The notes below the pieces were generated by a model that had not been told where the DNA came from, did no database searches, and worked only from the letters and a program-made list of their open reading frames with translations. Position numbers and translations under genes: made by a program. A stretch of DNA of 64,000 nucleotides from NCBI GenBank assembly GCA_017475265.1, contig JAFVFY010000003.1, positions 44,661 through 108,660 on the forward strand, given 5' to 3'. The DNA is from Prevotella sp. Its GTDB lineage: Bacteria > Bacteroidota > Bacteroidia > Bacteroidales > Bacteroidaceae. This document shows, in pieces, positions 1 through 64,000 of the stretch. Positions within the stretch are counted from its first letter, which is position 1; every line of letters begins with the position of its first letter.

Positions 1-344
1 CATAGTGGTTGTCCTCTTGCAGCCCTGGGCCGAATATGGATTCAATCATTGCATCGTTGGAAAGGTTCGCAAACAAAAAATTCGGCAATGACTCCCCTGC
101 GTATCTCCTGATAAACGGCGCTGTAGAGGCCGCGAAGCACGTTTGTAGCCTTCACGGATAGTTTCTTATGGTCGGCGAAATAAAACACCTCGTCGGGCTT
201 TAAATCGACATCAGCGGCCAAGTCAAGCAGGGCATTGACGGCAGCAGTGTAGTATTTGCTGACGTTGGAAGCATAGCCCTCAGTACGGGCAAACAGGCCC
301 GGCAGATACTTCTCAATCTCTATCTTCTTCTGTTTCTTGCTCAT
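1..344 (-). pseudogene. Minor head protein (Mu F / SPP1 gp7-like), 5' part, apparent frameshift
   Basis: The ATG at 342-344 overlaps the stop of the preceding small gene. The first frame gives 100 residues and stops at 42. Just before that, a run of six A on the plus strand (75-80) marks a frame change: dropping one base joins residues ending GVIAEF to a second open frame reading FANLSNDAMIESIFGPG, which stays open to the window edge. Position directly after portal fits the minor capsid/head morphogenesis protein that connects portal and capsid. This identity rests mainly on gene order and general resemblance. The frameshift may be a real mutation, a homopolymer sequencing error or, less likely, programmed. 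Confidence 0.6.
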
Positions 345-520
345 TGTCCCGGCTTTTTAGGCTTGAAATTGTCGCTACAGCCCTCGTGGTTCATCAGCAT
401 GGAATGGGTATGGTAAGGGCAGCGGCACATGAAGAACTCCCCCTTCACATTCTTGCAATGGAAGTCGTAGGCTCTGGCACAGTCACGGCACAGATGCTTG
501 GGCTTCTCTATCTTACCCAT
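341..520 (-). CDS. Small cysteine-rich phage protein, 59 aa
   Basis: Starts MGKIEKPKHLCRDCARAYD and contains CxxC and CxC pairs (CRDC near residue 11, MCRC near residue 31), suggesting one bound zinc. The start codon overlaps the portal stop codon (TAATG) and its stop overlaps the start of the minor head gene (ATGA), so it is translationally coupled on both sides. This tight packing between portal and head genes is the best evidence that it is real. No family is recognised; a small zinc-binding virion or assembly factor is a guess. Confidence 0.75.
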   Translation of the reverse strand: MGKIEKPKHLCRDCARAYDFHCKNVKGEFFMCRCPYHTHSMLMNHEGCSDNFKPKKPGQ

Positions 521-1977
521 TACTTAGCCCCTCCGAATATATCATCCTTACCCTGTGTGGCGGAAAACAAGTCCTGCTGCTCCTTGGCGGCATCTTCCTT
601 CTGTTTCTTGATGCGCTGTTTCTCCAGCTCCTTATCCTTGACGAGCGGGTTCTGCTCGATGCCGCTTTCCTCAGACATGGTACCACCGTCGATGGCCTCA
701 TTGATATTCTTGATGGTCTCTGCAATGTCCTCACCGAAAGGCTCCTGGTAGTCGTGGTCACACTCCAGCTGGTCAAGCTTGTATTCACTCTTGGTGATGT
801 AGAGCACGTTGGCCATGATGGAGATAACGAGTGATGCGGTTCTATCCAGCAGTTCGTCGTAGTTCTCCTTGTGCTTCGTGGCCTTGATGTCAGCAAGAAG
901 CATCATCTGTTTGAGGGCCTTGCCCGACATCTGCGACATTCCCTTGAACTGGCTCCAGTCGATGTCCGGCGTGAACGTCTTGGTCAGGATATGGTGGCGC
1001 AACCACTCCAACTCGTCTTTCTTGCTCTCGTTCTGGCCGTCCCATGTGAGGAAGGAGGCCATCTTGCTGACATCTTCCACGTTGTCGCTGGCAACAAGTG
1101 TCTTATTCTCCACCTCCTTGTCAGGCATGGACTTCAAGAGGGCTGCTTTCAGTACCAGATACGGGTCGCTGAAATAGTCGTTGGTGTCGGCACGTCGAGA
1201 GGCCACGTATTCCTCGCGGTTGATCAGTTCCTCGACACCTTCCCATTCCTTCTTCTGCTTGAAGTAGATGACGGGGATTTTCCCGATGGGGTTGTCCTCT
1301 TCCTCCACCTCCCATCCGAACGTTCCGCGCTGGCAATGGTAGATGGCGGTGTCCGTGAAGATGTCGAGGTGATAGGTGGTCTTTCCGGCCACGTCCTTTG
1401 AGTAGTGGCCCCATGCGAAGGTGATAAGGTTCTCGTATACGTCCCAGCGGGTGTAAATCTCGTCACCCTTGGAGCGTGCGAGAACGCGGATCTGGCAGTC
1501 TGGCTCATTCTTCTTGTTGCGGAATACACGGAAGAGCATAGCTGATTCCGTCTCGCTTCCTGCCAGTCGCTTGCACTGTCTTATCTTGCTGTTGAAGTGC
1601 ATCCTTTTCAGCAAGTCGGTGTAAGCCTGAAAGCCATCGTCGGCACCCTCGCTCTTCTGTTTCCACTTCACGGGCTGTCCGAAGAGGAACACAAGGGAAA
1701 TCTCATTGATGTACACTGGATAGCCCACAGGCAGCTTCCAGCGCGTCAGCGTACCCTTGCGGTTGCCTTTGAGGTCTTTCAGTACCTTATCCTTGCGCTC
1801 CATAATGAGGTGCGTCTTCGGATCGTACTCCTTCATGGCTTCCTCGGCCTCTAACTGGTGGGAGTCAAGCAGACTCATAACTCTGGTGATGTCCTTGGCG
1901 GCGATAAGCTGCTCAAAGTCCTGGTTCCTGCCTACGGTGGCATTGAACAGGTTGGTAATCGAATTGATAATTGACAT
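520..1977 (-). CDS. Phage portal protein (SPP1 gp6-like)
   Basis: 485 residues, the usual size for SPP1-type portals, which form the dodecameric ring at the capsid vertex through which DNA is packaged. Starts MSIINSITNLFNATVGRNQD. Family-like features are the VGYPVYINEISLVFLFGQPV segment near residues 85-105, the NPIGKIPVIYFKQ segment near 240 and a helical crown/stem region with FKGMSQMSGKALKQMML near 345-365. The C-terminal 60 residues are charged and coiled-coil-like. It follows the large terminase and precedes the head protein, the standard order. A hairpin repeat lies between the terminase stop and this start. Confidence 0.9.
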   Translation of the reverse strand: MSIINSITNLFNATVGRNQDFEQLIAAKDITRVMSLLDSHQLEAEEAMKEYDPKTHLIMERKDKVLKDLKGNRKGTLTRWKLPVGYPVYINEISLVFLFGQPVKWKQKSEGADDGFQAYTDLLKRMHFNSKIRQCKRLAGSETESAMLFRVFRNKKNEPDCQIRVLARSKGDEIYTRWDVYENLITFAWGHYSKDVAGKTTYHLDIFTDTAIYHCQRGTFGWEVEEEDNPIGKIPVIYFKQKKEWEGVEELINREEYVASRRADTNDYFSDPYLVLKAALLKSMPDKEVENKTLVASDNVEDVSKMASFLTWDGQNESKKDELEWLRHHILTKTFTPDIDWSQFKGMSQMSGKALKQMMLLADIKATKHKENYDELLDRTASLVISIMANVLYITKSEYKLDQLECDHDYQEPFGEDIAETIKNINEAIDGGTMSEESGIEQNPLVKDKELEKQRIKKQKEDAAKEQQDLFSATQGKDDIFGGAK

Positions 1978-2001
1978 GGTTTATTATATTTGGGGTTATT
2001 C

Positions 2002-2030
2002 TTTCGTCAATTTCCCGGCTGTGAGCCGGG
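2002..2030. repeat. Phage hairpin repeat, copy R1
   Basis: A TTTCGTCAATT box (2002-2012) is followed by CCCGGCTGTGAGCCGGG (2014-2030), a 7-bp stem with a GTG loop. It lies between the large terminase stop and the portal start, and is one of six copies in the prophage. It lacks a following T-run, so it is not a standard intrinsic terminator. Confidence 0.85.
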
Positions 2031-2036
2031 CTGTCA

Positions 2037-3497
2037 CTATATTGCTAACATGGAGCCGACATACTCAGGCACCTCGAAGCTATCCTCTACGAAATAGTTG
2101 ATGGCATAGCCAAGTATATCGACATATTCATCATGGGTCTTGGCAGGGAATCCGCAGACCTCGTCTATAAATTCCTCGTTCCAGTCGCCTTCAACCAGAT
2201 ACACGCGGCCACACTCAACCTTCGGGGCCACAGCATAGAGGCGCGTGTCCTTCGGATCAGTAGGCGACGGTGTGTAGGTGACATTGAGCGAACTCGACTC
2301 CTGCAGCTGCTGGCACACGCTCACACCGTTGGCTTTCGGCTCGATGCGCAGCGTGCTTTCTCCGTTGGCATCGTTAGCGGCCATGAAGTCCGGAAGATAG
2401 CGTATGAGGTCGGGAAACTCCTTGTAAACCTTCTGTGCGCAGGTGATGTAGATATTGTTCCGTATCTTGCAGGCCCCGATGATGCCGCTGGGGTCGTTGT
2501 CGTTCTTCTGCTTCTTGTTGTAGGCGGTATCGAGGAAGAAGTGAACAGGCTCACGGTAGTGCAGGGCGTGATAGTCTGCCAGGCTGATGTGCCTGAACCA
2601 TTTCTCCTTGATGATGTTACCGCCCTCGGCTGTCGGGTTCTGTTCGTACTGCCCGGCATAGCCACGACTGCCGAGGTCTGTCTTGGCTTCATTCAGTACA
2701 TGCCTCGGTAGTCTTACAGGATCGAGAAGGCCATCCACGTAGTTCTGCCTCAGTTCCACAGGGCTTACGTTGTCGGACAGCTCGGCAGGGAGGCAGATGT
2801 GACGGATATTCTCGCCCTTCTTCTTCAACAGGTAGCCAGTAACATCTTCCTCATGGAGTCGCTGCATGATGGTAACCACAGGCGTATTGGCCTTGTCAAC
2901 CTTACGTGAGGAAAGCGTCTTGGTGTGCTCGTTGGCGGCAGTACGCATCTGCTCAGATTCGGCCTGTTTGGGGTTTACAGGGTCGTCATTGATGATAACG
3001 TGAGCATGGAAGCCAGTAATGGTGGCTCCCGTCGAAGTGGCGTAGCGGTAGCCAGTATCGGTGTTCTCATAGTTCTGCTTGCCGCTCTTGTCACGCCTTA
3101 TCTTTATCTCGGGGAACAGCTTGCGGAACTTGTCGCTTTCTATGATGTCTTTCGACTTGGTGGCGTGGTCTATGGACAGGGCGCCGGAGTAGGAGTTGGT
3201 GATGATGCGGATGCTGGGGTCTTGCGTCCACAGCCAGACGGGCCACATCACCGTGACGATGGTACTCTTGGTGGTGCCAGGTGGAATGTTGATAATCAGG
3301 TCATACGGCTTTGGCTTTCGCTCCACGATAGACACGGAAAGCTTCTGGAGCTCACCACAAAGATACGGAATGTGCCAGTTGTACGCAGGTTCCTCTTTGA
3401 TGATGACGTCCCAGAAGGTCTTGACGAAGAAGAAGAAGCTCTTCCTGCACTCGTCAGCTACCACGGCGATTGCCAACTCCGAATAGTCGATGTTCAT
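2037..3497 (-). CDS. terL: Terminase large subunit
   Basis: 486 residues; the motor ATPase and headful nuclease that packages phage DNA into the prohead. The ATPase half shows a Walker A variant PPGTTKST at residues 72-79, an acidic Walker B VIINDD near 167-172 and a coupling-type segment PVVTIMQRLHEED near 210. The RNase H-like nuclease half begins around residue 315 with VHFFLDTAYN, whose Asp is the expected first metal ligand. It lies between the small terminase and portal, as expected. Length and motif order are typical, with no sign of damage. Confidence 0.95.
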   Translation of the reverse strand: MNIDYSELAIAVVADECRKSFFFFVKTFWDVIIKEEPAYNWHIPYLCGELQKLSVSIVERKPKPYDLIINIPPGTTKSTIVTVMWPVWLWTQDPSIRIITNSYSGALSIDHATKSKDIIESDKFRKLFPEIKIRRDKSGKQNYENTDTGYRYATSTGATITGFHAHVIINDDPVNPKQAESEQMRTAANEHTKTLSSRKVDKANTPVVTIMQRLHEEDVTGYLLKKKGENIRHICLPAELSDNVSPVELRQNYVDGLLDPVRLPRHVLNEAKTDLGSRGYAGQYEQNPTAEGGNIIKEKWFRHISLADYHALHYREPVHFFLDTAYNKKQKNDNDPSGIIGACKIRNNIYITCAQKVYKEFPDLIRYLPDFMAANDANGESTLRIEPKANGVSVCQQLQESSSLNVTYTPSPTDPKDTRLYAVAPKVECGRVYLVEGDWNEEFIDEVCGFPAKTHDEYVDILGYAINYFVEDSFEVPEYVGSMLAI

Positions 3498-3508
3498 TCC
3501 CCTAATGT

Positions 3509-3538
3509 TTTCGTTCGTTCCCCCGCCTGTGAGGCGGG
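3509..3538. repeat. Phage hairpin repeat, copy R2
   Basis: TTTCGTTCGTT box (3509-3519) plus CCCGCCTGTGAGGCGGG (3522-3538), a 7-bp stem with a GTG loop. It sits between the stop of the small terminase and the start of the large terminase, the box 11 nt upstream of that start codon. Confidence 0.85.
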
Positions 3539-3540
3539 CG

Positions 3541-3975
3541 TCACTCCTTCTTGTTAATGAGGTCGAGCCCGATGGAAAGCAGCACCTCGCGCTGCTCTTC
3601 CGTAAGCTGGTCTAAGTCGATTTTCTGTTTGGGTACCAGAGATTCGCCATCCTTTCCGACAAGTTCCCTGCGCTCTGTGTAGCCCCTATCCTTCATCTGG
3701 GTCTTAGCGTAGAAGATTAGCATGGTGGTGTCACCGTCCTTCATCTTCTTTAGGATAAGGGCCTCGCAGAAGTCCTTCTGCAGCTCCTTCACATCGTCCA
3801 CTTTCTCCTTGAAGTCCGGGTCTTCGTTATACCAGCGGTAGAACGTCATGCGGGATATGCCAGCAGCCTTACAGGCAGAGGAAACGATGCCCGATGTCTT
3901 ATTTAGCTCTTCGAGAATACGTTCCTTGTCTGTCAGCACCCTTTCCTGAATGGTCTTGTCATTGTTGTTTGCCAT
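3541..3975 (-). CDS. terS: Terminase small subunit
   Basis: 144 residues from the ATG at 3975; an upstream in-frame ATG at 4011 would overlap the preceding gene by 32 bases and is less likely. The start MANNNDKTIQERV is followed by a helix-turn-helix (residues about 25-50, SSACKAAGISRMTFYRWYN) of the kind terminase small subunits use to recognise pac/cos DNA. A helical oligomerisation region and an acidic tail follow. The gene lies directly upstream of terL and 4 bp downstream of the IbrA-like gene. Confidence 0.88.
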   Translation of the reverse strand: MANNNDKTIQERVLTDKERILEELNKTSGIVSSACKAAGISRMTFYRWYNEDPDFKEKVDDVKELQKDFCEALILKKMKDGDTTMLIFYAKTQMKDRGYTERRELVGKDGESLVPKQKIDLDQLTEEQREVLLSIGLDLINKKE

Positions 3976-3979
3976 AGTC

Positions 3980-5044
3980 CTATTGTTGTAAGTCACGAAT
4001 GAGGTCGCCAACGACTACTCGATAGGTGCGCTTCTTTGGATCGCCAGCAATGAGAATCTGGTAAACCTTCTTGTAAGTGGCCTGTGAGTGTCGGTCGGTC
4101 AGCCGTGCGTAAAGCTTCTTGGCCACCTCATGCCCCGGATAGTCCTTGGGATGCTCGGCGGCTTTCAGCATTTCCTCACGCAGCAGCTTCTTATAGTCCT
4201 TCTCATTACCAAATTGCCTGTTCTGCTGAGAGGAACGGAACATTTCGGTGTCCCAGTATAGCATAACGAGGTCTGCATTCGGCTCACGCTTCAAGATACG
4301 CTCGTATAGGTTAGGGTAGAACTCCAACACTTTCGGCAGCGACTTGATGGTGTCGATGGAAAAGAACTGGCTGATGCGTAGTCTGTTCAAAGGTACACCT
4401 ACCTTGTAGAGGTAGATGTAAGTCTCTGGTATCTGTAGGCCATATAGCTTGATGTATAGCCAGACGTCGTTATCCTTCCAGTCATAGAGAGGATAAACGA
4501 ACTTGCTTTTCTTCATCGAGGCTATTGCCGTGCGCCGCTGGACGGACTCAGCCATACGGAGGCCAACCATCTGAGGGATGGACTGGAAAATCTTCTCTCC
4601 GAAGGTCTGGTAGTTCATCCCCATGCGGAAGTCCTTGTGGTTCCTGATGGCGAACTTCGGCATCTGGCGCACCCACACGCTTTCTTTGCCAGGCTCCCAG
4701 CAGATGAATGTTTCGTCGTTAGCGAGCTTGTTGCAGCAGTTGAAGTGCTTGATAGGCATACAGAACCAGTAGAACTTTGCACCAAGCGACATGAAGCGTG
4801 AACGCCAGTTCAACACAATCTGCTCGACATCGGGATAGATGGCTTCCTCGTCAAAGAAGATGACCATGAGCCGTGAGAACTGGATGCCGTACTTCTGCAT
4901 CGTCTTGATGACCATATCGGCCATGCAGATAGAATCCTTACCGCCAGAGAAGGACATCGAGACGAACTGGTTCCTGTTGAAGGTTTCCAGTATGCGCCTC
5001 TCAGCCGCTTCCACTACATTGATTTCAAGCTCCTTTTCAAACAT
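3980..5044 (-). CDS. PP-loop ATPase, PAPS-reductase/IbrA-like (DUF3440 type)
   Basis: 354 residues. The PP-loop signature SFSGGKDS lies at residues 31-38, the ATP-pyrophosphatase site shared by PAPS reductases, DndC and tRNA-thiolating enzymes. Downstream segments such as VGLRMAES, FVYPLYDWKDNDVW and the VPLNRLRISQ region match the layout of IbrA-type proteins rather than housekeeping CysH. There is no C-terminal CxxC of a thioredoxin-dependent reductase. The ParB-like gene 4 bp upstream matches IbrB, so the pair resembles the prophage-borne ibrAB genes of E. coli, known as activators of immunoglobulin-binding protein expression with unclear chemistry. It is last in a five-gene cassette before terS. 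Confidence 0.82.
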   Translation of the reverse strand: MFEKELEINVVEAAERRILETFNRNQFVSMSFSGGKDSICMADMVIKTMQKYGIQFSRLMVIFFDEEAIYPDVEQIVLNWRSRFMSLGAKFYWFCMPIKHFNCCNKLANDETFICWEPGKESVWVRQMPKFAIRNHKDFRMGMNYQTFGEKIFQSIPQMVGLRMAESVQRRTAIASMKKSKFVYPLYDWKDNDVWLYIKLYGLQIPETYIYLYKVGVPLNRLRISQFFSIDTIKSLPKVLEFYPNLYERILKREPNADLVMLYWDTEMFRSSQQNRQFGNEKDYKKLLREEMLKAAEHPKDYPGHEVAKKLYARLTDRHSQATYKKVYQILIAGDPKKRTYRVVVGDLIRDLQQ

Positions 5045-5047
5045 AGC

Positions 5048-5575
5048 CTAACCCTTTCTGATTATCACTGCCTTGCTGAAGGTCTGCTTGCGGTCTGTAA
5101 TCATCTGTAGGAACGTCTGGCGGTCGAGCTTCGACAGACGGAAGATTTCTTCGTCGCTCATGCCAAGTTTCTTGCTGATGTCGGCGACTGATACGCCCTC
5201 CTTAATGAGCGACTTGACAATATTCTCCATCGGCTCCAGCAGATGGGTACCACGCGCACGGTTGAACGTGATGGTTCCTGCCATATCATCCTCACGGTTG
5301 GCATGAGCGACGATGACAACGGGAATCTTATTGCCAAGCATGGTTTTCAACGGCTCCCTGCCTGACACAAGCCAGCGGTGGAAACCGTCAATGATGGTAT
5401 AGTCGGGCCTGATCACGATGGGGAAGCAGAAGCCGTTGTTTAGAATACTCTCCATCAGCAGCTTCAAGTTCTTCTCCAGAACCTTGTTAGGGTTGTAGTC
5501 ATTGGGCTTTACCAGGTCACGGTCTATAAACTGGAGATTTCGCAGGGGCGCGAACAGGTCTTTCGTCTGGCTCAT
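5048..5575 (-). CDS. ParB-like nuclease-domain protein, IbrB-like
   Basis: 175 residues from MSQTKDLFAP. This start overlaps the upstream stop by four bases (ATGA) and is preferred over an in-frame ATG ten codons earlier. It has the ParB N-terminal fold: VKPNDYNPN near residue 22, IVIRPDYTIIDGFHRW at 54-68 (GFHRW replaces the GxRR box) and TITFNRARGTH at 101-111, which is typical of IbrB. A helix-turn-helix-like segment (SVADISKKLGMSDEEIFRL) follows. It is paired with the IbrA-like gene immediately downstream. A role in plasmid partition is unlikely because no ParA is present. The real substrate is unknown. Confidence 0.8.
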   Translation of the reverse strand: MSQTKDLFAPLRNLQFIDRDLVKPNDYNPNKVLEKNLKLLMESILNNGFCFPIVIRPDYTIIDGFHRWLVSGREPLKTMLGNKIPVVIVAHANREDDMAGTITFNRARGTHLLEPMENIVKSLIKEGVSVADISKKLGMSDEEIFRLSKLDRQTFLQMITDRKQTFSKAVIIRKG

Positions 5576-6144
5576 AGCGTAATCTCCTTTCCGCAGTGTG
5601 GGCATACGATGGTGTGAGCGGCCTGCATTCCTTCCTCGATGTCATTACGCTCCTGTACGTCCTCTTGCTGCTTTTCCTCGTCGAATTTCTGCTTGGGTGC
5701 TGCTGGCTCCTGGAAGTCCACGCCCATATTGTCGGGCACATTCTCCTTGATGATGGCTTCAAGGTATTCTGTGGTGAATCCTATTACCCTCGTGTCGCCA
5801 ATCTCGCGGATGATTTCCTCAACCTTTGTAAAGTCGATATAGGACATAGACTGAATCTTGTTGTCCTCGACTACGATTCTGAGCTTCTGTTTCTCGGACA
5901 GGCCACGCATGATGGTAACCTCGCCCTTCGTTTCACCCAGCAGCTCCAGGGCCAGCTTCTTGCCGTGACCGCAGAGGATCCTAAAATCTTCGTCAACGAT
6001 GATGGGGTAGTACTGGCCGTATTCGTCCATACTCTCCGCAAGTGCCTTGACCTGTTCCTCGGGGTGAATATTAGGGTTTTTGTCGTATGGTACGAGCTTT
6101 GACAGCTCAACCACTTTCTTCTCTTGCTTGATGTTCGTTTTCAT
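5572..6144 (-). CDS. ParB-like domain protein with C-terminal zinc ribbon
   Basis: 190 residues. The ParB-like domain spans about residues 10-100, with KLVPYDKNPNIHPEEQV near 16-32 and the core box VDEDFRILCGHGKKLAL at 50-66. There the usual G-x-R/H-R is GHGKK. A charged linker leads to a CPHCGKEI knuckle at residues 181-188, which gives two of the four cysteines of a zinc ribbon. Its start overlaps the stop of the upstream PP-loop gene (ATGA) and its stop overlaps the start of the IbrB-like gene. The overlaps imply coupled synthesis of a PP-loop/ParB/ParB/PP-loop set. Confidence 0.8.
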   Translation of the reverse strand: MKTNIKQEKKVVELSKLVPYDKNPNIHPEEQVKALAESMDEYGQYYPIIVDEDFRILCGHGKKLALELLGETKGEVTIMRGLSEKQKLRIVVEDNKIQSMSYIDFTKVEEIIREIGDTRVIGFTTEYLEAIIKENVPDNMGVDFQEPAAPKQKFDEEKQQEDVQERNDIEEGMQAAHTIVCPHCGKEITL

Positions 6145-6923
6145 TGCTTTATTGATGTTAGGAATTGACGTGCTGAATTGATATATACCGACGCGGCCAT
6201 CACAACGTGAGGGTCTATGTCGTAAACCTCCTGCCAGGAATATTCACGCTCTGGCCAAAGCCCGGTGCCTTTCGTCCAGCCGTCCTTTGAGCCATAGAGC
6301 ACCCAAGGCAGATTGTCGTGCATGAAGTAGTGGATGACTGCCATCACCTGCTCATGCGTCCAGTGTGCAATCGGGTTGTATCTGGTATGGCCGTCGCCAG
6401 TCGTGTAGATGTTGGTGCCCCTTCCTACAAAGTTGCCGTCCTGTGAACGTCTGCCGAGAATGAGGAACTTGATACCCGTTCTCTCGCAGTAGTCACGCTG
6501 CCCGGCATATTGCAGTTTATCCATCCAGCGGGAGTTCATCTTTGCCTCAGAGGGGAACAGCATTTCGGGATGATCCGCAAGCCAACGGAGTGACAGATCA
6601 CCAAGATTGACGGTGGTCATGCCGACGGGATGGTACTGATACACCCATTGCAGGAAAGCGGGATATTCCAGGGCCTTCGATGTGCAGAACACACAACGAT
6701 GGATGCCAGCCTGTTCACACACATATTGGAGTGCCAGCGAATCTTTGCCACCACTCCAAGCATAGGCGACATAGCGGCCAGCCGTTTTCTGCTTGATGTC
6801 ATTAACGGTTGAAGCAACCAGTGCCAGCGCTTCGTCACGCGACACCAGTTGCTCGATGTTCTGCCAGGCTTTGGCAAAGTCCTCGTTCCTTGCAACCTGT
6901 TTCCTCGGGATGGTTGACCTCAT
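6141..6923 (-). CDS. Second PP-loop ATPase (PAPS-reductase family)
   Basis: 260 residues. WSGGKDS at 56-62 is the PP-loop. LGRRSQDGNFVG near 170-185 and NPIAHWTHEQVMAVI near 203-217 correspond to the arginine loop and the family motif contacting nucleotide. It is shorter than and different from the IbrA-like protein, so the two are not a recent duplication. Cysteines are few (CxxxxCVFC near residue 82), and no CxxC tail is present. One base separates it from the symporter gene upstream and it overlaps the ParB-zinc gene downstream. Family enzymes activate or transfer sulfur or hydrolyse ATP to AMP; the target here is unknown. Confidence 0.82.
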   Translation of the reverse strand: MRSTIPRKQVARNEDFAKAWQNIEQLVSRDEALALVASTVNDIKQKTAGRYVAYAWSGGKDSLALQYVCEQAGIHRCVFCTSKALEYPAFLQWVYQYHPVGMTTVNLGDLSLRWLADHPEMLFPSEAKMNSRWMDKLQYAGQRDYCERTGIKFLILGRRSQDGNFVGRGTNIYTTGDGHTRYNPIAHWTHEQVMAVIHYFMHDNLPWVLYGSKDGWTKGTGLWPEREYSWQEVYDIDPHVVMAASVYINSARQFLTSIKQ

Positions 6924-6924
6924 A

Positions 6925-9231
6925 TCATTCGAATTGCAAGGCTGTACTGAATGTGAATGCTTTGGTACCAGCGTCGTATTTGAACTGGAGCCAGTCGTAA
7001 TCGGTAATCTTCAAGCGTAGGTTGGCAATCACTCCCGGCTTGTTGCGCATGGAGTAGCCAGCATTGACCACGAAACGCCCATGAGCGACACCACCGAGAA
7101 CCTGCAGCCTGTCCGTATCTATGAACTTGTGGCCGTTGTAGGCATCATCCCACGTCGCATCAATCATGAAGCCCTTTGGCAGCTTGACGGTTGCAGACAG
7201 CGTATGACGGTAGATATTGGCCTTGGTGTCATAAATGGAGCGGGATAGGAACCACAGCCATTTGTTGTAGTTGACATTGAGCCACAACTGAGGCACAAAA
7301 ATCTCTCCACCGATATTGTACTGAGCAACGGCTGTAGCGGACAGCCAGTCGGTGAGATTTTCCTTATATCCGATAAAAGGCGATACAGAGGTGCTTCCAT
7401 GGCCGTGCAGGTTGGCAGACACTGGAATCCATATTCTATACCTCAAAGGCTGTGTAATGCCATCGTAAACCTGCGCAGAGAGGCCACAGGGTAGCATAAG
7501 GAGTATGACCACAGCCAATTTCTTCAGCAGCTTACGGGCAATCGAATCTATCTTCTCACGGTTGCAGACGTGTTCCTCATGGATGGCCTCTGTAAGCTTT
7601 ATCATGCCGCTTGTATTCTTACGCATGTGGTCTGAGATTGCTTCAAGGCTCTGTTTCAATCCCTGCATGGCCTCACTCTGAGCGTTTGCCAGTTCGCATG
7701 CGGCTTGCCTGAGTTCCTTGTGTAGCTCTATGATGGTCTCCATTTCCTTTGACGGTGCAACTGTCACCGTTATTGGTTTCCCCTCCTTCTCTCTCTCTTT
7801 GGAGAAGAGTGAGAGAACGCCAGACAAGCCGATTGTGAGCAGTGAACCAGTAACGATCATCGGCACGTTTCCATTGAGGTTGCCGTAAGCGAAGATGGGA
7901 AGCCCTACACAGATAGACAGCAAGATTCCCCAAAACAGCCCAGCTTCGGACATCTTAACACCCTTGATGGCCCATATAGAAGGGAGCATGACACTACTGC
8001 GCAAAGTACCATACAGAAGGAACAGATACACGATGGTCATGCCTGGTATGTTGGCAATGATGATGGCAAAGATTGCTACTGCAATCATAGCCATCTTAGC
8101 CAGACGCCTTCCATCACCGAGGAAAAAGTGTAGTAATCGGTTGTCTAAAATACGGCCGCACCACTCCTTGCTTGCGAATATTCTGGAGCTGATGTCGTGG
8201 CCCGATACTGAGGACACCGCACACAGGATGCTATCGACGGTGCTCATGAGGCCGGAGAGAATCAGCAGCAGGAACGGGAACACGAACCACTTGGGCGCAA
8301 ACGCGATTACAGACGCTACATTGGTGAGTTGAGTGTCAGATATAGCTAAATGTGCCCCGGCAGCTATAAACCCAAGGAAAGACAAGGAAACGGGCACACA
8401 AGCGAAAATAAGTGCCGCGAACATCATGGACTTCTTCACTTCACCCTCTCTGATGGAGAAAACACGCTGCCAAAACATCTGGTCGCCAAAAGTGCCAGAC
8501 AATAGGCCGATGGCTGTTGGTATTCCGAATGACAGCATGACATTGATTCCGCTCTCGTCGGTGAGTGATCCGAAAGTTCCTGTCGCACCTGCGAGGCCAT
8601 CAGCGAACGTGCCAGGCTCTGTGTTACTGAATATGATAGGCAAGCCGACGGCCAGCACTACCACAATCCACAACATCTGCCAGAAGTCCGTCATGATGGA
8701 TGCCTTGATACCCTTGGCCACCGTATAGGCCAAAGGTATGAGGGCGAGGGCAAGCGTCGTACCGAAGAACGGGAGGCCACACAGCTTATGCAGGATGGTA
8801 GCACCTGCCAGCAGCTGGACGGCAAAGCTCAACGTCTGGAGTCCGAACGATTCCACAAGGTAGAGGTTGTGTGTACGGTTGGAATACTTCTCACGGATGA
8901 ACGCTGAGAACGTCCACCCGTCAGGCTTAATCTTACGCATCCAGCTTGCAAAGAAGCCGAACAGTACAAGTGTCAGCACGTTCGGTACAACGAACCAGAA
9001 CACGCCCGGCAGTCCCTGAGTGTAGGCTTTCTCTGCTGCTACGAACATCGAAGGCGCCCATACCCATGTAGCAGCTATGGAGAATGCGGCTATCCACCAA
9101 GGCATTTTCCTGTCTGCCACCAAATAGCTCTCTTTAGTTCCCTTTTCGCTGATGAACCTAACCAGGAGCATCAGCACGACGAAGTAGCCCGCAAGGAGCA
9201 AAACGCCGTCCATTTTAGTCAAAATTTCCAT
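6925..9231 (-). CDS. SLC5-type sodium:solute symporter fused to a barrel-like C-terminal domain
   Basis: 768 residues, far longer than the 450-550 usual for the sodium:solute symporter family. Residues 1 to about 485 form the symporter: many hydrophobic helices, ESYLVADRKMPWWIAAFSI near 34-52 and the LSGLMSTVDSILCAVSSVSG segment near the typical sodium-site helix. Residues about 500-565 are a charged helical linker. Residues about 569-587 are a hydrophobic run ending CGLSAQ, like a Bacteroidota signal peptide with a signal peptidase I site. Residues 588-768 alternate polar and aromatic/hydrophobic residues like an outer-membrane beta-barrel and end in FE. A transporter in a phage cassette is unusual. 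Fusion of two genes by stop loss is an alternative. Confidence 0.78.
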   Translation of the reverse strand: MEILTKMDGVLLLAGYFVVLMLLVRFISEKGTKESYLVADRKMPWWIAAFSIAATWVWAPSMFVAAEKAYTQGLPGVFWFVVPNVLTLVLFGFFASWMRKIKPDGWTFSAFIREKYSNRTHNLYLVESFGLQTLSFAVQLLAGATILHKLCGLPFFGTTLALALIPLAYTVAKGIKASIMTDFWQMLWIVVVLAVGLPIIFSNTEPGTFADGLAGATGTFGSLTDESGINVMLSFGIPTAIGLLSGTFGDQMFWQRVFSIREGEVKKSMMFAALIFACVPVSLSFLGFIAAGAHLAISDTQLTNVASVIAFAPKWFVFPFLLLILSGLMSTVDSILCAVSSVSGHDISSRIFASKEWCGRILDNRLLHFFLGDGRRLAKMAMIAVAIFAIIIANIPGMTIVYLFLLYGTLRSSVMLPSIWAIKGVKMSEAGLFWGILLSICVGLPIFAYGNLNGNVPMIVTGSLLTIGLSGVLSLFSKEREKEGKPITVTVAPSKEMETIIELHKELRQAACELANAQSEAMQGLKQSLEAISDHMRKNTSGMIKLTEAIHEEHVCNREKIDSIARKLLKKLAVVILLMLPCGLSAQVYDGITQPLRYRIWIPVSANLHGHGSTSVSPFIGYKENLTDWLSATAVAQYNIGGEIFVPQLWLNVNYNKWLWFLSRSIYDTKANIYRHTLSATVKLPKGFMIDATWDDAYNGHKFIDTDRLQVLGGVAHGRFVVNAGYSMRNKPGVIANLRLKITDYDWLQFKYDAGTKAFTFSTALQFE

Positions 9232-9312
9232 AGTTCTTTTTTATGTAACATTTGTAACGTTGCAAAATTAGTAATTTCCGTGCGTATTACGCACTATAGA
9301 AGGGCAAAAAAT

Positions 9313-9453
9313 TCATTCTGCCAAATAGTTTTTAATTTCATTAACAAACTGCTCCACACTCCTCACCACAACGTAACTGTTGCCGTGAGCCTCCGCGTCT
9401 GCCTGACACTGGCGGTGGATGCCACCGTTCCCTGCGGTTTTCCGCAGGGCTTC
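9313..9453 (-). other. Possible small ORF or remnant without an ATG, 46 codons
   Basis: The reading frame from 9453 to the TGA at 9313-9315 reads EALRKTAGNGGIHRQCQADA, then about 26 residues ending EIKNYLAE. It looks coding in composition but has no ATG; only CTG or internal GTG codons could start it, and an in-frame TAA lies just upstream. It could be a remnant, a frameshifted 3' end or a non-ATG gene. The 248-bp gap between the symporter and SSB holds otherwise only the hairpin at 9430-9449 and an AT-rich stretch. Confidence 0.3.
9430..9449 (-). terminator. GC-rich hairpin downstream of SSB
   Basis: CCCTGCGG-TTTT-CCGCAGGG, a perfect 8-bp stem with a 4-nt loop, 30 nt beyond the SSB stop on the minus strand. 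No T-run follows on that strand, so it may be an mRNA-stabilising or partial termination hairpin. It differs in sequence from the six-copy phage repeat family. Confidence 0.45.
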
Positions 9454-9479
9454 TTATGCCTATTCTCAGTGCCATGGTG

Positions 9480-9857
9480 TCAGAAGGTGAGTTGGTCGCC
9501 GTTGCTTGGCTGGTTGTTATTGGAAGGCTTGGGGTCGAGCAGCTCCAGCACATCGACGTGAATCTCCGTAACGTAGCACTTGCGCCCCTGGTTGTCATCA
9601 TACGAGCGGGTCTTTATCTTCCCCTCGATGTAGAGCTTGGAGCCCTTATGCACATACTTGGCCACCACGTCGGCGGTCTTTCCCCATGCGATGATGTTGT
9701 GCCACTCCGTGCGCTCTGGCACCTGCGTACCGTTCTGCAGGGTGTAGCCCCTCTCTGTCGTGGCGAGTGGGAACTGTGCCACGCTGCCGTTTGAATAGGT
9801 CTGCACTTTCGGGTCATTGCCGACGTTACCGACCAATATCGCTTTGTTTATTGCCAT
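9480..9857 (-). CDS. ssb: Single-stranded DNA-binding protein
   Basis: 125 residues. Starts MAINKAILVGNVGNDPKVQ and keeps the OB-fold pattern through residue about 108 (FPLATTERGY, RTEWHNIIAWGKTADVVAKY, KLYIEGKIKTRSYDD). The short linker ends DQLTF instead of the acidic DDDIPF-type tip of housekeeping SSBs, so contacts with host SSB-interacting proteins may be altered. It protects ssDNA during phage replication and RecT annealing. A conserved AT-rich motif lies about 25-35 nt upstream of the start, shared with the HAD gene at 13935. Confidence 0.93.
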   Translation of the reverse strand: MAINKAILVGNVGNDPKVQTYSNGSVAQFPLATTERGYTLQNGTQVPERTEWHNIIAWGKTADVVAKYVHKGSKLYIEGKIKTRSYDDNQGRKCYVTEIHVDVLELLDPKPSNNNQPSNGDQLTF

Positions 9858-9880
9858 AAAGATTGTACTATTAAGATATT

Positions 9881-9892
9881 ATTACTATACAC
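9881..9892 (-). promoter_or_regulatory. Shared upstream motif of ssb
   Basis: ATTACTATACAC (plus strand) occurs here and again at 13954-13965, each time 20-35 nt upstream of a minus-strand start codon. It does not match the host TTTG/TAnnTTTG promoter and could be a phage-specific control site. Confidence 0.35.
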
Positions 9893-9912
9893 TCCCATAC
9901 AAGAGGATAGTA

Positions 9913-10398
9913 CTATTGTTCACCATTGTAGCGGAAGTCCGTAAAGTGGATGATGATACCACTGTACACGCCACGGTTCATGCCCTGGCCGAAGAACCAG
10001 TCCTTGAACTCTTCGAGCGTCATGCCGTCATTCCGGGCCAGTGTCGCAATGTCCGTGAACCTCTTGCCGTCGATGACACATTTCAGCTCGTCGGTGGCAC
10101 GGTCGTACTTCATCGTGAAACGCTGGTACCCGGCCTTGCAATACTCCTTGATGACCTTCTGTTTCACGCCTCTGCCGTAGGGCCTGCCGTCCCACTCGCG
10201 GACTGACAGCACATAGCCTTTGTCGTTCACCTTGTCGATGTTGAGCACCCATCCGTCGTAGCGGCCTCTGCAAGTGTGAATCTTTCTGCCGTCCAGCAGC
10301 TTCTCTTTGAAATGGGTTGGCTTTCCCGCATGGATGGCGGTTTTCGGGTAGTGGTGCGACAGCATCAGTACCACGGTCTTGTTTCTTGTCGTTTCCAT
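9913..10398 (-). CDS. ASCH/PUA-like phage protein
   Basis: 161 residues, starting METTRNKTVVLMLSHHYPKT. The segment GKPTHFKEKLLDGRKIHTCR near residues 25-45 resembles the ASCH motif (F..kl..G.K.hT.R) of PUA-like RNA-binding domains common in phages and Bacteroidota mobile elements. The centre (YVLSVREWDGRPYGRG) is beta-rich, and the end is WFFGQGMNRGVYSGIIIHF. It lies between the beta-helix gene (13 bp away) and ssb. Function is unknown; ASCH proteins are thought to bind or modify RNA or nucleotides. Confidence 0.6.
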   Translation of the reverse strand: METTRNKTVVLMLSHHYPKTAIHAGKPTHFKEKLLDGRKIHTCRGRYDGWVLNIDKVNDKGYVLSVREWDGRPYGRGVKQKVIKEYCKAGYQRFTMKYDRATDELKCVIDGKRFTDIATLARNDGMTLEEFKDWFFGQGMNRGVYSGIIIHFTDFRYNGEQ

Positions 10399-10411
10399 AT
10401 TGTGCTTGCTG

Positions 10412-11731
10412 TTAGTCTAACATTACTCCTTTCACCGGGAACTTTCTATTCATATCAGATGCAAGCCAGAACGAGCGGAACGGCCCGTATGCAGTGACGA
10501 CGGCATCACGTGTGATTTCAATGGCGTACTGGTTGCTGTACTTCGTCTCAACGGTGGAACCGTCGGGCGTCGGCACGTCACCTGCTGTCTGTAGGTCATA
10601 GATGGGACAGGCCACCGTGGCGCGGAACGGACCAGTATAGCGGATAAGTGGCTGCTCGTTCTTGCGGGAATCATAGTAATAGCCCGCCTGAAGGGTGGCG
10701 CGTAGGTCGGCATCCTCAACGTTGGTCTCGATGGCACAGGGGCAGTTGCTGATGGAGCCGTCGATGCGGAGGTCTGTACACCAGTTATGGTACTCCGTCT
10801 GCCTGTAGTTCATGGCGCGTATGCCTATGCCGAAATTGCTGATCCTGGAGTTGATGCGTACACAGGTGATGTAGGCAAGGTCTGTTGTGAGCTGTCTGTT
10901 TTCAACAGGATTGATGCAGATGCCGCAGCCCGTGGCGCTTCCGTATGCCCCCTTGACGCTGGTGTTGATGGTGAGCCCCCAAATGCGCTGCCCTGCCTCG
11001 TCGGCATGTACCTCGATGCAATTCTGCGTGTAGTTCTTACAGAGCGACACGTCAAAGCTGCCGCCCTCGATGGTGACGGCGTTCTGGTAGCTTTCGCTGA
11101 CAGCAACACTGAGGAGTGTGATGTCCTTATCGGAGAAGATGATGGTATTGTTCATCATCCCCACGCCTGTCTGTTCCATTGACAGCTTCATGTCGGAGCC
11201 GTGCAGGATCAAGCGCTTCTCCCTGCTCAGTAGGAGCGGGGCGGTGATGTAGAACGGTTTCGTCGGGAAGTGCAGTTCCCTGAAAGACGAGTCAAGGGCA
11301 TATTGCAGCGCGTCGGTCTCGTCGATGCGCTGTCCGACATAGATACCGTACTGGTTGCTGACTACCTCGCAGCCGCTGGCGAACCATCCGACATTACCGG
11401 GACAGTCGAAGGTGCCTTGGACGCTGAGTTTGCTGAACACCTTGCGGTCTGCATGGATGATGGTGTTACGTCCTATCAGCGTGCCGTTGCTGATGCTGCC
11501 ACCGTCCTTGAACTGGAGGGTGACGTTTGGCGGCAGCGTGACCGTCTCACCGTTGAGGTCGTAGGCGGTGCTGATGGTGTAGGTCTTATCGGCCTTGGTG
11601 ACGGTCTCGGCGAGCGTTTTCTTCTTGTTCCGCTCTGCGATGGGTACTGGCTTCAGGTCGGTCAGCACCAGTTCTTTCTTTACTGCCTTTTGTGAGAGGG
11701 CAGCGATTCGTTTAGATGTTTTCTCGTCCAT
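10412..11731 (-). CDS. Predicted beta-helix (pectate-lyase-fold) protein
   Basis: 439 residues. A short helical N-terminus is followed by repeating strands of right-handed parallel beta-helix character: VTLPPNVTLQFKDGGSIS near 70-87, then NGTLIGRNTIIHA, and later turns rich in Asn/Gly with I/V spacing. No signal peptide is seen. Such folds are typical of phage tail spikes or adhesins that bind or cut surface polysaccharide. The gene, however, lies among replication and accessory genes, far from the terminase-portal region. It may be a misplaced receptor-binding protein or a lysogenic conversion gene. No catalytic residues are identifiable by eye. Confidence 0.6.
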   Translation of the reverse strand: MDEKTSKRIAALSQKAVKKELVLTDLKPVPIAERNKKKTLAETVTKADKTYTISTAYDLNGETVTLPPNVTLQFKDGGSISNGTLIGRNTIIHADRKVFSKLSVQGTFDCPGNVGWFASGCEVVSNQYGIYVGQRIDETDALQYALDSSFRELHFPTKPFYITAPLLLSREKRLILHGSDMKLSMEQTGVGMMNNTIIFSDKDITLLSVAVSESYQNAVTIEGGSFDVSLCKNYTQNCIEVHADEAGQRIWGLTINTSVKGAYGSATGCGICINPVENRQLTTDLAYITCVRINSRISNFGIGIRAMNYRQTEYHNWCTDLRIDGSISNCPCAIETNVEDADLRATLQAGYYYDSRKNEQPLIRYTGPFRATVACPIYDLQTAGDVPTPDGSTVETKYSNQYAIEITRDAVVTAYGPFRSFWLASDMNRKFPVKGVMLD

Positions 11732-11743
11732 GGTTTTAGGGGT

Positions 11744-12220
11744 TTAATCGAATAATGATAATTGAATTGTCTCAGTCTGCTTCTTGGCTGTTGCCTTGGT
11801 GCAGGGTTTTGTTCCGCTTACTGGAGCAGGCTTTGGTGTAGGGGTTTCAGTATATCCGAGAGGGGCGTGCTCTTTCTTCCACAAGGAATAGAACTCGTCG
11901 AGTGAATCCGTTCTGAGGCAGTTGCGCCCGGTGTCCCAATGGGCTTTCTTGAACGCCTCGCACTGGCTCGTTTCGGAAACTTTCGGAACGCTTTCTTCAA
12001 TTTCTGGTACGCTTTTGGCAATTTTCGGAACACTTTTGGAATTTTCCGCTTCCTCTGGCGTGTCGTACACATGACCAGGAGTGAAGAGGGCTGTCGGGTT
12101 CTGGCCCTGTAGCGGAATCCTCACAGCCGTCATCCCAAACATATCATTCTCCTTGACAACGTTGCCTTGCAGCACCTTGCCATACCAAAGAACATATACC
12201 GTCTGTCCTTCTGTTCTCAT
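11744..12220 (-). CDS. Phage protein with C-terminal clamp-binding motif
   Basis: 158 residues, starting MRTEGQTVYVLWYGKVLQGN, an SH3-like beta-rich start. A short repetitive segment near residues 60-85 alternates KSVPKIA, KSVPEIEE and SVPKVSE. The C-terminus is TIQLSLFD; QLSLF is the canonical bacterial sliding-clamp-binding pentapeptide, suggesting recruitment to the DnaN clamp. Two other prophage proteins end the same way. No enzymatic motif is seen. The gene is 12 bp upstream of the beta-helix gene. Confidence 0.65.
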   Translation of the reverse strand: MRTEGQTVYVLWYGKVLQGNVVKENDMFGMTAVRIPLQGQNPTALFTPGHVYDTPEEAENSKSVPKIAKSVPEIEESVPKVSETSQCEAFKKAHWDTGRNCLRTDSLDEFYSLWKKEHAPLGYTETPTPKPAPVSGTKPCTKATAKKQTETIQLSLFD

Positions 12221-12275
12221 ACATTCATGCGATTATTTGCGATTTATCGGCTTTTCTCACTGACAGACTGGTTTC

Positions 12276-12668
12276 TCACCGTTGGCGCGGATTGCTGCGG
12301 ATGCGGTGCCAGTAATTGGTCTTTCCGTGGCCTCCGTGCTTCCTGTATGGGTGCAGCCTCTCGATGTACTGAGGACATTCTGGCTTTGCCGGGAGCAACA
12401 GGGGCTCAACATAGCACATCTTATCCACCACATATTGAAGCTTCAGAGTCATTGACTCCAAATGCTCTAACATATCTGGAACCTGGGCAAGATAGCCGAC
12501 TACTAACTGGCCGTCCTTCAGGTCACCTCTTTTTTCTGCTTCACAGATCAGCTCTTTCACCTTCTCTGCTACCAGATTGGCATCAAGGCCAGTTTCTTCT
12601 GCAATCGTAAGGACGCATAACTCAAAGTTGCCGTACGATATGGTCATATACTTACGTTCGTACATCAT
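12276..12668 (-). CDS. Hypothetical phage protein, 130 aa
   Basis: Starts MMYERKYMTISYGNFELCVL; internal ATGs at codons 2 and 8 are also possible starts. The first 75 residues look helical (ETGLDANLVAEKVKELIC). The C-terminus is basic and His/Arg-rich (RLHPYRKHGGHGKTNYWHR), which may bind nucleic acid. No family is recognised. It lies between the DUF5131 gene and the clamp-motif protein on the same strand. Confidence 0.55.
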   Translation of the reverse strand: MMYERKYMTISYGNFELCVLTIAEETGLDANLVAEKVKELICEAEKRGDLKDGQLVVGYLAQVPDMLEHLESMTLKLQYVVDKMCYVEPLLLPAKPECPQYIERLHPYRKHGGHGKTNYWHRIRSNPRQR

Positions 12669-12700
12669 ACGTCAGCCTCCTTATCCTTGAACCGTTGTGC

Positions 12701-13453
12701 TCATACCTCATACTTTCTTGGTGTCGGATATTGTTTCCACTCTCTGCCGTCGAGCATACAGCCATTGTCTTTCTTGTTGCTCTTGTGGCCGTTCTCTCCG
12801 TAGGCTCCCCACTGCTTGAAGAAGAAAGGTACATTGGCCTTGACGCAACGGTCTCTGAGGTCACGGAAGCAGTCTGCGGGTGTGTGCCTTGCGCATGATC
12901 CGCTCTCGCCTCCAGTGATAACCCAATCAATGCCGTCAAGGTTGATGTTATCCAAATAGCCCATAAGAGGCTCACAGCTGAGGAAGCGGACGGGTGCTTT
13001 CTCTATCCATCTGAGCCAGTCGATGCGGTCATAGTAATTGAAGCTCTCACAGGTGACACCCAGCCATGCGTTCTGAGGAACACCTTCACTTGCACCACCC
13101 ATGAAGTATTTCGCCATTCTCTCAGCCCTCTTTGTGAGTATCTGGAAGGTGTGCTGTGGATTCTCGCGTATCACCTGCATCACCTGGTCGATGTAGTCAC
13201 AGGGTACGTCACGGTGGAACAGGTCGCCCATGGAGCAGACGAACACCATGCTTGGCTTCTTCCACTTGTAGGGGTCTTTCAGCACGTCGGGGTTCAATGT
13301 AGGCTTGAAGCCGTTCTCATAGCTCTTGATGTGGTTGCCCTGCAATCTGCGGGCCATCACTTCGGCATAGCAATGTTCACATGCCGAGCTTACCTTGGTG
13401 CAACCGTGCATTGGTTGCCAGACTTTATCAGTCCATTCAATCTTTGTTGCCAT
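12701..13453 (-). CDS. DUF5131 / phage Gp37-Gp68 family protein
   Basis: 250 residues. The N-terminus has the family signature IEWTDKVWQPMHGCTKVSSACEHC broken over residues 5-28, with cysteines 18, 25 and 28. Family members look like remote radical-SAM-type proteins and often ligate a metal cluster through these cysteines. FVCSMGDLFHRDVP near 70-83, QILTKRAERM near 104-113 and WVITGGESG near 175-183 are further conserved blocks. Function is unknown; the family is frequent in phages and near DNA-modification or defence genes. Confidence 0.82.
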   Translation of the reverse strand: MATKIEWTDKVWQPMHGCTKVSSACEHCYAEVMARRLQGNHIKSYENGFKPTLNPDVLKDPYKWKKPSMVFVCSMGDLFHRDVPCDYIDQVMQVIRENPQHTFQILTKRAERMAKYFMGGASEGVPQNAWLGVTCESFNYYDRIDWLRWIEKAPVRFLSCEPLMGYLDNINLDGIDWVITGGESGSCARHTPADCFRDLRDRCVKANVPFFFKQWGAYGENGHKSNKKDNGCMLDGREWKQYPTPRKYEV

Positions 13454-13464
13454 GATTTAATATT

Positions 13465-13935
13465 TTATTGAAAAATAAATGACGGTTGTTTCACTGTGAT
13501 ATGCGTCCGAGGTGTCGATGGTAGTACGTTCATCATCTCCAGCAGTTGCTCCACACCGTCCCAATCTACAAACGGGCGTTTGCTCTTTTCGGGGTCGAAC
13601 TTGGTTGGGATGCCCAGACAATGGTCGTCGATGTAGATGTCTGCCGTCAGTTTCTTGCTGCGGTACTTTTCCAATGGGTTGCGGTTGATACCGACGAATG
13701 TAAGTCCGTTGTCCTCCACCCATTTCAGCATATCATCCCATCGTTCCTTAACGATAGGCAGTTCAAACTCACCATCTCGCTCGATGCCAGTCATAAGCAC
13801 CAGCGAATGACCTTCAGCCAACAGGCGTTTCAACACGGGCACAGCTCCGATGTCCTCGCCTGTACCTTCAGGATAACAATACGTGACGCATGTGCCGTTA
13901 AAATCAACGGCTACAACAAGTTTCTTTTTGCACAT
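13465..13935 (-). CDS. HAD-like phosphatase domain protein
   Basis: 156 residues. The motif I region reads VVAVDFNGTCVTY (residues 7-19): the nucleophile Asp is kept, but the second Asp of DxDGT is Asn. Motif II is LVLMTGIERDGE near 45-56, and motif IV is ADIYIDDHCLG near 98-108. This matches small Bacteroidota HAD hydrolases of the BT0820-like group. The Asp-to-Asn change removes the usual general acid/base, so activity may be lowered or altered. The C-terminal 25 residues are extra. It starts 30 nt downstream of the motif shared with ssb. Confidence 0.75.
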   Translation of the reverse strand: MCKKKLVVAVDFNGTCVTYCYPEGTGEDIGAVPVLKRLLAEGHSLVLMTGIERDGEFELPIVKERWDDMLKWVEDNGLTFVGINRNPLEKYRSKKLTADIYIDDHCLGIPTKFDPEKSKRPFVDWDGVEQLLEMMNVLPSTPRTHITVKQPSFIFQ

Positions 13936-13953
13936 ACTACAATGATATTAAAT

Positions 13954-13965
13954 ATTACTATACAC
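13954..13965 (-). promoter_or_regulatory. Shared upstream motif of the HAD gene
   Basis: Second copy of ATTACTATACAC, within AATATTACTATACACAATAC, upstream of the HAD gene start at 13935. See 9881-9892. It lies in a 72-bp AT-rich gap that holds no gene. Confidence 0.35.
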
Positions 13966-14007
13966 AATACTCTGTTACTTAGTACTACTCAGAGATTACT
14001 TGCGAGG

Positions 14008-14231
14008 CTATTGCTCAATAAGTGGAATGATATTGGCTTTCTTCAACTCGTCATAGAGGAACAGACGGCCTTTCTGCGTCCACTCTGAGTTGTACTTGAT
14101 TTCCTTCCGGCCATCCCTTCGGGTGATCTCGACGGGCTTAGAGTGCCTGTAGCCCTGCGAAATTCAAGGTCGCCACATTCCCATTTGTTATTATCGAGGC
14201 GTCTGCCTCTGACTTTGATAATTCTATTCAT
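14008..14231 (-). pseudogene. YopX-like phage protein, frameshifted
   Basis: The ATG at 14231 opens MNRIIKVRGRRLDNNKWECG, the standard YopX N-terminus (IKfRGrrldn.eWv.Gdl). After residue about 24 this frame turns into Arg/Ser-rich nonsense. A shift of one base near 14158-14165 opens a coherent frame reading ISQGYRHSKPVEITRRDGRK, then a stretch ending LYDELKKANIIPLIEQ and TAG at 14008-14010. That second frame is preceded by TGA and has no start codon. Together they look like one ~75-residue protein broken by an indel. Sequencing error cannot be excluded. Confidence 0.6.
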
Positions 14232-14233
14232 GA

Positions 14234-14449
14234 TTACTCTTTGATTACGATTACTAAATCACCTCCAATCTGGAAGCCTTTCTCGAATAGCTCCTTGCAC
14301 CGCTTGGGGACATTGGCCCACCTGCTCTTGTGCTTGGAGAAGCATGTGCAGAATCCCATCGTGTCCTCACGCCCGGCAAGGAAGAAGGGGCAGGTTCCGC
14401 ACATCGTCGGCATTTCATAGAAGGTATGTCCGTTAATAGTCATCTCCAA
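14234..14449 (-). CDS. Small cysteine-rich phage protein, 71 aa
   Basis: Starts MEMTINGHTFYEMPTMCGTC. The cysteine pairs CGTC and CTC plus a single Cys near KRCKEL suggest a zinc knuckle. The start region overlaps the end of the methylase-like gene by 17 bp, or 11 bp if translation starts at the third codon. Similar short cysteine-rich proteins are common in Bacteroidota prophages. No function is known. Confidence 0.65.
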   Translation of the reverse strand: MEMTINGHTFYEMPTMCGTCPFFLAGREDTMGFCTCFSKHKSRWANVPKRCKELFEKGFQIGGDLVIVIKE

Positions 14450-15269
14450 ACAGGCTTAGTTGAATGGGAGCAGACTTTGGCTTTGCCGCTGGCTCTGCCT
14501 TGACTGGCTCCACGATTACTGCTTCTTTGATTCTGGGGCTTTCCTTGGCCTGTTCCCTCGCTTTCCATAGACGACACCCGATGAACACGTTCGGGTCTGT
14601 AAATCGACGTATGGTAGGCAAAGCGGGGAAAGGATAAAGCCCCTCATTCACGATATAGCCGAACCGGGCCTCTCCTGGTTCGCAAAGAGAGTCGTGACAG
14701 ATCACCTCGCCGAAGCATCCGTGAATCATCATATTGATTGCGGTCTGCTTGCAGCACATAGCGTCGATGTCCTCACCAATGAGATAGGGCTTTTCGGCAC
14801 CCATGCGCTCCAGCTTGCTTGCAGCGGCCAGAAGGAGGCGACCACTTCCACATGCGCAGTCGCTGACGGTGATACGTCTGCCAAAGCCGTTGCAGTTCAC
14901 TTGCGGGACGTCTGGCTTGGTGTCGCCAAAGGTGCAGTCGGCCATCATGTCACAGATGCAGGCTGGAGTAAAGCATTGGCCGAGGGCGTTCTTGCTCCCG
15001 GCCCATTCCATAAATAGGTCGCCAAATGCATCATGCCAGCCGTCATGAACGAGGGCATCCTGCATGATGTTGAAGTACACAGACATCATCGTGTAGAAAC
15101 ACTGGTTCTGCTCCTTGTTGTACCGCCATCCCTCGACGGGCTTTCCCTCTGGATCCATGCAGCCGATGATGTAGTCAAGCAGGGCGGACAGAGTCTCAGC
15201 CATACCAATGCCGTAGCGGTAGCCGAATTTCTCCATTTCCTGGGAGAGAGGTTTTATTGAGTACTTCAT
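14433..15269 (-). CDS. N6-adenine methylase-like protein, catalytic motif not seen, clamp-binding tail
   Basis: 278 residues related to HsdM-type methylases. GQCFTP at 97-102 is the motif X-like segment before the SAM site, and DCACGSGRLL at 137-146 is motif I. IGEDIDAMCCKQTAINMMIHG (about 164-184) fits motifs II-III. The expected NPPF/Y motif IV is absent: its place reads FGYIVNEGLYPFP. The protein also lacks a target-recognition region and ends in a Pro/Ala/Lys linker with IQLSLFGDDY, a sliding-clamp-binding peptide. It may bind SAM and the clamp without methylating DNA. The start overlaps the pcfJ stop by 4 bp. Confidence 0.75.
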   Translation of the reverse strand: MKYSIKPLSQEMEKFGYRYGIGMAETLSALLDYIIGCMDPEGKPVEGWRYNKEQNQCFYTMMSVYFNIMQDALVHDGWHDAFGDLFMEWAGSKNALGQCFTPACICDMMADCTFGDTKPDVPQVNCNGFGRRITVSDCACGSGRLLLAAASKLERMGAEKPYLIGEDIDAMCCKQTAINMMIHGCFGEVICHDSLCEPGEARFGYIVNEGLYPFPALPTIRRFTDPNVFIGCRLWKAREQAKESPRIKEAVIVEPVKAEPAAKPKSAPIQLSLFGDDY

Positions 15270-16696
15270 GCTGCTTTCTTGAATAGTCCGATGTTCTGCT
15301 CTACCAGCTTCACAATCTCGTCGTGGAACTTGGTTTTACCGTTCTGCAATGCCCTCGACTGCATGACCTTCCACGTCTTGATGTTGAGTTCAATCGTCTC
15401 GAGGCGGTGGCCTTCCTTGTCTTTTGCAGATAGAATGAGGCTGTTAGGATGCTTCGTGTGGTCATAGTAGCCGTTGGCATATACGCAGTGGTGCATCATT
15501 GTACCCTCTTCGGCCATTTCCTTGACGCTGCAGATGACAGTGATTGCGATATGCTCATTACCAAAGCAGATGCCGAAGAACATACCTCTGTGCTTCTTAT
15601 ACTGCTTCTCGTATTTCTCAGCCTGCGCAATCTGCCTTTTCAGTTCCTTGGCTTTCTCAATCCGCGTCTTCTTATCCATCAGCCTGTCGTGCTCATGCTT
15701 CAAGTTCTCCGGGCAGACGTAGTGAGGATTGCGGGTGTCTTTATGGAAGTAGTTCAGCAGGTCGATGTAGTCAAACCACATTGAAGCGTCTTTAATGACG
15801 TAGTGATGACGGTTGCAAATCCTTACTATCGGCATCCATACCGATTTGTCCTTGAAGTGGCCACCAGTTCCAAACCAATAGTCAATGACGTTGTACTGGC
15901 CCGTCTTGGCAAGTGCCTCGATGGCTGGGTCTTTCAGCAGTCCACGCCAGAGGTCAACGGGGCTTGTGCGCATCCTGAACATCTTATTGCTCCATCCGTT
16001 ACGTTTGAGAATTGGAAGAATCTTGGCCCTTGGATAGATGTACTTGTTTTCGAGAGAGTAAACGTCCTCGTATGAGTAGTAACCAGTTGAAGAGGCGTTA
16101 TGCTGCTTCACTTTCCACTCGCTGTACATGTGCCATCTGAAATGATACAAGCTTCTTGTGTAATCCTTCGACAAGATGACCTCCTTACCCTTATTGGGCT
16201 CAAACCAGACCTGGAAGGCTTCGAATATATGGTCAACCGTATCGCGGCCGAGCGCTTCTGATTGGTGCCAGTTGAAAACCCTCACAACCTGCATCCCGTC
16301 GCATGTGGTGACGATGCAGAAATTGAAATTATGCTCAACGTCCTTTTTACGATCCCAACCCCAATTCCAGCTCTTTACTTCAAGCTTTCTGCCGCATCTG
16401 GAGCAAACGTGGCTGTTGGTCCCTTTTATCTTGACTGCGACGGCCAAAGGTGGAAGTCCTACTTCGTCAATTTGACCGCACTCCTGGCACCATATACAGC
16501 TGTGCTTCCCGTGATAGCCTCTTACTACATAATAGCCAAGTCCGGCCATCTTACTACGTGCCCACAATCGCTGTTCCTCTGTGAGAGGCGGCAATGTGTC
16601 TGCCAAGTCGAGGCACCTCTGCTGAAGCTTCGTATGAGGCCTGCGGCCTTTTACGGTCTCTACCGGGGTAGATAATAATAAACTTGCACTACACAT
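15266..16696 (-). CDS. PcfJ-like protein
   Basis: 476 residues. It has zinc-knuckle pairs near residues 68-100 (CIWCQECG, then CSRCGRK) and the C-terminal PcfJ block near 390-440 (EEGTMMHHCVYANGYY). PcfJ is named from the enterococcal conjugative plasmid pCF10. It recurs with PcfK in phages and plasmids of Bacteroidota, with no proven activity; a replication or DNA-processing role is inferred from context. It starts 4 bp after the pcfK stop and overlaps the methylase-like gene. Confidence 0.8.
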   Translation of the reverse strand: MCSASLLLSTPVETVKGRRPHTKLQQRCLDLADTLPPLTEEQRLWARSKMAGLGYYVVRGYHGKHSCIWCQECGQIDEVGLPPLAVAVKIKGTNSHVCSRCGRKLEVKSWNWGWDRKKDVEHNFNFCIVTTCDGMQVVRVFNWHQSEALGRDTVDHIFEAFQVWFEPNKGKEVILSKDYTRSLYHFRWHMYSEWKVKQHNASSTGYYSYEDVYSLENKYIYPRAKILPILKRNGWSNKMFRMRTSPVDLWRGLLKDPAIEALAKTGQYNVIDYWFGTGGHFKDKSVWMPIVRICNRHHYVIKDASMWFDYIDLLNYFHKDTRNPHYVCPENLKHEHDRLMDKKTRIEKAKELKRQIAQAEKYEKQYKKHRGMFFGICFGNEHIAITVICSVKEMAEEGTMMHHCVYANGYYDHTKHPNSLILSAKDKEGHRLETIELNIKTWKVMQSRALQNGKTKFHDEIVKLVEQNIGLFKKAA

Positions 16697-16700
16697 AAGC

Positions 16701-17234
16701 CTACATCATGTCAAATAGTGATAACTGCAAGGACTTCTGGCGCTCTTCCGCTTCTCTCTGCTTCCTGATGCGTTCCTCCTTGGCCTTGCGCTCCTTTTCC
16801 TCACGCTTGCGCTCTTCCTCCTTTAGCTTGGCAAGCTGCTCTTTCTCATAGTCAGCCTTGGCTTTCTCCTTCGCCTCGGCCTTCTCTTCCTCAGAGAGCT
16901 CGACGGTGTGGTTTACGACTATCTTGGCGGCTGCTACTGGCTTCACGTCCTTAATATCGTCCTCGTCATAGTAGTGGATGGCCATGTTGTAGATTTCGTC
17001 GTCATCGAATCCGCAACAGCCGGACTTCTTCACCTGCTGGAGAATGTAGTTACAGCACTCGTCAAGGTTCTTGTTCTCCTTGGCGTAAGTCTTGGCGAAA
17101 AGCGCATCCTCGGCAGCTCTCTTGTCAAGATACGCCTTGATGACTTTCTTGAAAGTGTTGGAAACTTTCTCGCCTCTTGCCGGAGCTGATTTCTTCTGCT
17201 CCTGGTCTTTCTTGGTTTCATTTTTCTTTGCCAT
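16701..17234 (-). CDS. PcfK-like protein with clamp-binding tail
   Basis: 177 residues. The N-terminal half matches the PcfK core (FKKVIKAYLDKRAAEDALFA near 28-47, NYILQQVKKSGCCGFDDDEI near 62-81, MAIHYYDED near 83-91). A long, highly charged Glu/Lys/Arg coiled coil spans about 112-168. It ends LQLSLFDMM, again the clamp-binding motif, held at the tip of the coil. It is partnered with pcfJ 4 bp downstream. The motif suggests that PcfK ties the phage replication proteins to the host DnaN clamp. Confidence 0.82.
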   Translation of the reverse strand: MAKKNETKKDQEQKKSAPARGEKVSNTFKKVIKAYLDKRAAEDALFAKTYAKENKNLDECCNYILQQVKKSGCCGFDDDEIYNMAIHYYDEDDIKDVKPVAAAKIVVNHTVELSEEEKAEAKEKAKADYEKEQLAKLKEEERKREEKERKAKEERIRKQREAEERQKSLQLSLFDMM

Positions 17235-17246
17235 ATCAATATTGCG

Positions 17247-17918
17247 TTATGTGGTTAATACTTGGCGGATCTGTGTTTCCGCCGTTTGTTCCGTATGTTG
17301 CGCTATTTGCGCGGCCTCCCTCTCTTTCATACGCAGCCACTCCTCCCTGCTTACGGGTGGGTGGGCCTTTCGCTCCTCTTCCTCTATGCGTTCACGCTCT
17401 TCCTGCTCATGCCTGGCGTATGCGGTGTTCCTGTCTCCCACAAACTCCCTCAGGGCGGTTGTTATCACCAGCGGGTCAACGGAACCATAGAACCTGCCGT
17501 AGCATCCTGTCTTGAACTTGTAGAAGAACAGAAGCATCTCCGTTATCTTCAGCCAGTGGTATTCCTGGGCCACGATGCGCGACAGCTCTTCCAGCTGATG
17601 GGCGGTCACGTCTCTTGCACCGCTGAACTCAGACAGGTTCGTCAACTGCGCTACAAGCCACTGTGAGGCCATCGTGCGTCCGTAGGCATTGTTCAGCTCA
17701 GACAGTGTCGGGTAGTCGCCGAAATAGCAGCTTTCAGGATGACGGGCAAAAGCTGTCTGTACGTCAGGGTTCACTTTCTCCAGAAAGCCGTTCCTGTCAC
17801 CGTACTTTCTCAATAGCAGCATCGTCTTCTGCCTGCATTCTGGCAATGATTCCGCTGGCTTGCTCACGCAGAGCGCCCGCTGCATCACGCCGTCTATCCT
17901 CTCTTCCTTGTTGCTCAT
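17247..17918 (-). CDS. DUF6633-like replication-region protein
   Basis: 223 residues as called from 17918. Conserved-looking blocks are FGDYPTLSELNNAYGRTMAS, QLTNLSEFSGARD and MLLFFYKFKTGCYGRFYGSV, typical of a Bacteroidota phage family next to DUF4373 replication proteins. The C-terminal 60 residues are charged and helical. The 5' part overlaps the DUF4373 gene by 122 bp in another frame. A later ATG at 17822 would reduce the overlap to 26 bp but would drop 32 residues. Function is unknown; replication accessory is inferred. Confidence 0.7.
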   Translation of the reverse strand: MSNKEERIDGVMQRALCVSKPAESLPECRQKTMLLLRKYGDRNGFLEKVNPDVQTAFARHPESCYFGDYPTLSELNNAYGRTMASQWLVAQLTNLSEFSGARDVTAHQLEELSRIVAQEYHWLKITEMLLFFYKFKTGCYGRFYGSVDPLVITTALREFVGDRNTAYARHEQEERERIEEEERKAHPPVSREEWLRMKEREAAQIAQHTEQTAETQIRQVLTT

Positions 17919-18639
17919 ATTCTTTCCTTATTCTAAGCCAGTTGTTGAAATGACGCTGGGCGTCCGAAAGGTCTGAGTGCTGCGTCATGCCGTTGCAGCG
18001 GCAGTCGGCGGCAAACTCTTCAAGAAGGCCATCTGTTTCTTCGGGCCGGACTTTGTGCCTCATCTGGATATGCTCCAGCCATATAGGCGATTTCTTCATC
18101 TGGCCGATTTCCGAATCCAGCAAATCGCCCTCGCGCGTGCGGGAGGTGGTGGCATTTTTTTCTTTTTCTTTTTCTTCCATTTCCTTTACTTTATATAAGG
18201 GTTCCGAAGTTTTGCCTCTTTCTTCCGAACTTTTAGGCGTTTCTTCCGAAGTTTTGCCTCTTTCTTCCGAACTTATTACGTTAAACTCTTCCATGCGGAC
18301 GACACGCTTCATCGAGCGGCGTATCATCGCATATCGCTCCTGAATGCCCTTCGAGGTAAGAACACGGTGACTCTGGTAAAGCGCAGTGTCAAACAACCCC
18401 AGCGCCATGCAGCAGTTGATGGCCTCACGTATATACGCCTCGTCAAACCCGGTCTGCTCCGAGATAATGAAGGGCAGTTCTTCGTCCCACCTCATGTAGT
18501 ACCCGTCCTTGTAGATAATACATAGCAGGAGAACATATACTGATACGGCCTTGCCACCCTGACGCTTGATCAGTTTGCGGATGCGTATGTCCTGGAACAT
18601 GTCGACGTCCAATGGGAAATACTCAAGTCCTTTTTTCAT
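17797..18639 (-). CDS. DUF4373 (Lin1244/Lin1753-like) phage replication protein
   Basis: 280 residues from MKKGLEYFPLDVDMFQD; the ATG 18 codons upstream adds a low-quality sequence and is rejected. The N-terminal ~95 residues (RIRKLIKRQGGKAVSVYVLL, ELPFIISEQTGFDEAYI) form the winged-helix-like DUF4373 domain found in phage replication initiators. A low-complexity linker contains an SSEERGKTSEE repeat. The C-terminal region (FNNWLRIRKEYEQQ) resembles DnaD/DnaT-like helical modules. It likely loads or recruits helicase at the phage origin. The linker codons form near-identical direct repeats at 18206-18270. Confidence 0.78.
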   Translation of the reverse strand: MKKGLEYFPLDVDMFQDIRIRKLIKRQGGKAVSVYVLLLCIIYKDGYYMRWDEELPFIISEQTGFDEAYIREAINCCMALGLFDTALYQSHRVLTSKGIQERYAMIRRSMKRVVRMEEFNVISSEERGKTSEETPKSSEERGKTSEPLYKVKEMEEKEKEKNATTSRTREGDLLDSEIGQMKKSPIWLEHIQMRHKVRPEETDGLLEEFAADCRCNGMTQHSDLSDAQRHFNNWLRIRKEYEQQGREDRRRDAAGALREQASGIIARMQAEDDAAIEKVR

Positions 18640-18709
18640 AGTCTCAGTTCTATACGATAAGGTGCGGAAAGAATGGCGTTTTGTGCTCGCCACTCTTTCC
18701 GTGTCAGTC

Positions 18710-19597
18710 TCACTCAGGTTCGTTGTATGCCAGGGAGTATTCCTTCGGCACGAAGCTTCTCACAGGCATGGGCGCTGCCTTTTCAATACAGAGGATATTC
18801 TTACGCTTCTCGTAGGTGCCGCCATTCTCCTTGACCTTATCCGCATGTTTCTGTTCTGCATCCTGCAGATACTTGTTGATGACGAGTAAGGCACGGTTGG
18901 TGTCGAATGTGTTAACGACAAACGACTGATGCAGCTCTATGCCGTCATCATACGTTATCTTCATATCCATCTGGAAGAACTTCTTCTCTTCCTTGGCATT
19001 GCCGTCCTCGCTCTCGTCGGGGCCTTGACGGGCATTCAGATAGGTTTCCATGTCGATTCCGTCACGCAGATAGGCAATATCCAGGTTCTCCTTTGTAAGC
19101 TCGTCGGTGAGGATGATGCAGGAGTCCATTTCCTGTACGTTGGTGATGGAGAAGCCGCCCGAATAGTTCAACTCCAGATAGTCGCGCATGATTTCGAGCA
19201 CGTTCTGAATACTGGAAGCGTAGAGGATGAAGCGATACTTCTTGTCGCCAATCGTCACTTTGGAGCTGTAAGGGAACAGACGGGTGCTCTCCAACTCGTA
19301 TGCCTCTCGGTTCTGATTGCTGACCTCGATTTCCTTACATTCCCCGGCCGCTTGTGAGAACTGAATCTTAGCAAGCACATCGCGGTCAATGTAGGTGCCT
19401 TTCTCAAACAGGACTTCGTTTCGCTCAACAGACACAATCTTTCCTGTGTCTTTATCCACGAAGTCCTCAGTCCATGTCTTCAACACACGGGCGCAAATGT
19501 ACTTGTTCAGCATCCGCTTCGGATCATCCGTCTTGATGCGGATTTCATCCTTGCGTGTCTTGACCTTTTCATTGATGGGAACTTTCTTCTTTGCCAT
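18710..19597 (-). CDS. Hypothetical phage protein, 295 aa
   Basis: Starts MAKKKVPINEKVKTRKDEIR. No motif is recognised. The sequence is mixed alpha/beta, with a charged N-terminus, YRFILYASSIQNVLEIMRDY near 120-140, and an acidic insert (GPDESEDGNAKEEKK) near 190-205. It lies 4 bp downstream of the 199-aa gene and ~70 bp upstream of DUF4373, in the recombination-to-replication part of the early operon. Cytoplasmic location is expected, as there is no signal or membrane segment. Confidence 0.6.
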   Translation of the reverse strand: MAKKKVPINEKVKTRKDEIRIKTDDPKRMLNKYICARVLKTWTEDFVDKDTGKIVSVERNEVLFEKGTYIDRDVLAKIQFSQAAGECKEIEVSNQNREAYELESTRLFPYSSKVTIGDKKYRFILYASSIQNVLEIMRDYLELNYSGGFSITNVQEMDSCIILTDELTKENLDIAYLRDGIDMETYLNARQGPDESEDGNAKEEKKFFQMDMKITYDDGIELHQSFVVNTFDTNRALLVINKYLQDAEQKHADKVKENGGTYEKRKNILCIEKAAPMPVRSFVPKEYSLAYNEPE

Positions 19598-19600
19598 AGC

Positions 19601-20200
19601 TTATTTCTCCTTTGGTTTGAATACATAGTCGGCCCAGATGTCGAGGAACTGCTTGCCTGCATATTTGGCGAGTTCTTGCGTCTTGAAGGCGAGGCGGGAG
19701 CCGTAGTACGCGTACGTGCCCGAAGAATCGCCGCTCGCGTTCACGCAGGCGACACCGCCATACGAATACGCGCTGTTGCACGACCGAAGCACCACACGGG
19801 ATTTCTTCTCGTCATCCATATCGTCCAGTTCCTTTTGAGTGAATAGCTCAAACCATGGGAACCATCTGTATTCGTTGGTTGTGAACTGAGGCTTCCAGCC
19901 CTCATTGAGCGCAGAAGCAATGAGACACAGCTTCATATAGGCCACCGTCTCTTTCATCTTGATATTGTCTGCATTGGACTCATAATCTGCCAGCAGGATT
20001 GCAGCGTCCTCGTCACCAGCTTCTGCGAGTCGGTTCACCTCATGCAGAACATCGTCGAATGTCTTGATGCGTTCTGTGATGTCCTTTGGCATGAACACCT
20101 CTTTACCGAGCAGATGTTCCAGCAGTTCCTTACCTTCCGCTGATGCGTTGTTGTAGGCATTCAGCGCGTTCTCTTGTGAGATTTTAATTTCCTTATTCAT
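19601..20200 (-). CDS. Phage protein with a hypervariable-looking Ser/Tyr/Asn/Gly segment
   Basis: 199 residues. The order is a helical N-terminal half, the block YRWFPWFELFTQKELDDMD, then VVLRSCNSAYSYGGVACVNA and SGDSSGTYAYYGSRLAF near residues 135-170, and a conserved-looking tail (FKTQELAKYAGKQFLDIW). The middle segment is made almost entirely of small, Tyr and Asn residues, with TCG/GCG/TAC-type codons unlike its surroundings. This recalls the variable region of diversified phage proteins. No reverse transcriptase or template repeat is present in the window. It overlaps the 67-aa gene by 8 bp. Function is unknown. Confidence 0.65.
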   Translation of the reverse strand: MNKEIKISQENALNAYNNASAEGKELLEHLLGKEVFMPKDITERIKTFDDVLHEVNRLAEAGDEDAAILLADYESNADNIKMKETVAYMKLCLIASALNEGWKPQFTTNEYRWFPWFELFTQKELDDMDDEKKSRVVLRSCNSAYSYGGVACVNASGDSSGTYAYYGSRLAFKTQELAKYAGKQFLDIWADYVFKPKEK

Positions 20201-20396
20201 CGTTCTTGGGTTTAATAGGGGTTTTGAGTTTCTTATCCAGCTTCTTCGCCATCAGCCGCATAAGCCTTGCGCGGTTCTCCAGTCGCAGGGTTCCGATACC
20301 GAGCTTTTTCCTGCTGCATACCTCGACCTCTACGAGTGCTGCAGATTCTTCCAGAAACTGGATGATGTTCTTGATGTCTGTCTTGCATACTTCCAT
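20193..20396 (-). CDS. Small phage protein, 67 aa
   Basis: Starts MEVCKTDIKNIIQFLEESAA. It is predicted mostly helical, with a basic second half (ARLMRLMAKKLDKKLKTPIK). It overlaps the 199-aa gene by 8 bp and lies 1 bp after the hydrolase gene, so it is embedded in the operon. No family is known. Such short helical proteins are common between recombination and replication genes of Bacteroidota phages. Confidence 0.6.
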   Translation of the reverse strand: MEVCKTDIKNIIQFLEESAALVEVEVCSRKKLGIGTLRLENRARLMRLMAKKLDKKLKTPIKPKNDE

Positions 20397-20397
20397 A

Positions 20398-21153
20398 TCA
20401 GTACGGGGTTTTCGATAGGTCGATAGTCATGCCAGCATTGGCGGCATACACGCATTTGCCTGTAAGCTCCGTAATCTCCCTCACAAAACGCTGCTCGTCT
20501 GAGTTGCCGTCGGATAGGTGAATCAGTATGATGTTGTTCACGTCAGAGAGGTCATTGTCCTGTAGTATGAGCTTGGTAGTGCCAATCTCCATGTGGGATT
20601 TCAGCAGACGGGGGCGCATGGCTGGAGGTACGCTGCCGTTCTCAATGTTCCTGGTCAGAATGTCATCGGCATAGTTCGCCTCAATCATGACGTGAGTCAT
20701 TCGTGGCACAATCATGTCAAGTGTCATGGTGTCTGTGACGAACAGGATCCTGCCGCTCTCCGGGTGGTCGATGACAAAGCCAAGGCATTCGCATCGGCTA
20801 CCGTCATTGTTGGAGTGGTTGAGGGCAATAGGCATGATTTTGAAGTCGCTGACCTTGATGCCGTGCAGGGGCCTGATGACCCGTGTGAACGGAGCACCGA
20901 GCACCTGCTTGGCTGCAAGGGTTTCCTCAGAGGCTAAGACCAGCACCCCGGAAGCAACCAGTTCGCCGATGTACTTGGCGTGGTCATTGTGATGGTGGCT
21001 GATGATTGCCCCGACAATGCCGTTTATTTTGAATCTGAGAGCCTTTTTCACTTCCAGAAACCTTACACCCGCCTCGATTACCAACGAGCCGCTGGCGGAC
21101 TCCAAAACGTAGCAGTTGCCAAATGAGTTGCTTCCAAGGATATGCAGTTTCAT
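20398..21153 (-). CDS. Metallo-beta-lactamase-fold hydrolase
   Basis: 251 residues. The metal-binding signature SHHHNDH (HxHxDH) lies near residues 52-58. A further Asp in FVTDTMTLD (near 138) and a His in ILIHLSDGN (near 211) complete the usual dinuclear zinc site. It resembles YycJ/WalJ-type and RNase Z-like hydrolases, some of which act on DNA. The neighbours are RecT upstream and the SMC-like ATPase beyond it. It may serve as the exonuclease partner of RecT in phage recombination, but that is inference. Confidence 0.82.
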   Translation of the reverse strand: MKLHILGSNSFGNCYVLESASGSLVIEAGVRFLEVKKALRFKINGIVGAIISHHHNDHAKYIGELVASGVLVLASEETLAAKQVLGAPFTRVIRPLHGIKVSDFKIMPIALNHSNNDGSRCECLGFVIDHPESGRILFVTDTMTLDMIVPRMTHVMIEANYADDILTRNIENGSVPPAMRPRLLKSHMEIGTTKLILQDNDLSDVNNIILIHLSDGNSDEQRFVREITELTGKCVYAANAGMTIDLSKTPY

Positions 21154-21169
21154 AATCAGTCTGAATTTC

Positions 21170-21227
21170 TTTCGTTCATTATCCCGCCTGTGAGGCGGGC
21201 CACAGTGCCCGCCGCGTCAGCGGAGGG
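21170..21227. repeat. Phage hairpin repeat, copy R3 (two hairpins)
   Basis: TTTCGTTCATT box (21170-21180), hairpin A CCCGCCTGTGAGGCGGG (21183-21199) and hairpin B CCCGCCGC-GTCA-GCGGAGGG (21208-21227, one mismatch). It lies between the RecT stop and the hydrolase start, the box 16 nt before the start codon. Confidence 0.85.
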
Positions 21228-21232
21228 AATCA

Positions 21233-22171
21233 TTAATACCCTGGCCCCTCATCACCTGCAGGAGCCGCTGGGGCTGGTTGCGGGGCTTGCGGTTGCTGGG
21301 CTTGCGGTTGCGGAGCTGATGACCCAACGGCCACCTCCTCATACTCGGCATCTTCAAGCTTGGCAGTAGAGCGGCCTTGAACCTCTGCGTCACGCTGGCG
21401 CTGGTCTACGTCCACATCGTCCTCGTCTTTCTTGCCATCATAGAGCCATGCGTCATCAGAGCTGTTGATGACCATCTTGCAGGCACGCCCGATGACAGTC
21501 TTCTTACACATTTCGGACGGGAAGTTCTTGTGTGCAGGACTCTGGCCCTTGGTGGCTCCCTGATTCCAAGCCTTCTTGATTTGGTCGATGGTCATGATGG
21601 TTACCTCGGTTCTGCCGTCCTCAAAGGTGGTGATGGCGTATGCAGCCTTGATTTTGGCATCGTCGATGTTCTCAATCTTCTGGTCGTGCTTGATGATTTG
21701 GAACAGCCCGGTTTGGGGATCGATGGTGTACACGAACTCGTCACCCTCGTAAATGACGTTGGCCACTGGTTCACGCTTGATGCCGCCACCGACACGCTTT
21801 GCCAGTGCCACGGTGCCGAAATAGGAACGCTGGAACTCCAGCTTGTTTCCGTAGGCAATGAAATAGCCTTGCGCCTTGCTGACAGACAGGCCCTGCAGAA
21901 CCATGTCGAAAAGGGCGTTGGCAATGGATGCCTTTGTGCATACTTCCAGCACTGGCTTGCTGTTGCGGTCAACGGCCTCTTGAAGGACAAGCCATGCTGA
22001 TTTCAGGTTGTTGCCTACCGAGTAACTCTTGGGGAGTACGAGGCCACCGTCAGCGGTGAAGCTCTCGACTCGCTTCATTACGAGGTCTGCAACGTTCTCA
22101 TACTTGACTACAGCCGCCTGGGGCTGTCCCGTAGGCTGCGCTGACTGCGCAGCTCCTTGTTGTTGTGTCAT
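21233..22171 (-). CDS. recT: RecT-family single-strand annealing protein
   Basis: 312 residues. RecT anneals complementary ssDNA during phage recombination and replication. Recognisable blocks are ASIANALFDMVLQGLSVSKAQ near 82-102, GYFIAYGNKLEFQRSYFG near 103-120 and a central basic region. MCKKTVIGRACKMVINSSDD near 228-247 is the conserved C-terminal core element. The last ~50 residues are Gln/Pro/Ala-rich and unstructured, as is the first 20. Neighbours are an SMC-like ATPase upstream and an MBL-fold hydrolase downstream, a coherent recombination module. Both flanks carry two-hairpin repeats. Confidence 0.93.
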   Translation of the reverse strand: MTQQQGAAQSAQPTGQPQAAVVKYENVADLVMKRVESFTADGGLVLPKSYSVGNNLKSAWLVLQEAVDRNSKPVLEVCTKASIANALFDMVLQGLSVSKAQGYFIAYGNKLEFQRSYFGTVALAKRVGGGIKREPVANVIYEGDEFVYTIDPQTGLFQIIKHDQKIENIDDAKIKAAYAITTFEDGRTEVTIMTIDQIKKAWNQGATKGQSPAHKNFPSEMCKKTVIGRACKMVINSSDDAWLYDGKKDEDDVDVDQRQRDAEVQGRSTAKLEDAEYEEVAVGSSAPQPQAQQPQAPQPAPAAPAGDEGPGY

Positions 22172-22249
22172 AATAGTTGCTTTTATGGGTTAATAAATAA
22201 AAATTGCGTTCTCTCAATCGTATGCCGCCTTGTCAGCGCGTCCCCTCCA

Positions 22250-22312
22250 TTTCGTCCATTGTCCCGGCTGGGAGCCGGGGGAAGCCACGGTGCCCGCCGC
22301 GTCAGCGGCGGG
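22250..22312. repeat. Phage hairpin repeat, copy R4 (two hairpins)
   Basis: TTTCGTCCATT box (22250-22260), hairpin A CCCGGCTGGGAGCCGGG (22263-22279) and hairpin B CCCGCCGC-GTCA-GCGGCGGG (22293-22312, perfect 8-bp stem). It abuts the stop codon of the SMC-like gene (22314-22316). The remaining 78 bp before recT hold no gene. Confidence 0.87.
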
Positions 22313-22313
22313 A

Positions 22314-24299
22314 TCAGGCCACTCTGAGCTTCGTGCAAGAAGCGTCAACTATCAAATTGATTACCTGTGAATCCACGTCGATGATGTCCGTCGCTGATTC
22401 TCTGTTGTCGATGAAGATGGGGGCGTTTACCTCGTTGGCCCGGCAGATGGCATTGATGATGTCAAGCCCGGCGTTAATCTTCTCTGAGTTTGACAGTACG
22501 GAGTAGGGGGTGCCGTGCATCAGGCACTCGCAGGTCTCCACCTCGCCGCCGTTAATCTGACGCTCGTACATCTTGAACTTGACGATGGAGAAAAGGCTGT
22601 TGATTTTGCCCTCTACCATGGCCACCTTCGCCTTGCCGAACTCCAAGATGTTGAACTCGATGCCTTCAAGCTCTGCCAGAGCTTCATTGTTGGCTTTCAG
22701 CTCGGCCTCCAGTTCCTCGATGCGCTTCTGGGTGGCAGCTATGGTGTCACGCTTGGAAAGGCGCTTGCGGTCTTCGTCTATGCCGTCCATCAGCAGCTTG
22801 CGACCGTCCTTCAGGAAGTCGGTGTCAGGCTCCTCTATCGGATGGGCGAGAGCGGCCTCCAGTTCTGCAATCTCCCTGTCGAGCTGCTGTAGCTGCTGGT
22901 CTGAGGAAATGCCGTCGCTCACGTCTGGCTTTGCAGGGGCGGTCTCGGTGAAAGGCTTCTCGACCAATGATTTCAGGAACGACTCCTTCTCCTTGATTTC
23001 AGCCTCACACATGGCGATGTTCTCCTTCAGACGCGACAGGTCTCCGGCAAGCTTCTGACCATTAACCTTGTTCTCTTCCAGCATGTGGGCAGTATGTGCA
23101 TTGAAGGATATGCGCTGGTCATCAATGCTGCGGTCAATATGGGATTGCTCGTATGGCCGGCCACAATGCGGACAGACTGTTTCAAGGTTCTCAGGGTTGA
23201 ACTCGCGGGCCTTGATTCTATGCCACTCTTCGCGCAGCTTTTCAAGACGGCGTTCAAGCTCGTTCACACCGCTCTGCATCTGCACCTTGGAACCCAGCAG
23301 CTGGTGAAACTCGCTCTCGGCCATCCTGCGACGCTGGCTGATGTCGAAGTTCTGCTGCTGAGAGGCTATGCGACGGTTGTTGTAGGCCTCAGTCTGCTTG
23401 TACCACTCTGCCAGAAGCTCGTCGCGCACGGCATTCTCACGGCTTGTGCGCTGCCGTTTCTTCTCGGCCAGTTCCTTGGACTTCTCGGCCAATTCCTTTG
23501 ACTTGGCGGTGTAAGCCTTGCTCTCGTCGGCAATCTGCCCGTCAAGCTCTTTAATCTTGGCTTCCTTCTCCGTGATGTCTCTCTCCAATAATGACCAGTC
23601 CTCGGCCTCCGGCATCTGACGCCTGTTCTCGTCGATGCGGGCGGGGATGCCGTCGATGGCCTGGTTGATGCGCCGCTTCTTGGCCGCAATCTCCTTCTTG
23701 TATTCTTCGAGCGTCTTCTGGGTCAGCTGCTCGGCAAGATTGGCAAAGCGTTCCGGGTCGCTGGCCGCTACGTCGGCATCGCTCAGATCACCCGCCATCT
23801 GGAACAGCATACCGCGCTGGGTGGCTGGCTTCATGGAGGGGAAATAGAGAGGGTTTGTAATGAGCTTGAAGATGCCCTCGTCGCAAATGTCGGCTATCTT
23901 CTTGGCAAATTCCGTCTTGGAACAGGGCACGTCGTTCCAGTAGCGTTCCTCGCTGTTGCCGTCATAGACTGCTTCCTGTGAACCGCGCTTCTTCACCCAG
24001 TTCTCCACGAAGCAGCGTTTCAGCGTTATCTCCACACCGTTCACCTCGATACAGGCCGACACCTCATGCGGCAGCTTCGGGATGATGTTGTTGTCCTTGT
24101 CGTAAGTCCTCAGGCCGAAGGTCTGCCTGTCCTGGCTGTCCTTGTCGAACATCAGCCATACAAAGGCATCGAACAATGTGGTCTTTCCCGTGTGGTTCGC
24201 ACCGAGCACGTTGGTCTCGTGCTCGTCGAAGTCCACCGTCAGCTCCCGGACTCCCTTGAAGTTCAAGAGCGACATCTGTCTGATAATGATTCTCTTCAT
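22314..24299 (-). CDS. SMC/SbcC-like ATPase with zinc hook
   Basis: 661 residues. The N-terminal head has the Walker A GANHTGKT at residues 33-40 and the Q-loop-like region around 50-70. Two long coiled coils, with repeats such as SKELAEKSKELAEKK, flank a zinc-hook knuckle CPHCGRPY near residue 377. The C-terminal head carries a signature-like LSNSEKINAGLDI and a Walker B PIFIDNRES, where Asn follows the Asp instead of the usual Glu. It resembles phage SbcC/gp46 or RecN-like proteins that hold DNA ends. No SbcD-type nuclease is adjacent; the nearby MBL hydrolase may take that part. Confidence 0.88.
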   Translation of the reverse strand: MKRIIIRQMSLLNFKGVRELTVDFDEHETNVLGANHTGKTTLFDAFVWLMFDKDSQDRQTFGLRTYDKDNNIIPKLPHEVSACIEVNGVEITLKRCFVENWVKKRGSQEAVYDGNSEERYWNDVPCSKTEFAKKIADICDEGIFKLITNPLYFPSMKPATQRGMLFQMAGDLSDADVAASDPERFANLAEQLTQKTLEEYKKEIAAKKRRINQAIDGIPARIDENRRQMPEAEDWSLLERDITEKEAKIKELDGQIADESKAYTAKSKELAEKSKELAEKKRQRTSRENAVRDELLAEWYKQTEAYNNRRIASQQQNFDISQRRRMAESEFHQLLGSKVQMQSGVNELERRLEKLREEWHRIKAREFNPENLETVCPHCGRPYEQSHIDRSIDDQRISFNAHTAHMLEENKVNGQKLAGDLSRLKENIAMCEAEIKEKESFLKSLVEKPFTETAPAKPDVSDGISSDQQLQQLDREIAELEAALAHPIEEPDTDFLKDGRKLLMDGIDEDRKRLSKRDTIAATQKRIEELEAELKANNEALAELEGIEFNILEFGKAKVAMVEGKINSLFSIVKFKMYERQINGGEVETCECLMHGTPYSVLSNSEKINAGLDIINAICRANEVNAPIFIDNRESATDIIDVDSQVINLIVDASCTKLRVA

Positions 24300-24323
24300 A
24301 ATTGTACTGCTTTGTTTTTAATG

Positions 24324-24653
24324 TTACTTGTTTGATTTTACTCTCGCTCCTACACCCTTGCCCTTGTTCAGGTAGGTGAACGTCGCCGCTTCGCTTGCCA
24401 CCTCATCCTTTGTCGGCTGGCGGTTCCTGAGCATCCAGCGCTCAATCTCTTCCTTACGGAAGTACACTTTTCCACCCATCGGCTTGTAGAATGGGATGGT
24501 GCGGTCGCTCGTCATACGATAGAGGTTCCCCGAAGTGGTGCCTATCAGCATGGCGCACTCCTCTATCGTCAGCACATCCTTGGAACGGAGCAGCACACCA
24601 CGCTCAATACGCGAAAGCTGCTCACTCAATTTGTTAAATTCATCACTTGCCAT
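24324..24653 (-). CDS. Excisionase-like helix-turn-helix protein
   Basis: 109 residues. The MerR/excisionase-type winged helix at about 25-75 reads VLTIEECAMLIGTTSGNLYR, then IPFYKPMGGKVYFRKEEIE, i.e. HTH, wing and second helix. This is the HTH_17 pattern of Bacteroidota mobile-element Xis/RDF proteins. It lies at the start of the early operon near the integrase, consistent with a directionality factor or early regulator. The C-terminal ~35 residues are basic and flexible. Confidence 0.75.
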   Translation of the reverse strand: MASDEFNKLSEQLSRIERGVLLRSKDVLTIEECAMLIGTTSGNLYRMTSDRTIPFYKPMGGKVYFRKEEIERWMLRNRQPTKDEVASEAATFTYLNKGKGVGARVKSNK

Positions 24654-24658
24654 AACCC

Positions 24659-24943
24659 TTACTTTTTATGGTTCAGAGTTTCCATACGCTTCACATACCA
24701 GGCAATGGCTGATGCAAAGACGATGCTAACAATAGACAATCCAAACTCACCCTTGCTGCTGAACCCTACCGCGCACATAAGCAATAACAACATAATGCTC
24801 AACAGCACCCTGTCCTTGTTGGTCAGCTCGACGGCATCTGCGCCGACTGACTTTTCCTCGCTCTTCGCATCAAGCCATGCCTTCACAGCCTGTGCCCGCC
24901 GAGCGTAGCGGCCTAAGATAGTTTTGTCCATATCAGTACACAT
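24659..24943 (-). CDS. Small predicted membrane protein, 94 aa
   Basis: Starts MCTDMDKTILGRYARRAQAV; the Met at codon 5 is equally plausible. After a charged helical N-terminus, two hydrophobic segments appear: VLLSIMLLLLMCAVGF near 47-62 and LSIVSIVFASAIAWYV near 70-85. The end is basic, which predicts both termini in the cytoplasm. No family is recognised. A two-helix membrane protein in an early phage operon could act in superinfection exclusion, but nothing proves this. Confidence 0.55.
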   Translation of the reverse strand: MCTDMDKTILGRYARRAQAVKAWLDAKSEEKSVGADAVELTNKDRVLLSIMLLLLMCAVGFSSKGEFGLSIVSIVFASAIAWYVKRMETLNHKK

Positions 24944-24963
24944 TGTGGTTCAAGTTTCATTGT

Positions 24964-25185
24964 TCAATAATAGTAGCTTCCCACTCTCTCCAATTCCGCC
25001 ACCTGCTCATACTCATAGCTGCAATCAGGCTTCCAGTCGCCGCAGCTGCCGTCGCGCCCGGTGATCCGCCTTAGCTTCATACACCATCCCGTAGGCTGAT
25101 GACGGTACTCAGCGTGCCGAAACCCCTTCCTGCGCTCACCACTGAAACACTTGCAAGTGTCGCAAATCTCCAATACCTCACTCAT
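24964..25185 (-). CDS. Small cysteine-rich phage protein, 73 aa
   Basis: Starts MSEVLEICDTCKCFSGERRK. It carries CDTCKC, then single cysteines in GWCMKL, GSCGDW and PDCSY. The spacing suggests one or two zinc sites. The start codon overlaps the stop of the 109-aa gene. Similar proteins with C-x2-C and GDW are found in Bacteroidota prophage early regions. Function is unknown. Confidence 0.6.
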   Translation of the reverse strand: MSEVLEICDTCKCFSGERRKGFRHAEYRHQPTGWCMKLRRITGRDGSCGDWKPDCSYEYEQVAELERVGSYYY

Positions 25186-25514
25186 TACACCGCCACTTTC
25201 GTCCGTTCAGCCGCCTGGGAGGCGGCGCAGTCCTTCACTATCGGTTCGCCATTACCATCGCCAAGGTTGGTGATTGTGAACGTCGCACCGTTGTCATTAC
25301 TCTCCCACAACCACTGGGCACGGCCAAGACGCTCGTTCATACGGCGCACAGCACTGTACACAGTCATGTAGTTACCAAGGGCCTGGCAGGTGTAAAGTAC
25401 GCTCCTGCCTGCTGGAATAGCCTTCAAGGTGTCAACAATACTCACAACCTTTACCAAAGGCTCATTCACAGCCATTTCATCCGTTGCCAATTTTTTTGTT
25501 TCCATCATTACCAT
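25185..25514 (-). CDS. Hypothetical early phage protein, 3' end formed by a repeat
   Basis: 109 residues from MVMMETKKLATDEM; the ATG of METKK (25505) is a good alternative start. The core SIVDTLKAIPAGRSVLYTCQ, followed by RRMNERLGRAQWLWESND, looks like a small winged-helix or DNA-associated fold. The last ~15 codons (KDCAASQAAERTKVAV) lie within hairpin repeat R5, so the repeat has supplied the C-terminus and stop. No function is known. Confidence 0.55.
   Translation of the reverse strand: MVMMETKKLATDEMAVNEPLVKVVSIVDTLKAIPAGRSVLYTCQALGNYMTVYSAVRRMNERLGRAQWLWESNDNGATFTITNLGDGNGEPIVKDCAASQAAERTKVAV
25197..25226. repeat. Phage hairpin repeat, copy R5 (inside a coding 3' end)
   Basis: TTTCGTCCGTT box (25197-25207) plus GCCGCCTGGGAGGCGGC (25210-25226), a 7-bp stem with a GGG loop. 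It lies 11 nt upstream of the start codon at 25185 and is translated as the C-terminus of the preceding gene, unlike the other copies. Confidence 0.8.
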
Positions 25515-25565
25515 TTTTTAACTGATTTTGTTATCATAATTGATATTCTTATCCCCATAGGCTTA

Positions 25566-25949
25566 CTACCCTACACGTCTCTCTTTTTTCTCCTCAGTGC
25601 CATACCTTTGTTCAAGCAGGGCAATAAGGCGGTCTATTTGCTCGTCCTTTTTCTCCAGCAGGGAAAGAAAACGTGATGTCTCAGACTGTTCAAATGCAGT
25701 CTCTTCTTCCTCTTCTTTCAGCATATCACCCTCTCCGAGAATAAGCCACTGGTGGTTGAAGATTCTGCCAAAGGCTTCATTGAAGCGAAGAAGGAAGCTA
25801 TCTGTAAGATACTTGTTGTCCCCCTTAAAGGCAAGAGAAACATGTGGAGGCGTGGCTTGCATTATCTCCGCCAAATCCTTTTGCGTATGAACCATACCAC
25901 GGTTTCTGAGGTATTCATACGCCCTTTTAAATCTTTCTACTTTATCCAT
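25566..25949 (-). CDS. XRE-type HTH regulator with coiled-coil tail
   Basis: 127 residues. The helix-turn-helix (QKDLAEIMQATPPHVSLAFK near 24-43) is followed by NHQWLILGEGDML, the short loop typical of Bacteroidota phage repressors. A helical, probably dimerising tail follows. There is no LexA-type protease domain. It is divergent from the 94-aa gene at 26206, and the two share a control region. It heads the leftward early genes, so it may be the Cro-like or the CI-like partner; sequence alone does not decide. Confidence 0.8.
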   Translation of the reverse strand: MDKVERFKRAYEYLRNRGMVHTQKDLAEIMQATPPHVSLAFKGDNKYLTDSFLLRFNEAFGRIFNHQWLILGEGDMLKEEEEETAFEQSETSRFLSLLEKKDEQIDRLIALLEQRYGTEEKKERRVG

Positions 25950-26205
25950 ACGATTAGAACTTAAATTAAAAACGAATTATTAAATTTGGTTAAATATTAT
26001 AATTTTTCTTCTAATTGTTTTTGCTAATTGAAACTTTTCTTCTAATTTTGCAACCGAAAACGGTGCTTTAAGCACGAATAAATTTGGCTTTTTATCTGCA
26101 AAGATAGTGAATAGAATATCAATTATGATAAACTACAAACGTGCTTATTACGCATAAAGTTTCAGAAGTTTATTATAACTTTTTATAGTAACTTTAGTTC
26201 TAATC
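25950..26205. promoter_or_regulatory. Divergent lysogeny-control region
   Basis: 256 bp, AT-rich, between two divergent repressor-like genes. AGTTCTAATC stands directly before each start codon (26196-26205 on plus; 25952-25961 on minus). The core TTCTAAT also occurs at 26009-26015 and 26040-26046, the latter on the -7 box of the rightward promoter. GTGCTTTAAGCAC (26063-26075) is a near-perfect palindrome. A minus-strand TATCTTTG (26099-26106) could be the leftward -7 box, but no -33 is well placed. Together these look like operators of a genetic switch. Confidence 0.6.
26020..26050 (+). promoter_or_regulatory. Rightward promoter, Bacteroidota type
   Basis: TTTG (26020-26023), 19 nt, TAATTTTG (26043-26050): a full match to the Bacteroidota -33/-7 consensus. 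It would start transcription near 26057 and give the plus-strand gene at 26206 a leader of about 150 nt. The TTCTAAT motif overlaps the -7 box, so a repressor bound there would block it. Confidence 0.6.
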
Positions 26206-26490
26206 ATGAGCAAAAGAAGGAACTACACCCAGGACACACTCGACTGCCAGCAGCGGTTCTTCGACACACTCCAGCAGCTGCACGACGCGAAGAAAATACC
26301 CGGAGGCCTCACTGGATTCTGTGAGACATACGGCATCGACAAGCGCCACCTCTATGCGCAAAAGGCCGACAATGGAAGAGGCTATTTCGAGACGGGGTGG
26401 CTCGTCCCACTCGTCAAGTACTTCCATGTCAACCCTACCTGGCTCCTTCTCGGAACCGGGAAACAGTACAGGGGCAGAGCTGATGAATAG
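26206..26490 (+). CDS. Small repressor-like regulator, the only clear plus-strand prophage gene
   Basis: 94 residues, starting MSKRRNYTQDTLDCQQRFFD. GGLTGFCETYGIDKRHLYAQ near 32-52 fits a helix-turn-helix, and FHVNPTWLLLGTGKQY near 73-88 resembles the post-HTH segment of the divergent XRE protein (NHQWLILGEG). This suggests that both belong to the same broad repressor group. It faces the integrase convergently. Orientation opposite to all lytic genes makes it a candidate maintenance repressor. Confidence 0.7.
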   Translation: MSKRRNYTQDTLDCQQRFFDTLQQLHDAKKIPGGLTGFCETYGIDKRHLYAQKADNGRGYFETGWLVPLVKYFHVNPTWLLLGTGKQYRGRADE

Positions 26491-26528
26491 CCCTGCCCCT
26501 GTCTCCTATGCTGTTATGTCTGCGCTCT

Positions 26529-26591
26529 TTTCGTCAGTTGCCCCGGCTGTTAGCCGGGTTCAGCAATAGTGCCCACCGCATCAGCGGCGGG
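26529..26591. repeat. Phage hairpin repeat, copy R6 (two hairpins)
   Basis: TTTCGTCAGTT box (26529-26539), hairpin A CCCGGCTGTTAGCCGGG (26542-26558) and hairpin B CCCACCGC-ATCA-GCGGCGGG (26572-26591, one mismatch). It occupies the gap between the convergent 94-aa gene and the integrase stop at 26611, where a bidirectional terminator would be expected. Confidence 0.85.
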
Positions 26592-26610
26592 ATCAATACA
26601 AAAACTTTAT

Positions 26611-27762
26611 TTATTCCCCCTTCTCCAGCCCAATGTCTGGTATGTTCATCACCGCTGCCTGCTTCGTCTTGTCAAGCACACGGGCATAAATTTGCGTCGT
26701 GCTCAGTTCACGGTGGCCTAGCAGCTTCGAGACGGTATAGATGTCGGTGCCAATATCCAGCATCATGACGGCGAAGGTATGCCGGGCACAATGGAAAGTA
26801 ATATCCTTGGTGATGCCAGCACGAAGCATCCACTCTTTGATAGCGTGATTGGTAGCTGACGCGGTAAGGAAGTCGTAAAACACCTTGTCCGTTGGCTCCC
26901 GGCGTTCTCCCAACAGTTCTGCTGCTTGTGGCGTGATGTCGATGTACTCCTGACCGCTGGTCTTTTTCTGCTTGAAAATGATACGGGTATAGTCACCTTG
27001 CTTGTGTACCTCGCTCCATGTCATCTTCATTATGTCGGATCGTCTGAGGCCTGTCAGACAGGAAAAGAGAAAAGCCCGCTTCACTCCAGGGCTGGAGCAC
27101 TCCGTCTTGGTGATGGCCTTCACCTCGTCGATGGTGAGATACATGCGCTTGCTTTCCTCTTCCTTGAAGTTCTCTATGCCACGCATGGGGTTCTTTTCAA
27201 TCACGCCGTCGGCCAAAGCCTGATTCAGGCAGGCCCGCAGTTTGTTGAAGTAGGAGAGGCGAGAGTTACGGGACAATGGGTGATACTCCAGCTTGCGCTC
27301 ATATCTTGGAGCCCATGCCGTAGCCTCGTTCTCCAGATAGTCCTTAAATCCCTGCACCCACTCCGGCGTTATGTCTTCAAAAGTGATGTCCTGGTTCTTC
27401 TCGTATATCTGCAAATGCTTAAAGCAGGAGTACCAGTTCCCCCAGTTCCCCCGTGACTCTGGAGCACCCTTTCGCTTCTCGCACATGGCAGAGTAGTAGT
27501 CGAAGAATTTAACATTATGCTCTGGCTGGTGGAATCCGAACTTTCCGTTCTGGTAGTCCACGATGCGTTTGGCCCTGACAGCCTCCGCCAGCTGCATCGT
27601 TTTCTTGTTCGTTTCCTTGTCGGCCCTGCTCTTCTCTGGGATAAGGTAGAGCTTCAAGTATTCATACTCCCTCTTGCCGTTGTGGTAGAGGTCAAGGTAA
27701 AGGGTCTGTCTGCCATCCTTCAGCAGACGCTTCCGTAATCTGATTGGTTCTGATGATGTCAT
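26611..27762 (-). CDS. int: Tyrosine recombinase / phage integrase
   Basis: 383 residues from MTSSEPIRLRKRLLKDGRQT; an ATG 17 codons upstream adds a poor sequence overlapping an inverted repeat and is less likely. It has the Bacteroidota layout: N-terminal arm-type domain, SAM-like core-binding domain (about 80-190) and catalytic domain. The catalytic residues are Arg in LTGLRRSDI, His and Arg in FHCARHTFA, His in LLGHREL and Tyr in TTQIYARVL. The enzyme integrates and excises the phage, here beside the 3' end of mnmE. It converges with the small repressor-like gene, with repeat R6 between them. Confidence 0.95.
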   Translation of the reverse strand: MTSSEPIRLRKRLLKDGRQTLYLDLYHNGKREYEYLKLYLIPEKSRADKETNKKTMQLAEAVRAKRIVDYQNGKFGFHQPEHNVKFFDYYSAMCEKRKGAPESRGNWGNWYSCFKHLQIYEKNQDITFEDITPEWVQGFKDYLENEATAWAPRYERKLEYHPLSRNSRLSYFNKLRACLNQALADGVIEKNPMRGIENFKEEESKRMYLTIDEVKAITKTECSSPGVKRAFLFSCLTGLRRSDIMKMTWSEVHKQGDYTRIIFKQKKTSGQEYIDITPQAAELLGERREPTDKVFYDFLTASATNHAIKEWMLRAGITKDITFHCARHTFAVMMLDIGTDIYTVSKLLGHRELSTTQIYARVLDKTKQAAVMNIPDIGLEKGE

Positions 27763-27936
27763 ACTTTTGTTGTTTTGTTGCTTTATGTATTTCGCGCAAC
27801 AAAGTAACAACAAAAAAATGACAAACGGAATAGAATATACTCAAAAACTGCAATTTATAACAATATTTAAGACCTCCAGTGTTTTCGGCGCTTTTCTGAG
27901 TTCTTTTGCTGTTTTTCTGATACTATTTTTGTGTCT
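27763..27936. other. Prophage-host junction region with an inverted repeat
   Basis: 174 bp between the integrase start and the mnmE stop. Arms TTGTTGTTTTGTTGC (27767-27781) and GCAACAAAGTAACAACAA (27796-27813) are inverted copies with a 3-nt difference, and could be integrase arm sites or an operator. The rest is AT-rich and without genes. The attachment core probably lies here or within the mnmE 3' end; it cannot be identified without the other prophage end. Confidence 0.5.
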
Positions 27937-29307
27937 CTACTTTCCCACGCAGAAATGTTTAAAAATATTATTTAGGGTTTCCTGGGGTGTGATTTGTCCG
28001 CCAGTGATTTCTGAGAGAGTATCAAGGGTTTGGCGGAGGTCTTCGGAAAGGAGGTCACCGCTGAGTTGTATATGGAGGCCGGAGATGACACGCTGGAGGT
28101 GGGAGTGGGCACGAGAGAGGGCGTCGTAGTGGCGGGCATTAGTGACGATGACGTCGGAGGAGTTGGCGATTAAACCGAGGTTCTTTGCTTGGTCAAAGAT
28201 ACAGAGTCTTAAGTCGGAGAGGGCTCTGCCATGTTTCGCGCTGATTTTCAGGACGGGAGGGGCGGAAGGGCTTAACGACCAAGAGGGGCTTTTTTCTTCT
28301 CTATCCACCTTGTTTAGAATGGGAACAAGCCCCTTTTGGGCACATCGCTGCAACATATCGCTTTCCTCCTCAATGGATGGTTTTTCATCGAATAGCCAAA
28401 GGACGATGCGGGCTTTCTGGATGGCAGCGTATGTACGCTCAATGCCAATCTGTTCCACCTCGTCTGACGTTTGGCGTAATCCAGCGGTGTCAATAAAGCG
28501 AAACTGTACACCATTGATTTCCATCGTTTCCTCAATCGTATCGCGGGTGGTACCATGAATGTCAGAAACTATGGCGCGGTCGTCACCTACGAGCTGGTTC
28601 AGGAGTGTGCTTTTCCCCACATTGGTCTTTCCGACGATGGCGACGGGTATGCCCTGTTTGAGGGCCTGTCCTGTTTCGAAAGAAAGCGCAAGGCGCATCA
28701 CTCGGTTATCAATTTCCTGAGCCAGCGAGAGAAGTTCTGTGCGGTCGGCAAACTCCAGGTCTTCGTGGTCGGAGAAGTCGAGCTCGAGTTCCAGCAGAGA
28801 GGTGAGCTTCAGGAGTTGGTCGCGGAGCCTAGCAAGCTCGGAGGAGAAGTGGCCTCGGAGCTGGCTCATGGCAATATCGTGTGTAGCTTTATTTGATGAT
28901 GCTATCAAATCTGCCACAGCTTCTGCCTGTGAGAGGTCCATCTTTCCATTGAGATAGGCACGTTGGGTGAACTCACCAGGACGAGCCATGCGGCAACCTT
29001 GCTGGACGAGGATTTCCAGAACTTTGTTAAGAATGTAGGAAGAGCCGTGGCAACTTATCTCCACAGAGTCTTCGCCTGTGTAGGAGTGGGGCGCGTGAAA
29101 GATGGTGACAAGAGCCTCGTCAAGAACCTCCCCAAGCCCTTTAGAAGGGGTGTAGAGGCGTGTGAAGTGGACGGTGTTGGCTGCGCCATTAGCACAGCTT
29201 ACGGAACAGAGGGAAGAGACGACCGTGAAAGCATTAGGACCACTGACGCGGATGATGCCTAGGGCACCACCAGGGGCGGTAGCGGGAGCACAGATAGTAT
29301 CGGTCAT
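27937..29307 (-). CDS. mnmE: tRNA modification GTPase MnmE
   Basis: 456 residues from MTDTICAPATAPGGALGIIR; the start overlaps the ltaE stop (ATGA), and the longer upstream frame is rejected. It works with MnmG to install cmnm5 groups at U34 of tRNAs. The N-terminal THF-binding domain is followed by the G domain: GKTNVGKSTLLN, GTTRDT, DTAGLR and NKVD. The C-terminus FCVGK holds the essential Cys. Near residue 50 a short GC-rich segment translated TPSKGLGE looks like an in-frame repeat insertion. The integrase lies 175 bp downstream. Confidence 0.96.
   Translation of the reverse strand: MTDTICAPATAPGGALGIIRVSGPNAFTVVSSLCSVSCANGAANTVHFTRLYTPSKGLGEVLDEALVTIFHAPHSYTGEDSVEISCHGSSYILNKVLEILVQQGCRMARPGEFTQRAYLNGKMDLSQAEAVADLIASSNKATHDIAMSQLRGHFSSELARLRDQLLKLTSLLELELDFSDHEDLEFADRTELLSLAQEIDNRVMRLALSFETGQALKQGIPVAIVGKTNVGKSTLLNQLVGDDRAIVSDIHGTTRDTIEETMEINGVQFRFIDTAGLRQTSDEVEQIGIERTYAAIQKARIVLWLFDEKPSIEEESDMLQRCAQKGLVPILNKVDREEKSPSWSLSPSAPPVLKISAKHGRALSDLRLCIFDQAKNLGLIANSSDVIVTNARHYDALSRAHSHLQRVISGLHIQLSGDLLSEDLRQTLDTLSEITGGQITPQETLNNIFKHFCVGK
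29125..29158. repeat. Short in-frame palindromic repeat in mnmE
   Basis: CCTCCCCAAGCCCTTT and AGAAGGGG lie close together, in the same style as the C/G-rich palindromes in the TonB receptor and M16 genes. It encodes about 9 residues (TPSKGLGEV) just before the conserved APHSYTGED block. Without alignment the insertion is only inferred. Confidence 0.4.
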
Positions 29308-30335
29308 AACGATTGTAGGGCTTCGGCCAAAGTCTGGAGGTCGGCTTCTGTAGTGGCCCAACTGGTGACGAAGCGGCAGAGGGTGTGCGTGCCGTCAATG
29401 GGTTCCCAAGTCTCGAATAGCACCTGTTGCCTGAGCTTTTCTATCTGCTGGTTGGTGAGGACGACGAACTGCTGGTTGGTAGGCGAATCCTTGATGGGGA
29501 TGCCTGCATCGGTGAAGAGCTGGCGCAGTCGCATGGCCTTCTCTATGGCATGGCGGGCAATGCCGAAATAAAGCCCGTCTGTGAACAGTGCATCAAACTG
29601 CACACCTGCCAGCCGGCTCTTAGCCAGGAGGGCACCGTGTTGCTTTATGATGTTGAAGAAGTGGCGCGGCGCATTGTTACGAGGGAAGACGACAGCCTCG
29701 CCACAGAGGGCACCAACCTTCGTGCCGCCGATGTAGAACACGTCGCAATGACGGGCCAACCACGGCAGGTCGAAGTCACAGGTATCGGCCATCAAACCAT
29801 AACCCATACGTGCGCCGTCGACAAAGAGCGGCACCTCAAACTTCTGGCAAAGGGCATAGATACGTTCCAGTTCTTCCGCACGGTAGAGGGTCCCGAGTTC
29901 TGTGGGTACGGTGATGTAGACGATGCCAGGGATGACCATGTGCTCATACACAGGGTCGGCATAGAAACGTTCGTGGAAGCTTTCCAGGTCGTCGGCGCTC
30001 ATCTTACCGTCATGCGACGGAAGGATGATAATCTTGTGGCCGTTAGCTTCTACAGCTCCCGACTCATGTACGTTGATGTGTCCTGTATCTACGGCAATAA
30101 CACCCTCGTAACCAGTTAGCACACCGTCGATGACGGTGGCATTAGCTTGTGTGCCGCCCACAAGGAAGTAGATGTCGGCATCAGGGCATTGACAGGCTTC
30201 GCGAATCTTACGGCGTGCCGACTCGCTCCACTCGTCAAAGCCGTAAGAGGCGCTCTGCTTAGAATTTGTGTCAAGCAGGTGTTGCAGGACGGAGGGATGA
30301 GCTCCGTTGTTGTAATCGCTTTCGAATGAAATCAA
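29304..30335 (-). CDS. ltaE: Low-specificity L-threonine aldolase
   Basis: 343 residues of the fold-type I PLP family; it cleaves L-threonine/allo-threonine to glycine and acetaldehyde. FLVGGTQAN near 57-65 and HESGAV near 90 line the cofactor pocket. FVDGARMGYGL near 175 supplies the PLP-binding Asp, and FYIGGTKVGALCG near 205-217 contains the Schiff-base Lys. Starts MISFESDYNNGAHPSVLQHL. It overlaps mnmE by 4 bp, so the two are cotranscribed. Bacteroidota homologues are often annotated beta-eliminating lyase; the substrate is thus slightly uncertain. Confidence 0.88.
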   Translation of the reverse strand: MISFESDYNNGAHPSVLQHLLDTNSKQSASYGFDEWSESARRKIREACQCPDADIYFLVGGTQANATVIDGVLTGYEGVIAVDTGHINVHESGAVEANGHKIIILPSHDGKMSADDLESFHERFYADPVYEHMVIPGIVYITVPTELGTLYRAEELERIYALCQKFEVPLFVDGARMGYGLMADTCDFDLPWLARHCDVFYIGGTKVGALCGEAVVFPRNNAPRHFFNIIKQHGALLAKSRLAGVQFDALFTDGLYFGIARHAIEKAMRLRQLFTDAGIPIKDSPTNQQFVVLTNQQIEKLRQQVLFETWEPIDGTHTLCRFVTSWATTEADLQTLAEALQSL

Positions 30336-30363
30336 GACTATATACGATTAACGGATTTACGAT

Positions 30364-31239
30364 TTAAATGCGGTCGAGGACTTTCTGAATGAGGGTGTCG
30401 ATGGTGTTCTTGTACTCAGTGTTCATCTCCTGCGCATAGCGGTTGGCAATGACCATGCAACAGGTCATGGCACGGTGGCCGAGGAGCGAGGCGAGGCCGG
30501 AAAGGGCAGAGGACTCCATCTCGAAGTTACAAATTTTCATTCCGTCGTATTCAAACGACTCTACCTTATCGTTCTGATTGGGGTCGGCCAGTGGTATGCG
30601 AATCTGTCGTCCCTGAGGGCCGTAGAAGCCGCCGCAGGAGACAGTATAGCCACGCACCATGTCGTCCTGTGCAATCTGGTCGATGAGCTGTGCGTCAGCT
30701 ATGGCCACGTATGGAGCGCCCTTGATGGGATCCCACTGCATGTGTTGTTTGAAAGCTTCCTCTAGTTGCAAGTCGCAAACGTCGTTACGTCCTCCATAGT
30801 AGTTGAGGAGGCCATCGAAGCCAATGCTCTTCACCGATGCTACGAAGGTGCCAGTGGGTGTGAAGGGCTGAAGGCCACCGCAGGTGCCGATACGCACGCA
30901 GGTCAACGTACGATGTTCAGGACGCTCCATGCGGGTGGTGTAATCGATGTTGGCCAATGTGTCGAGCTCAGTCATGACGATGTCGATATTGTCACAACCG
31001 ATGCCGTGGCTCTGGCAAGTGATGCGCTTGCCTTTATACGTACCAGTGATGGTGTGGAACTCACGGCTCTGCACCTCACACTCGCGGGTGTCTAAATGTT
31101 CGGCCACTGTATTTACACGAGCAGGGTCGCCCACAAGAATCACACGGTCAGCCAGTTGCTCTGGCTTCAGGTGGAGATGGAAGCAGGAGCCGTCTTCATT
31201 GATAATCAGCTCTGATGGGGGAAAACAGGTGTTATTCAT
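30364..31239 (-). CDS. Nucleoside phosphorylase (uridine phosphorylase-like)
   Basis: 291 residues of the NP-I family. VILVGDPARVNTVAEHL near 34-50 is the phosphate/ribose site start. SHGIGCDNIDIVMTEL and RIGTCGGLQPF near 115-125 are the family glycine-rich core. CNFEMESSALSGLASLLG near 235-252 is the ribose-binding glutamate motif. It splits pyrimidine nucleosides with phosphate; an exact preference for uridine is inferred. It overlaps the downstream PD40 gene by 4 bp. The 28-bp gap to ltaE carries an ACGATTT-type microrepeat. Confidence 0.88.
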   Translation of the reverse strand: MNNTCFPPSELIINEDGSCFHLHLKPEQLADRVILVGDPARVNTVAEHLDTRECEVQSREFHTITGTYKGKRITCQSHGIGCDNIDIVMTELDTLANIDYTTRMERPEHRTLTCVRIGTCGGLQPFTPTGTFVASVKSIGFDGLLNYYGGRNDVCDLQLEEAFKQHMQWDPIKGAPYVAIADAQLIDQIAQDDMVRGYTVSCGGFYGPQGRQIRIPLADPNQNDKVESFEYDGMKICNFEMESSALSGLASLLGHRAMTCCMVIANRYAQEMNTEYKNTIDTLIQKVLDRI

Positions 31240-32294
31240 AGTTTTGAGTTTATAGTTTTGTTCCTTTCTTCCTTTTCTTTCTGGCGTATCTGTAACAACA
31301 GCTCCTCCAGTTCTTTCTCGTCCTTGAGAATCGATTCTTTCATCAAGTCTTTGGCCTCAGGAGTAGCAATGGAATAGTCTTTGCGTTGCTCTGCCAGCAC
31401 TTTTCTCATTTTCTCAGCTTTCTGCCGCATGGTGTCCAGCTCAGACAATTGCTGAACGTTGTCACTACTTTCAACCTGACTATTATCGAAAGTCTGACGT
31501 GCAAGTGTGAGCCGTTCCATTGCCTTACGCCGTTCAGAACCATCACTCCAAGTGTCGGCAATACAATTGATGGCCGCCAATGAGCGAAGCTGCTCTGGGG
31601 TGTAGGCCTCCGACTGGTATACATGACGCGATGTGGAGGGAACAAATACATATATGCACACCATGTCCTCCGGCTGGCGACGGTCGGTGACGAAATAGCC
31701 GAGTTGCATAGGCTCGTCGATGACGTAGAGATAGTCGTTAGCCTCCGAGGCGAAGGGCATACCGATGTTCTCAGGGCGCAGGAAACTGCCGTTCTCAGCA
31801 TTGTAGCGGGTGACGAAGATGTCATAGCCTCCTATGCTCTTCTCGCCCTTCTGTGCATAGTAAAGCGTTGTTCCGTCGGGCATGACGTAGGGATAATTGG
31901 CATCATCGTCGCCAATGCCTTTCACCGGCACGGGGGATGTCCACTCTCCGCCGATGAAGTCGCTGGTGACAAGATAGGCGGCTGTGTCGCCCTGATGAAT
32001 CATGGCCTCGACACGATGGTCGCCCAACTCACTGGTGTACTGCCCTACCCCACCCTTCTGCAACAGAAAGCCGCACTCAGGCGACAACGGGATGTGACTG
32101 TAGAAATCGGACTTGGGCACTACGATGCTGTCGATGAACAGCACCTTCTGTGTAGCATCCAGCATCTGGGTGATAAGCGGATTCTCCACCACCTCTACCT
32201 TATTGTTTTTCTTCACGGCTTTGCGCTTCTGAGCATTTCCCTGCATGGGGAAAACAAGGGCAAAAAGCAAAAGTGTTATAATGTATTTTCTCAT
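31236..32294 (-). CDS. Secreted PD40-type beta-propeller protein
   Basis: 352 residues. The signal peptide reads MRKYIITLLLFALVFPMQGN and ends before AQKRKAVK. The centre (YPYVMPDGTTLYYAQKGEKS, then GGYDIFVTRYNAENGSFLRP) is a PD40/WD40-like blade repeat seen in TolB-like and OmpA-associated periplasmic proteins. The C-terminal ~100 residues are a Lys/Glu-rich coiled coil. It lies between the ribosomal cluster terminator and the nucleoside phosphorylase. A periplasmic role is expected, but its function is unknown. Confidence 0.75.
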   Translation of the reverse strand: MRKYIITLLLFALVFPMQGNAQKRKAVKKNNKVEVVENPLITQMLDATQKVLFIDSIVVPKSDFYSHIPLSPECGFLLQKGGVGQYTSELGDHRVEAMIHQGDTAAYLVTSDFIGGEWTSPVPVKGIGDDDANYPYVMPDGTTLYYAQKGEKSIGGYDIFVTRYNAENGSFLRPENIGMPFASEANDYLYVIDEPMQLGYFVTDRRQPEDMVCIYVFVPSTSRHVYQSEAYTPEQLRSLAAINCIADTWSDGSERRKAMERLTLARQTFDNSQVESSDNVQQLSELDTMRQKAEKMRKVLAEQRKDYSIATPEAKDLMKESILKDEKELEELLLQIRQKEKEERNKTINSKL

Positions 32295-32338
32295 GTCGAA
32301 AGATTAAACTGCTTAACCTCTTTTCGATTGTAATTGGC

Positions 32339-32370
32339 AATGCCCACCTCCCTAAGAGGAGATGGGCATT
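32339..32370 (-). terminator. Hairpin after the ribosomal supercluster
   Basis: AATGCCCA (32339-32346) pairs with TGGGCATT (32363-32370), with an additional CTCC/GGAG pairing inside. It lies 26 bp beyond the rplQ stop and before the PD40 gene. A T-rich tract follows on the plus strand only, so it may attenuate rather than fully terminate on the minus strand. Confidence 0.6.
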
Positions 32371-32395
32371 TCCTTTTGTAGTGTCGTAAGAATGA

Positions 32396-32908
32396 TTATT
32401 CTGCCTTGGCAGTCTCTTCAGCGGCGGGAGCTTCAGCTGCGGGAGCTTCAGCGACGGGAGCCTCCTGTGCGGGAGCCTCAGCGGCCTTCTGACCACCACG
32501 ACGACTACGACGAGTAGCCTTTTTCTTGGTGGTGTCCTTAGCCATATCCGGGTCGAAGTCGACCAGCTCGATGAAGCAAATCTCAGCACGGTCGCCCTGA
32601 CGGGTACCCAGCTTGATGATGCGGGTGTAGCCACCAGGACGGTCGCCCACCTTCTCGACGATGGGGCCGAAAAGCTCCTTGATAGCCTCCTTCTTCTGAA
32701 GGTAGCTGAAAACAACACGGCGAGAGTTTGTAGAGTCTTCCTTTGCCTTGGTGATGAGCGGCTCTACATACTTCTTCAGTTCCTTTGCCTTGGCGAGGGT
32801 CGTAGTGATTCTTTTGTGCTCGATCAGCGAGATGGCCATGTTGGCAAGCATGGCACGACGGTGGTCAGCAGTACGACCCAGATGATTGAATTTCTTATTG
32901 TGTCTCAT
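32396..32908 (-). CDS. rplQ: 50S ribosomal protein L17
   Basis: 170 residues. Starts [20 protein letters not shown], the invariant L17 N-terminus, and the conserved core ends near residue 120 ([12 protein letters not shown]). A C-terminal extension of about 45 residues begins with a basic [12 protein letters not shown] and continues as Ala/Pro/Glu repeats ([20 protein letters not shown]). Such tails are known in Bacteroidota L17 but vary in length. Last gene of the alpha operon. Confidence 0.97.
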
Positions 32909-32981
32909 TTCTTTTTTAGTAGTTAAAAGGAATTAGATGTAGTTAGAAGTCATTACTTTTTACCCCTTCTTACTACAAAGG

Positions 32982-33974
32982 CTATTCCTTGTCTAATTTG
33001 TACTTTGCAATGTCGGTTCCAAACGACAGATTCAGACTCTCGAGCAAATCATCAAGCTCCGTGAGCGATTTCTTACCGAAGTTGCGGAACTTCAAGAGGT
33101 CGGTCTTGTTGTACTGCACCAGGTCGCCGAGTGTCTCCACGTCGGCAGCCTTCAGACAGTTGAGGGCACGAACGGAGAGGTTCATGTCGACAAGACGTGT
33201 CTTGAGCAGCTGGCGCATGTGCAAGATTTCCTCATCAAACTCCTGGTTGACCTCAGTCTCGTGGGTCTCCAGGGTGATCTTCTCATCGGAGAAGAGCATG
33301 AAGTGGTAGATGAGGATTTTGGCGGCCTCCTTCAGGGCATCCTTCGGGTGAATGGAACCGTCCGTCGTGACTTCGAGGATGAGCTTGTCGTAGTCGGTCT
33401 TCTGCTCGACACGATAAGGCTCAACGGCGTAGCGCACGTTACGGATGGGGGTGTAGATAGAGTCGATAGCTATGACGTTAACATCGGTGCAGAACTCACG
33501 GTTCTCGTCGGCAGGCACATAGCCTCGCCCCTTGTTAATCGTCAGGTCTATCTGCATTGAAGCTTTTGAGTCAAGATGACAAATCACCAAATCGGGATTT
33601 AACACTTCAAATCCGGTCAGATACTTGCCGATGTCACCGGCCTTGAACTCGGTAGAATTCTCAACGGTGATGCTGACTTTCTCGTTCTCGAATTCTTCTA
33701 CTACTTGCTTGAACCTCACCTGTTTGAGGTTCAAGATAATGTTGGTCACGTCCTCCTTAACACCAGGAACGGATGAGAACTCATGCTCCACACCACTTAT
33801 GCGGATGGTGTTGATGGCATAGCCCTCAAGCGATGAAAGGAGTATGCGGCGCAGGGCGTTGCCGATGGTCACACCGAAGCCCGGCTCCAACGGCCGGAAC
33901 TCGAACTTGCCGAACCGGTCGTTGGCTTCCAACATTACCACTTTATCGGGTTTTTGAAATGCTAATATCGCCAT
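32982..33974 (-). CDS. rpoA: RNA polymerase alpha subunit
   Basis: 330 residues. The N-terminal domain ([20 protein letters not shown] near 33-52) dimerises and assembles the polymerase; the C-terminal domain ([20 protein letters not shown] near 263-282, then [15 protein letters not shown]) binds DNA and activators. Length and order are normal. It lies between rpsD and rplQ, as in most Bacteroidota. Confidence 0.98.
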
Positions 33975-33988
33975 TAATTTAATGATTT

Positions 33989-34597
33989 TTAGTTCTTTGA
34001 GTACAACTCGACTATTAACTGCTCCTTGATGTTCTCGGGGATGTCCTCACGCTCGGGGCGGTGGAGGAACTTGCCAGCCTTCTGCTGCTCGTCCCACTCT
34101 ATCCAAGGATACTTGCTGTGGTTGAAACCTGCCAATGCATCAGCGATGACCTCGAGAGACTTTGACTTCTCACGGACACCGATAATCTGACCGGGCTTCA
34201 CGGAGTACGAAGGAATGTTCACTACCTTGCCATCGACGACGACGTGACGGTGACCAACGAGCTGACGGGCAGCTGCGCGGGTAGGAGCGAGCCCCAGACG
34301 GAACACCACGTTGTCGAGACGGCTCTCAAGAAGCTGCAGCAGCACCTCACCGGTGATACCGTCGGCCTTGGCGGCCTTCTCAAACATGATGCGGAACTGG
34401 CGCTCAAGCACTCCATACGTGTACTTGGCTTTCTGCTTCTCTGCCAGCATGACTGCATACTCCGACTGCTTGCGGCGGCGGTTCTGGCCATGCTGTCCCG
34501 GGGGGAAGTTCCTACGGGACAAAACTTTGTCCGGTCCGTAAATGGCTTCACCAAAACGGCGGGCAATCTTAGATTTCGGTCCAATATACTTTGCCAT
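33989..34597 (-). CDS. rpsD: 30S ribosomal protein S4
   Basis: 202 residues. Primary 16S rRNA-binding protein. Starts [20 protein letters not shown]; the S4/alpha-L fold lies near 95-160 ([20 protein letters not shown]). It lacks the N-terminal zinc cysteines of some S4 paralogues. Followed by rpoA after 14 bp and preceded by a repeat-rich spacer. Confidence 0.97.
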
Positions 34598-34609
34598 AAA
34601 TTCTTAAAA

Positions 34610-34684
34610 AAATTCGTTATTACGTTATCACGTTACTTCGTTATCATACTGAGTTATCACGTTATGACGTTATTTCGTTATAAC
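34610..34684. repeat. CGTTAT microrepeat spacer (rpsD-rpsK)
   Basis: About nine 8-nt units of the type NNCGTTAT fill the spacer between rpsK and rpsD. It resembles the spacer between rplD and rplW (46186-46224). No gene or standard promoter is seen in it. Confidence 0.7.
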
Positions 34685-34688
34685 GCCT

Positions 34689-35078
34689 TTACACGCGGCG
34701 GCGCTTCGGGGGACGGCAGCCATTGTGGGGCAGCGGAGTGACGTCAACAATCTCGGTCACCTCGATTCCAGCACCGTGGATGGCGCGGATGGCGCTCTCA
34801 CGACCATTACCGGGACCCTTCACGTATGCCTTCACCTTGCGCAGACCCAGGTCGAAAGCGACCTTGGCACAATCCTCAGCAGCCATCTGGGCAGCGTACG
34901 GAGTGTTCTTCTTGGAGCCACGGAAGCCCATCTTGCCAGCCGACGACCAGGAGATAACCTGACCCTCGTCGTTGGCCAGAGACACTATAACATTATTGAA
35001 AGAGCTGTGAACATGGAGCTGGCCAAGGGCGGTCACCTTCACGTTTCTTTTCTTCGATACGACTGTTTTCTTTGCCAT
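34689..35078 (-). CDS. rpsK: 30S ribosomal protein S11
   Basis: 129 residues. Platform protein of the 30S subunit. Contains [20 protein letters not shown] near 23-42, [20 protein letters not shown] near 81-100 and the terminal [10 protein letters not shown]. All family hallmarks are present. Starts [15 protein letters not shown]; order rpsM-rpsK-rpsD is standard. Confidence 0.97.
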
Positions 35079-35082
35079 AGTA

Positions 35083-35154
35083 ATTCTAAATTCTTAATTG
35101 TTAATCGCCAAAGGCGAAAACTCTTAATTCTTAAATCTTAATTCTTAACTCTAA
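35083..35154. repeat. TCTTAATT microrepeat spacer (rpsM-rpsK)
   Basis: Six near copies of TTCTTAATT/TCTTAACT surround a small CGCCAAAGGCG hairpin. It fills the spacer between rpsM and rpsK and belongs to the same class of short-unit repeats as the other ribosomal spacers. Confidence 0.65.
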
Positions 35155-35535
35155 TTACTTCGTGGCCTTCTTCTTATTAGCAACAGTCTTCTTCTTACCC
35201 TTACGGGTACGAGCATTATTCTTTGTGCTCTGTCCACGAACGGGGAGACCATTACGATGACGCACTCCACGATAGCAACCAATATCCATCAGTCGCTTGA
35301 TGTTCAGCTGGATCTCTGTGCGGAGATCACCTTCAACCTTAAATTCAGCGCCGATGATTTCACGGATTTTGGCAGCCTGGTCGTCACTCCATTCGTTGAC
35401 TTTCAGGTCGCGGCTCACGCCGGCCTTGTCCAATATCTTTGCTGAACTACTTCGACCAATACCATAGATATAGGTCAATGCGATTTCGCCACGCTTGTTC
35501 TGGGGCAAATCTACTCCAACAATTCTTATTGCCAT
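35155..35535 (-). CDS. rpsM: 30S ribosomal protein S13
   Basis: 126 residues. Head protein contacting the P-site tRNA and the 50S subunit. Starts [20 protein letters not shown] and has the H2TH region and the C-terminal [20 protein letters not shown] motif with a basic Lys-rich tail. Typical in length. Confidence 0.97.
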
Positions 35536-35570
35536 TTGTTAATGAAAATGATAAATAAAAAGTTAATAAT

Positions 35571-35687
35571 TTAACCCTGACGCATCTTGTACTTAGGGTT
35601 CTTCTTGTTGATTACGAACAGGCGACCCTTGCGACGAACGATTTTGCAGTCGGGGGTGCGCTTCTTCAACGATGCTCTTGTCTTCAT
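35571..35687 (-). CDS. rpmJ: 50S ribosomal protein L36
   Basis: 38 residues, read directly: [20 protein letters not shown] then [18 protein letters not shown]. Only one cysteine of the usual CxxC...C...H zinc set remains (DCKIV), so this is the zinc-free form common in Bacteroidota. It lies between infA and rpsM, its usual place. Confidence 0.93.
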
Positions 35688-35706
35688 AACAGTGTCTTAA
35701 AAGGGT

Positions 35707-35925
35707 TTATTTGTATCGGAAAACGATTCTTCCTTTGGTCAGGTCGTAGGGGCTCATCTCGACCTTGACCTTGTCACCGGGCAAAATACGAATGTAATGC
35801 AGACGCATCTTTCCCGAAATGTGTGCGATAATCTGCACACCATTCTCCAGTTCTACACGGAACATGGCATTGGAGAGGCTCTCCAATATCGTTCCGTCCT
35901 GCTCAATGGCATTTTGTTTTGACAT
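35707..35925 (-). CDS. infA: Translation initiation factor IF-1
   Basis: 72 residues, a single S1/OB fold. Starts [20 protein letters not shown], with [20 protein letters not shown] and a final GRIVFRYK. It blocks the A site during initiation. Located between map and rpmJ, 19 bp from rpmJ. Confidence 0.97.
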
Positions 35926-35933
35926 GCTTTTTA

Positions 35934-36734
35934 CTAATAAATATGACCTTCAATTTCTTCTATTTCTTCAAACGAGGATAAGATTTCAGACTTTCCACGG
36001 CGTACGACTATCGTGTGCTCGAAGTGTGCCGCGGGTTTTCCGTCGCGGGTACATACGCTCCATCTGTCTGGTTTTAGATAGATGTCACGCTTACCCATGG
36101 TAATCATCGGCTCAATGGCGATGCACATTGCGGCTTTCAGCATCACGCCGTTGCCGCGACGACCGTAATTCGGTACTTGCGGGTCTTCGTGCATCTCGCG
36201 TCCTATGCCGTGACCTGTCAGCTCGCGCACAATACCGTAGCCTTGTGCCTCGCAGAGACTTTGCACCGCATAGCTGATATCACCAAGATGATTCCCCGCA
36301 ACAGCTGCCTCTATGCCTTTGTAGAGAGAAGCCCTGGTTGTGCGAAGCAGTTTGTCCACTTCTTCAGAGACTTCACCCACTCGGAACGTATAGGCTGAGT
36401 CGCCGTTGAATCCATCGAGGAGCGTCCCGCAGTCTATCGAGATGATGTCGCCATCCTTCAAGACAGTGTCCTTCCCAGGAACACCGTGCACCACACAGTC
36501 GTTGACCGACGTACAGATGCTTGCGGGAAACGGCCCTCCGTATGGATTCGGGAACCCCTTGAAAGTGGGCACGGCGTGATGGTCACGTATGAACTCATCG
36601 GCCACCTTGTCCAACTGGAGGGTCGTCACTCCAGGTTTTATATGTTTCGCCAATTCGCCAAGCGTTTTACCAACAAGTTGGTTCGCTTGGCGCATTAGCT
36701 CAATCTCATCCTCAGTCTTCAGGAAGATATTCAT
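35934..36734 (-). CDS. map: Methionine aminopeptidase, type I
   Basis: 266 residues. Removes the initiator Met from nascent proteins. Metal ligands are visible: the Asp pair in [19 protein letters not shown], His in [13 protein letters not shown], Glu in [11 protein letters not shown] and Glu in HFEHTIVV. The catalytic His lies in [10 protein letters not shown]. The start [20 protein letters not shown] is 9 bp after the secY stop. Confidence 0.97.
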
Positions 36735-36743
36735 CAGGCTATT

Positions 36744-38093
36744 TTAGTAGGCAGCAATGCCACCAATGTTGCGACCGTGTATGCGGCCCGAGCTGAGCAG
36801 ACCGTCATAATGACGCATGAGCAGGTGGCTCTCAATCTGCTGGAGCGTGTCGAGCACCACACCAACAAGGATGAGCAGAGATGTGCCACCGAAGAACTGA
36901 GCGAACTCCTGCTTCACGTCAAGCAGACCAGCGAATGCCGGCATGATGGCGATGAAGGCGATGAACAGCGAACCGGGCAGCGTGATGCGTGACATAACAG
37001 TGTCGATGTACTCAGCAGTGTCCTTACCGGGCTTCACGCCAGGGATGAAGCCATTGTTGCGCTTCATATCCTCTGCCATCTGTGTGGGGTTCAGTGTAAT
37101 AGCGGTATAGAAATAGGTAAAGGCGATGATGAGGGCTGCGAAGATGACATTGTACAACCAACTCTGGTGGTCAGTCATCGAACGCATGAACCAGCTTGCG
37201 TTCTGCGGATCTGCATACTGCAAGAATGCCAGGGGGATGAACATCAATGCCTGGGCAAAGATGATAGGCATCACGTTAGCAGCGAACAGCTTCAACGGAA
37301 TGTACTGGCGTGCGCCGCCGTACGTCTTATTACCTACTACGCGCTTTGCATACTGTACGGGAATCTTGCGGACACCCTGTACCAATACTATAGATGCGCA
37401 AACAACTGCATAGAGAATGATAATCTCAATGAGGAACATCACCAGACCACCACCAGTAGCAGCAGCGAAACGTGAGCCTACCTCCTGCACGAAAGCCTGG
37501 GGCAGACGTGCAATGATACCAATCATAATGATCATCGAGACACCATTACCTATACCCTTATCGGTGATGCGCTCACCCAGCCAGAGGATGAACATACTTC
37601 CTGCAGCAAGGATGATAGTAGCGGGAACCATAAAGACGGGCCAGCTGATGCCTGAGGCAAGGGCCGAACCCACCTGATACTTCAGGTTGATGAGATAGCT
37701 CGGTGCCTGGAACAGCAGGATAGCCACTGTCAAGTACCGAGTATACATGCTTATCTTTTTACGTCCGCTCTCACCTTCACGCTGCATCTTCTGGAAATAA
37801 GGCACAGCGACGGCAAGAATCTGCATCACGATAGAAGCCGAGATGTAAGGCATGATTCCCAGCGCGAAGATGGAAGCGTGGGAAAAAGCACCACCCGAGA
37901 ACATGTCGAGAAGTGACATCAGACCGCCCTCCGTCTGCTTGTGCAGGGCGTCAAGGCTGTTAAAGTCAATGCCCGGCAACACAATCTTGGAGCCAAAGCG
38001 ATAGATTGCGACGAAAAGAACGGTGATAAGAATGCGCTGACGCAGATCCTCAATCTTCCAGATGTTCTTCAGGGTGTCAATAAACTTCTTCAT
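36744..38093 (-). CDS. secY: Protein translocase subunit SecY
   Basis: 449 residues with ten hydrophobic segments; the inner-membrane channel for secreted and membrane proteins. Recognisable: FRFGSKIVLPGIDFNSLD-type first loop (near 33-50), the plug region (LLDMFSGGAFSHASIFALGI near 61-80), RRIPVQYA-like basic loop (VRKIPVQYAKRVVG) and the C-terminal LLMRHYDGLL. Normal length. Preceded by rplO. Confidence 0.98.
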   Translation of the reverse strand: MKKFIDTLKNIWKIEDLRQRILITVLFVAIYRFGSKIVLPGIDFNSLDALHKQTEGGLMSLLDMFSGGAFSHASIFALGIMPYISASIVMQILAVAVPYFQKMQREGESGRKKISMYTRYLTVAILLFQAPSYLINLKYQVGSALASGISWPVFMVPATIILAAGSMFILWLGERITDKGIGNGVSMIIMIGIIARLPQAFVQEVGSRFAAATGGGLVMFLIEIIILYAVVCASIVLVQGVRKIPVQYAKRVVGNKTYGGARQYIPLKLFAANVMPIIFAQALMFIPLAFLQYADPQNASWFMRSMTDHQSWLYNVIFAALIIAFTYFYTAITLNPTQMAEDMKRNNGFIPGVKPGKDTAEYIDTVMSRITLPGSLFIAFIAIMPAFAGLLDVKQEFAQFFGGTSLLILVGVVLDTLQQIESHLLMRHYDGLLSSGRIHGRNIGGIAAY

Positions 38094-38107
38094 CGTAGCT
38101 TAATTGT

Positions 38108-38554
38108 TTAGATTATTGTTGCGTTTCCACCGGCAGCCTTGATGGCTTCCTCGGCTTTCTTTGAGAAGGCATTAGCCTCCACGTCAATCTTAGCCTTAAT
38201 CTCGCCATTGGCCAGAACCTTCACCAGCTCCTTGCCATTGGTAAGACCAGCAGCCACCAGCTCGGCGACACCAATCTTGGTGAGACCCTTCTCCTCAGAC
38301 AGTTTCTGTAGCGTGGAGAGGTTCACGGCGAAGTACTCCTTGTGGTTGATGTTCTTGAATCCAGACTTCGGGAGACGGCGCTGGAGTGGCATCTGACCAC
38401 CCTCAAAACCTACCTTCTTCTTGTAACCCGAACGAGCCTTGGCACCCTTGTGACCGCGTGTGGACGTGCCACCGAGACCAGAGCCGGGACCACGACCGAT
38501 GCGGCGGCGTGAATGAGTAGAACCGGCAGCAGGCTTCAAATTATTCAGTTTCAT
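38108..38554 (-). CDS. rplO: 50S ribosomal protein L15
   Basis: 148 residues. Starts MKLNNLKPAAGSTHSRRRIG and continues with the glycine-rich GRGPGSGLGGTSTRGHKG block that threads into 23S rRNA, then a globular C-terminal domain ending FSKKAEEAIKAAGGNATII. Length is typical. Located between rpmD and secY. Confidence 0.97.
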   Translation of the reverse strand: MKLNNLKPAAGSTHSRRRIGRGPGSGLGGTSTRGHKGAKARSGYKKKVGFEGGQMPLQRRLPKSGFKNINHKEYFAVNLSTLQKLSEEKGLTKIGVAELVAAGLTNGKELVKVLANGEIKAKIDVEANAFSKKAEEAIKAAGGNATII

Positions 38555-38588
38555 AATTACGGATATCTGTTTAAGTTGTGATTACTGT

Positions 38589-38654
38589 TTAGTCGATAAC
38601 GTTCACCAGATGATGCACATCTTAGTCAACGATGGTCACCAGATGATGCACCTT
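38589..38654 (-). repeat. 33-nt tandem duplication at the rpmD 3' end
   Basis: Two adjacent 33-nt units (38589-38621 and 38622-38654) match at about 25 positions, including CACCAGATGATGCAC. The upstream unit encodes the last L30 residues and stop (VHHLVTIVD-stop). The second unit, after the stop, would read DVHHLVNVID-stop in the same frame. Confidence 0.85.
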
Positions 38655-38798
38655 GCGAATCATGCCACGGATAGCGGGAGAGTCCTCCTTCTCCACCACC
38701 TGACCTATCTTGCGGAGGCCAATGGCTTCGAGGGTACGCTTCTGGTCAACGGGATAACCGATTTTACTCTTAATCTGCTTTACTTTAATTGTTGCCAT
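38622..38798 (-). CDS. rpmD: 50S ribosomal protein L30
   Basis: 58 residues, read directly: MATIKVKQIKSKIGYPVDQK at the start, with LRKIGQVVEKEDSPAIRGMI in the middle and VHHLVTIVD at the end. This is the full family length and layout. Located between rpsE and rplO. The 3' end is duplicated beyond the stop codon (see repeat 38589-38654). Confidence 0.95.
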   Translation of the reverse strand: MATIKVKQIKSKIGYPVDQKRTLEAIGLRKIGQVVEKEDSPAIRGMIRKVHHLVTIVD

Positions 38799-38820
38799 AG
38801 TCTTATTCTCCTCGTTTTAA

Positions 38821-39333
38821 TTATCCATTGAACACTTTGTCCATGCTAATACCACGTGTGCCAGCCACAGTGTAGGCGTCGCGCATCTGGCTCAGTGCCA
38901 CGATGGTAGCCTTCACCAGGTTGTGGGGGTTCGACGAACCCTTTGACTTTGCGAGCACATCCTTCACACCAGCACTCTCGAGCACGGCACGCATAGCACC
39001 ACCGGCCACAAGACCCGTACCAGCAGCTGCCGGCTTCAGGAACACCTGTGCACCACCGAAGTGAGCCTCCATCTCGTGAGGAATGGTACCCTTCAGCACG
39101 GGCACTTTGACAAGATTCTTCTTGGCAGACTCAACACCCTTGGCGATAGCTGCCTGCACCTCACCAGCCTTACCCAGGCCCCAGCCGATAACACCGTTGC
39201 CGTCGCCGACAACCACGATGGCTGCGAAAGTGAATGTGCGACCACCCTTGGTCACCTTGGTAACACGGTTGATGGCAACCAGTCTGTCTTTCAGTTCAAC
39301 GTCACTATTTACTCTAACTCTGTTCATTGCCAT
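38821..39333 (-). CDS. rpsE: 30S ribosomal protein S5
   Basis: 170 residues. Proofreading-related 30S protein. Starts [20 protein letters not shown], with [20 protein letters not shown] near 34-53 (dsRBD fold) and the C-terminal [20 protein letters not shown]. Length and motifs normal. Located between rplR and rpmD. Confidence 0.97.
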
Positions 39334-39339
39334 AATCGT

Positions 39340-39684
39340 TTAAAAATTAAGTCCACCTTTACGGGCTGCATCAGCAAGCGACTTTACGCGGCCATGATAG
39401 AGGTAGCCATTGCGGTCGAAAACCACGGCGCTCACACCAGCCTCCTTTGCCTTAGCGGCAATCAGTTCACCCACCTTTGCGGCCTGGTCAATCTTCGGCA
39501 TGGCCTCGAGGCCAAGTGAAGAAGCGGCAGCAAGTGTTTTACCTTCCAAATCATTAATCACCTGAACGTAGATCTGCTTGTTGGAGCGGAACACGCTCAT
39601 GCGGGGACGCTCGGCTGTGCCGAACACGCTCTTACGAATTCTGTATTTAATCTTGATTCGTCTTTCAACTTTCTTCGTTGTCAT
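39340..39684 (-). CDS. rplR: 50S ribosomal protein L18
   Basis: 114 residues; binds 5S rRNA. Basic N-terminus [20 protein letters not shown], then [20 protein letters not shown] and the C-terminal [20 protein letters not shown] with KGGLNF. All conserved blocks are intact. Confidence 0.97.
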
Positions 39685-39691
39685 AATCCTA

Positions 39692-39723
39692 ATTTACGAT
39701 TTAAGAATTTACGATTTACGATT
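39692..39723. repeat. ATTTACG microrepeat spacer (rplF-rplR)
   Basis: Three to four copies of a 7-nt ATTTACG unit in the spacer between rplF and rplR. The same unit recurs at 44572-44603 and near 30350, far apart on the chromosome. Confidence 0.65.
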
Positions 39724-39725
39724 AA

Positions 39726-40295
39726 TTACTTGGCTGAAGCCGACTTACCCGACTTACGACGGATGACCTCACCCTTGAACAAGATACCCTTTCCTTTGTA
39801 AGGCTCAGGCTTGCGGAAAGAACGAATTTTAGCACAGATGAGTCCGAGCAGCTGCTTGTCTGCCGACTCCAGTATGAGCTGCGGGTTCTGGTTACGCTCA
39901 GACTTTGTCTCCACTTTCACCTCCTTGGGGAGCTGGATGAAGATGGGGTGCGTATAACCGAGCGAGAACTCAATGAGGTTACCCTGATTGCTGACGCGGT
40001 AGCCCACGCCAACGAGTTCCATCTCTTTCTTATAACCCTCGCTGACACCAACAACCATGTTGTTCACAAGTGCGCGGTAGAGGCCATGGAAAGCCTGCTT
40101 CTGCTTGATGTTCACGGGGCTGTTCTCGTCTACCTCAAACGTTACGTGACCATCTTCGATCTTCACGTTGATAGACTTGTCGACCTTCTGACTCAGTTCG
40201 CCCTTGGGACCCTTCACGGTTACGACACCGTCCTTGTCCTGCGTTACCGTAACGCCTGCGGGTATACTAATTGGCAATTTTCCTATTCTTGACAT
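39726..40295 (-). CDS. rplF: 50S ribosomal protein L6
   Basis: 189 residues from MSRIGKLPISIPAGVTVTQD; the ATG five codons upstream is not needed and lies against the rpsH stop. Two L6 repeats are seen, with GVSEGYKKEMELVGVGYRVS near 85-104 and KPEPYKGKGILFKGEVIRRK near the end. It stabilises the GTPase-associated region of the 50S subunit. Confidence 0.97.
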   Translation of the reverse strand: MSRIGKLPISIPAGVTVTQDKDGVVTVKGPKGELSQKVDKSINVKIEDGHVTFEVDENSPVNIKQKQAFHGLYRALVNNMVVGVSEGYKKEMELVGVGYRVSNQGNLIEFSLGYTHPIFIQLPKEVKVETKSERNQNPQLILESADKQLLGLICAKIRSFRKPEPYKGKGILFKGEVIRRKSGKSASAK

Positions 40296-40310
40296 AATAC
40301 GGTCCTCCAA

Positions 40311-40706
40311 TTAATAGACGTAGCAAAGGACTTCGCCACCAATCTTCTGCTGAGCGGCCTCCTTGTTAGTCATAACACCCTTAGACGTGGACAGAATAGC
40401 GATACCCAGTCCGTTAATTACTCTCGGCATGTCCTTGTAACCAGTGTACTGACGCAGACCCGGAGTGCTCACGCGCTTCAGGTACTTAATGGCGTTCTCC
40501 TTGGTCACAGGATCATACTTCAGGGCCACCTTGATAGTGCCCTGAGGGCCATCCTCGATGAACTTGTAGTTCAGGATGTAACCCTTCTCGAAGAGGATTT
40601 TCGTAATCTCCTTCTTCAAGTTTGAAGCCGGTACTTCGACCACACGGTGATGAGCCATGATGGCGTTTCTCAACCTCGTCAGAAAATCTGCAATTGGATC
40701 TGTCAT
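40311..40706 (-). CDS. rpsH: 30S ribosomal protein S8
   Basis: 131 residues; binds the 16S central domain and represses its operon in E. coli. Starts MTDPIADFLTRLRNAIMAHH and ends ILSTSKGVMTNKEAAQQKIG with GGEVLCYVY. Standard length, located between rpsN and rplF. Confidence 0.97.
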   Translation of the reverse strand: MTDPIADFLTRLRNAIMAHHRVVEVPASNLKKEITKILFEKGYILNYKFIEDGPQGTIKVALKYDPVTKENAIKYLKRVSTPGLRQYTGYKDMPRVINGLGIAILSTSKGVMTNKEAAQQKIGGEVLCYVY

Positions 40707-40761
40707 TTGTTTTTTGAATGTTTAATTAATCGGGACTCCCCCGACAATATTAAATTCTTTG

Positions 40762-40790
40762 GATTTGAGATTTGAGATTTGAGATTTGAG
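40762..40790. repeat. GATTTGA microrepeat in the rpsN-rpsH spacer
   Basis: Four tandem 7-nt units of GATTTGA, followed by imperfect copies to about 40808, then TCTCAA-type complements (CTCAACTCTCAATACTCAA) near 40846-40870 that could pair with them. The 168-bp spacer holds no gene. Confidence 0.75.
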
Positions 40791-40874
40791 GAGTGAGATT
40801 TGAGGTTTGTTCTTTGTGCGTTTCTCTGCTCGAAGTAACCAAAATCTCAACTCTCAATACTCAATTCTCAATTC

Positions 40875-41192
40875 TTACCAAGACGCCTTCTTCACGCCGG
40901 GAATGAGACCGCTTGAAGCCATCTCACGGAACTGAATACGTGAGAGACCAAACTGGCGCATGTATCCTTTTGGACGTCCTGTTATCTTGCAACGGTTGTG
41001 CAGACGGATAGGATTAGCGTTGCGGGGGATGGACTGCAGCTTACGGGCAGCCTCGTAGGCAGCGATGGCACCCTCGTCGGTAGTGATGTCGGCGTGGGCG
41101 ATGATGCTCTTCAGGGCAGCACGCTTCTCAGCATAGCGGGCGACGAGCTTAGCGCGCTTCACCTCGCGGGCTTTCATTGATTCTTTTGCCAT
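40875..41192 (-). CDS. rpsN: 30S ribosomal protein S14
   Basis: 105 residues, the zinc-free long form: no CxxC pairs. Starts [20 protein letters not shown] and ends [20 protein letters not shown] with [23 protein letters not shown] is the conserved rRNA-binding stretch. Located between rplE and rpsH. Confidence 0.97.
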
Positions 41193-41200
41193 AGTTATTC

Positions 41201-41755
41201 TTAATCGTTTTTAGCGTTCTTGAATGGTAGGCCGAAAGCCTTCAGCAGGGCGTAGCCCTCCTCGTCGGTCTTGGCCGAGGTAACGAAGGTGATGTTCATT
41301 CCCTGGATGCGGTCCACCTGGTCGATGTTGATCTCAGGGAAGATAATCTGCTCCTGCACGCCGAGGGTGTAGTTGCCACGACCGTCGAACTTGCTCTCGA
41401 TACCCTTGAAGTCGCGGATACGGGGAAGTGCGATGCGGACGAGCTTCTCCAGGAACTCGTACATGCGCTCACGGCGCAGTGTCACCATCACGCCGATGGG
41501 CATCTTCTTACGCACCTTGAAGTTAGCGATATCCTTCTTCGAGTAGGTAGCCACGGCTTTCTGGCCGCAGATAGCGCTCACCTCGTTGATGGCCACGTCG
41601 ATAATCTTCTTGTCCTGCGTAGCGTCTCCCAGACCCTGGTTGACCACAATCTTCTTCAACTCAGGAATCTGCATGGCAGACGTGTAGTTGAACTGCTTCT
41701 TCAGTGCCGGAGCAATCTGCTCGCGGTACGTATTCTTAAGTTGTGCTGTATTCAT
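41201..41755 (-). CDS. rplE: 50S ribosomal protein L5
   Basis: 184 residues; with L18 it binds 5S rRNA and contacts the P-site tRNA. Conserved blocks include [20 protein letters not shown] near 30-49 and [20 protein letters not shown] near 91-110. [20 protein letters not shown] lies near 125-144. Overlaps the rplX stop by one base. Confidence 0.97.
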
Positions 41756-42072
41756 TACTTAATCTCCTCCCCAGACTTTTTGGCCACGCGAATGACGTTC
41801 TTGCCCTCGTGCTTGATGGAGACACGTGTAGGCTTTCCGCTCTTCGGGTCAATCAAACTTAAATTAGAAACATGGATGGGAGCCTCAACCTTCTCGAAGC
41901 CACCCTGAGGATTCTTGGCGCTGGGCTTAGTGCTCTTGTTGACGTAATTCACTCCCTCAACGATAGCACGCTGCTTCTCTACCAAGACCTTCAGCACCTT
42001 ACCAGTCTTGCCCTTGTCCTCACCGGCCAGAACATAGACGGTATCATTTTTCCTGATATGTAACTTGCTCAT
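41755..42072 (-). CDS. rplX: 50S ribosomal protein L24
   Basis: 105 residues; assembly initiator of the 50S subunit. The KOW motif lies at about 8-35 ([20 protein letters not shown]). Also present are [20 protein letters not shown] and a terminal [12 protein letters not shown]. Length typical. Confidence 0.97.
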
Positions 42073-42093
42073 TACTATTATACGTTTTAAGTG

Positions 42094-42459
42094 TTAAAGA
42101 ACCTCGGGTGCCAAAGAGACGACCTTCATGTTTACTGCACGGAGCTCACGAGCCACGGGGCCGAAGATACGGCTGCCACGGAGTTCGCCGGCATTGTTGA
42201 GGAGCACACAGGCATTGTCATCGAAGCGGATGTACGAACCGTCTGCACGGCGTATCTCCTTCTTTGTGCGAACAATCAGAGCCTTCGACACTGTACCTTT
42301 CTTCACGTCGCTCGTCGGGATGGCATTCTTGATGGTCACGACGATGATGTCACCAACGCTGGCATAACGACGACCCGTGCCACCTAGCACGCGGATGCAG
42401 AGAGCCTCTCTTGCGCCGCTGTTGTCAGCAACTGTAAGTCTTGATTCTGTCTGTATCAT
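42094..42459 (-). CDS. rplN: 50S ribosomal protein L14
   Basis: 121 residues. Starts [40 protein letters not shown] and [10 protein letters not shown] are conserved. It lies at the subunit interface. Located between rpsQ and rplX, 2 bp after rpsQ. Confidence 0.97.
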
Positions 42460-42461
42460 AA

Positions 42462-42728
42462 TTACTTGGCTTTTTCAACGATTTGTACTAATCTCCAGCG
42501 CTTTGTCTTCGACAGAGGGCGGGTTTCCATAATGAGCACGGTGTCACCGACATTGCACTCATTCTTCTCATCATGTGCATGGTACTTCTTCGTCTTCTGG
42601 ACGAACTTACCATAAATGGGGTGCTTCTCCTTGAACTTGGCGGCGATAACAATGGTTTTATCCATTTTGTTGCTAACGACGACACCCTGTCTTGTCTTTC
42701 TTAAATTTCTTGTTTCCATCTGGACCAT
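42462..42728 (-). CDS. rpsQ: 30S ribosomal protein S17
   Basis: 88 residues as called; [12 protein letters not shown] three codons in (42719) is the more usual start. OB fold with [20 protein letters not shown] near 17-36 and [20 protein letters not shown] near 60-79. Located 2 bp after rpmC. Confidence 0.96.
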
Positions 42729-42730
42729 TG

Positions 42731-42925
42731 TTATTTGTTAAGTTCTCTCTGACGGAGCTCCGTCTTCATGCGGGCGATGTCCCGGCGTGCAGCCTTAATC
42801 AGTGATGGGTTCTCCAGCGGAGTGACGTTGTGATTGAATTTCATCTGGTTGTACTTGGCAACCGACTCATCGATGCGCTCGACCAAGTCTTTGGTCTCGA
42901 GCTCTCTAATTTCCTTGTTCTTCAT
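42731..42925 (-). CDS. rpmC: 50S ribosomal protein L29
   Basis: 64 residues, two helices. Starts [20 protein letters not shown] and ends [14 protein letters not shown]. It lies beside the nascent-chain exit tunnel. Located between rplP and rpsQ. Confidence 0.96.
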
Positions 42926-42940
42926 ACGTTCCTTCTCTGA

Positions 42941-43369
42941 TTAAGCGTTTTTATCATAGTCACGACGGACAATAAACTTAGTCTTCACGGGGAGCTTCTG
43001 GGCTCCAAGACGCAATGCTTCCTTTGCAACGTCGAAGGGAACACCCTCGACCTCGAAGAGGATACGTCCCGGAGTGACAGGTGCCACCCATCCTGCGGGA
43101 TCTCCCTTACCCTTACCCATTCGCACGTCAGCAGGCTTGCGGGTGATGGGTTTGTCGGGGAAGATGCGAATCCACACCTGACCTTCACGGTTCATGTAAC
43201 GGTTGATAGCCACACGTGCGGCCTCAATCTGACGGCTGTCAATCCACTTGGCATCGAGTGTCTTGATGCCGAATGAGCCGAAAGCCAGCGTTGTGCCACG
43301 GTGCGCGTTGCCTTTGTTGCCGCGACCGTCTTGTGGCCTTCTGAATCTTACTCTTTTAGGCTGTAACAT
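42941..43369 (-). CDS. rplP: 50S ribosomal protein L16
   Basis: 142 residues; near the A site and needed for peptidyl-transferase activity. Starts [40 protein letters not shown] and [14 protein letters not shown] are hallmark segments. Full length. Confidence 0.97.
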
Positions 43370-43383
43370 GATAATTTTTCTTT

Positions 43384-44154
43384 TTATCGGTTGTTATTTC
43401 TTCTTCTGTCACCACGCTCTCCACGCTCGGAACGGTCGTTGCGGTCACCACGGAAGCGGCGTCCTTCACCACGTCCACCACCACGCAGACCCTGTTTCTC
43501 CTGAGAGAAGTTGGGTGCCAGGTCCACTTTACCGTAGATTTCACCACGGCATATCCACACTTTGATGCCGAGGATTCCCACCTTGGTGAGAGCCTCTGCC
43601 TGGCAGAAATCGATGTCAGCACGGAAGGTGTGCAGCGGAGTACGACCTTCCTTGAGCATCTCACTGCGTGCGATTTCTGCACCGTTCAGACGACCGGAAA
43701 TCTGTACCTTGATGCCCTCGGCACCAGCACGCATGGTGTTCTGGATGGCCTGCTTGATGGCACGGCGGTAAGCTATCTTGCCCTCAATCTGGCGAGCGAT
43801 GTTCGTGGCAACGATAGTAGCGTCAAGCTCCGGACGCTTCACTTCATAGATGTTAATCTGAACCTCCTTGTCGAAGAGCTTCTTCAGCTCGTCCTTGAGG
43901 TTGTCCACATCCTGTCCACCCTTACCGATGACGAATCCCGGGCGAGCGGTACAAATTGTTATGGTGACCAGCTTCAGGGTGCGCTCGATGACAATCTTCG
44001 AGATGCTGGCCTTTGCCAGGCGCTCGTTGAGGTACTTACGGATTTTCTGGTCCTCTACGAGGTTGTCTCCGAAGCTCTTGCCTCCGAACCAATTTGAATC
44101 CCAACCTTTAACAATACCCAGACGGTTGCTAATTGGATTAACTTTCTGTCCCAT
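43384..44154 (-). CDS. rpsC: 30S ribosomal protein S3
   Basis: 256 residues; mRNA entry-site protein. Starts [20 protein letters not shown]. The KH domain spans about 60-115 ([20 protein letters not shown]), and the C-terminal domain has [20 protein letters not shown]. An Arg/Gly/Asp-rich tail of ~35 residues ([20 protein letters not shown]) extends beyond the usual end, as in many Bacteroidota. Confidence 0.97.
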
Positions 44155-44156
44155 AC

Positions 44157-44564
44157 TTATTCTTTTTCGTCATTTTGTTTAGCATCGACAAACAGAGTCA
44201 CGTGGTTGCTGCGCTTACGGATGCGGTATCCACGTCCCTGCGGTGCGGGTCTCATTCTCTTGAGCGTAACGCCCTCATCAACGAAGACGCTTGAAATGAA
44301 CAGCTCGCCGGCTTCAGCCTTGCGGTCGTTCTTCTGCTCCCAGTTATTAATGGCCGAGCGGAGAAGTTTCTCCACGTCAGCGGCAGCGGCCTTCTTCGAG
44401 AAGTGAAGCACGCCCAGGGCGCGGTCCACCTCCATGCCACGGATCATGTCGACCACGTAGCGCATCTTGCGAGGCGAGGAAGGACAGCCTTTCAGCTTGG
44501 CAAAATACTGTGTCTTAAGAGCTGCTTTTCTTTCTTCAGCCTTATTATGTTTTCTTGCTCCCAT
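44157..44564 (-). CDS. rplV: 50S ribosomal protein L22
   Basis: 135 residues; lines the exit tunnel and binds many 23S domains. [20 protein letters not shown] near 23-42 and the hairpin tip [20 protein letters not shown] near 100-119 are conserved. The hairpin has no visible erythromycin-type deletion. Located between rpsS and rpsC. Confidence 0.97.
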
Positions 44565-44571
44565 TGTTTTA

Positions 44572-44603
44572 ATTTACGATTTACGATTTACGAATTACGA
44601 TTT
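44572..44603. repeat. ATTTACG microrepeat spacer (rpsS-rplV)
   Basis: Four copies of the 7-nt ATTTACG unit, the last one degenerate (AATTACG). Same unit as 39692-39723. Confidence 0.65.
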
Positions 44604-44613
44604 CCCTGGAGCA

Positions 44614-44880
44614 TTACTTCTTGTTACCGGCGTGACCACCGAAGCGACGGGTGGGTGCAAACTCACCGAGCTTATGGCCAACCATGTTCTCAGTAATGTA
44701 AACAGGGATGAATTTGTTTCCGTTATGCACTGCAACAGTGTGTCCCACGAAATCGGGGGAAATCATCGATGCCCTGGCCCAAGTCTTCACGACATTCTTC
44801 TTGCCGCTCTCATTCATGGCGAGAACTTTCTTCTCGAGAGAGATATTGATGTACGGACCTTTCTTTAATGAACGACTCAT
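44614..44880 (-). CDS. rpsS: 30S ribosomal protein S19
   Basis: 88 residues; head protein near the A site. Starts [20 protein letters not shown], with [20 protein letters not shown] and [19 protein letters not shown]. Complete and typical. Confidence 0.97.
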
Positions 44881-44904
44881 AATCTTACTCTTGTTTACAT
44901 TAAA

Positions 44905-45732
44905 TTACTTCTTGTTAGCTCTTTCAATGATGTACTTGTTGGAAAGCTTCTTCGGAGCACGTGTCTTCAGACCCTTTGCATACAAGCCCTTGCGTGAGCG
45001 CGGATGTCCACCGCTCTGACGGCCTTCACCACCACCCATCGGGTGATCATGCGGGTTCATGACAACACCACGGTTGTGCGGGCGGCGACCCAGCCAGCGT
45101 GAGCGTCCAGCCTTACCAGACTGCTCAAGAGCATGGTCACTGTTGCCTACGGCACCGACGGTAGCCTTACAAGCAGAGAGCACCTTACGCGTCTCTCCCG
45201 AGGGGAGCTTAATCACGCAGTAGGCTCCCTCACGAGAAGTCAACTGAGCAAAATTACCAGCCGAACGAACGAGCAGGGCACCCTGACCAGGACGGAGTTC
45301 AATGTTGTGAATCACCGTACCCACAGGGATGTTGGCCAGCGGCAGGGCATTACCCACTTCAGGGGCAGCCTCTGCACCCGACATCAGCGTCGTGCCGACC
45401 TGCAGTCCATTGGGAGCAATAATGTAGCGTTTTTCACCATCTGCATAGAAGAGAAGAGCGATGCGAGCCGAGCGGTTGGGGTCGTACTCGATTGTCTTCA
45501 CCACAGCAGGAACACCATCTTTCTCTCGCTTGAAGTCGATGAGACGATACTTCTTCTTGTGACCGCCGCCCATGTAGCGGACAGTCATCTTACCGGTGTT
45601 GTTTCGGCCGCCGGTAGAACGTTTGCCGTAAACGAGAGACTTCTCTGGCACGGATGCAGTAATGTCCTCGAACGTACCAATAATCTTGTGTCTTTGGCCC
45701 GGAGTTACGGGCTTTAATTTACGTACTGCCAT
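44905..45732 (-). CDS. rplB: 50S ribosomal protein L2
   Basis: 275 residues; near the peptidyl-transferase centre and essential for subunit joining. Starts [40 protein letters not shown] near 43-62 and [20 protein letters not shown] near 220-239, which contains the essential His, are intact. Located 2 bp after rplW. Confidence 0.98.
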
Positions 45733-45734
45733 TT

Positions 45735-46181
45735 TTATATTTCAATATTGCTGTAAATATCAATTTCCTCACCCGCTTTCAGAGTGACGATTGCCTTCTT
45801 GTATGCGCTCTTCTTTCCCTGTACGAGACCAGCCTTGGTATAGCGGCGGCTGCGCTTTCCGGCATAGCGTACCGTATTCACTTCCTCCACCGTGACGTTG
45901 AAGGCCTTCTCGACCTCCTTCTTAATCTCAATCTTGTTGGCCTCAGGCTTCACGATAAAGCCATAGCGGGGACGGGCGGGTTTGTCGTACATGAAAACGG
46001 TCTTCTCCTTCTTCTCATCGGGCTTGCCCTTACGCTTCACAACGTAGGAGCGTGTCTCCTCCACAGCACCATACTTCTCTGCGCTCTTTTTGCTGTTAGC
46101 CTTGAGACGTCTGCCCTGAGACGAGCGTTCCGTTATCTTGGTCATCTTCTCAGTGACCAGTGGTTTGATTATAAATCCCAT
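45735..46181 (-). CDS. rplW: 50S ribosomal protein L23 with an internal insertion
   Basis: 148 residues, against about 95-100 in most bacteria. The normal N-terminus [18 protein letters not shown] is followed by an extra, very basic segment of about 50 residues (about 19-72, [20 protein letters not shown] and [14 protein letters not shown]). The standard [20 protein letters not shown] then resumes, through [20 protein letters not shown] to the end. L23 lies at the tunnel exit, where trigger factor and SRP dock. Frame and termini are intact, so it is a real variant rather than a frameshift. Confidence 0.95.
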
Positions 46182-46185
46182 AATT

Positions 46186-46224
46186 GCGTTATTACGATAT
46201 TACGTTATTACGTTATCACGATAA
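46186..46224. repeat. CGTTATTA microrepeat spacer (rplD-rplW)
   Basis: Four to five 8-9-nt units of the type CGTTATTA/CGATATTA, the same class as the rpsD-rpsK spacer. No gene is present in these 47 bp. Confidence 0.65.
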
Positions 46225-46228
46225 ATAT

Positions 46229-46855
46229 TTACCCCAGAATTCCGTTGATGGTCTCAAGCGACTTCTCAGTGATGACGAGCACGTCGGCATCCAGAATCTT
46301 GTAAGTATTCACCTTTGCTGCCTCAATGACATCTGTCTTCTGCAAATTTCGAGCTGACAAATATACATTATTATTAGCTTCTGGCAAAAGGAAGAGAAGT
46401 TTCTTACCCTCGACTTTAAGATTTTTAGCAATATTTACCATTTCTTTTGTCTTCGGAGCATCGAAACTGAAGTCCTCAAGCATGATGATGCCATCCTCCT
46501 GAGCCTTATAACTCAGAGCCGACTTGCGGGCCAGCTGCTTCACCTTCTTGTTCAGCTTGAACGAATAGTCGCGGGGCTTCGGACCGAACACACGGCCACC
46601 ACCACGCAGCAGGGGTGAGTTGATGTCACCATGACGAGCGCCGCCACCACCCTTCTGGCGTCCGAGCTTACGAGTAGAGCCGCTGATTTCGCTGCGCTCC
46701 TTGCTCTTGGCGTTGCCCTGGCGCTGGTTGGCCATGTACTGCTTCACGTCCAGATAAATCACATGATCATTGGGTTCAATCCCGAAGATAGCCTCATCGA
46801 GTACTACCTTCCTACCGGTCGGCTGACCGTTTGTCTTCAATACATTCAGTTCCAT
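46229..46855 (-). CDS. rplD: 50S ribosomal protein L4
   Basis: 208 residues; exit-tunnel protein and autogenous regulator of the S10 operon in E. coli. Contains [20 protein letters not shown] with [20 protein letters not shown], the extended tunnel loop, and a globular part ending [15 protein letters not shown]. Located 4 bp after rplC. Confidence 0.97.
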
Positions 46856-46858
46856 AGC

Positions 46859-47470
46859 TTACTTCTTGATTAAGAGGGTTGAACCTTTGCATCCAGCCAC
46901 GCTGCCCTTGATGAGGAGCAGGTTGTGCTCGGGGATGACCTTTAACACTTTCAGGTTCTGGGTCGTCACGCGGTCGCCACCCATCTGGCCACCCATGCGC
47001 ATTCCCTTGAACACCTGAGCGGGATACGAACATGCACCGATAGAACCGGGCTTGCGCAGACGGTCGTCCTGACCGTGGGTGCTCTGCCCTACTCCACCGA
47101 AGCCGTGGCGCTTCACAACGCCCTGGAATCCCTTACCTTTCGAGGTACCAACTACATCGACGAACTCAGCATCGGCGAAGAGCTCCACCGTCAGGGTGTC
47201 GCCCAGGTTGTAGTCCTCATCAAACTTGAACTCGGCCAAGTGGGCCTTTGGTGTCGTACCGGCCTTCTTGAACACACCCATCATGGGTTTCGAGGTGTTC
47301 TTCTCCTTAGCCTCGCCAAAACCCAGCTGGACAGCCTTGTAGCCATCCTTCTCCAGAGTCTTGACCTGTGTCACGACACAAGGACCACATTCGATAACAG
47401 TGCAGGGAACATTCTTGCCCTCACTGAAAACGGATGTCATTCCGATTTTTCTTCCAATCAATCCTGGCAT
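46859..47470 (-). CDS. rplC: 50S ribosomal protein L3, first gene of the cluster here
   Basis: 203 residues; assembly protein near the peptidyl-transferase centre. Starts [40 protein letters not shown] and [20 protein letters not shown] are the conserved core, including the Gln that is methylated in E. coli. Normally rpsJ precedes it, but here the next gene upstream is an unrelated secreted protein 345 bp away, so the cluster starts at rplC. Confidence 0.97.
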
Positions 47471-47815
47471 TTCAGTTTTTGAATTAATGTAATAATATAA
47501 ATAATGTGTAACTTTTGCTTTTTAAGTGACATCTTGCAAGGCGCAGACGACAAACACACTTAAAAAAGAGATGCAGTCTAGTCCTTACTCAGGGTGTTTC
47601 GCTTCTTCGGTGCGAAACCTTAAACCGCTCTTTTTCAGCATATTGATAACCTTTGGCCAGCGCAATACCACTTTTGCGGCTGCAAAGGTACAAATAAATA
47701 ATGAGACAAGCATCAACCTTTGCGCCAAATATAACATCATTTAACTGTTTTAAGAAAGTATTAAGATTCCATCCCTGTGGAAGCTCGCGGACATCTTCGA
47801 ATAAGAGAGAGCTGC
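47471..47815 (-). other. Leader and promoter region of the ribosomal cluster
   Basis: 345 bp without a gene and without rpsJ. On the minus strand a -7 box TACCTTTG (47683-47690) would start transcription near 47676, leaving a leader of about 205 nt. The leader can form a hairpin GTTTCGC...GCGAAAC (about 47597-47620), followed by A/T-rich sequence. Such a leader is a candidate site for L4- or other r-protein autoregulation. The part beyond 47700 is AT-rich and featureless. Confidence 0.55.
47683..47690 (-). promoter_or_regulatory. -7 element of the rplC promoter
   Basis: TACCTTTG on the minus strand matches the Bacteroidota TAnnTTTG box. The best -33 candidate is a partial TTG at 47714-47716, 23 nt upstream, so the promoter is plausible but imperfect. 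Confidence 0.55.
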
Positions 47816-49120
47816 CTAAGGAAAATCGTACACCAGATACTGCGTGTTGCGTTCGGTGGGATAGTTGGTGAGCTGCCCAGAGCGTGTCACGAACGACAAT
47901 ATGCCATTATACACGCCGTTACCAAAGGTGTACTGACCGTCGTAGACGTTGATGTGGTGAACACGGCGGGCATCATACTTCAGAAGCCGCTCGGTGTCGA
48001 GGACAGGCATGCCATCAATGAGCACCAAGGACGGCGAACTGTTGTAGAACTCTCTACGGACGATGAGCTGTAGGAGTCCGTTGTGGCGCATGGTGCTGAC
48101 ACAGCTGACATATTCGAGCAGCACCTCCCTGATGGTGTGAAACTGACGGTACTCATCAAGGTTATAGGTGAGATAAGGCTTGGTGCCAAACACGGTGTCG
48201 ACATAGTCTAATATCGAAGGCTGGCCCTCGTCCTTTGTCCTTTGATGCCGTTGCATGTCGAGGGAACGAGCTTCCACCTCGCTGCGATTATAATGAAACA
48301 CGAGATGGGGAAGCTCCCTCGGGAGCAAGGTGGCAAACGGGCTAATCATCTCTATAGGCAAACTGACGCCTGTGGACGATGTGGCAGAAAGCACTAACGG
48401 CAATGACCCATGAATGCCGAAGGTGTGGAAGACGGCCATAGTGTCGCTTACCATCTTTCCTTCAAAATAGTGTATCTGCTTCCCGATGATACTCAACGAC
48501 GGGAGAATATCGCTGCCCTTGAACGTACGGCCTTCATAGACGTTACGGACCCGGGCCTTGATGATATGGCCTTCGAGCTCAAGCCCATCAGACCCATCAA
48601 GCCCATCAAGCCCTCCAGACTCACCCCCAACCCCTCCCTGTTGAGGGAGGGAAGAAGAATGTTGAGGGTGTAAATACTCCCCTCCCTCAACAGGGAGGGG
48701 TTGGGTCTGGTGGGTCTGGTAGCTCTTGCCCTGTGTGATTTCCACCCATTGTATATCATCTTCCTCGCTCTTGTGAAGAGGGTTTACGACGGCAACAAGT
48801 TGCTGGGACACGTTGGCGTCGTTGCGTGTATATACTGACAACTGGTAGTACCCGCTATGGAGGTCAGCGGGCAGTTCGACGAGTCCTTCTCCGGTGCCTT
48901 TATTCAGACGCAAGATGGTTCCTGCCGCCAAGCTATACGTATCGCACAACTCGACGTAGGCTATCGTGGCATCGTCGGCCGTCACGCGGACTTTCATCGC
49001 CTCCCCGGCAAGATACCAGGTACGGTCGGTCTCAACACTCACAGCAAAGGTGTTCATGGAGAGCACCGTTGCGGCTATCAGTGACAATAATCTGCTATTC
49101 ATCTTCATTGTTTTCATCAT
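47816..49120 (-). CDS. Secreted MG2-like / TonB-plug-like protein
   Basis: 434 residues; internal Mets at codons 2, 5 and 7 are alternative starts. A signal peptide (MNSRLLSLIAATVLSMNTFA) leads to an MG2-like sandwich, DRTWYLAGEAMKVRVTADDA, as in alpha-2-macroglobulin-like proteins. A Gly/Ser/Pro-rich stretch near 160-185 is encoded by a palindromic repeat insertion. The C-terminal ~70 residues (SLVLIDGMPVLDTERLLKYD, VYNGILSFVTRSG) look like a TonB-receptor plug without a barrel. It is last in the operon with DUF4249 and the TonB receptor and overlaps DUF4249 by about 26 bp. Function is unknown; an outer-membrane accessory is inferred. Confidence 0.68.
   Translation of the reverse strand: MMKTMKMNSRLLSLIAATVLSMNTFAVSVETDRTWYLAGEAMKVRVTADDATIAYVELCDTYSLAAGTILRLNKGTGEGLVELPADLHSGYYQLSVYTRNDANVSQQLVAVVNPLHKSEEDDIQWVEITQGKSYQTHQTQPLPVEGGEYLHPQHSSSLPQQGGVGGESGGLDGLDGSDGLELEGHIIKARVRNVYEGRTFKGSDILPSLSIIGKQIHYFEGKMVSDTMAVFHTFGIHGSLPLVLSATSSTGVSLPIEMISPFATLLPRELPHLVFHYNRSEVEARSLDMQRHQRTKDEGQPSILDYVDTVFGTKPYLTYNLDEYRQFHTIREVLLEYVSCVSTMRHNGLLQLIVRREFYNSSPSLVLIDGMPVLDTERLLKYDARRVHHINVYDGQYTFGNGVYNGILSFVTRSGQLTNYPTERNTQYLVYDFP
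48619..48708. repeat. Intragenic inverted pair of palindromic repeats
   Basis: Hairpin CCCTCCCT-GTTG-AGGGAGGG (48632-48651) and hairpin CCCCTCCCT-CAAC-AGGGAGGGG (48679-48700). The two are themselves an inverted repeat of about 23 bp, so the region can also fold as one cruciform. It stays in frame within the secreted protein gene and encodes the Gly/Ser/Gln-rich stretch. Confidence 0.8.
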
Positions 49121-50285
49121 CTTCTTCTACTGGCCAAAAATCGGGTCTTTCGATATATGCTCCTTTGTATCTGACATCGAGCATGCTTTCAGTTGCCCAC
49201 GCCGTTCTCAACTTGCCGCCGGGTACCATTCTGTTGTCTTCCCATACACAGAGGTACTTGCCTTCGTTGACCATCTGTAGGCAATCGGCGTCGCTGGTGT
49301 CGTCGAACCAAGTACGGCGGTCTTCCTTTTGAGGACGGCGGATGGAGAAGTCTTCGGCATCCAGGAAGAACCTGTATTCTGTGGTGTTGAACGAACACCC
49401 TACAAATCCAATGACGTGCTTGCTGGACGTGAGGCAATGGATGTTGGTGGGCAGGGCAGAGGGTAGCGGAGTAAACAGGCCTCCCATCTCGGAACCTGCC
49501 TGACGCCTTGCAAGCTCATATTCGTACTCAGCCTTTGAGATGGCACGCTGATGCACCAGACCGCTATACTTATGAAACACACGTTCATTGCCACAGTCAA
49601 TGTCGTAGGACTTGAGTCGTTGGATGTGCTGACCTTCGTAATTCAGGCTCGCGCCGACCATGATGGTCCGGACTGTTGCGTCCTTCCATCCACACTTGGG
49701 AAACTGGTCGGGCTTATTGACAGCCTTCATTATCTCAACATCGAAATAGACGCGGGTGGTGTATTCGGGACGCACTTCCCAAGTCTCGTCGTATGTCCAC
49801 GAATAGTAATGAGTCTTGTCGGGCTCGAAGGGAGCATCGGGAGTGATGAGCACGTCGATGTTGCTTTCCGGAGTGTTCTGAACCCCTATTACTTCAGTTA
49901 TTCCCTCGGTGCGCAACGGCTTCTGAGGTTCAGATTCGTAGACCTCGCCATCGACCTCGATATGCAGGTAATACTCCACGTCAGGAGCGAGGAAGTCAAT
50001 CTGGCAGGAATAATTGTCATAGACATGCTTTGTCATGTATTCCGAGCCGTCGCTTCCACGCACGGAGACTTCCGCCCTCCTCACCATCTGGTATTTATCG
50101 GTAGAATTGAGGGGCTGGGTGCGCGACAGGATGAACGTGTTCTCTCCGGGATGTATCGTGCCTTCCACAACGAGCAAGTCGGTATCATCGATTGAAATGA
50201 CGGCTTCGTATTCTTCAATACAGCCCGACAGCATACATGCCATGAGGCATAGCACGGAATATAGTGTTTTTCTCAGTTCCATCAT
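49095..50285 (-). CDS. DUF4249 lipoprotein
   Basis: 396 residues. Starts MMELRKTLYSVLCLMACMLS with the lipobox LSGC (Cys22). EEYEAVISIDDTDLLVVEGT is the family opening, then beta-rich Ig-like blocks and a domain with PLPSALPTNIHCLTSSKHVI. DUF4249 genes usually sit next to a TonB-dependent receptor of the CarboxypepD/plug type, as here. The partner likely sits on the outer membrane. It starts 3 bp after the receptor stop. The acidic tail ends EEDDENNEDE. Confidence 0.83.
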   Translation of the reverse strand: MMELRKTLYSVLCLMACMLSGCIEEYEAVISIDDTDLLVVEGTIHPGENTFILSRTQPLNSTDKYQMVRRAEVSVRGSDGSEYMTKHVYDNYSCQIDFLAPDVEYYLHIEVDGEVYESEPQKPLRTEGITEVIGVQNTPESNIDVLITPDAPFEPDKTHYYSWTYDETWEVRPEYTTRVYFDVEIMKAVNKPDQFPKCGWKDATVRTIMVGASLNYEGQHIQRLKSYDIDCGNERVFHKYSGLVHQRAISKAEYEYELARRQAGSEMGGLFTPLPSALPTNIHCLTSSKHVIGFVGCSFNTTEYRFFLDAEDFSIRRPQKEDRRTWFDDTSDADCLQMVNEGKYLCVWEDNRMVPGGKLRTAWATESMLDVRYKGAYIERPDFWPVEEDDENNEDE

Positions 50286-50288
50286 ATC

Positions 50289-53200
50289 TTAGTTGAATCG
50301 AATATTAAGTGAAACGTATGGAATGGCGGTACCAAACACAGATATCTTATACCCCTTTATTTCCTCCTCCTCGGTAACATAATAGATGTTATAGGCATTT
50401 CTGCGAGCGAGGGCATTATATACTCCTATGGAGAACGACGTGTGTAGGAAGCTGGTGAGTTTATGGGTCGGCTCTATATTAAACGAAAGGTCCAGGCGCA
50501 TATAGTCGGGAATGCGGTATTTGTTGCGGTCTGTATAGTAGGGCATGTATCTCGAATTGCGCGAGTCATAATATTTTCCGGCAGGCAACGTCGTCGGACG
50601 TCCTGAGGCATAGTTGAAGTTGCTTGAGAAGCTGTATCTCTCGGTAAGCTTGAAGTTGAGCACGGCCTTGAAATCGTGAGGCCTGTCATATTCTGAGGGG
50701 TACCACTCACCATTGTTCAGGGGCATGGCCACCCGTTTGTCATCCTGACGGAGCAGGGAGCGCGAGAAAGTGTAGCTTATCCATCCGTTCAGCTTTCCTG
50801 TAGGTTTCTTCACCTGAAGCTCCAGACCATATGCTTGTCCCTTGGTAGAGATGACGTCGGTCTCAAGATTGTGGTTCATCAGCAGGACGGCAGAGCTGCG
50901 ATAGTTGAGATAATCGCTGAAATGCTTGTAGTAAACCTCTGCAGAGAACTCGTATTTTTTGCGGGCCGTCTCATAATAGATGCCGGCTGCCACCTGCCAG
51001 CCCTTCTGGGGCTTGATATTAAGGTCGGAAAGTTTCCAGATGTCCGTAGGCGACATGATGGAAGTGTTCGACACCTTGTGGATATACTGGCGCATCGTGT
51101 TGAAGCCGGCCTTCAAGGAAAGGTTTTCCTGCAGGGCATAGCGAGCCGACAAACGCAGCTCGGGAGCATGGTAGGTCTTGATAATACCGGTCTCAGGACG
51201 TGTCTCCAACAGCGTCCCCTCTGATGGCAGTTCACCGTCTTCATAATAATTCACGTCACGAGGACCCAGCGCATTGAACATGGAATAGCGCAAACCGACA
51301 GAAACGGACAGTTTCTCGGTGAGCGGGCACTCATAGTCGATATAAGCGGCGCTCTCCAGTGCCTTTTCTTTCTGTAGCTGGTCTGTCTGGATGAATGACT
51401 CCTCACCTACAGGCTCATACTTGCCCGCCTGCACATTGTAATGCTGCGTGGAGAGACCGTAAGAGAGGACTTGCTTCTCAGACAGGCGGTGGCGAATATG
51501 CAGCTTGGCCCACAGTTGGTCGATGCCGAAGCTCAACCGGCCTGCCATAGAGGGAACGTTCCTGTCCTCATTGAAATAGTCATAGTGGTCAAGTCCGGTT
51601 GATAGCGTGGCTGTTATCCGTTCATTGAGGATAGAGCGCCACTCTGCAGAGACGTTACGGTTCTGATAGCCATATTTGTCCAGCGAGCTGAACGAAAACC
51701 TGTCATTGCTCCAATAGCCATAGACCTTCAGGCGATGCATGCTGTTGAGCTTCCATGTCAGCCCCCCACCGAAATCATTGAAGTTGGCAATACCGTTCTT
51801 GTAGCCGCTATCCTCGGGCAACTGTTTGAGAATCCAGTCACTATAGGTGGTACGGCCATTCAACAGCAACGAGACATGCTCCTTGACGATAGGTATCTCA
51901 ATATTTGCCTTACTGGTAAGCACGCCAATACTTGCCGTACCTGTGAGCCTCTCCATATTTGCCTCCTTCGAGGTCACTTTCAGTACACTGCTTATCCTGC
52001 CACCATATTCTGCGGGAATACTGGACTTGAACAGCTCCACGTCCTCAACAGCATCTGAATTGAACGACGTGAACAGCCCGAAGAGATGCGACGGATTGTA
52101 AACCGTGCCTCCATTGAAAATGATAAGGTTCTGGTCTGTGGCACCCCCTCGCACATTATATCCGCTTGAGGCTTCGCCAACGGTAGTGACACCTGGCAGC
52201 GTGAGCACAATCTTCATAATATCCGACTCGCCAAAGGCCGACGGAATGTTCTTCAGTATCTGGGGCTTGAACTTCTCAGAACCTATCATCATGTTATCCA
52301 CAGCCGACTGACGACCACCGACAACGACAATCTCGGCAAGTTCCTGATCATCGGCAATGCTTGCCTTAGCTTTCTTCACGCCCGGCACTATATAGGTTCT
52401 CGTCTTTGTAGAAGCCATTTGGTTCTGCTGCTGGGGAACGGTCATTTGGACAGAATCACTATCAAGGACAGGAATACCCCGAAGAAGCCCTTCTTCCGAC
52501 CCAGGCACATGAGTAGCCTCCACAATCTGTTCATCATTAGCTTCTACCTCTTGAAAGTATCCACTCCCCTCTCCTTTCGGAGAGGGGTTGGGGGTGAGGT
52601 TTCCCCCCTCTCCCCTTGGAGAGGGGCCGGGGGTGAGGCCTTTCACCACTTCCGCAAGACTTCTCTCACGCTTGCTCTTTGAAAAGGAAAGACCATTCTT
52701 CCTCACAAACTGCCTGATTTGCTTTTTCTGTTCAGGAAAGAGCTTCGCCACATCCGAGGCACGCTTCACATGATGCTTTTCTCCGTCTGGGGTAATCAGC
52801 ATATAGTGCTCTTTGGTACTCAGCGTCTTCAGATATTTCTTTTCCCCGAAGATGGTATGTTCACCACTATAAGCCTTCCACACACTATGATAAAGACGAA
52901 TGTCATTAGTGCTGCCATCACAAAGCAGAGAGGCGAATCGAAAGCTGTCCTCTGGGTCATGCACATATCTGTGCCCATCCATCTCAAACCAGTCGACATG
53001 CTCCTGTTCAGGAACACAAAAGACATTTCCAACAGGAGAAAGAACAATAACGTTTTGCTTCAATTGGTCGAAACGCAGTTGCACATCCTCATAGACCACA
53101 CCATAATAGCTGATACGGCCATGATACATATTGGCATTATCTTTATAATATGGATTATCATACCACAACGATGATTGGTACTGTGGTTCAACAGCCCCCA

Positions 53201-53303
53201 CATACAGACGGGCAAAATCGGAAGCAGAGGAAAAATAATCCTGAGCTACAACATGCTGTACGACAATCATCATACAGACGAATATCAACGAATATTTTTT
53301 CAC
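50289..53303 (-). CDS. TonB-dependent outer-membrane receptor
   Basis: 1004 residues. The signal peptide MKKYSLIFVCMMIVVQHVVA ends before QDYFSSAS. The first ~330 residues are an N-terminal domain lacking an obvious CarboxypepD_reg repeat. The plug follows (VVVGGRQSAVDN, then NIPSAFGESDIMKIVLTLPG and YNVRGGATDQNLIIFNGGTV), then a beta-barrel ending in SLNIRFN with a terminal aromatic-polar pattern. A GC-rich repeat inserts LTPGPSPRGEGG and LTPNPSPKGEGS near residues 225-250. The operon partners are DUF4249 and the MG2/plug-like protein. There is no SusD partner, so the ligand is unknown. Confidence 0.9.
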   Translation of the reverse strand: MKKYSLIFVCMMIVVQHVVAQDYFSSASDFARLYVGAVEPQYQSSLWYDNPYYKDNANMYHGRISYYGVVYEDVQLRFDQLKQNVIVLSPVGNVFCVPEQEHVDWFEMDGHRYVHDPEDSFRFASLLCDGSTNDIRLYHSVWKAYSGEHTIFGEKKYLKTLSTKEHYMLITPDGEKHHVKRASDVAKLFPEQKKQIRQFVRKNGLSFSKSKRERSLAEVVKGLTPGPSPRGEGGNLTPNPSPKGEGSGYFQEVEANDEQIVEATHVPGSEEGLLRGIPVLDSDSVQMTVPQQQNQMASTKTRTYIVPGVKKAKASIADDQELAEIVVVGGRQSAVDNMMIGSEKFKPQILKNIPSAFGESDIMKIVLTLPGVTTVGEASSGYNVRGGATDQNLIIFNGGTVYNPSHLFGLFTSFNSDAVEDVELFKSSIPAEYGGRISSVLKVTSKEANMERLTGTASIGVLTSKANIEIPIVKEHVSLLLNGRTTYSDWILKQLPEDSGYKNGIANFNDFGGGLTWKLNSMHRLKVYGYWSNDRFSFSSLDKYGYQNRNVSAEWRSILNERITATLSTGLDHYDYFNEDRNVPSMAGRLSFGIDQLWAKLHIRHRLSEKQVLSYGLSTQHYNVQAGKYEPVGEESFIQTDQLQKEKALESAAYIDYECPLTEKLSVSVGLRYSMFNALGPRDVNYYEDGELPSEGTLLETRPETGIIKTYHAPELRLSARYALQENLSLKAGFNTMRQYIHKVSNTSIMSPTDIWKLSDLNIKPQKGWQVAAGIYYETARKKYEFSAEVYYKHFSDYLNYRSSAVLLMNHNLETDVISTKGQAYGLELQVKKPTGKLNGWISYTFSRSLLRQDDKRVAMPLNNGEWYPSEYDRPHDFKAVLNFKLTERYSFSSNFNYASGRPTTLPAGKYYDSRNSRYMPYYTDRNKYRIPDYMRLDLSFNIEPTHKLTSFLHTSFSIGVYNALARRNAYNIYYVTEEEEIKGYKISVFGTAIPYVSLNIRFN
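52563..52640. repeat. Intragenic tandem palindromic repeats in the TonB receptor
   Basis: Two direct copies with a 39-bp period. Hairpins CCCCTCTCC-TTTC-GGAGAGGGG (52566-52587) and CCCCTCTCC-CCTT-GGAGAGGGG (52605-52626) are each followed by a G-rich GGGGGTGAGG. They are translated in frame as two 13-residue units LTPxPSPxGEGxx in a non-barrel part of the receptor. Confidence 0.88.
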
Positions 53304-53503
53304 GTTGGGTTTATGTGCCTTTAATTTCCTTTTTTGTATATAACACGAAAAAATGGAAACCTTGCATGAAAAATGGAGTAATTTAATATAGTTTAACGTC
53401 CTGCGAAGTTATATATCGTCGAAATCATCGTTAATAACAATAGACGGCTCAGGCGCCATCGACGACGCCCAAAGCCAGCAAACCTTTAAATACAAACAAA
53501 GTT

Positions 53504-54196
53504 ATGAAAGAAAATCGTTTATTTTCAGCTGCACTCATCGCAGTAGGTTTGATTTGTTTGGGGTGGTTCATTAAGGCAGGCATCGACGACTTTGCCAACA
53601 AGGACCGCCATGTAACCGTTAAGGGCCTGGCCGAGCGCGAGGTCCCTGCCGACAAGGTGACGTGGAGCATCAGCACGAAGGTCACGGGCAACGACCTTCC
53701 AACGCTCTATGAAGGCCTCAACGTCCAGACGAGCAAGATTAAGAATTTCCTGACGCAGAACGGACTCGACGCGAAGGAAATCACCGTCAATCCGCCATCC
53801 ATCAGCGACCTCGAAGCTCGCGAGTGGGGCGAGAACAACAAGAACTTCCGCTACATCATCTCCACCACTATCACCGTAGCTACCAGCAAAGTGGAAGAGG
53901 TGAACAAAGCCATCTTCAAACAGGCCGAGTTGCTGAAGCAGGGTGTGGCCATTGAGAACAGCTTTTCCAATTACGAGTATGCCTCGTTCCAGCAGATGAA
54001 GCCAGAGATGATGTCCGAGGCTATCAAGAACGCCCAGAAGACAGCCGAGCAGTTCGCTGCAGCCAGCAACGCACGCCTTGGCGAAATACAGACCGCCGGC
54101 CAGGGGCAGTTCGAGATTGACGACCGCGACGAGAACACACCTTACATCAAGAAACTGCGCGTCGTCACCACCATCACCTACTCGCTGAAGGACTAG
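53504..54196 (+). CDS. SIMPL-domain periplasmic protein
   Basis: 230 residues. An N-terminal membrane anchor or signal ([20 protein letters not shown]) is followed by the SIMPL/DUF541 domain: [20 protein letters not shown] near 38-57, then [20 protein letters not shown], and the C-terminal [20 protein letters not shown]. Family members include BP26/OMP28 and the E. coli YggE stress protein; they form periplasmic oligomers of unclear function. The 200-bp gap before it has no clear promoter. Convergent with the DUF234 ATPase. Confidence 0.87.
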
Positions 54197-54236
54197 AACC
54201 GCTAACCCGTGTACCAGCGGGAACGTAGCCCTGTAC

Positions 54237-54300
54237 CCCGAAGAACGTATTTTCGCACCCTGAAGAACGTATCTTCAGACCCCGAAGAACGTATCTTCTC
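54237..54300. repeat. Three 22-bp tandem repeats
   Basis: Three copies of CCCGAAGAACGTATCTTC-like units with a 22-bp period (GAAGAACG at 54240, 54262 and 54284). Each contains the imperfect palindrome GAAGA-ACGTA-TCTTC. It lies just after the SIMPL gene stop and may be a binding site array or an mRNA 3' structure. Too few units and no spacer variation for a CRISPR. Confidence 0.8.
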
Positions 54301-54319
54301 CAGAGCATCCTGAGCCATG

Positions 54320-54362
54320 GGGACAGGCACTTGACCCAAGTCTGGGTCAATGTTCCTGTCCC
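54320..54362. terminator. Large hairpin between convergent genes
   Basis: A 19-nt arm starting GGGACAGGCAC (54320-54338) pairs with TGGGTCAATGTTCCTGTCCC (54343-54362) around an AGTC loop, with two imperfections. It lies between the convergent SIMPL and DUF234 genes, as expected of a bidirectional terminator. The GGGACAGG...CCTGTCCC arms also resemble REP-type elements spread by RAYT transposases; none is encoded here. Confidence 0.7.
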
Positions 54363-54416
54363 TATGACTCACCTTTTTCCGCACTTTTGCAACGTGAAAT
54401 CATTCAAACGTGACTA

Positions 54417-55850
54417 CTATACTGTCGGAGCGAATAGGTGGTCCATGGTCACCTCAGCCTGCACGATGCCTGAGTTGACAGAGGGCAGCACGCCGTAGGT
54501 GGTAATCATGGTGGGCAGTAGCGGGCGGCGGTTCTTGGTTTCCTGGTTGAAGATTGCCATGCGCATCCTCAGCTTGTCGGCATATTCGCGGGTGATGGTA
54601 TAGGGTTGGGTGGAGAATTTTGCCTCGCAGAGGTTTATCATGCGGTCGGCGCGGTCAATGAGAAGGTCAATCTGCGTGCCCGTGCTGTCGGCTGTCTTGC
54701 TGCTCCTCCAGCTGCTGGCATAGGTCTGGATGGCCGTCAGCCCAAGCCGCTGCTTGATTTGGTTCAGGTGTGTCAGACATATCAGCTCAAAGGAGAATCC
54801 CTGCCATGAGAGCACCTCTGCGCGGTTCACCTTGAACACCCAGTACGGCTCGCTCTGTGTACGCACTCCCTCTATGAATCGCAAATAAAATAATGTATAG
54901 AAGTCCTTCAGGCGGTAGATGATGCCTTTCTTCTTGCTGCCAAAGCGGCTGTAACCGATGATGAAGTCCGACGACTCAAGGTTTGCCAGCATGGTGGTGA
55001 GGCGCCGGCCCTGTATGCCTGTGCGGTCGAGCAGTTCCTGCCGTGTCATGCCGTCCTGACGTTCTGCCAGCAGCCTGACAAGCTGTATGTAGCTGTCGGC
55101 TCCTTGGAAGAGGGCACCGTAAAGTTCATCAAACTCTTTTGACAGCATCCCCCCTGCATGGAAGAAAAGCTGGTCAACATTCTGCGCAATGCTTTTCTGG
55201 TAGTCCAAAAGACTCAGATAGAAGGGTACCCCACCCATATACATGTAGCATTGCAGTATCTGGTAGCGATCCCAAAGGCAAGAATGGCTGCGCAGATACT
55301 GCTCGCACTCTGCCAGGCAGAATGGTCGCAGGTATATCTTCGATGTGATGCGGTTGTGCAGCCCGCCCTGGTTCTCCACCAGATGGTCTGTCATCCATGC
55401 CGTGGCCGAGCCGCACGCTATCAGGCAGATATCGTCGCGCTGCGCCGCCCAGCCATTCCAGAAGTCCTCCAAGGCCGCCACGAAGTCGGAACCCTCGGTG
55501 TCTATCCAAGGCATCTCGTCGATGAAAACCAGTTTGCGCCGCTTCCTGGGCTTTGCAGAGAGCAAGGTCTGTAAAGCCCGGAAAGCATCAAACCAATCGT
55601 TCAACTCTGGAGGGAAGGGCCACTTGCCATACTCTTGCAGTGTAACGGCAAATTTCCTCAATTGACGTTCTGCCTCCACCTTATGCATGCCTGTGAAATA
55701 GAAGTCGTATTTCCCTGCGAACATACTGTTGACGAGAAATGTCTTTCCTATGCGGCGTCGCCCGTAAACGATAACAAACTCAGAGCGGTTGGAACCATAG
55801 CATTTCCTCACCTCTGCCATCTCCTTCTCGCGGCCAATGATTTTCTCCAT
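54417..55850 (-). CDS. DUF234-type AAA ATPase with nuclease-like C-terminus
   Basis: 477 residues. MEKIIGREKEMAEVRKCYGS leads to Walker A GRRRIGKT at 30-37. Walker B is LVFIDEMPW near 107-115, and a conserved CGSATAWM follows near 146. A winged helix (MTRQELLDRTGIQGRRLTTM) sits near 270. The C-terminal domain has GTQIDLLIDR and INLCEAKFS near 415-440, i.e. D...ExK of a PD-(D/E)XK nuclease. These archaeal-type ATPases are patchily distributed, and their function is unproven. A promoter overlapped by a 15-bp inverted repeat lies upstream. Confidence 0.87.
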   Translation of the reverse strand: MEKIIGREKEMAEVRKCYGSNRSEFVIVYGRRRIGKTFLVNSMFAGKYDFYFTGMHKVEAERQLRKFAVTLQEYGKWPFPPELNDWFDAFRALQTLLSAKPRKRRKLVFIDEMPWIDTEGSDFVAALEDFWNGWAAQRDDICLIACGSATAWMTDHLVENQGGLHNRITSKIYLRPFCLAECEQYLRSHSCLWDRYQILQCYMYMGGVPFYLSLLDYQKSIAQNVDQLFFHAGGMLSKEFDELYGALFQGADSYIQLVRLLAERQDGMTRQELLDRTGIQGRRLTTMLANLESSDFIIGYSRFGSKKKGIIYRLKDFYTLFYLRFIEGVRTQSEPYWVFKVNRAEVLSWQGFSFELICLTHLNQIKQRLGLTAIQTYASSWRSSKTADSTGTQIDLLIDRADRMINLCEAKFSTQPYTITREYADKLRMRMAIFNQETKNRRPLLPTMITTYGVLPSVNSGIVQAEVTMDHLFAPTV

Positions 55851-55878
55851 AATCTGCCTGTTTTTCGATTTGTGGGTG

Positions 55879-55912
55879 CAAAGGTAAACAAAAATATCGA
55901 GATTTGGTCAAA
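55879..55912 (-). promoter_or_regulatory. Promoter of the DUF234 ATPase
   Basis: On the minus strand: TTTG (55909-55912), 22 nt, TACCTTTG (55879-55886), with the start codon at 55850. The -33 lies within the left arm of the inverted repeat at 55899-55941, so a bound repressor would block it. Confidence 0.6.
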
Positions 55913-55941
55913 ATTGAGGGGTAATTTTTTGACCAAATCTC
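55899..55941. repeat. 15-bp perfect inverted repeat (operator-like)
   Basis: GAGATTTGGTCAAAA (55899-55913) and its exact complement TTTTGACCAAATCTC (55927-55941), 13 nt apart. It overlaps the -33 box of the ATPase promoter. The AT-rich arms and position suit a dimeric repressor or autoregulation. Confidence 0.75.
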
Positions 55942-56195
55942 TGTTTTTTTTGTCGATTTGGTTTCTAATAAATAATTAAATTCGGGATTTGCGGATTCAA
56001 ACACAATGGTCTTGGTTCAGTTTCTCCAAGTACCAGATGTATGTTTTGACTGTACGGTTCCCCTTTCTTTCCGCCTCCTTGAACCAAGAACCTTCCTCGC
56101 CTTCGACGACAGCAGCCTGTATTACGACGTCACCACTGAGGAGGACAGGAGCGCGAAGGGAATAGAAATAGTTGAGTATAAATACTGAACCGCCC

Positions 56196-57797
56196 CTAAT
56201 TCTCCACCGCCCATTCGTCGAGCGTGCGGCTTTCAAGGTCGAAGTGAAGGCCCACCTTGACCACCTTCCTGCCCTCGGTGTGGTATGGCAGGGCGTAACC
56301 TTTCAGGTCAATCTGCTCCAACGCCTTTCGGGCCGACTCGTGCATTTTCAACTCGAAGATGTAGGTGGCTTGCGGCATGTAGACCACCATGTCTACCCGT
56401 CCGCCCTGACACTTTACCTGTGTGCGGGCATAGACGTTGAGCATATTGAAGATTAGGTAGAAGGTGTACTCGTAGAAACCCTCGGCCACGGTCACCTGCT
56501 CCAGCTTCTTTTTGAATCCCTCGACATAGGGCAGTCCGGCGAGGAAGGCCTGCATCTCGCGCAGGGCCAGGTCGAGGTCGCCCTTCTTCAAGGCACGCCA
56601 GAACTTCAGGGCAAAGCCCGTGCGCACATTGTTGCTATCCATGCCAATATACGTAGGCATTAGCCCTTCGACAAAGCCCGCCTGTACCTCTTGGTTGGGT
56701 ATGCCCAGGGTGTAGATGTATTCAAAGTCCACGCGTTCCCAGCTCTTGATGGTGAGGTAGCCACTCTGATAGAGCAGGGGCAATGCCGAGGTCATGGCCT
56801 CCGTGGGCTTGTCGAAGTCGTTGGAGGATGTCTCCATGTTGTCCAACGTGGTGATGTCGGTGTGATACTTCAGCATCTGCCGGATGAGGAATGAGGGTGT
56901 TCCGCTGTCGAACCAATAGGAACCCACCTCCTGATTGTCGAAGGCCTTGAACAAGCTGTAAGGATTATACACCTCTGGAGACTGGCGTGAAAAATGGTAT
57001 CCGTCGTACTTCTGCTTCAGCATAGTGTGCATCTCCTCAGGCGTAAACTCGTAGCTCTCGGCCAGCAGGGCGATGTCGGGTGCCAGCGTGGTGGTCAGCT
57101 CCTCCTCGGTGATACCGCAGAGGGCGGCATACTTGGGCAGCATCGAGATGTTGGTTATATTATTTATGGTTGAGAAGATGCTCAGCTGCGAGAACTTCGT
57201 GATGCCGGTGATGAAGCATCGCTTGATGAACGGCTCGAGCAGCTTCAGCGGCGAGTACAGTTCCTGTAGCACGGTGCGCTTCTCCTCAAGTAGCTTTTCT
57301 TCGTGCAGGCTGTTTAATATTGGCGCATCGTACTCGTCAATGATGATGACCACCTGCCGGTTAGTCTTTTTGAAAGCTCTGCGCACCATGCCTTCAAAGA
57401 GGCCACCGGGCGTTATCTCATCTGGCTCGCGCCCATATTCCTCGGTAAGTGGTCTCAATATGAGCATTAACTTGGCCGCCAACATCTCTGCCGATGGCAA
57501 ATCCTTGGCGCCACTCAGGTCAAAGTGGAGCACGGGGTACTGCTGCCAGTCCCACTCCAGCGTGTCGGCCTTCAGCCCTTTAAAGAGTTCCCTCTCCCCA
57601 GCAAAGAAGCTGTGGAGCGTCGATGCCAACAGGCTCTTGCCGAAACGACGAGGCCTGGCAAGGAACAGGAAGGGGTTGTTCTCGTTGGCCATCCGCCATA
57701 CGAGGTCGGTCTTGTCCACATACACGTAACCTTCACGCCTCAGACGCGAGAAGGTCTGTATGCCCACGGGATATTTGCGCTTGGGGTAGTCCATCAT
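56196..57797 (-). CDS. AAA-ATPase_like / PD-(D/E)XK nuclease superfamily protein (DUF1703 type)
   Basis: 533 residues; MDYPKRKYPVGIQTFSRLRR (57794) is the likely start. N-terminal AAA-ATPase_like domain: GYVYVDKTDLVWRM near 23, Walker A-like RPRRFGKSLL near 49-58 and Walker B VIIIDEYDAPI near 148-158. A sensor-like FITGITKFSQLSIFS follows near 193. The C-terminal PD-(D/E)XK module has GGRVDMVV and TYIFELKMHESARKALEQID near 460-490. The family is abundant and multi-copy in Prevotella and Bacteroides, with unknown function. Expressed from a TTTG-N20-TAATTTTG promoter divergent from the next gene. Confidence 0.9.
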   Translation of the reverse strand: MMDYPKRKYPVGIQTFSRLRREGYVYVDKTDLVWRMANENNPFLFLARPRRFGKSLLASTLHSFFAGERELFKGLKADTLEWDWQQYPVLHFDLSGAKDLPSAEMLAAKLMLILRPLTEEYGREPDEITPGGLFEGMVRRAFKKTNRQVVIIIDEYDAPILNSLHEEKLLEEKRTVLQELYSPLKLLEPFIKRCFITGITKFSQLSIFSTINNITNISMLPKYAALCGITEEELTTTLAPDIALLAESYEFTPEEMHTMLKQKYDGYHFSRQSPEVYNPYSLFKAFDNQEVGSYWFDSGTPSFLIRQMLKYHTDITTLDNMETSSNDFDKPTEAMTSALPLLYQSGYLTIKSWERVDFEYIYTLGIPNQEVQAGFVEGLMPTYIGMDSNNVRTGFALKFWRALKKGDLDLALREMQAFLAGLPYVEGFKKKLEQVTVAEGFYEYTFYLIFNMLNVYARTQVKCQGGRVDMVVYMPQATYIFELKMHESARKALEQIDLKGYALPYHTEGRKVVKVGLHFDLESRTLDEWAVEN

Positions 57798-57834
57798 AGT
57801 TTATAGAGAATAGTTTATAGTGAATTGTGCGCTG

Positions 57835-57866
57835 CAAAATTACGGAAAAAAGGCCAAACCGCCAAA
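57835..57866 (-). promoter_or_regulatory. Leftward promoter of the AAA-ATPase_like gene
   Basis: Minus strand TTTG (57863-57866), 20 nt, TAATTTTG (57835-57842): a full Bacteroidota consensus. The -33 is inside a GTTTGGCGGTT site. Confidence 0.7.
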
Positions 57867-58002
57867 CTTTTTCCCAAAAACGTTTGACGGTTCATAGACA
57901 AAACCTTCTTTTTCATTGCTTCAGCCATGTTTGGTGTCAATTCCTAAATAATGACAACTATGGTGGGAAAACTCTCTGGACGCTGAAATAACTGTCAAAA
58001 TG

Positions 58003-58034
58003 TTTGGCGGTTCGGAGAATTCTTCGTACCTTTG
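58003..58034 (+). promoter_or_regulatory. Rightward promoter of the secreted protein gene
   Basis: Plus strand TTTG (58003-58006), 20 nt, TACCTTTG (58027-58034), followed by CACAC: a full Bacteroidota consensus. Transcription would start near 58041, about 55 nt before the ATG at 58096. The -33 is inside a GTTTGGCGGTT site. Confidence 0.75.
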
Positions 58035-58095
58035 CACACAACAATTGGTGCATTAAACTAATAGGAACCAAAGAACTTAACCATTTGAATCAATA

Positions 58096-58692
58096 ATGAA
58101 AAGACAATTATTATCAGCCATGCTGCTTGCCTTCACCACTCTGACGGGCTGGGCACAAGAGATTAAAATGGACGAACCGTCAATTAGCGACTACCTTCCG
58201 TTGCTCAAGGCTAAGGGCTACATTGCCTACAGTTTTGATACGAAAGACTTCAAGGACGCAATGGTCGAGCCTATTGTAATGGAATACGCCAAAGGCAGAG
58301 AGCCGAAGGAAGTCACCGACTTCAGCATTACCATGAGTATGGGTGAGAAACTCATCGTAGGGCTTATTCCTTCTGATAATGACTCAACGGGCTGCTACGC
58401 TATCAACTTCTCTGAGACTCGAGGCTTCAAAAACAACCTCCGTTTAATGCCTATATATAACCCCAATTACCCTACCGAGAAGTGGTACAAGTATGAGTCA
58501 CGCCCCTTCGAACTTATTCCGCCATTTGAAAAGGGAGAGTTCATCCCACTCGTCCTTTATGGCTCTTATTGGTATGAGCCCGAGACTGGTGTCTGCCGTT
58601 TCTGCGGTGATAGTTTCATCAAGCCCGACCTCTCGTCGGAAATCGTGAAGTCCATCCCACATTTCTACGTCTTTGGTATAAAGATTAGGTAA
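58096..58692 (+). CDS. Secreted protein of unknown function, 198 aa
   Basis: The signal peptide MKRQLLSAMLLAFTTLTGWA ends at the typical WAQ/EIK site. The mature part is about 178 residues, mixed alpha/beta, with FELIPPFEKGEFIPLVLYGS near 135-155 and a CRFCGD pair near 168, which might bind metal or form a disulfide. It may belong to a small Bacteroidota DUF, but I do not recognise it with certainty. It lies 2 bp upstream of the M16 peptidase gene, so the two are cotranscribed. Confidence 0.7.
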   Translation: MKRQLLSAMLLAFTTLTGWAQEIKMDEPSISDYLPLLKAKGYIAYSFDTKDFKDAMVEPIVMEYAKGREPKEVTDFSITMSMGEKLIVGLIPSDNDSTGCYAINFSETRGFKNNLRLMPIYNPNYPTEKWYKYESRPFELIPPFEKGEFIPLVLYGSYWYEPETGVCRFCGDSFIKPDLSSEIVKSIPHFYVFGIKIR

Positions 58693-58694
58693 AA

Positions 58695-61670
58695 ATGAAA
58701 AGAACATTTGGTTTCACCTTTGTGACAACTATAGCCTGTTTATGGGGATTTGCAATCTGTTTAAGGGGATTTGCAATCCCCGTGCCAGCTGAGAACAATC
58801 CTTTAGAAGTCAGGGAACTCAAACTGAGCAACGGCCTGACCGTATGGCTCAACGAAGACCATTCGCAGCCAAAGGTCTATGGGGCACTGGTGGTAAAGGC
58901 TGGCGCGAAGGACTGCCCCAACACAGGCATCGCCCACTACCTGGAGCACGTGCTGTTTAAAGGTACACAGCGAATCGGAACCGTTGACTACGAAAAGGAG
59001 AAGGTGTGGCTTGACTCCATCTCGATGAAATACAACGAGCTGTCGCAGACAAACGAAATGGTCAATGGTCAACGGTCAACGGTCAATGCTGAGAAACGGC
59101 TTGCCATCCAGGCCGACATCAGCCGATTGAGCCTGCGGGCAGCCGACTACGCCATCCCTAATGAGTTCGACCGCCTTATCTCGAAGTATGGCGGCTCGGC
59201 CTTGAACGCCTCCACATCGTGGGACGTAACGGAGTATCACAACACCTTCTCGCCACAATTCCTCGAACAGTGGTGCGAGCTGAACTCTGAGCGTATGCTC
59301 AATCCTGTGTTCCGTCTGTTCCAGGGCGAGTTGGAAACGGTCTATGAGGAGAAGAACCGCGCTGCCGACGACATCGCGACAGCCGCCGTAGAGCGCGTGA
59401 TGGCAAAGGCCTTCGAAGGACATCCCTACCAATACCCCATCATCGGTAGCACGGAGAACCTGAAGAATCCGCGTCTCTCGGACATGGAGGACTTCTTCCG
59501 AAAGTATTATGTAGCAGGAAACATGGGTTTGATGCTCAGTGGAGACTTCACCGCCGACAATATCATGCCTCTTCTGGAGCGCACCTTCGGACGGTTACCC
59601 AAGAGCGAAGCCCCATTCCCCTCCCTTCCAAGGGGAGGGGCAGGGGTGGGGTCTCTAACCCCTTTCAACGGCGAGACCCTCGACATCAAGCTTAACATCC
59701 CATTGGTGAAAGCCGTGGGCTTGTTGTTCCGTGGCCCGCTCTCCACCGACAAGGACTACCGCTCCCTGCAATTAGCCATGCGCCTACTATCGAACGATAA
59801 CGAGACGGGAATGCTCGACTCACTCCGCACAGCACATAAAGTGATGTTCGCCCTCAGCGAGAACTTCGCCCTCAAAGAGGCGGGAGCCGTCGGCCTGCTG
59901 GTCATTCCCAAGATTCCCTTCGGCAGCAAGAAGAAAGCCGAGCGACTCTGCTGGGAGCAGATAGAGCGCGTAAAGGCGGGTGAGTTCACCGACGAGAAGT
60001 TGACAGAACTCAAACAGGTCATGCTGCGTAACATCGAGGACGAACTGGAAACCATTACCAGCCGAGCACAACTCATGGGCGAGGTCTTTTCCCAAGACCG
60101 CACTTGGAGCGACTACCTGAAAGAGGTGGAGGCCATCAAAGCCATCACCAAGGCCGACGTCGTGGCCGCTGCCAACCGCTACCTGCTCACCGACCACTAC
60201 CTACGCGGCGTGAAGCGCTTCGGCTCCTATCCGAAGGACAAGGTGTCGCAGCCCAACTACAAACCCGTCGTGCCGAAACATGCACGCGAAGAGTCTGCCT
60301 ACGCCAAGGAGTTGGAGAAGCTGCCTGTGGCTGAACGCGCTCCCCGTCTTATCGACCTGGAGCACGATGCCGAAATAACGCCGCTCACGGAGCACACAAC
60401 TTTGTATAAAGTAGCGAACTCTGTGAACGACATTTTCTCCTTCTCGCTGAAATGGCACAAGGGCAAGCGTGACGAACCGCGACTGGAACTCGTCGAGCCG
60501 TACCTGACAGAGCTGGGCACCGACTCGCTCACCAAGCACCAGTTGGGCGAAGCCTGGCAGCGGTTAGGCACCACATTGGAGACGACCCAGTCGGACGGCT
60601 ACCTCATGCTGACCATCACAGGCTTCGAGCGCAACCTCGAACCCTCACTCCGACTGCTTCATCACTTCCTCACCTCACTCAAGCCCAGCAAGAAAGCCAC
60701 GAAGGAACTGGCCGACGAGTATCGCATGGGACACAAGCAACTCGGCCGCACCAATGCGTCGGTACACCAGATGGTCTTACAGAAACTCCTGAAGGGTGAC
60801 CGCTCCCCTTATCTGCAGCAGCCCACCATAGCCGAGGCAAAGAAGATGACAGGCGAGGAACTGCTGCGGCTGTTCGATGATGTGCGACAGTACGACTGCT
60901 CTGTGCTCTATAGCGGCACACGCTCGTCAAAGGAAATAGCCAGCCTTTGCCAGTCACACCTCTCATCCCTTACTTCAACCAAGGGAGGTATCGGGGAAGA
61001 TGCCCCTCCTTTGGAGGTGGTTGGGGAGTCCTCTTTGGTGTATATCTACGACATGCCCGACAGCCGCCAGACGCTCATAGGCTCCTACTGTAGCATCAAA
61101 CCTTCACTCACCGACAAGGAGGAAGCCCAGCTGCGGCTGTGGAGCGAGTATATGGGTGGCGGCATGTTCTCACTCCTGTTTCAGGAAATCCGCGAGTTCC
61201 GAGCAATGGCCTACTCCACCTTCGCACAGGGCATCACGCCTAACCGCGCCCGCCACCGCGACCACCCCTCAGGCTTCATCGCCTATCTCGGAACGCAGGG
61301 CGACAAAGCCATGCAGGCACTTGCCGTCCTCGACTCCATCATGAATCAAATGCCAGTCAACGAGCAGAGCGTCGCCGCCGCCAAGCAGGAAATCCTGAAC
61401 AACATCAACAACAGCTATCCCTCCTTCCGTCAGCTCGCCAACTACGTCTCCACATACCGCATGAACGGCTACCACGAAGACCCGCGCACCTCCCTTTCAC
61501 ACATAGTGCCCACGCTTACCGCCGATGACATGACCGACTTCTACCGAGCCAACATCCAGCCGAAGCCCCGCGTCTACTACATCATCGGCAACAAGAAGCA
61601 GCTCGACCTCCAAAAACTATCAACATACGGCAGAATTGTCATGCTGAAGAAAGAAGACATCATGCGATAG
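58695..61670 (+). CDS. M16 family zinc peptidase (pitrilysin/insulinase-like)
   Basis: 991 residues, including two M16 catalytic-like halves in one chain. The N-terminal signal region contains a repeated (W/R)GFAI unit encoded by a GGGGATTTGCAATC direct repeat. The zinc motif HYLEH (HxxEH) lies near residues 79-83, and the third ligand Glu probably in ETVYEEKNRAADD near 213-225. The second half (YMGGGMFSLLFQEIREFRAM near 820-840) has the substrate-binding G-rich region. It likely degrades peptides in the periplasm. In-frame repeats are inserted at 59060-59087, 59618-59640 and about 60969-61029. It lies between the secreted protein gene and a thioredoxin-fold gene. Confidence 0.92.
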   Translation: MKRTFGFTFVTTIACLWGFAICLRGFAIPVPAENNPLEVRELKLSNGLTVWLNEDHSQPKVYGALVVKAGAKDCPNTGIAHYLEHVLFKGTQRIGTVDYEKEKVWLDSISMKYNELSQTNEMVNGQRSTVNAEKRLAIQADISRLSLRAADYAIPNEFDRLISKYGGSALNASTSWDVTEYHNTFSPQFLEQWCELNSERMLNPVFRLFQGELETVYEEKNRAADDIATAAVERVMAKAFEGHPYQYPIIGSTENLKNPRLSDMEDFFRKYYVAGNMGLMLSGDFTADNIMPLLERTFGRLPKSEAPFPSLPRGGAGVGSLTPFNGETLDIKLNIPLVKAVGLLFRGPLSTDKDYRSLQLAMRLLSNDNETGMLDSLRTAHKVMFALSENFALKEAGAVGLLVIPKIPFGSKKKAERLCWEQIERVKAGEFTDEKLTELKQVMLRNIEDELETITSRAQLMGEVFSQDRTWSDYLKEVEAIKAITKADVVAAANRYLLTDHYLRGVKRFGSYPKDKVSQPNYKPVVPKHAREESAYAKELEKLPVAERAPRLIDLEHDAEITPLTEHTTLYKVANSVNDIFSFSLKWHKGKRDEPRLELVEPYLTELGTDSLTKHQLGEAWQRLGTTLETTQSDGYLMLTITGFERNLEPSLRLLHHFLTSLKPSKKATKELADEYRMGHKQLGRTNASVHQMVLQKLLKGDRSPYLQQPTIAEAKKMTGEELLRLFDDVRQYDCSVLYSGTRSSKEIASLCQSHLSSLTSTKGGIGEDAPPLEVVGESSLVYIYDMPDSRQTLIGSYCSIKPSLTDKEEAQLRLWSEYMGGGMFSLLFQEIREFRAMAYSTFAQGITPNRARHRDHPSGFIAYLGTQGDKAMQALAVLDSIMNQMPVNEQSVAAAKQEILNNINNSYPSFRQLANYVSTYRMNGYHEDPRTSLSHIVPTLTADDMTDFYRANIQPKPRVYYIIGNKKQLDLQKLSTYGRIVMLKKEDIMR
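59060..59087 (+). repeat. Four tandem GGTCAAY heptamers in the M16 gene
   Basis: Four 7-nt units GGTCAAT/GGTCAAC in tandem. Translated as VNGQRSTVN in a region that looks like a loop. The unit length matches the 7-8-nt repeats seen in ribosomal spacers, but here it is inside a reading frame. Confidence 0.75.
59618..59640. repeat. Palindromic repeat in the M16 gene
   Basis: CCCCTCCCTT-CC-AAGGGGAGGGG, followed by GCAGGGGTGGGG to about 59652. It encodes SLPRGGAGVGSLTP, in frame. A second, degenerate copy lies at about 60969-61029 (CCCCTCCTTTGGAGG). Confidence 0.8.
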
Positions 61671-61722
61671 CATCCGTTATTCACCATTCGAAGACTTATG
61701 AACTAAACCATTAATATCAACA

Positions 61723-64000
61723 ATGAAGAAACTATTATCAACAATGTTGCTGGCGCTCGTCGGAATAACCGCGCTGGCTCAAACAGAGAGAATTTGGAAC
61801 GACGTGGTTATCGGTTATACCAATGTACGTTGGAGCGAAGTCACGAAAGTGGGATTGTACGCCGACCGCACGGAAGTGGACTTGCGTATCAACTATCGTA
61901 ACGGGGCATGGATAAGCATTGCCAAGAGCACCTACTTAGAGGCTGGCGGCAAGCAATATTCCATCAAGGATGCTACCGTGATAGGACTTGACCACCAATA
62001 CACCCTGACCACGGACGTCTTTGACTTCACACTCATCTTCGAGCCTGTGCCACAGGACACGAAGATGCTGAACGTGCTGGAGCCAGGCGGCTGGGCGTAC
62101 CTGAATATTCGCAATGCTGGCGATGAGCCAGAGGGAATCACGGACACTTACTGGCGCAATGATGAGACAGGCGACTGGCTGATAGGCTTCACATCCCAGC
62201 ACGTCATCTATAATAATAAGGTGTACGACATCGCCAGTCAGACGGAGAAGAAGGACGCCTACACGCTAACCCTCAACGACGGTACAACCGTCAAGGTCGG
62301 TAAGATGAAGAAGGGCAAGCGCACCATCACCATTGTCCCAAAAACCATCGTTTGCAGCCCCATCACGTGCACTACCCTACCCGACTATCCCACAAAGGAC
62401 ACGCGCACGGGCTTTGTCGACAACGGCTATAGTGCTACGGACAGCGTGACCCTCATCGGTTGGCTGAAGGACATGCCCGAACAGGCATGGAAGCAAGGCC
62501 GCGAGTTTGAGGTCAGCATGGTGAATCTGTTCATGGACGACCAGCAGAAGTTCTATGCCACGATGGACTCGCTGGGGCGTTTCACCCTCCGTTTCCCCGT
62601 GATAAACTCCACTCAGGCATACCTCGACTTGGGACGCACGTCGGCGGATGCTGTCTTCGAACCCGGCAAAACCTACTTCTTCCTCAACGACTTCAAGACG
62701 GGGCAGAAGCTCTTTATGGGCGACGATGTGCGGATGCAGAATGAACTCCTATCCTACCCCGACAAATGGAACTATGCACGTGTTGAGGACAACCTGGACG
62801 CCATGCAGTTCAAGACCCAGATGGACAGCATCTGCAACGCGATGAGGGCGGAGCTGGAGAAGCACATTGCCCTGCGCCCTAACCTCTCGCAACGATACAT
62901 CGACTACGTCAAGGGCTGTTACCTGACGGGGCAGGGCGAGTCGATGATGCAGGCCCGCTATGACCTAAAGAAACAGTTGCCCAAGGAGTATATGGACTTT
63001 GTGACCAACGAGCTGTGGCAGAAAGTGCCCAAGCCCTACACCCTGCAGCGGCCCTTCGCAACCTTTATGCGTGACTATATTGACCATACTTCTGAGGCTG
63101 ACTATGCCGTCCCTGCAGGCAATTATACGATTTATGTCAGCGACGGTCTCTACTCCTCCGTACTCCGCAAGAACAGGGACGAGGGTAAGATAACTATTAC
63201 CGATGACGAACTGGCCTTGCTTGACCGCTATGCCGAAAGCAATAAAGCCTTCTTAACCGCTCAGTTCAAGGCTCGTGCAGATGCTGGTGCTATGAAAATC
63301 GAGGACATCTTTAACATCGATAGCGTGGCCGTGCAGCAGTTCCAGCAACAGGACTGGGTGCAGCAACGCAACGCCCTGTTGGAGCGCGAAGACGTAGCAA
63401 AGGTACTGCAAGACGAGGCGCCCTTCTTCGAGATTTACAAAATCCAGCAAGTGCTCGACACGCCCAGCGCCGACCCAACGCTGAAAGACATTGCACTGGC
63501 ACACCATTTCTATACCCAGATTGACCAGACACGCAAGCCTCTCGACCCCGCCCTACAGGACTTCTTCGAGCAACAGGTGAAGCTGCCCGCTGCCTTAAGC
63601 ACGGTCAAGGCCATCAACGACAAATACCTCGCCCTCGAGCGTCAGGACTTTGCCAATGCCGCCAGTCTGCGCCCGTCGTCCGACGTCGAGGGCATGAGCG
63701 ACGGCGAGAAGATTTTCCGCAAAATCATCGAGCCGTACAAGGGCCGTATCGTCTATCTCGACATCTGGGGCACCTGGTGCGGCCCCTGCAAGCGCAACCT
63801 GAAGGAGTCGTGGAAGGTGAAGGAAGCCCTGAAGGACTACGACATCGTGTATCTTTACCTGGCCAACCGCAGCAGCGACGAGTCGTGGAAGAATGTCATC
63901 AAGGAGTACAACCTGACAGGCCCCAACTGCGTACACTACAACTTGCCCGAAGACCAGCAGAGTGCCGTCGAGCACTACGTAGGCATCAACGGCTATCCCA
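61723..64000 (+). CDS. Secreted thioredoxin-fold (TlpA-like) protein, partial
   Basis: Open from ATG 61723 to the window edge; at least 759 residues, so the 3' end is missing. The signal peptide MKKLLSTMLLALVGITALAQ is clear. The first ~230 residues are beta-rich and the middle ~430 are mostly helical, as in Bacteroidota TlpA-like proteins with long N-terminal domains. The thioredoxin active site YLDIWGTWCGPCKRN lies near residues 680-694 (CGPC). It likely acts as a periplasmic thiol-disulfide oxidoreductase. It follows the M16 gene by 52 bp and may share its transcript. Confidence 0.85.
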   Translation, partial: MKKLLSTMLLALVGITALAQTERIWNDVVIGYTNVRWSEVTKVGLYADRTEVDLRINYRNGAWISIAKSTYLEAGGKQYSIKDATVIGLDHQYTLTTDVFDFTLIFEPVPQDTKMLNVLEPGGWAYLNIRNAGDEPEGITDTYWRNDETGDWLIGFTSQHVIYNNKVYDIASQTEKKDAYTLTLNDGTTVKVGKMKKGKRTITIVPKTIVCSPITCTTLPDYPTKDTRTGFVDNGYSATDSVTLIGWLKDMPEQAWKQGREFEVSMVNLFMDDQQKFYATMDSLGRFTLRFPVINSTQAYLDLGRTSADAVFEPGKTYFFLNDFKTGQKLFMGDDVRMQNELLSYPDKWNYARVEDNLDAMQFKTQMDSICNAMRAELEKHIALRPNLSQRYIDYVKGCYLTGQGESMMQARYDLKKQLPKEYMDFVTNELWQKVPKPYTLQRPFATFMRDYIDHTSEADYAVPAGNYTIYVSDGLYSSVLRKNRDEGKITITDDELALLDRYAESNKAFLTAQFKARADAGAMKIEDIFNIDSVAVQQFQQQDWVQQRNALLEREDVAKVLQDEAPFFEIYKIQQVLDTPSADPTLKDIALAHHFYTQIDQTRKPLDPALQDFFEQQVKLPAALSTVKAINDKYLALERQDFANAASLRPSSDVEGMSDGEKIFRKIIEPYKGRIVYLDIWGTWCGPCKRNLKESWKVKEALKDYDIVYLYLANRSSDESWKNVIKEYNLTGPNCVHYNLPEDQQSAVEHYVGINGYP

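What the first reader, a model, noticed from the sequence alone, without database searches (positions are those of the whole stretch)
3980..6923. Phage cassette of two PP-loop ATPases and two ParB-like proteins
Four overlapping or near-touching genes read PP-loop, ParB with zinc ribbon, ParB (IbrB-like), PP-loop (IbrA-like). Both PP-loops keep SGGKDS. Two different pairs in tandem, next to the terminase genes, suggest one multi-enzyme pathway rather than a simple ibrAB copy. PP-loop enzymes of this class handle sulfur or adenylate chemistry and ParB-fold proteins can bind CTP or act as nucleases. A nucleic-acid modification or anti-host system is a possible reading. Seen: motifs, order and overlaps. 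Inferred: joint function.
Basis: partly seen in the sequence, partly recalled or inferred. Interest (0 to 1): 0.78.

Follow-up and report, generated by a model that had tools for sequence, protein, structure and literature searches.

The report
Phage cassette pairing importer with enzymes
Many bacterial viruses carry a block of genes that couples a small-molecule importer to two ATP-using enzymes and two ParB-type proteins just before their DNA-packaging genes, which suggests that they take up an unknown molecule and use it to modify nucleic acid.

Summary
The four genes are present, intact and tightly packed and under purifying selection. Anchored on PP-loop A alone, 55 of 57 viral and 57 of 62 bacterial loci also carry a transporter, the zinc-knuckle ParB, the IbrA-like PP-loop and the IbrB-like ParB. 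Of the 20 loci there without the symporter, 13 have a reduced 330-residue symporter and one an ABC permease plus binding protein in its slot; six have none. Gene order is reshuffled between phage groups but the genes stay adjacent, just upstream of terminases of several families. The PP-loops lack the CysH motif (0 of 64, 0 of 85); the IbrA-like one resembles BrxP/DndC (39 and 32 of 40). Best reading: an importer-fed nucleic-acid modification module, substrate and product unknown. My ten paper searches found no description of it.

The parts
6925..9231 (-).
   Evidence: PF00474 3e-19, phrog_20720 1.4e-111; profile of 10 relatives matches DUR3 at 1.5e-31; in L006 the two parts are separate genes, 50% identical over the barrel part. 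Barrel nature is inferred: no PHROG match and no solved relative
6141..6923 (-). PP-loop A, CysH/CysD-like PP-loop fold
   Evidence: phrog_424; 53 of 54 aligned homologues match PF01507 at E up to 0.01; SGGKDS at 57, GRRSQDGN at 157
5572..6144 (-). ParB/sulfiredoxin-fold protein with C-terminal CPHCG knuckle (ParB-Zn)
   Evidence: phrog_620 4.2e-38; C181 and C184 kept in 93% of 88 non-redundant homologues; also matches the ParB part of phage DNA-methyltransferase families (phrog_498 2.1e-29; MTase_II 1e-13)
5048..5605 (-). IbrB-like ParB/sulfiredoxin-fold protein with DGFHR motif
   Evidence: PF02195 6.8e-7, phrog_2159 6.2e-60; DG[FYW][HN]R in 84 of 86
3980..5044 (-). PP-loop B, IbrA-like
   Evidence: PF01507 4.8e-9, phrog_2302 1.7e-75; 39 of 40 homologues scanned match the BrxP model, 32 of 40 a DndC model
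3541..4011 (-). Terminase small subunit directly downstream (context, not part of the cassette)
   Evidence: phrog_4044 4.5e-11
2037..3497 (-). Terminase large subunit (context)
   Evidence: phrog_38 3e-92
520..1977 (-). Portal protein (context)
   Evidence: PF05133 2.6e-33

Best explanation
A five-gene phage unit that imports a small polar molecule and uses it to modify nucleic acid, most likely the phage's own DNA shortly before packaging. Shown: gene content, co-inheritance, intact motifs, transporter replacement, position before the terminase. Inferred: (1) the symporter (or its replacements) brings the substrate across the inner membrane, and in Bacteroidota phages the barrel-like protein lets it through the outer membrane; (2) the IbrA-like PP-loop B, helped by PP-loop A where present, splits ATP to adenylate an acceptor oxygen, as DndC/BrxP- or TilS-type enzymes are thought to do, so that an imported or sulfur nucleophile can replace it; (3) the two ParB/Srx-fold proteins bind DNA and nucleotide and present or license the substrate, as proposed for DpdB or DndB. 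Confidence that the genes form one functional unit with import: about 0.93. Confidence that the product is modified nucleic acid: about 0.45.
For: Co-occurrence from a single anchor gene (all other parts in 55 of 57 viral and 57 of 62 bacterial loci; anchored on the symporter, PP-loop B in 47 of 50 and IbrB in 48 of 50). Transporter replacement in the same slot by a reduced symporter (20 loci above 300 bits, one of them Taranis, which has no PP-loop A; two others, L082 and L083, look alike; profile match probability 94.5 against 0.1-3.5 for two unrelated membrane proteins given as single sequences) or by an ABC permease plus NMT1/SsuA-type binding protein in L062. Gene orders differ between phage groups (of 171 rows: SSS-PPA-ParZ-PPB-IbrB 88, reduced symporter in that order 17, SSS-OMP-PPA-ParZ-IbrB-PPB 14, SSS-ParZ-PPB-IbrB 11, ParZ-SSS-PPB-IbrB 6) with neighbours mostly overlapping or within 60 nt. 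Pairwise identities of cassette members correlate at r 0.65-0.87, against 0.34-0.58 with the downstream large ORF (77 loci). PP-loop B matches DNA phosphorothioation enzymes in the defence library. ParB-Zn matches the ParB part of phage DNA-methyltransferase families. Adjacent to terminases of several families. ParB-domain proteins accompany phage or bacterial DNA-modification genes elsewhere (passages of PMC12783734, and PMC12839542).
Against: No nucleic-acid target, nucleophile or product is shown. BrxP, DndC, CysD and CysH share the PF01507 kind of domain, so the BrxP/DndC similarity is weak evidence for DNA as target. Symporter plus barrel persist without the enzymes beside them in a few phages (L092-L094, L101, L104, L105, L111; in the records of L101 and L104 no phrog_2302 match was found, but these may be fragments), so import may have a separate use or these are decaying copies. 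PP-loop A is missing from 18 of 50 symporter-anchored loci. Six rows lack a transporter near PP-loop A: L015 and L169 (the same Riemerella prophage), L212, L086 and the Streptomyces loci L232 and L235; L241 shows PP-loop A alone, with only 1.6 kb held downstream. IbrAB is labelled as a regulator pair in records.
Confidence: 0.45

Rival explanations
1. Sulfur version: the PP-loops make a phosphorothioate-like or thiolated nucleic acid using host cysteine desulfurase, and the transporter imports a sulfur compound.
For: BrxP/DndC-like PP-loop B; the replacing ABC importer in L062 is nearest to SaoP, TauC and SsuA models, all below their cut-offs; C95 kept in 94% of 85 PP-loop B sequences and C69 in 92% of 64 PP-loop A sequences.
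Against: A CxxC motif is rare (4 of 64, 3 of 85). No DndD/DndE/SspB/SspC-like protein among the five scanned. The nearest solved transporters are named for urea and choline, not sulfur.
Confidence: 0.2
2. Small-molecule pathway: the cassette imports a precursor and makes an adenylated or amidated metabolite (signal, antimetabolite or antitoxin-like compound); the ParB proteins are nucleotide-handling enzymes, not DNA-binding ones.
For: IbrB carries DGFHR and scores weakly against the serine kinase SerK (4.1e-5, far below its cut-off), so ParB/Srx folds may act on small molecules; dedicated importer.
Against: Usual position before terminase genes of several families fits a packaging-time function better; ParB-Zn resembles the ParB part of DNA-methyltransferase fusions.
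Confidence: 0.17
3. Host or phage gene regulation: IbrA/IbrB act as co-activators of prophage expression, and the transporter senses or supplies an effector.
For: PP-loop B and IbrB homologues are annotated as 'co-activator of prophage gene expression' in deposited records.
Against: The label is probably copied by homology. Active-site motifs are almost invariant, which suggests catalysis. Regulation could itself follow from nucleic-acid modification.
Confidence: 0.08
4. Auxiliary metabolism: the PP-loop genes are true cysH-type PAPS reductases that help assimilatory sulfate reduction, as virome papers annotate phage cysH.
For: PF01507 domain; a review lists phage cysH as 'assimilatory sulfate reduction, not validated' (PMC12713726, passages).
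Against: The CysH motif ECG[LIVM]H (recalled) is in 0 of 64 PP-loop A and 0 of 85 PP-loop B; fixed partnership with two ParB proteins and a transporter.
Confidence: 0.03
5. Unrelated morons that happen to accumulate before the terminase.
For: This region often hosts cargo genes (recalled); IbrAB-like pairs also occur in records without an annotated transporter.
Against: Co-occurrence, correlated divergence, shuffled orders with kept adjacency and transporter replacement in the same slot.
Confidence: 0.03

Closest known systems
IbrA/IbrB pair (PP-loop plus ParB), e.g. in Escherichia phage PhiR5_2 and Streptococcus phage CHPC1148
   Same: PP-loop B is homologous to their IbrA (28.6% and 27.4% identity), and IbrB is adjacent and co-oriented in both
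   Different: No transporter, second PP-loop or second ParB is annotated in the stretches shown (the 412-residue hypothetical protein upstream in CHPC1148 was not examined); here the pair is joined to all three
DndC / BrxP, the PP-loop enzymes of DNA phosphorothioation (Dnd, type 4 BREX)
   Same: PP-loop B homologues match their models (32 and 39 of 40); DndB is a ParB-superfamily partner (PMC10853773, passages)
   Different: No desulfurase, DndD/DndE or SspB/SspC partner among the five proteins scanned; CxxC rare; transporter present
DUR3-type urea symporters and SLC5A7-type choline transporters (SSS family)
   Same: Profile matches 1.5e-31 and 1.7e-27 over most of the length; the Trp of 'aatW' in the ATW.WAP stretch lines up with a Trp in both
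   Different: A phage-specific clade: in 119 sampled genomes of the host's order only the window's own copy scores near 1e-209, the next best 2.8e-31; it keeps Ser-Thr in the 'GLxSTxDS' stretch where DUR3 has Ser-Ala, so possibly sodium- rather than proton-coupled (inference from recalled SSS work)
Faecalibacterium phage Taranis gene block
   Same: Membrane protein, ParB, PP-loop (IbrA), IbrB, two small genes, then terminase genes; the membrane protein is the reduced symporter. Phage Pioen has genes of the same sizes
   Different: No PP-loop A; the members are annotated separately ('transporter membrane protein', 'PAPS reductase', 'ParB-like')
Mycobacteriophage Compostia (Bclasvirinae) left end
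   Same: ParB, two small genes, PAPS reductase-like, ParB, terminase
   Different: No transporter or second PP-loop annotated in the stretch
CmoX/CmoY phage DNA hypermodification (5-carboxymethylcytosine, amide ligase)
   Same: ATP-dependent ligase plus DNA-modifying enzyme, many contigs with ParB-domain proteins (PMC12783734, passages)
   Different: Different enzyme families; no importer mentioned in the passages seen

Membership tests
IbrA/IbrB pair | Adjacent IbrA-like PP-loop and IbrB-like ParB genes with conserved SGGKDS and DG[FY]HR | tested here: met
   Window genes 3980-5044 and 5048-5605; SGGKDS-type in 85 of 85 and DG[FYW][HN]R in 84 of 86 non-redundant homologues
IbrA/IbrB pair | Activation of prophage or eib gene expression (recalled) | not testable with these tools
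   Needs an expression experiment
PAPS reductase (CysH) | C-terminal ECG[LIVM]H catalytic motif (recalled) | tested here: not met
   0 of 64 PP-loop A and 0 of 85 PP-loop B
DNA phosphorothioation (Dnd / Ssp / type 4 BREX) | PP-loop of the DndC/BrxP kind | tested here: inconclusive
   39 of 40 match BrxP, 32 of 40 DndC, best E 1.2e-12; the shared PAPS-reductase-type domain could explain this
DNA phosphorothioation (Dnd / Ssp / type 4 BREX) | Partner desulfurase, DndD/DndE or SspB/SspC | tested here: not met
   Five window proteins scanned against PADLOC; only BrxP, MTase_II and a weak CasR match. Other window genes were not scanned against it
DUR3-type symporter | SSS family with DUR3 as nearest solved relative | tested here: met
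   9j7c 1.5e-31, ahead of choline transporter 1.7e-27; PF00474 above cut-off
DUR3-type symporter | Urea transport | not testable with these tools
   Needs an uptake assay
ParB partition proteins | ParB_N domain above Pfam's gathering score | tested here: inconclusive
   IbrB 29.7 bits against 26.3 (met); ParB-Zn 16.8 against 26.3 (not met)
ParB partition proteins | ParA partner and parS sites | not tested
   No search was made for ParA or parS
Dpd 7-deazaguanine DNA modification | DpdA (TGT-like) enzyme | not tested
   None of the five cassette proteins matched such a family; the rest of the prophage was not scanned

The most novel reading that the evidence does not exclude
A widespread phage nucleic-acid modification pathway with its own nutrient importer: temperate phages, mostly of gut and other anaerobes, take up an exogenous small amine, amide or sulfur compound with a dedicated symporter (plus, in Bacteroidota phages, a phage-encoded outer-membrane pore), adenylate the acceptor with PP-loop enzymes and install the group on their DNA before packaging. 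Part of what viromes list as 'cysH' would then be DNA modification, not sulfate reduction.
Probability: 0.35. Interest if true: 0.88.

Novelty: new variant of a known kind. Interest (0 to 1): 0.74.

Why it matters
Phage genes called cysH or PAPS reductase appear in many virome papers (search listings), and a review lists them as sulfate assimilation without validation (PMC12713726, passages). For the family studied here, conserved context shows that they belong to an importer plus ParB cassette placed before the DNA-packaging genes; what share of all phage cysH this is I did not measure. That turns an annotation puzzle into a direct test: induce a lysogen, compare the nucleosides of its DNA with and without the cassette, and identify the imported compound. 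If true, it would show that phages can depend on an exogenous metabolite for DNA modification. The reduced 330-residue symporter is of interest on its own for transporter biology.

Tried and rejected
Considered and set aside: true PAPS reductase (no CysH motif); degenerate remnants (dN/dS 0-0.19; catalytic motifs kept); chance neighbourhood. Serratia phage eta was a lead for a ParB-linked modified guanine, but its paper reports that no modified base was found (PMC3918226, passages).

Led nowhere: profile search of the barrel protein against solved structures gave no hit at E up to 1 and it has no PHROG match, so its outer-membrane nature rests on signal peptide, sequence pattern and host type. 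Profile searches of PP-loops A and B gave only weak, mixed hits. Profile searches of the two ParB proteins gave weak ParB/Noc hits and some artefacts such as designed proteins. A search for attachment-site repeats gave one 16-base and one 14-base repeat that I do not claim as att. No paper in the library held all four terms DUR3, cryo-EM, urea and symporter. phrog_2302 also rings in 13 of 14 control genomes, so it is not specific for phage IbrA. The window's PP-loop A found 1 of 50,697 phage records; PP-loop A and the symporter of L072 found 1 and 2, the second symporter match weak (24% identity). So the full cassette is nearly absent from deposited phage records at that sensitivity, and the counts rest on metagenomic contigs and prophages.

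Counting notes: one search kept 80 of 128 relatives, 80 of 181, 80 of 89; duplicates (identical 140-residue ends) and loci with short flanks were dropped, leaving 57, 62 and 50 of 80 each; the viral and bacterial sets overlap in part. L208 is counted there against me because a longer spurious ORF was taken as anchor; one search shows its cassette is complete. ORF families were assigned by best profile score, and PP-loop A/B and the two ParB profiles overlap. Only 68 of 135 downstream large ORFs were scanned. The terminase comparison mixes unrelated families, which lowers its correlations; the loci are related, so r values are descriptive. Script one search failed (wrong file name); one search stopped before the sixth family (barrel), whose conservation comes. 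Part's output was cut.

Papers: all were seen as search listings with abstract starts, or as passages; none was read whole. 'Not described' rests (with the ten allowed).
Full report
What is there. On the minus strand the window holds, in transcription order, a symporter ORF (9231-6925), PP-loop A (6923-6141), ParB with C-terminal zinc knuckle (6144-5572), an IbrB-like ParB (5605-5048, probable start 5575), an IbrA-like PP-loop B (5044-3980), then terminase small subunit, terminase large subunit and portal. With the 5575 start, junctions within the cassette lie between a 4-nt overlap and a 3-nt gap. The element looks like an integrated prophage: a recombinase-like gene (26611-27813) lies next to an mnmE-like gene and then the ribosomal-protein operon (gene names there are my reading of the translations, not a search). 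The contig ends at the window's right end.

Integrity. SGGKDS is present in both PP-loops, GHGK and CPHCG in the first ParB, DGFHR in the second, and ATWVWAP and GLMSTVDS in the symporter. Against the closest relative L005 (87 to 100% protein identity across the cassette) dN/dS is 0.19 for the symporter ORF, 0.13 for PP-loop A, 0.11 for ParB-Zn, 0 for IbrB and 0.03 for PP-loop B, compared with 0.01-0.06 for terminase and portal. These are not remnants.

The missing fifth gene. Related phage contigs carry the symporter too: MT836198, IMG/VR L005 and L006. In L006 the symporter and the barrel-like protein are separate genes; in the window and L005 they are one ORF of 768 codons. Two IMG/VR scans, one with a PP-loop A alignment (80 of 128 relatives kept) and one with a symporter alignment (80 of 181 kept), and one scan of bacterial genomes with PP-loop A (80 of 89 kept) gave 165 distinct locus classes. 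With one gene as the only anchor, and keeping distinct loci with enough flank, the counts are as follows. PP-loop A in viruses: PP-loop B 56, IbrB 56, ParB-Zn 55, a transporter 55, all together 55, of 57. PP-loop A in bacterial genomes: 59, 58, 60, 58 and 57, of 62. Symporter in viruses: PP-loop B 47, IbrB 48, ParB-Zn 44, PP-loop A 32, of 50. As a rough background from another collection, in 50,697 deposited phage records PP-loop B homologues occur in 215 and homologues of the L072 symporter in 2, one of them weak. PP-loop A is therefore the most dispensable enzyme; symporter, PP-loop B and IbrB form the core.

Transporter replacement. Of the 20 PP-loop A loci without the symporter, 13 hold in its slot a membrane protein of about 330 residues, one an ABC importer, and six no recognised transporter. 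The small membrane protein scores above 300 bits in 20 loci of the whole set, including Taranis. Five examples have no match above cut-off in Pfam or NCBIfam and four none in PHROGs. Its profile aligns with the phage symporter (hhalign probability 94.5, E 7.7e-8 over 205 columns; a forced global alignment, 331 columns, gives 94.5 as well; controls given as single sequences: SecY 3.5, ABC permease 0.1). I read it as a reduced symporter. In L062 the slot holds an ABC permease (PF00528; best NCBIfam models SaoP and TauC, below cut-off) and a binding protein (PF09084; SsuA family, below cut-off); I recognised no ATPase gene among the ORFs listed beside them, of which only 3273-3887 was scanned. 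That unrelated importers can take the same slot is the strongest argument that import matters, though the ABC case is a single locus.

Order and co-inheritance. In 171 rows the order is SSS-PPA-ParZ-PPB-IbrB in 88, the same with the reduced symporter in 17, SSS-OMP-PPA-ParZ-IbrB-PPB in 14, SSS-ParZ-PPB-IbrB in 11 and ParZ-SSS-PPB-IbrB in 6; the rest are rarer orders or short stretches. Neighbours overlap or lie within 60 nt at 121 of 135 PPB-IbrB, 122 of 125 ParZ-PPB, 93 of 130 PPA-ParZ and 86 of 93 SSS-PPA junctions. In 92 loci with all five genes and a downstream large ORF, pairwise identities of cassette members correlate strongly; in the 77 without a barrel gene r is 0.65-0.87 among members and 0.34-0.58 with the downstream ORF, mostly terminase. 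The loci are related and the downstream ORFs belong to unrelated families, so these values are descriptive.

Position and spread. In 135 of 143 distinct loci an ORF of at least 380 residues begins within 3.5 kb downstream (median 868 nt); of 68 of these scanned, 44 match terminase family phrog_675, 18 phrog_15, 12 phrog_38 and 11 phrog_9, among others (families overlap). The cassette thus accompanies several packaging lineages. Record titles name Bacteroidota, Lachnospiraceae, Oscillospiraceae, Selenomonadaceae, Phascolarctobacterium and Streptomyces, among others. Of 201 sampled genomes of the host's own family, two have a strong match, one being the window's own (seven others match weakly, E above 1e-6), as expected for mobile cargo.

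What the enzymes may do. Both PP-loop families lack the CysH motif (0 of 64, 0 of 85). Of 40 PP-loop B homologues scanned, 39 match BrxP and 32 a DndC model; the window's copy also matches CysD models weakly. Published analyses describe DndC and BrxP as PP-loop or PAPS-reductase-type enzymes of DNA phosphorothioation and DndB as a ParB-superfamily partner (passages of PMC12839542 and PMC10853773). ParB-Zn matches the ParB part of phage DNA-methyltransferase families. The symporter profile is nearest to DUR3 (1.5e-31) and a choline transporter (1.7e-27); the Trp after 'aat' in the ATW.WAP stretch, a pattern present in 77 of 79 non-redundant sequences, aligns with a Trp in both. From memory, the choline transporter's Trp contacts choline; I did not check this. 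A small amine or amide is one candidate substrate; the SsuA/TauC relation of the ABC replacement keeps sulfur compounds open.

Mechanism. Shown: unit, importer gene, intact PP-loop and ParB motifs, position before packaging genes. Inferred: import, adenylation of an acceptor, transfer of the imported or a sulfur group, with nucleic acid as acceptor. I give 0.93 to 'one functional unit with import' and 0.45 to 'nucleic-acid modification'. Counter-evidence: symporter and barrel persist without enzymes in a few phages. In L092 (by eye) and L111 (also by a phrog_2302 match to its end) the barrel gene is fused in frame to the C-terminal part of PP-loop B, which suggests that the enzyme genes were deleted and that the cassette is dispensable. 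Six rows lack a nearby transporter (L015 and L169 being one prophage), and L241 shows PP-loop A alone in the stretch held.

Novelty. IbrAB pairs and single 'PAPS reductase' genes in phages are known; records annotate the members separately. My ten paper searches found no description of the importer cassette, but the library lacks most subscription journals and all bioRxiv preprints. I therefore call it a new variant of a known kind (phage modification or accessory cassettes) rather than categorically new.

Noticed in passing
window 6925-9231; L006 4456-6998: An inner-membrane symporter is fused in frame to a signal-peptide-bearing, barrel-like protein in the window and L005; the two are separate genes in L006. 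How such a fusion would be processed is unclear (internal start or signal-peptidase cleavage).
   Followed up: partly
L092 9449-9976 (also L093, L094, L101, L104); L111 1565-2638: In-frame fusion of the barrel gene to the C-terminal part of PP-loop B, apparently after loss of the enzyme genes, with different break points in L092 and L111.
   Followed up: partly
L060 7009-8001, L216 7012-8007, L003 4308-5309 and others: A membrane protein of about 330 residues that looks like a shortened sodium:solute symporter; five examples have no Pfam or NCBIfam match above cut-off.
   Followed up: yes
L062 3944-5846: ABC permease and SsuA-type binding protein in place of the symporter; no ATPase gene recognised beside them.
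   Followed up: partly
window 10412-11731: A 439-residue ORF present here but absent between the corresponding neighbours in L005; perhaps a recent insertion.
   Followed up: no
window 26611-29361: Recombinase-like gene next to an mnmE-like gene and the ribosomal-protein operon, a likely integration site.
   Followed up: no
L015/L169 and L212 (Riemerella): Split version: ParB-Zn and IbrB before the terminase in L015/L169, PP-loop A after the portal, no transporter or PP-loop B in the stretch held; PP-loop A is broken into two ORFs in L212.
   Followed up: no
L259 1-4474 (Mycobacterium phage Compostia): ParB, two small genes, PAPS reductase-like, ParB, terminase: a related core without annotated transporter in a phage isolated on Mycobacterium smegmatis.
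   Followed up: no
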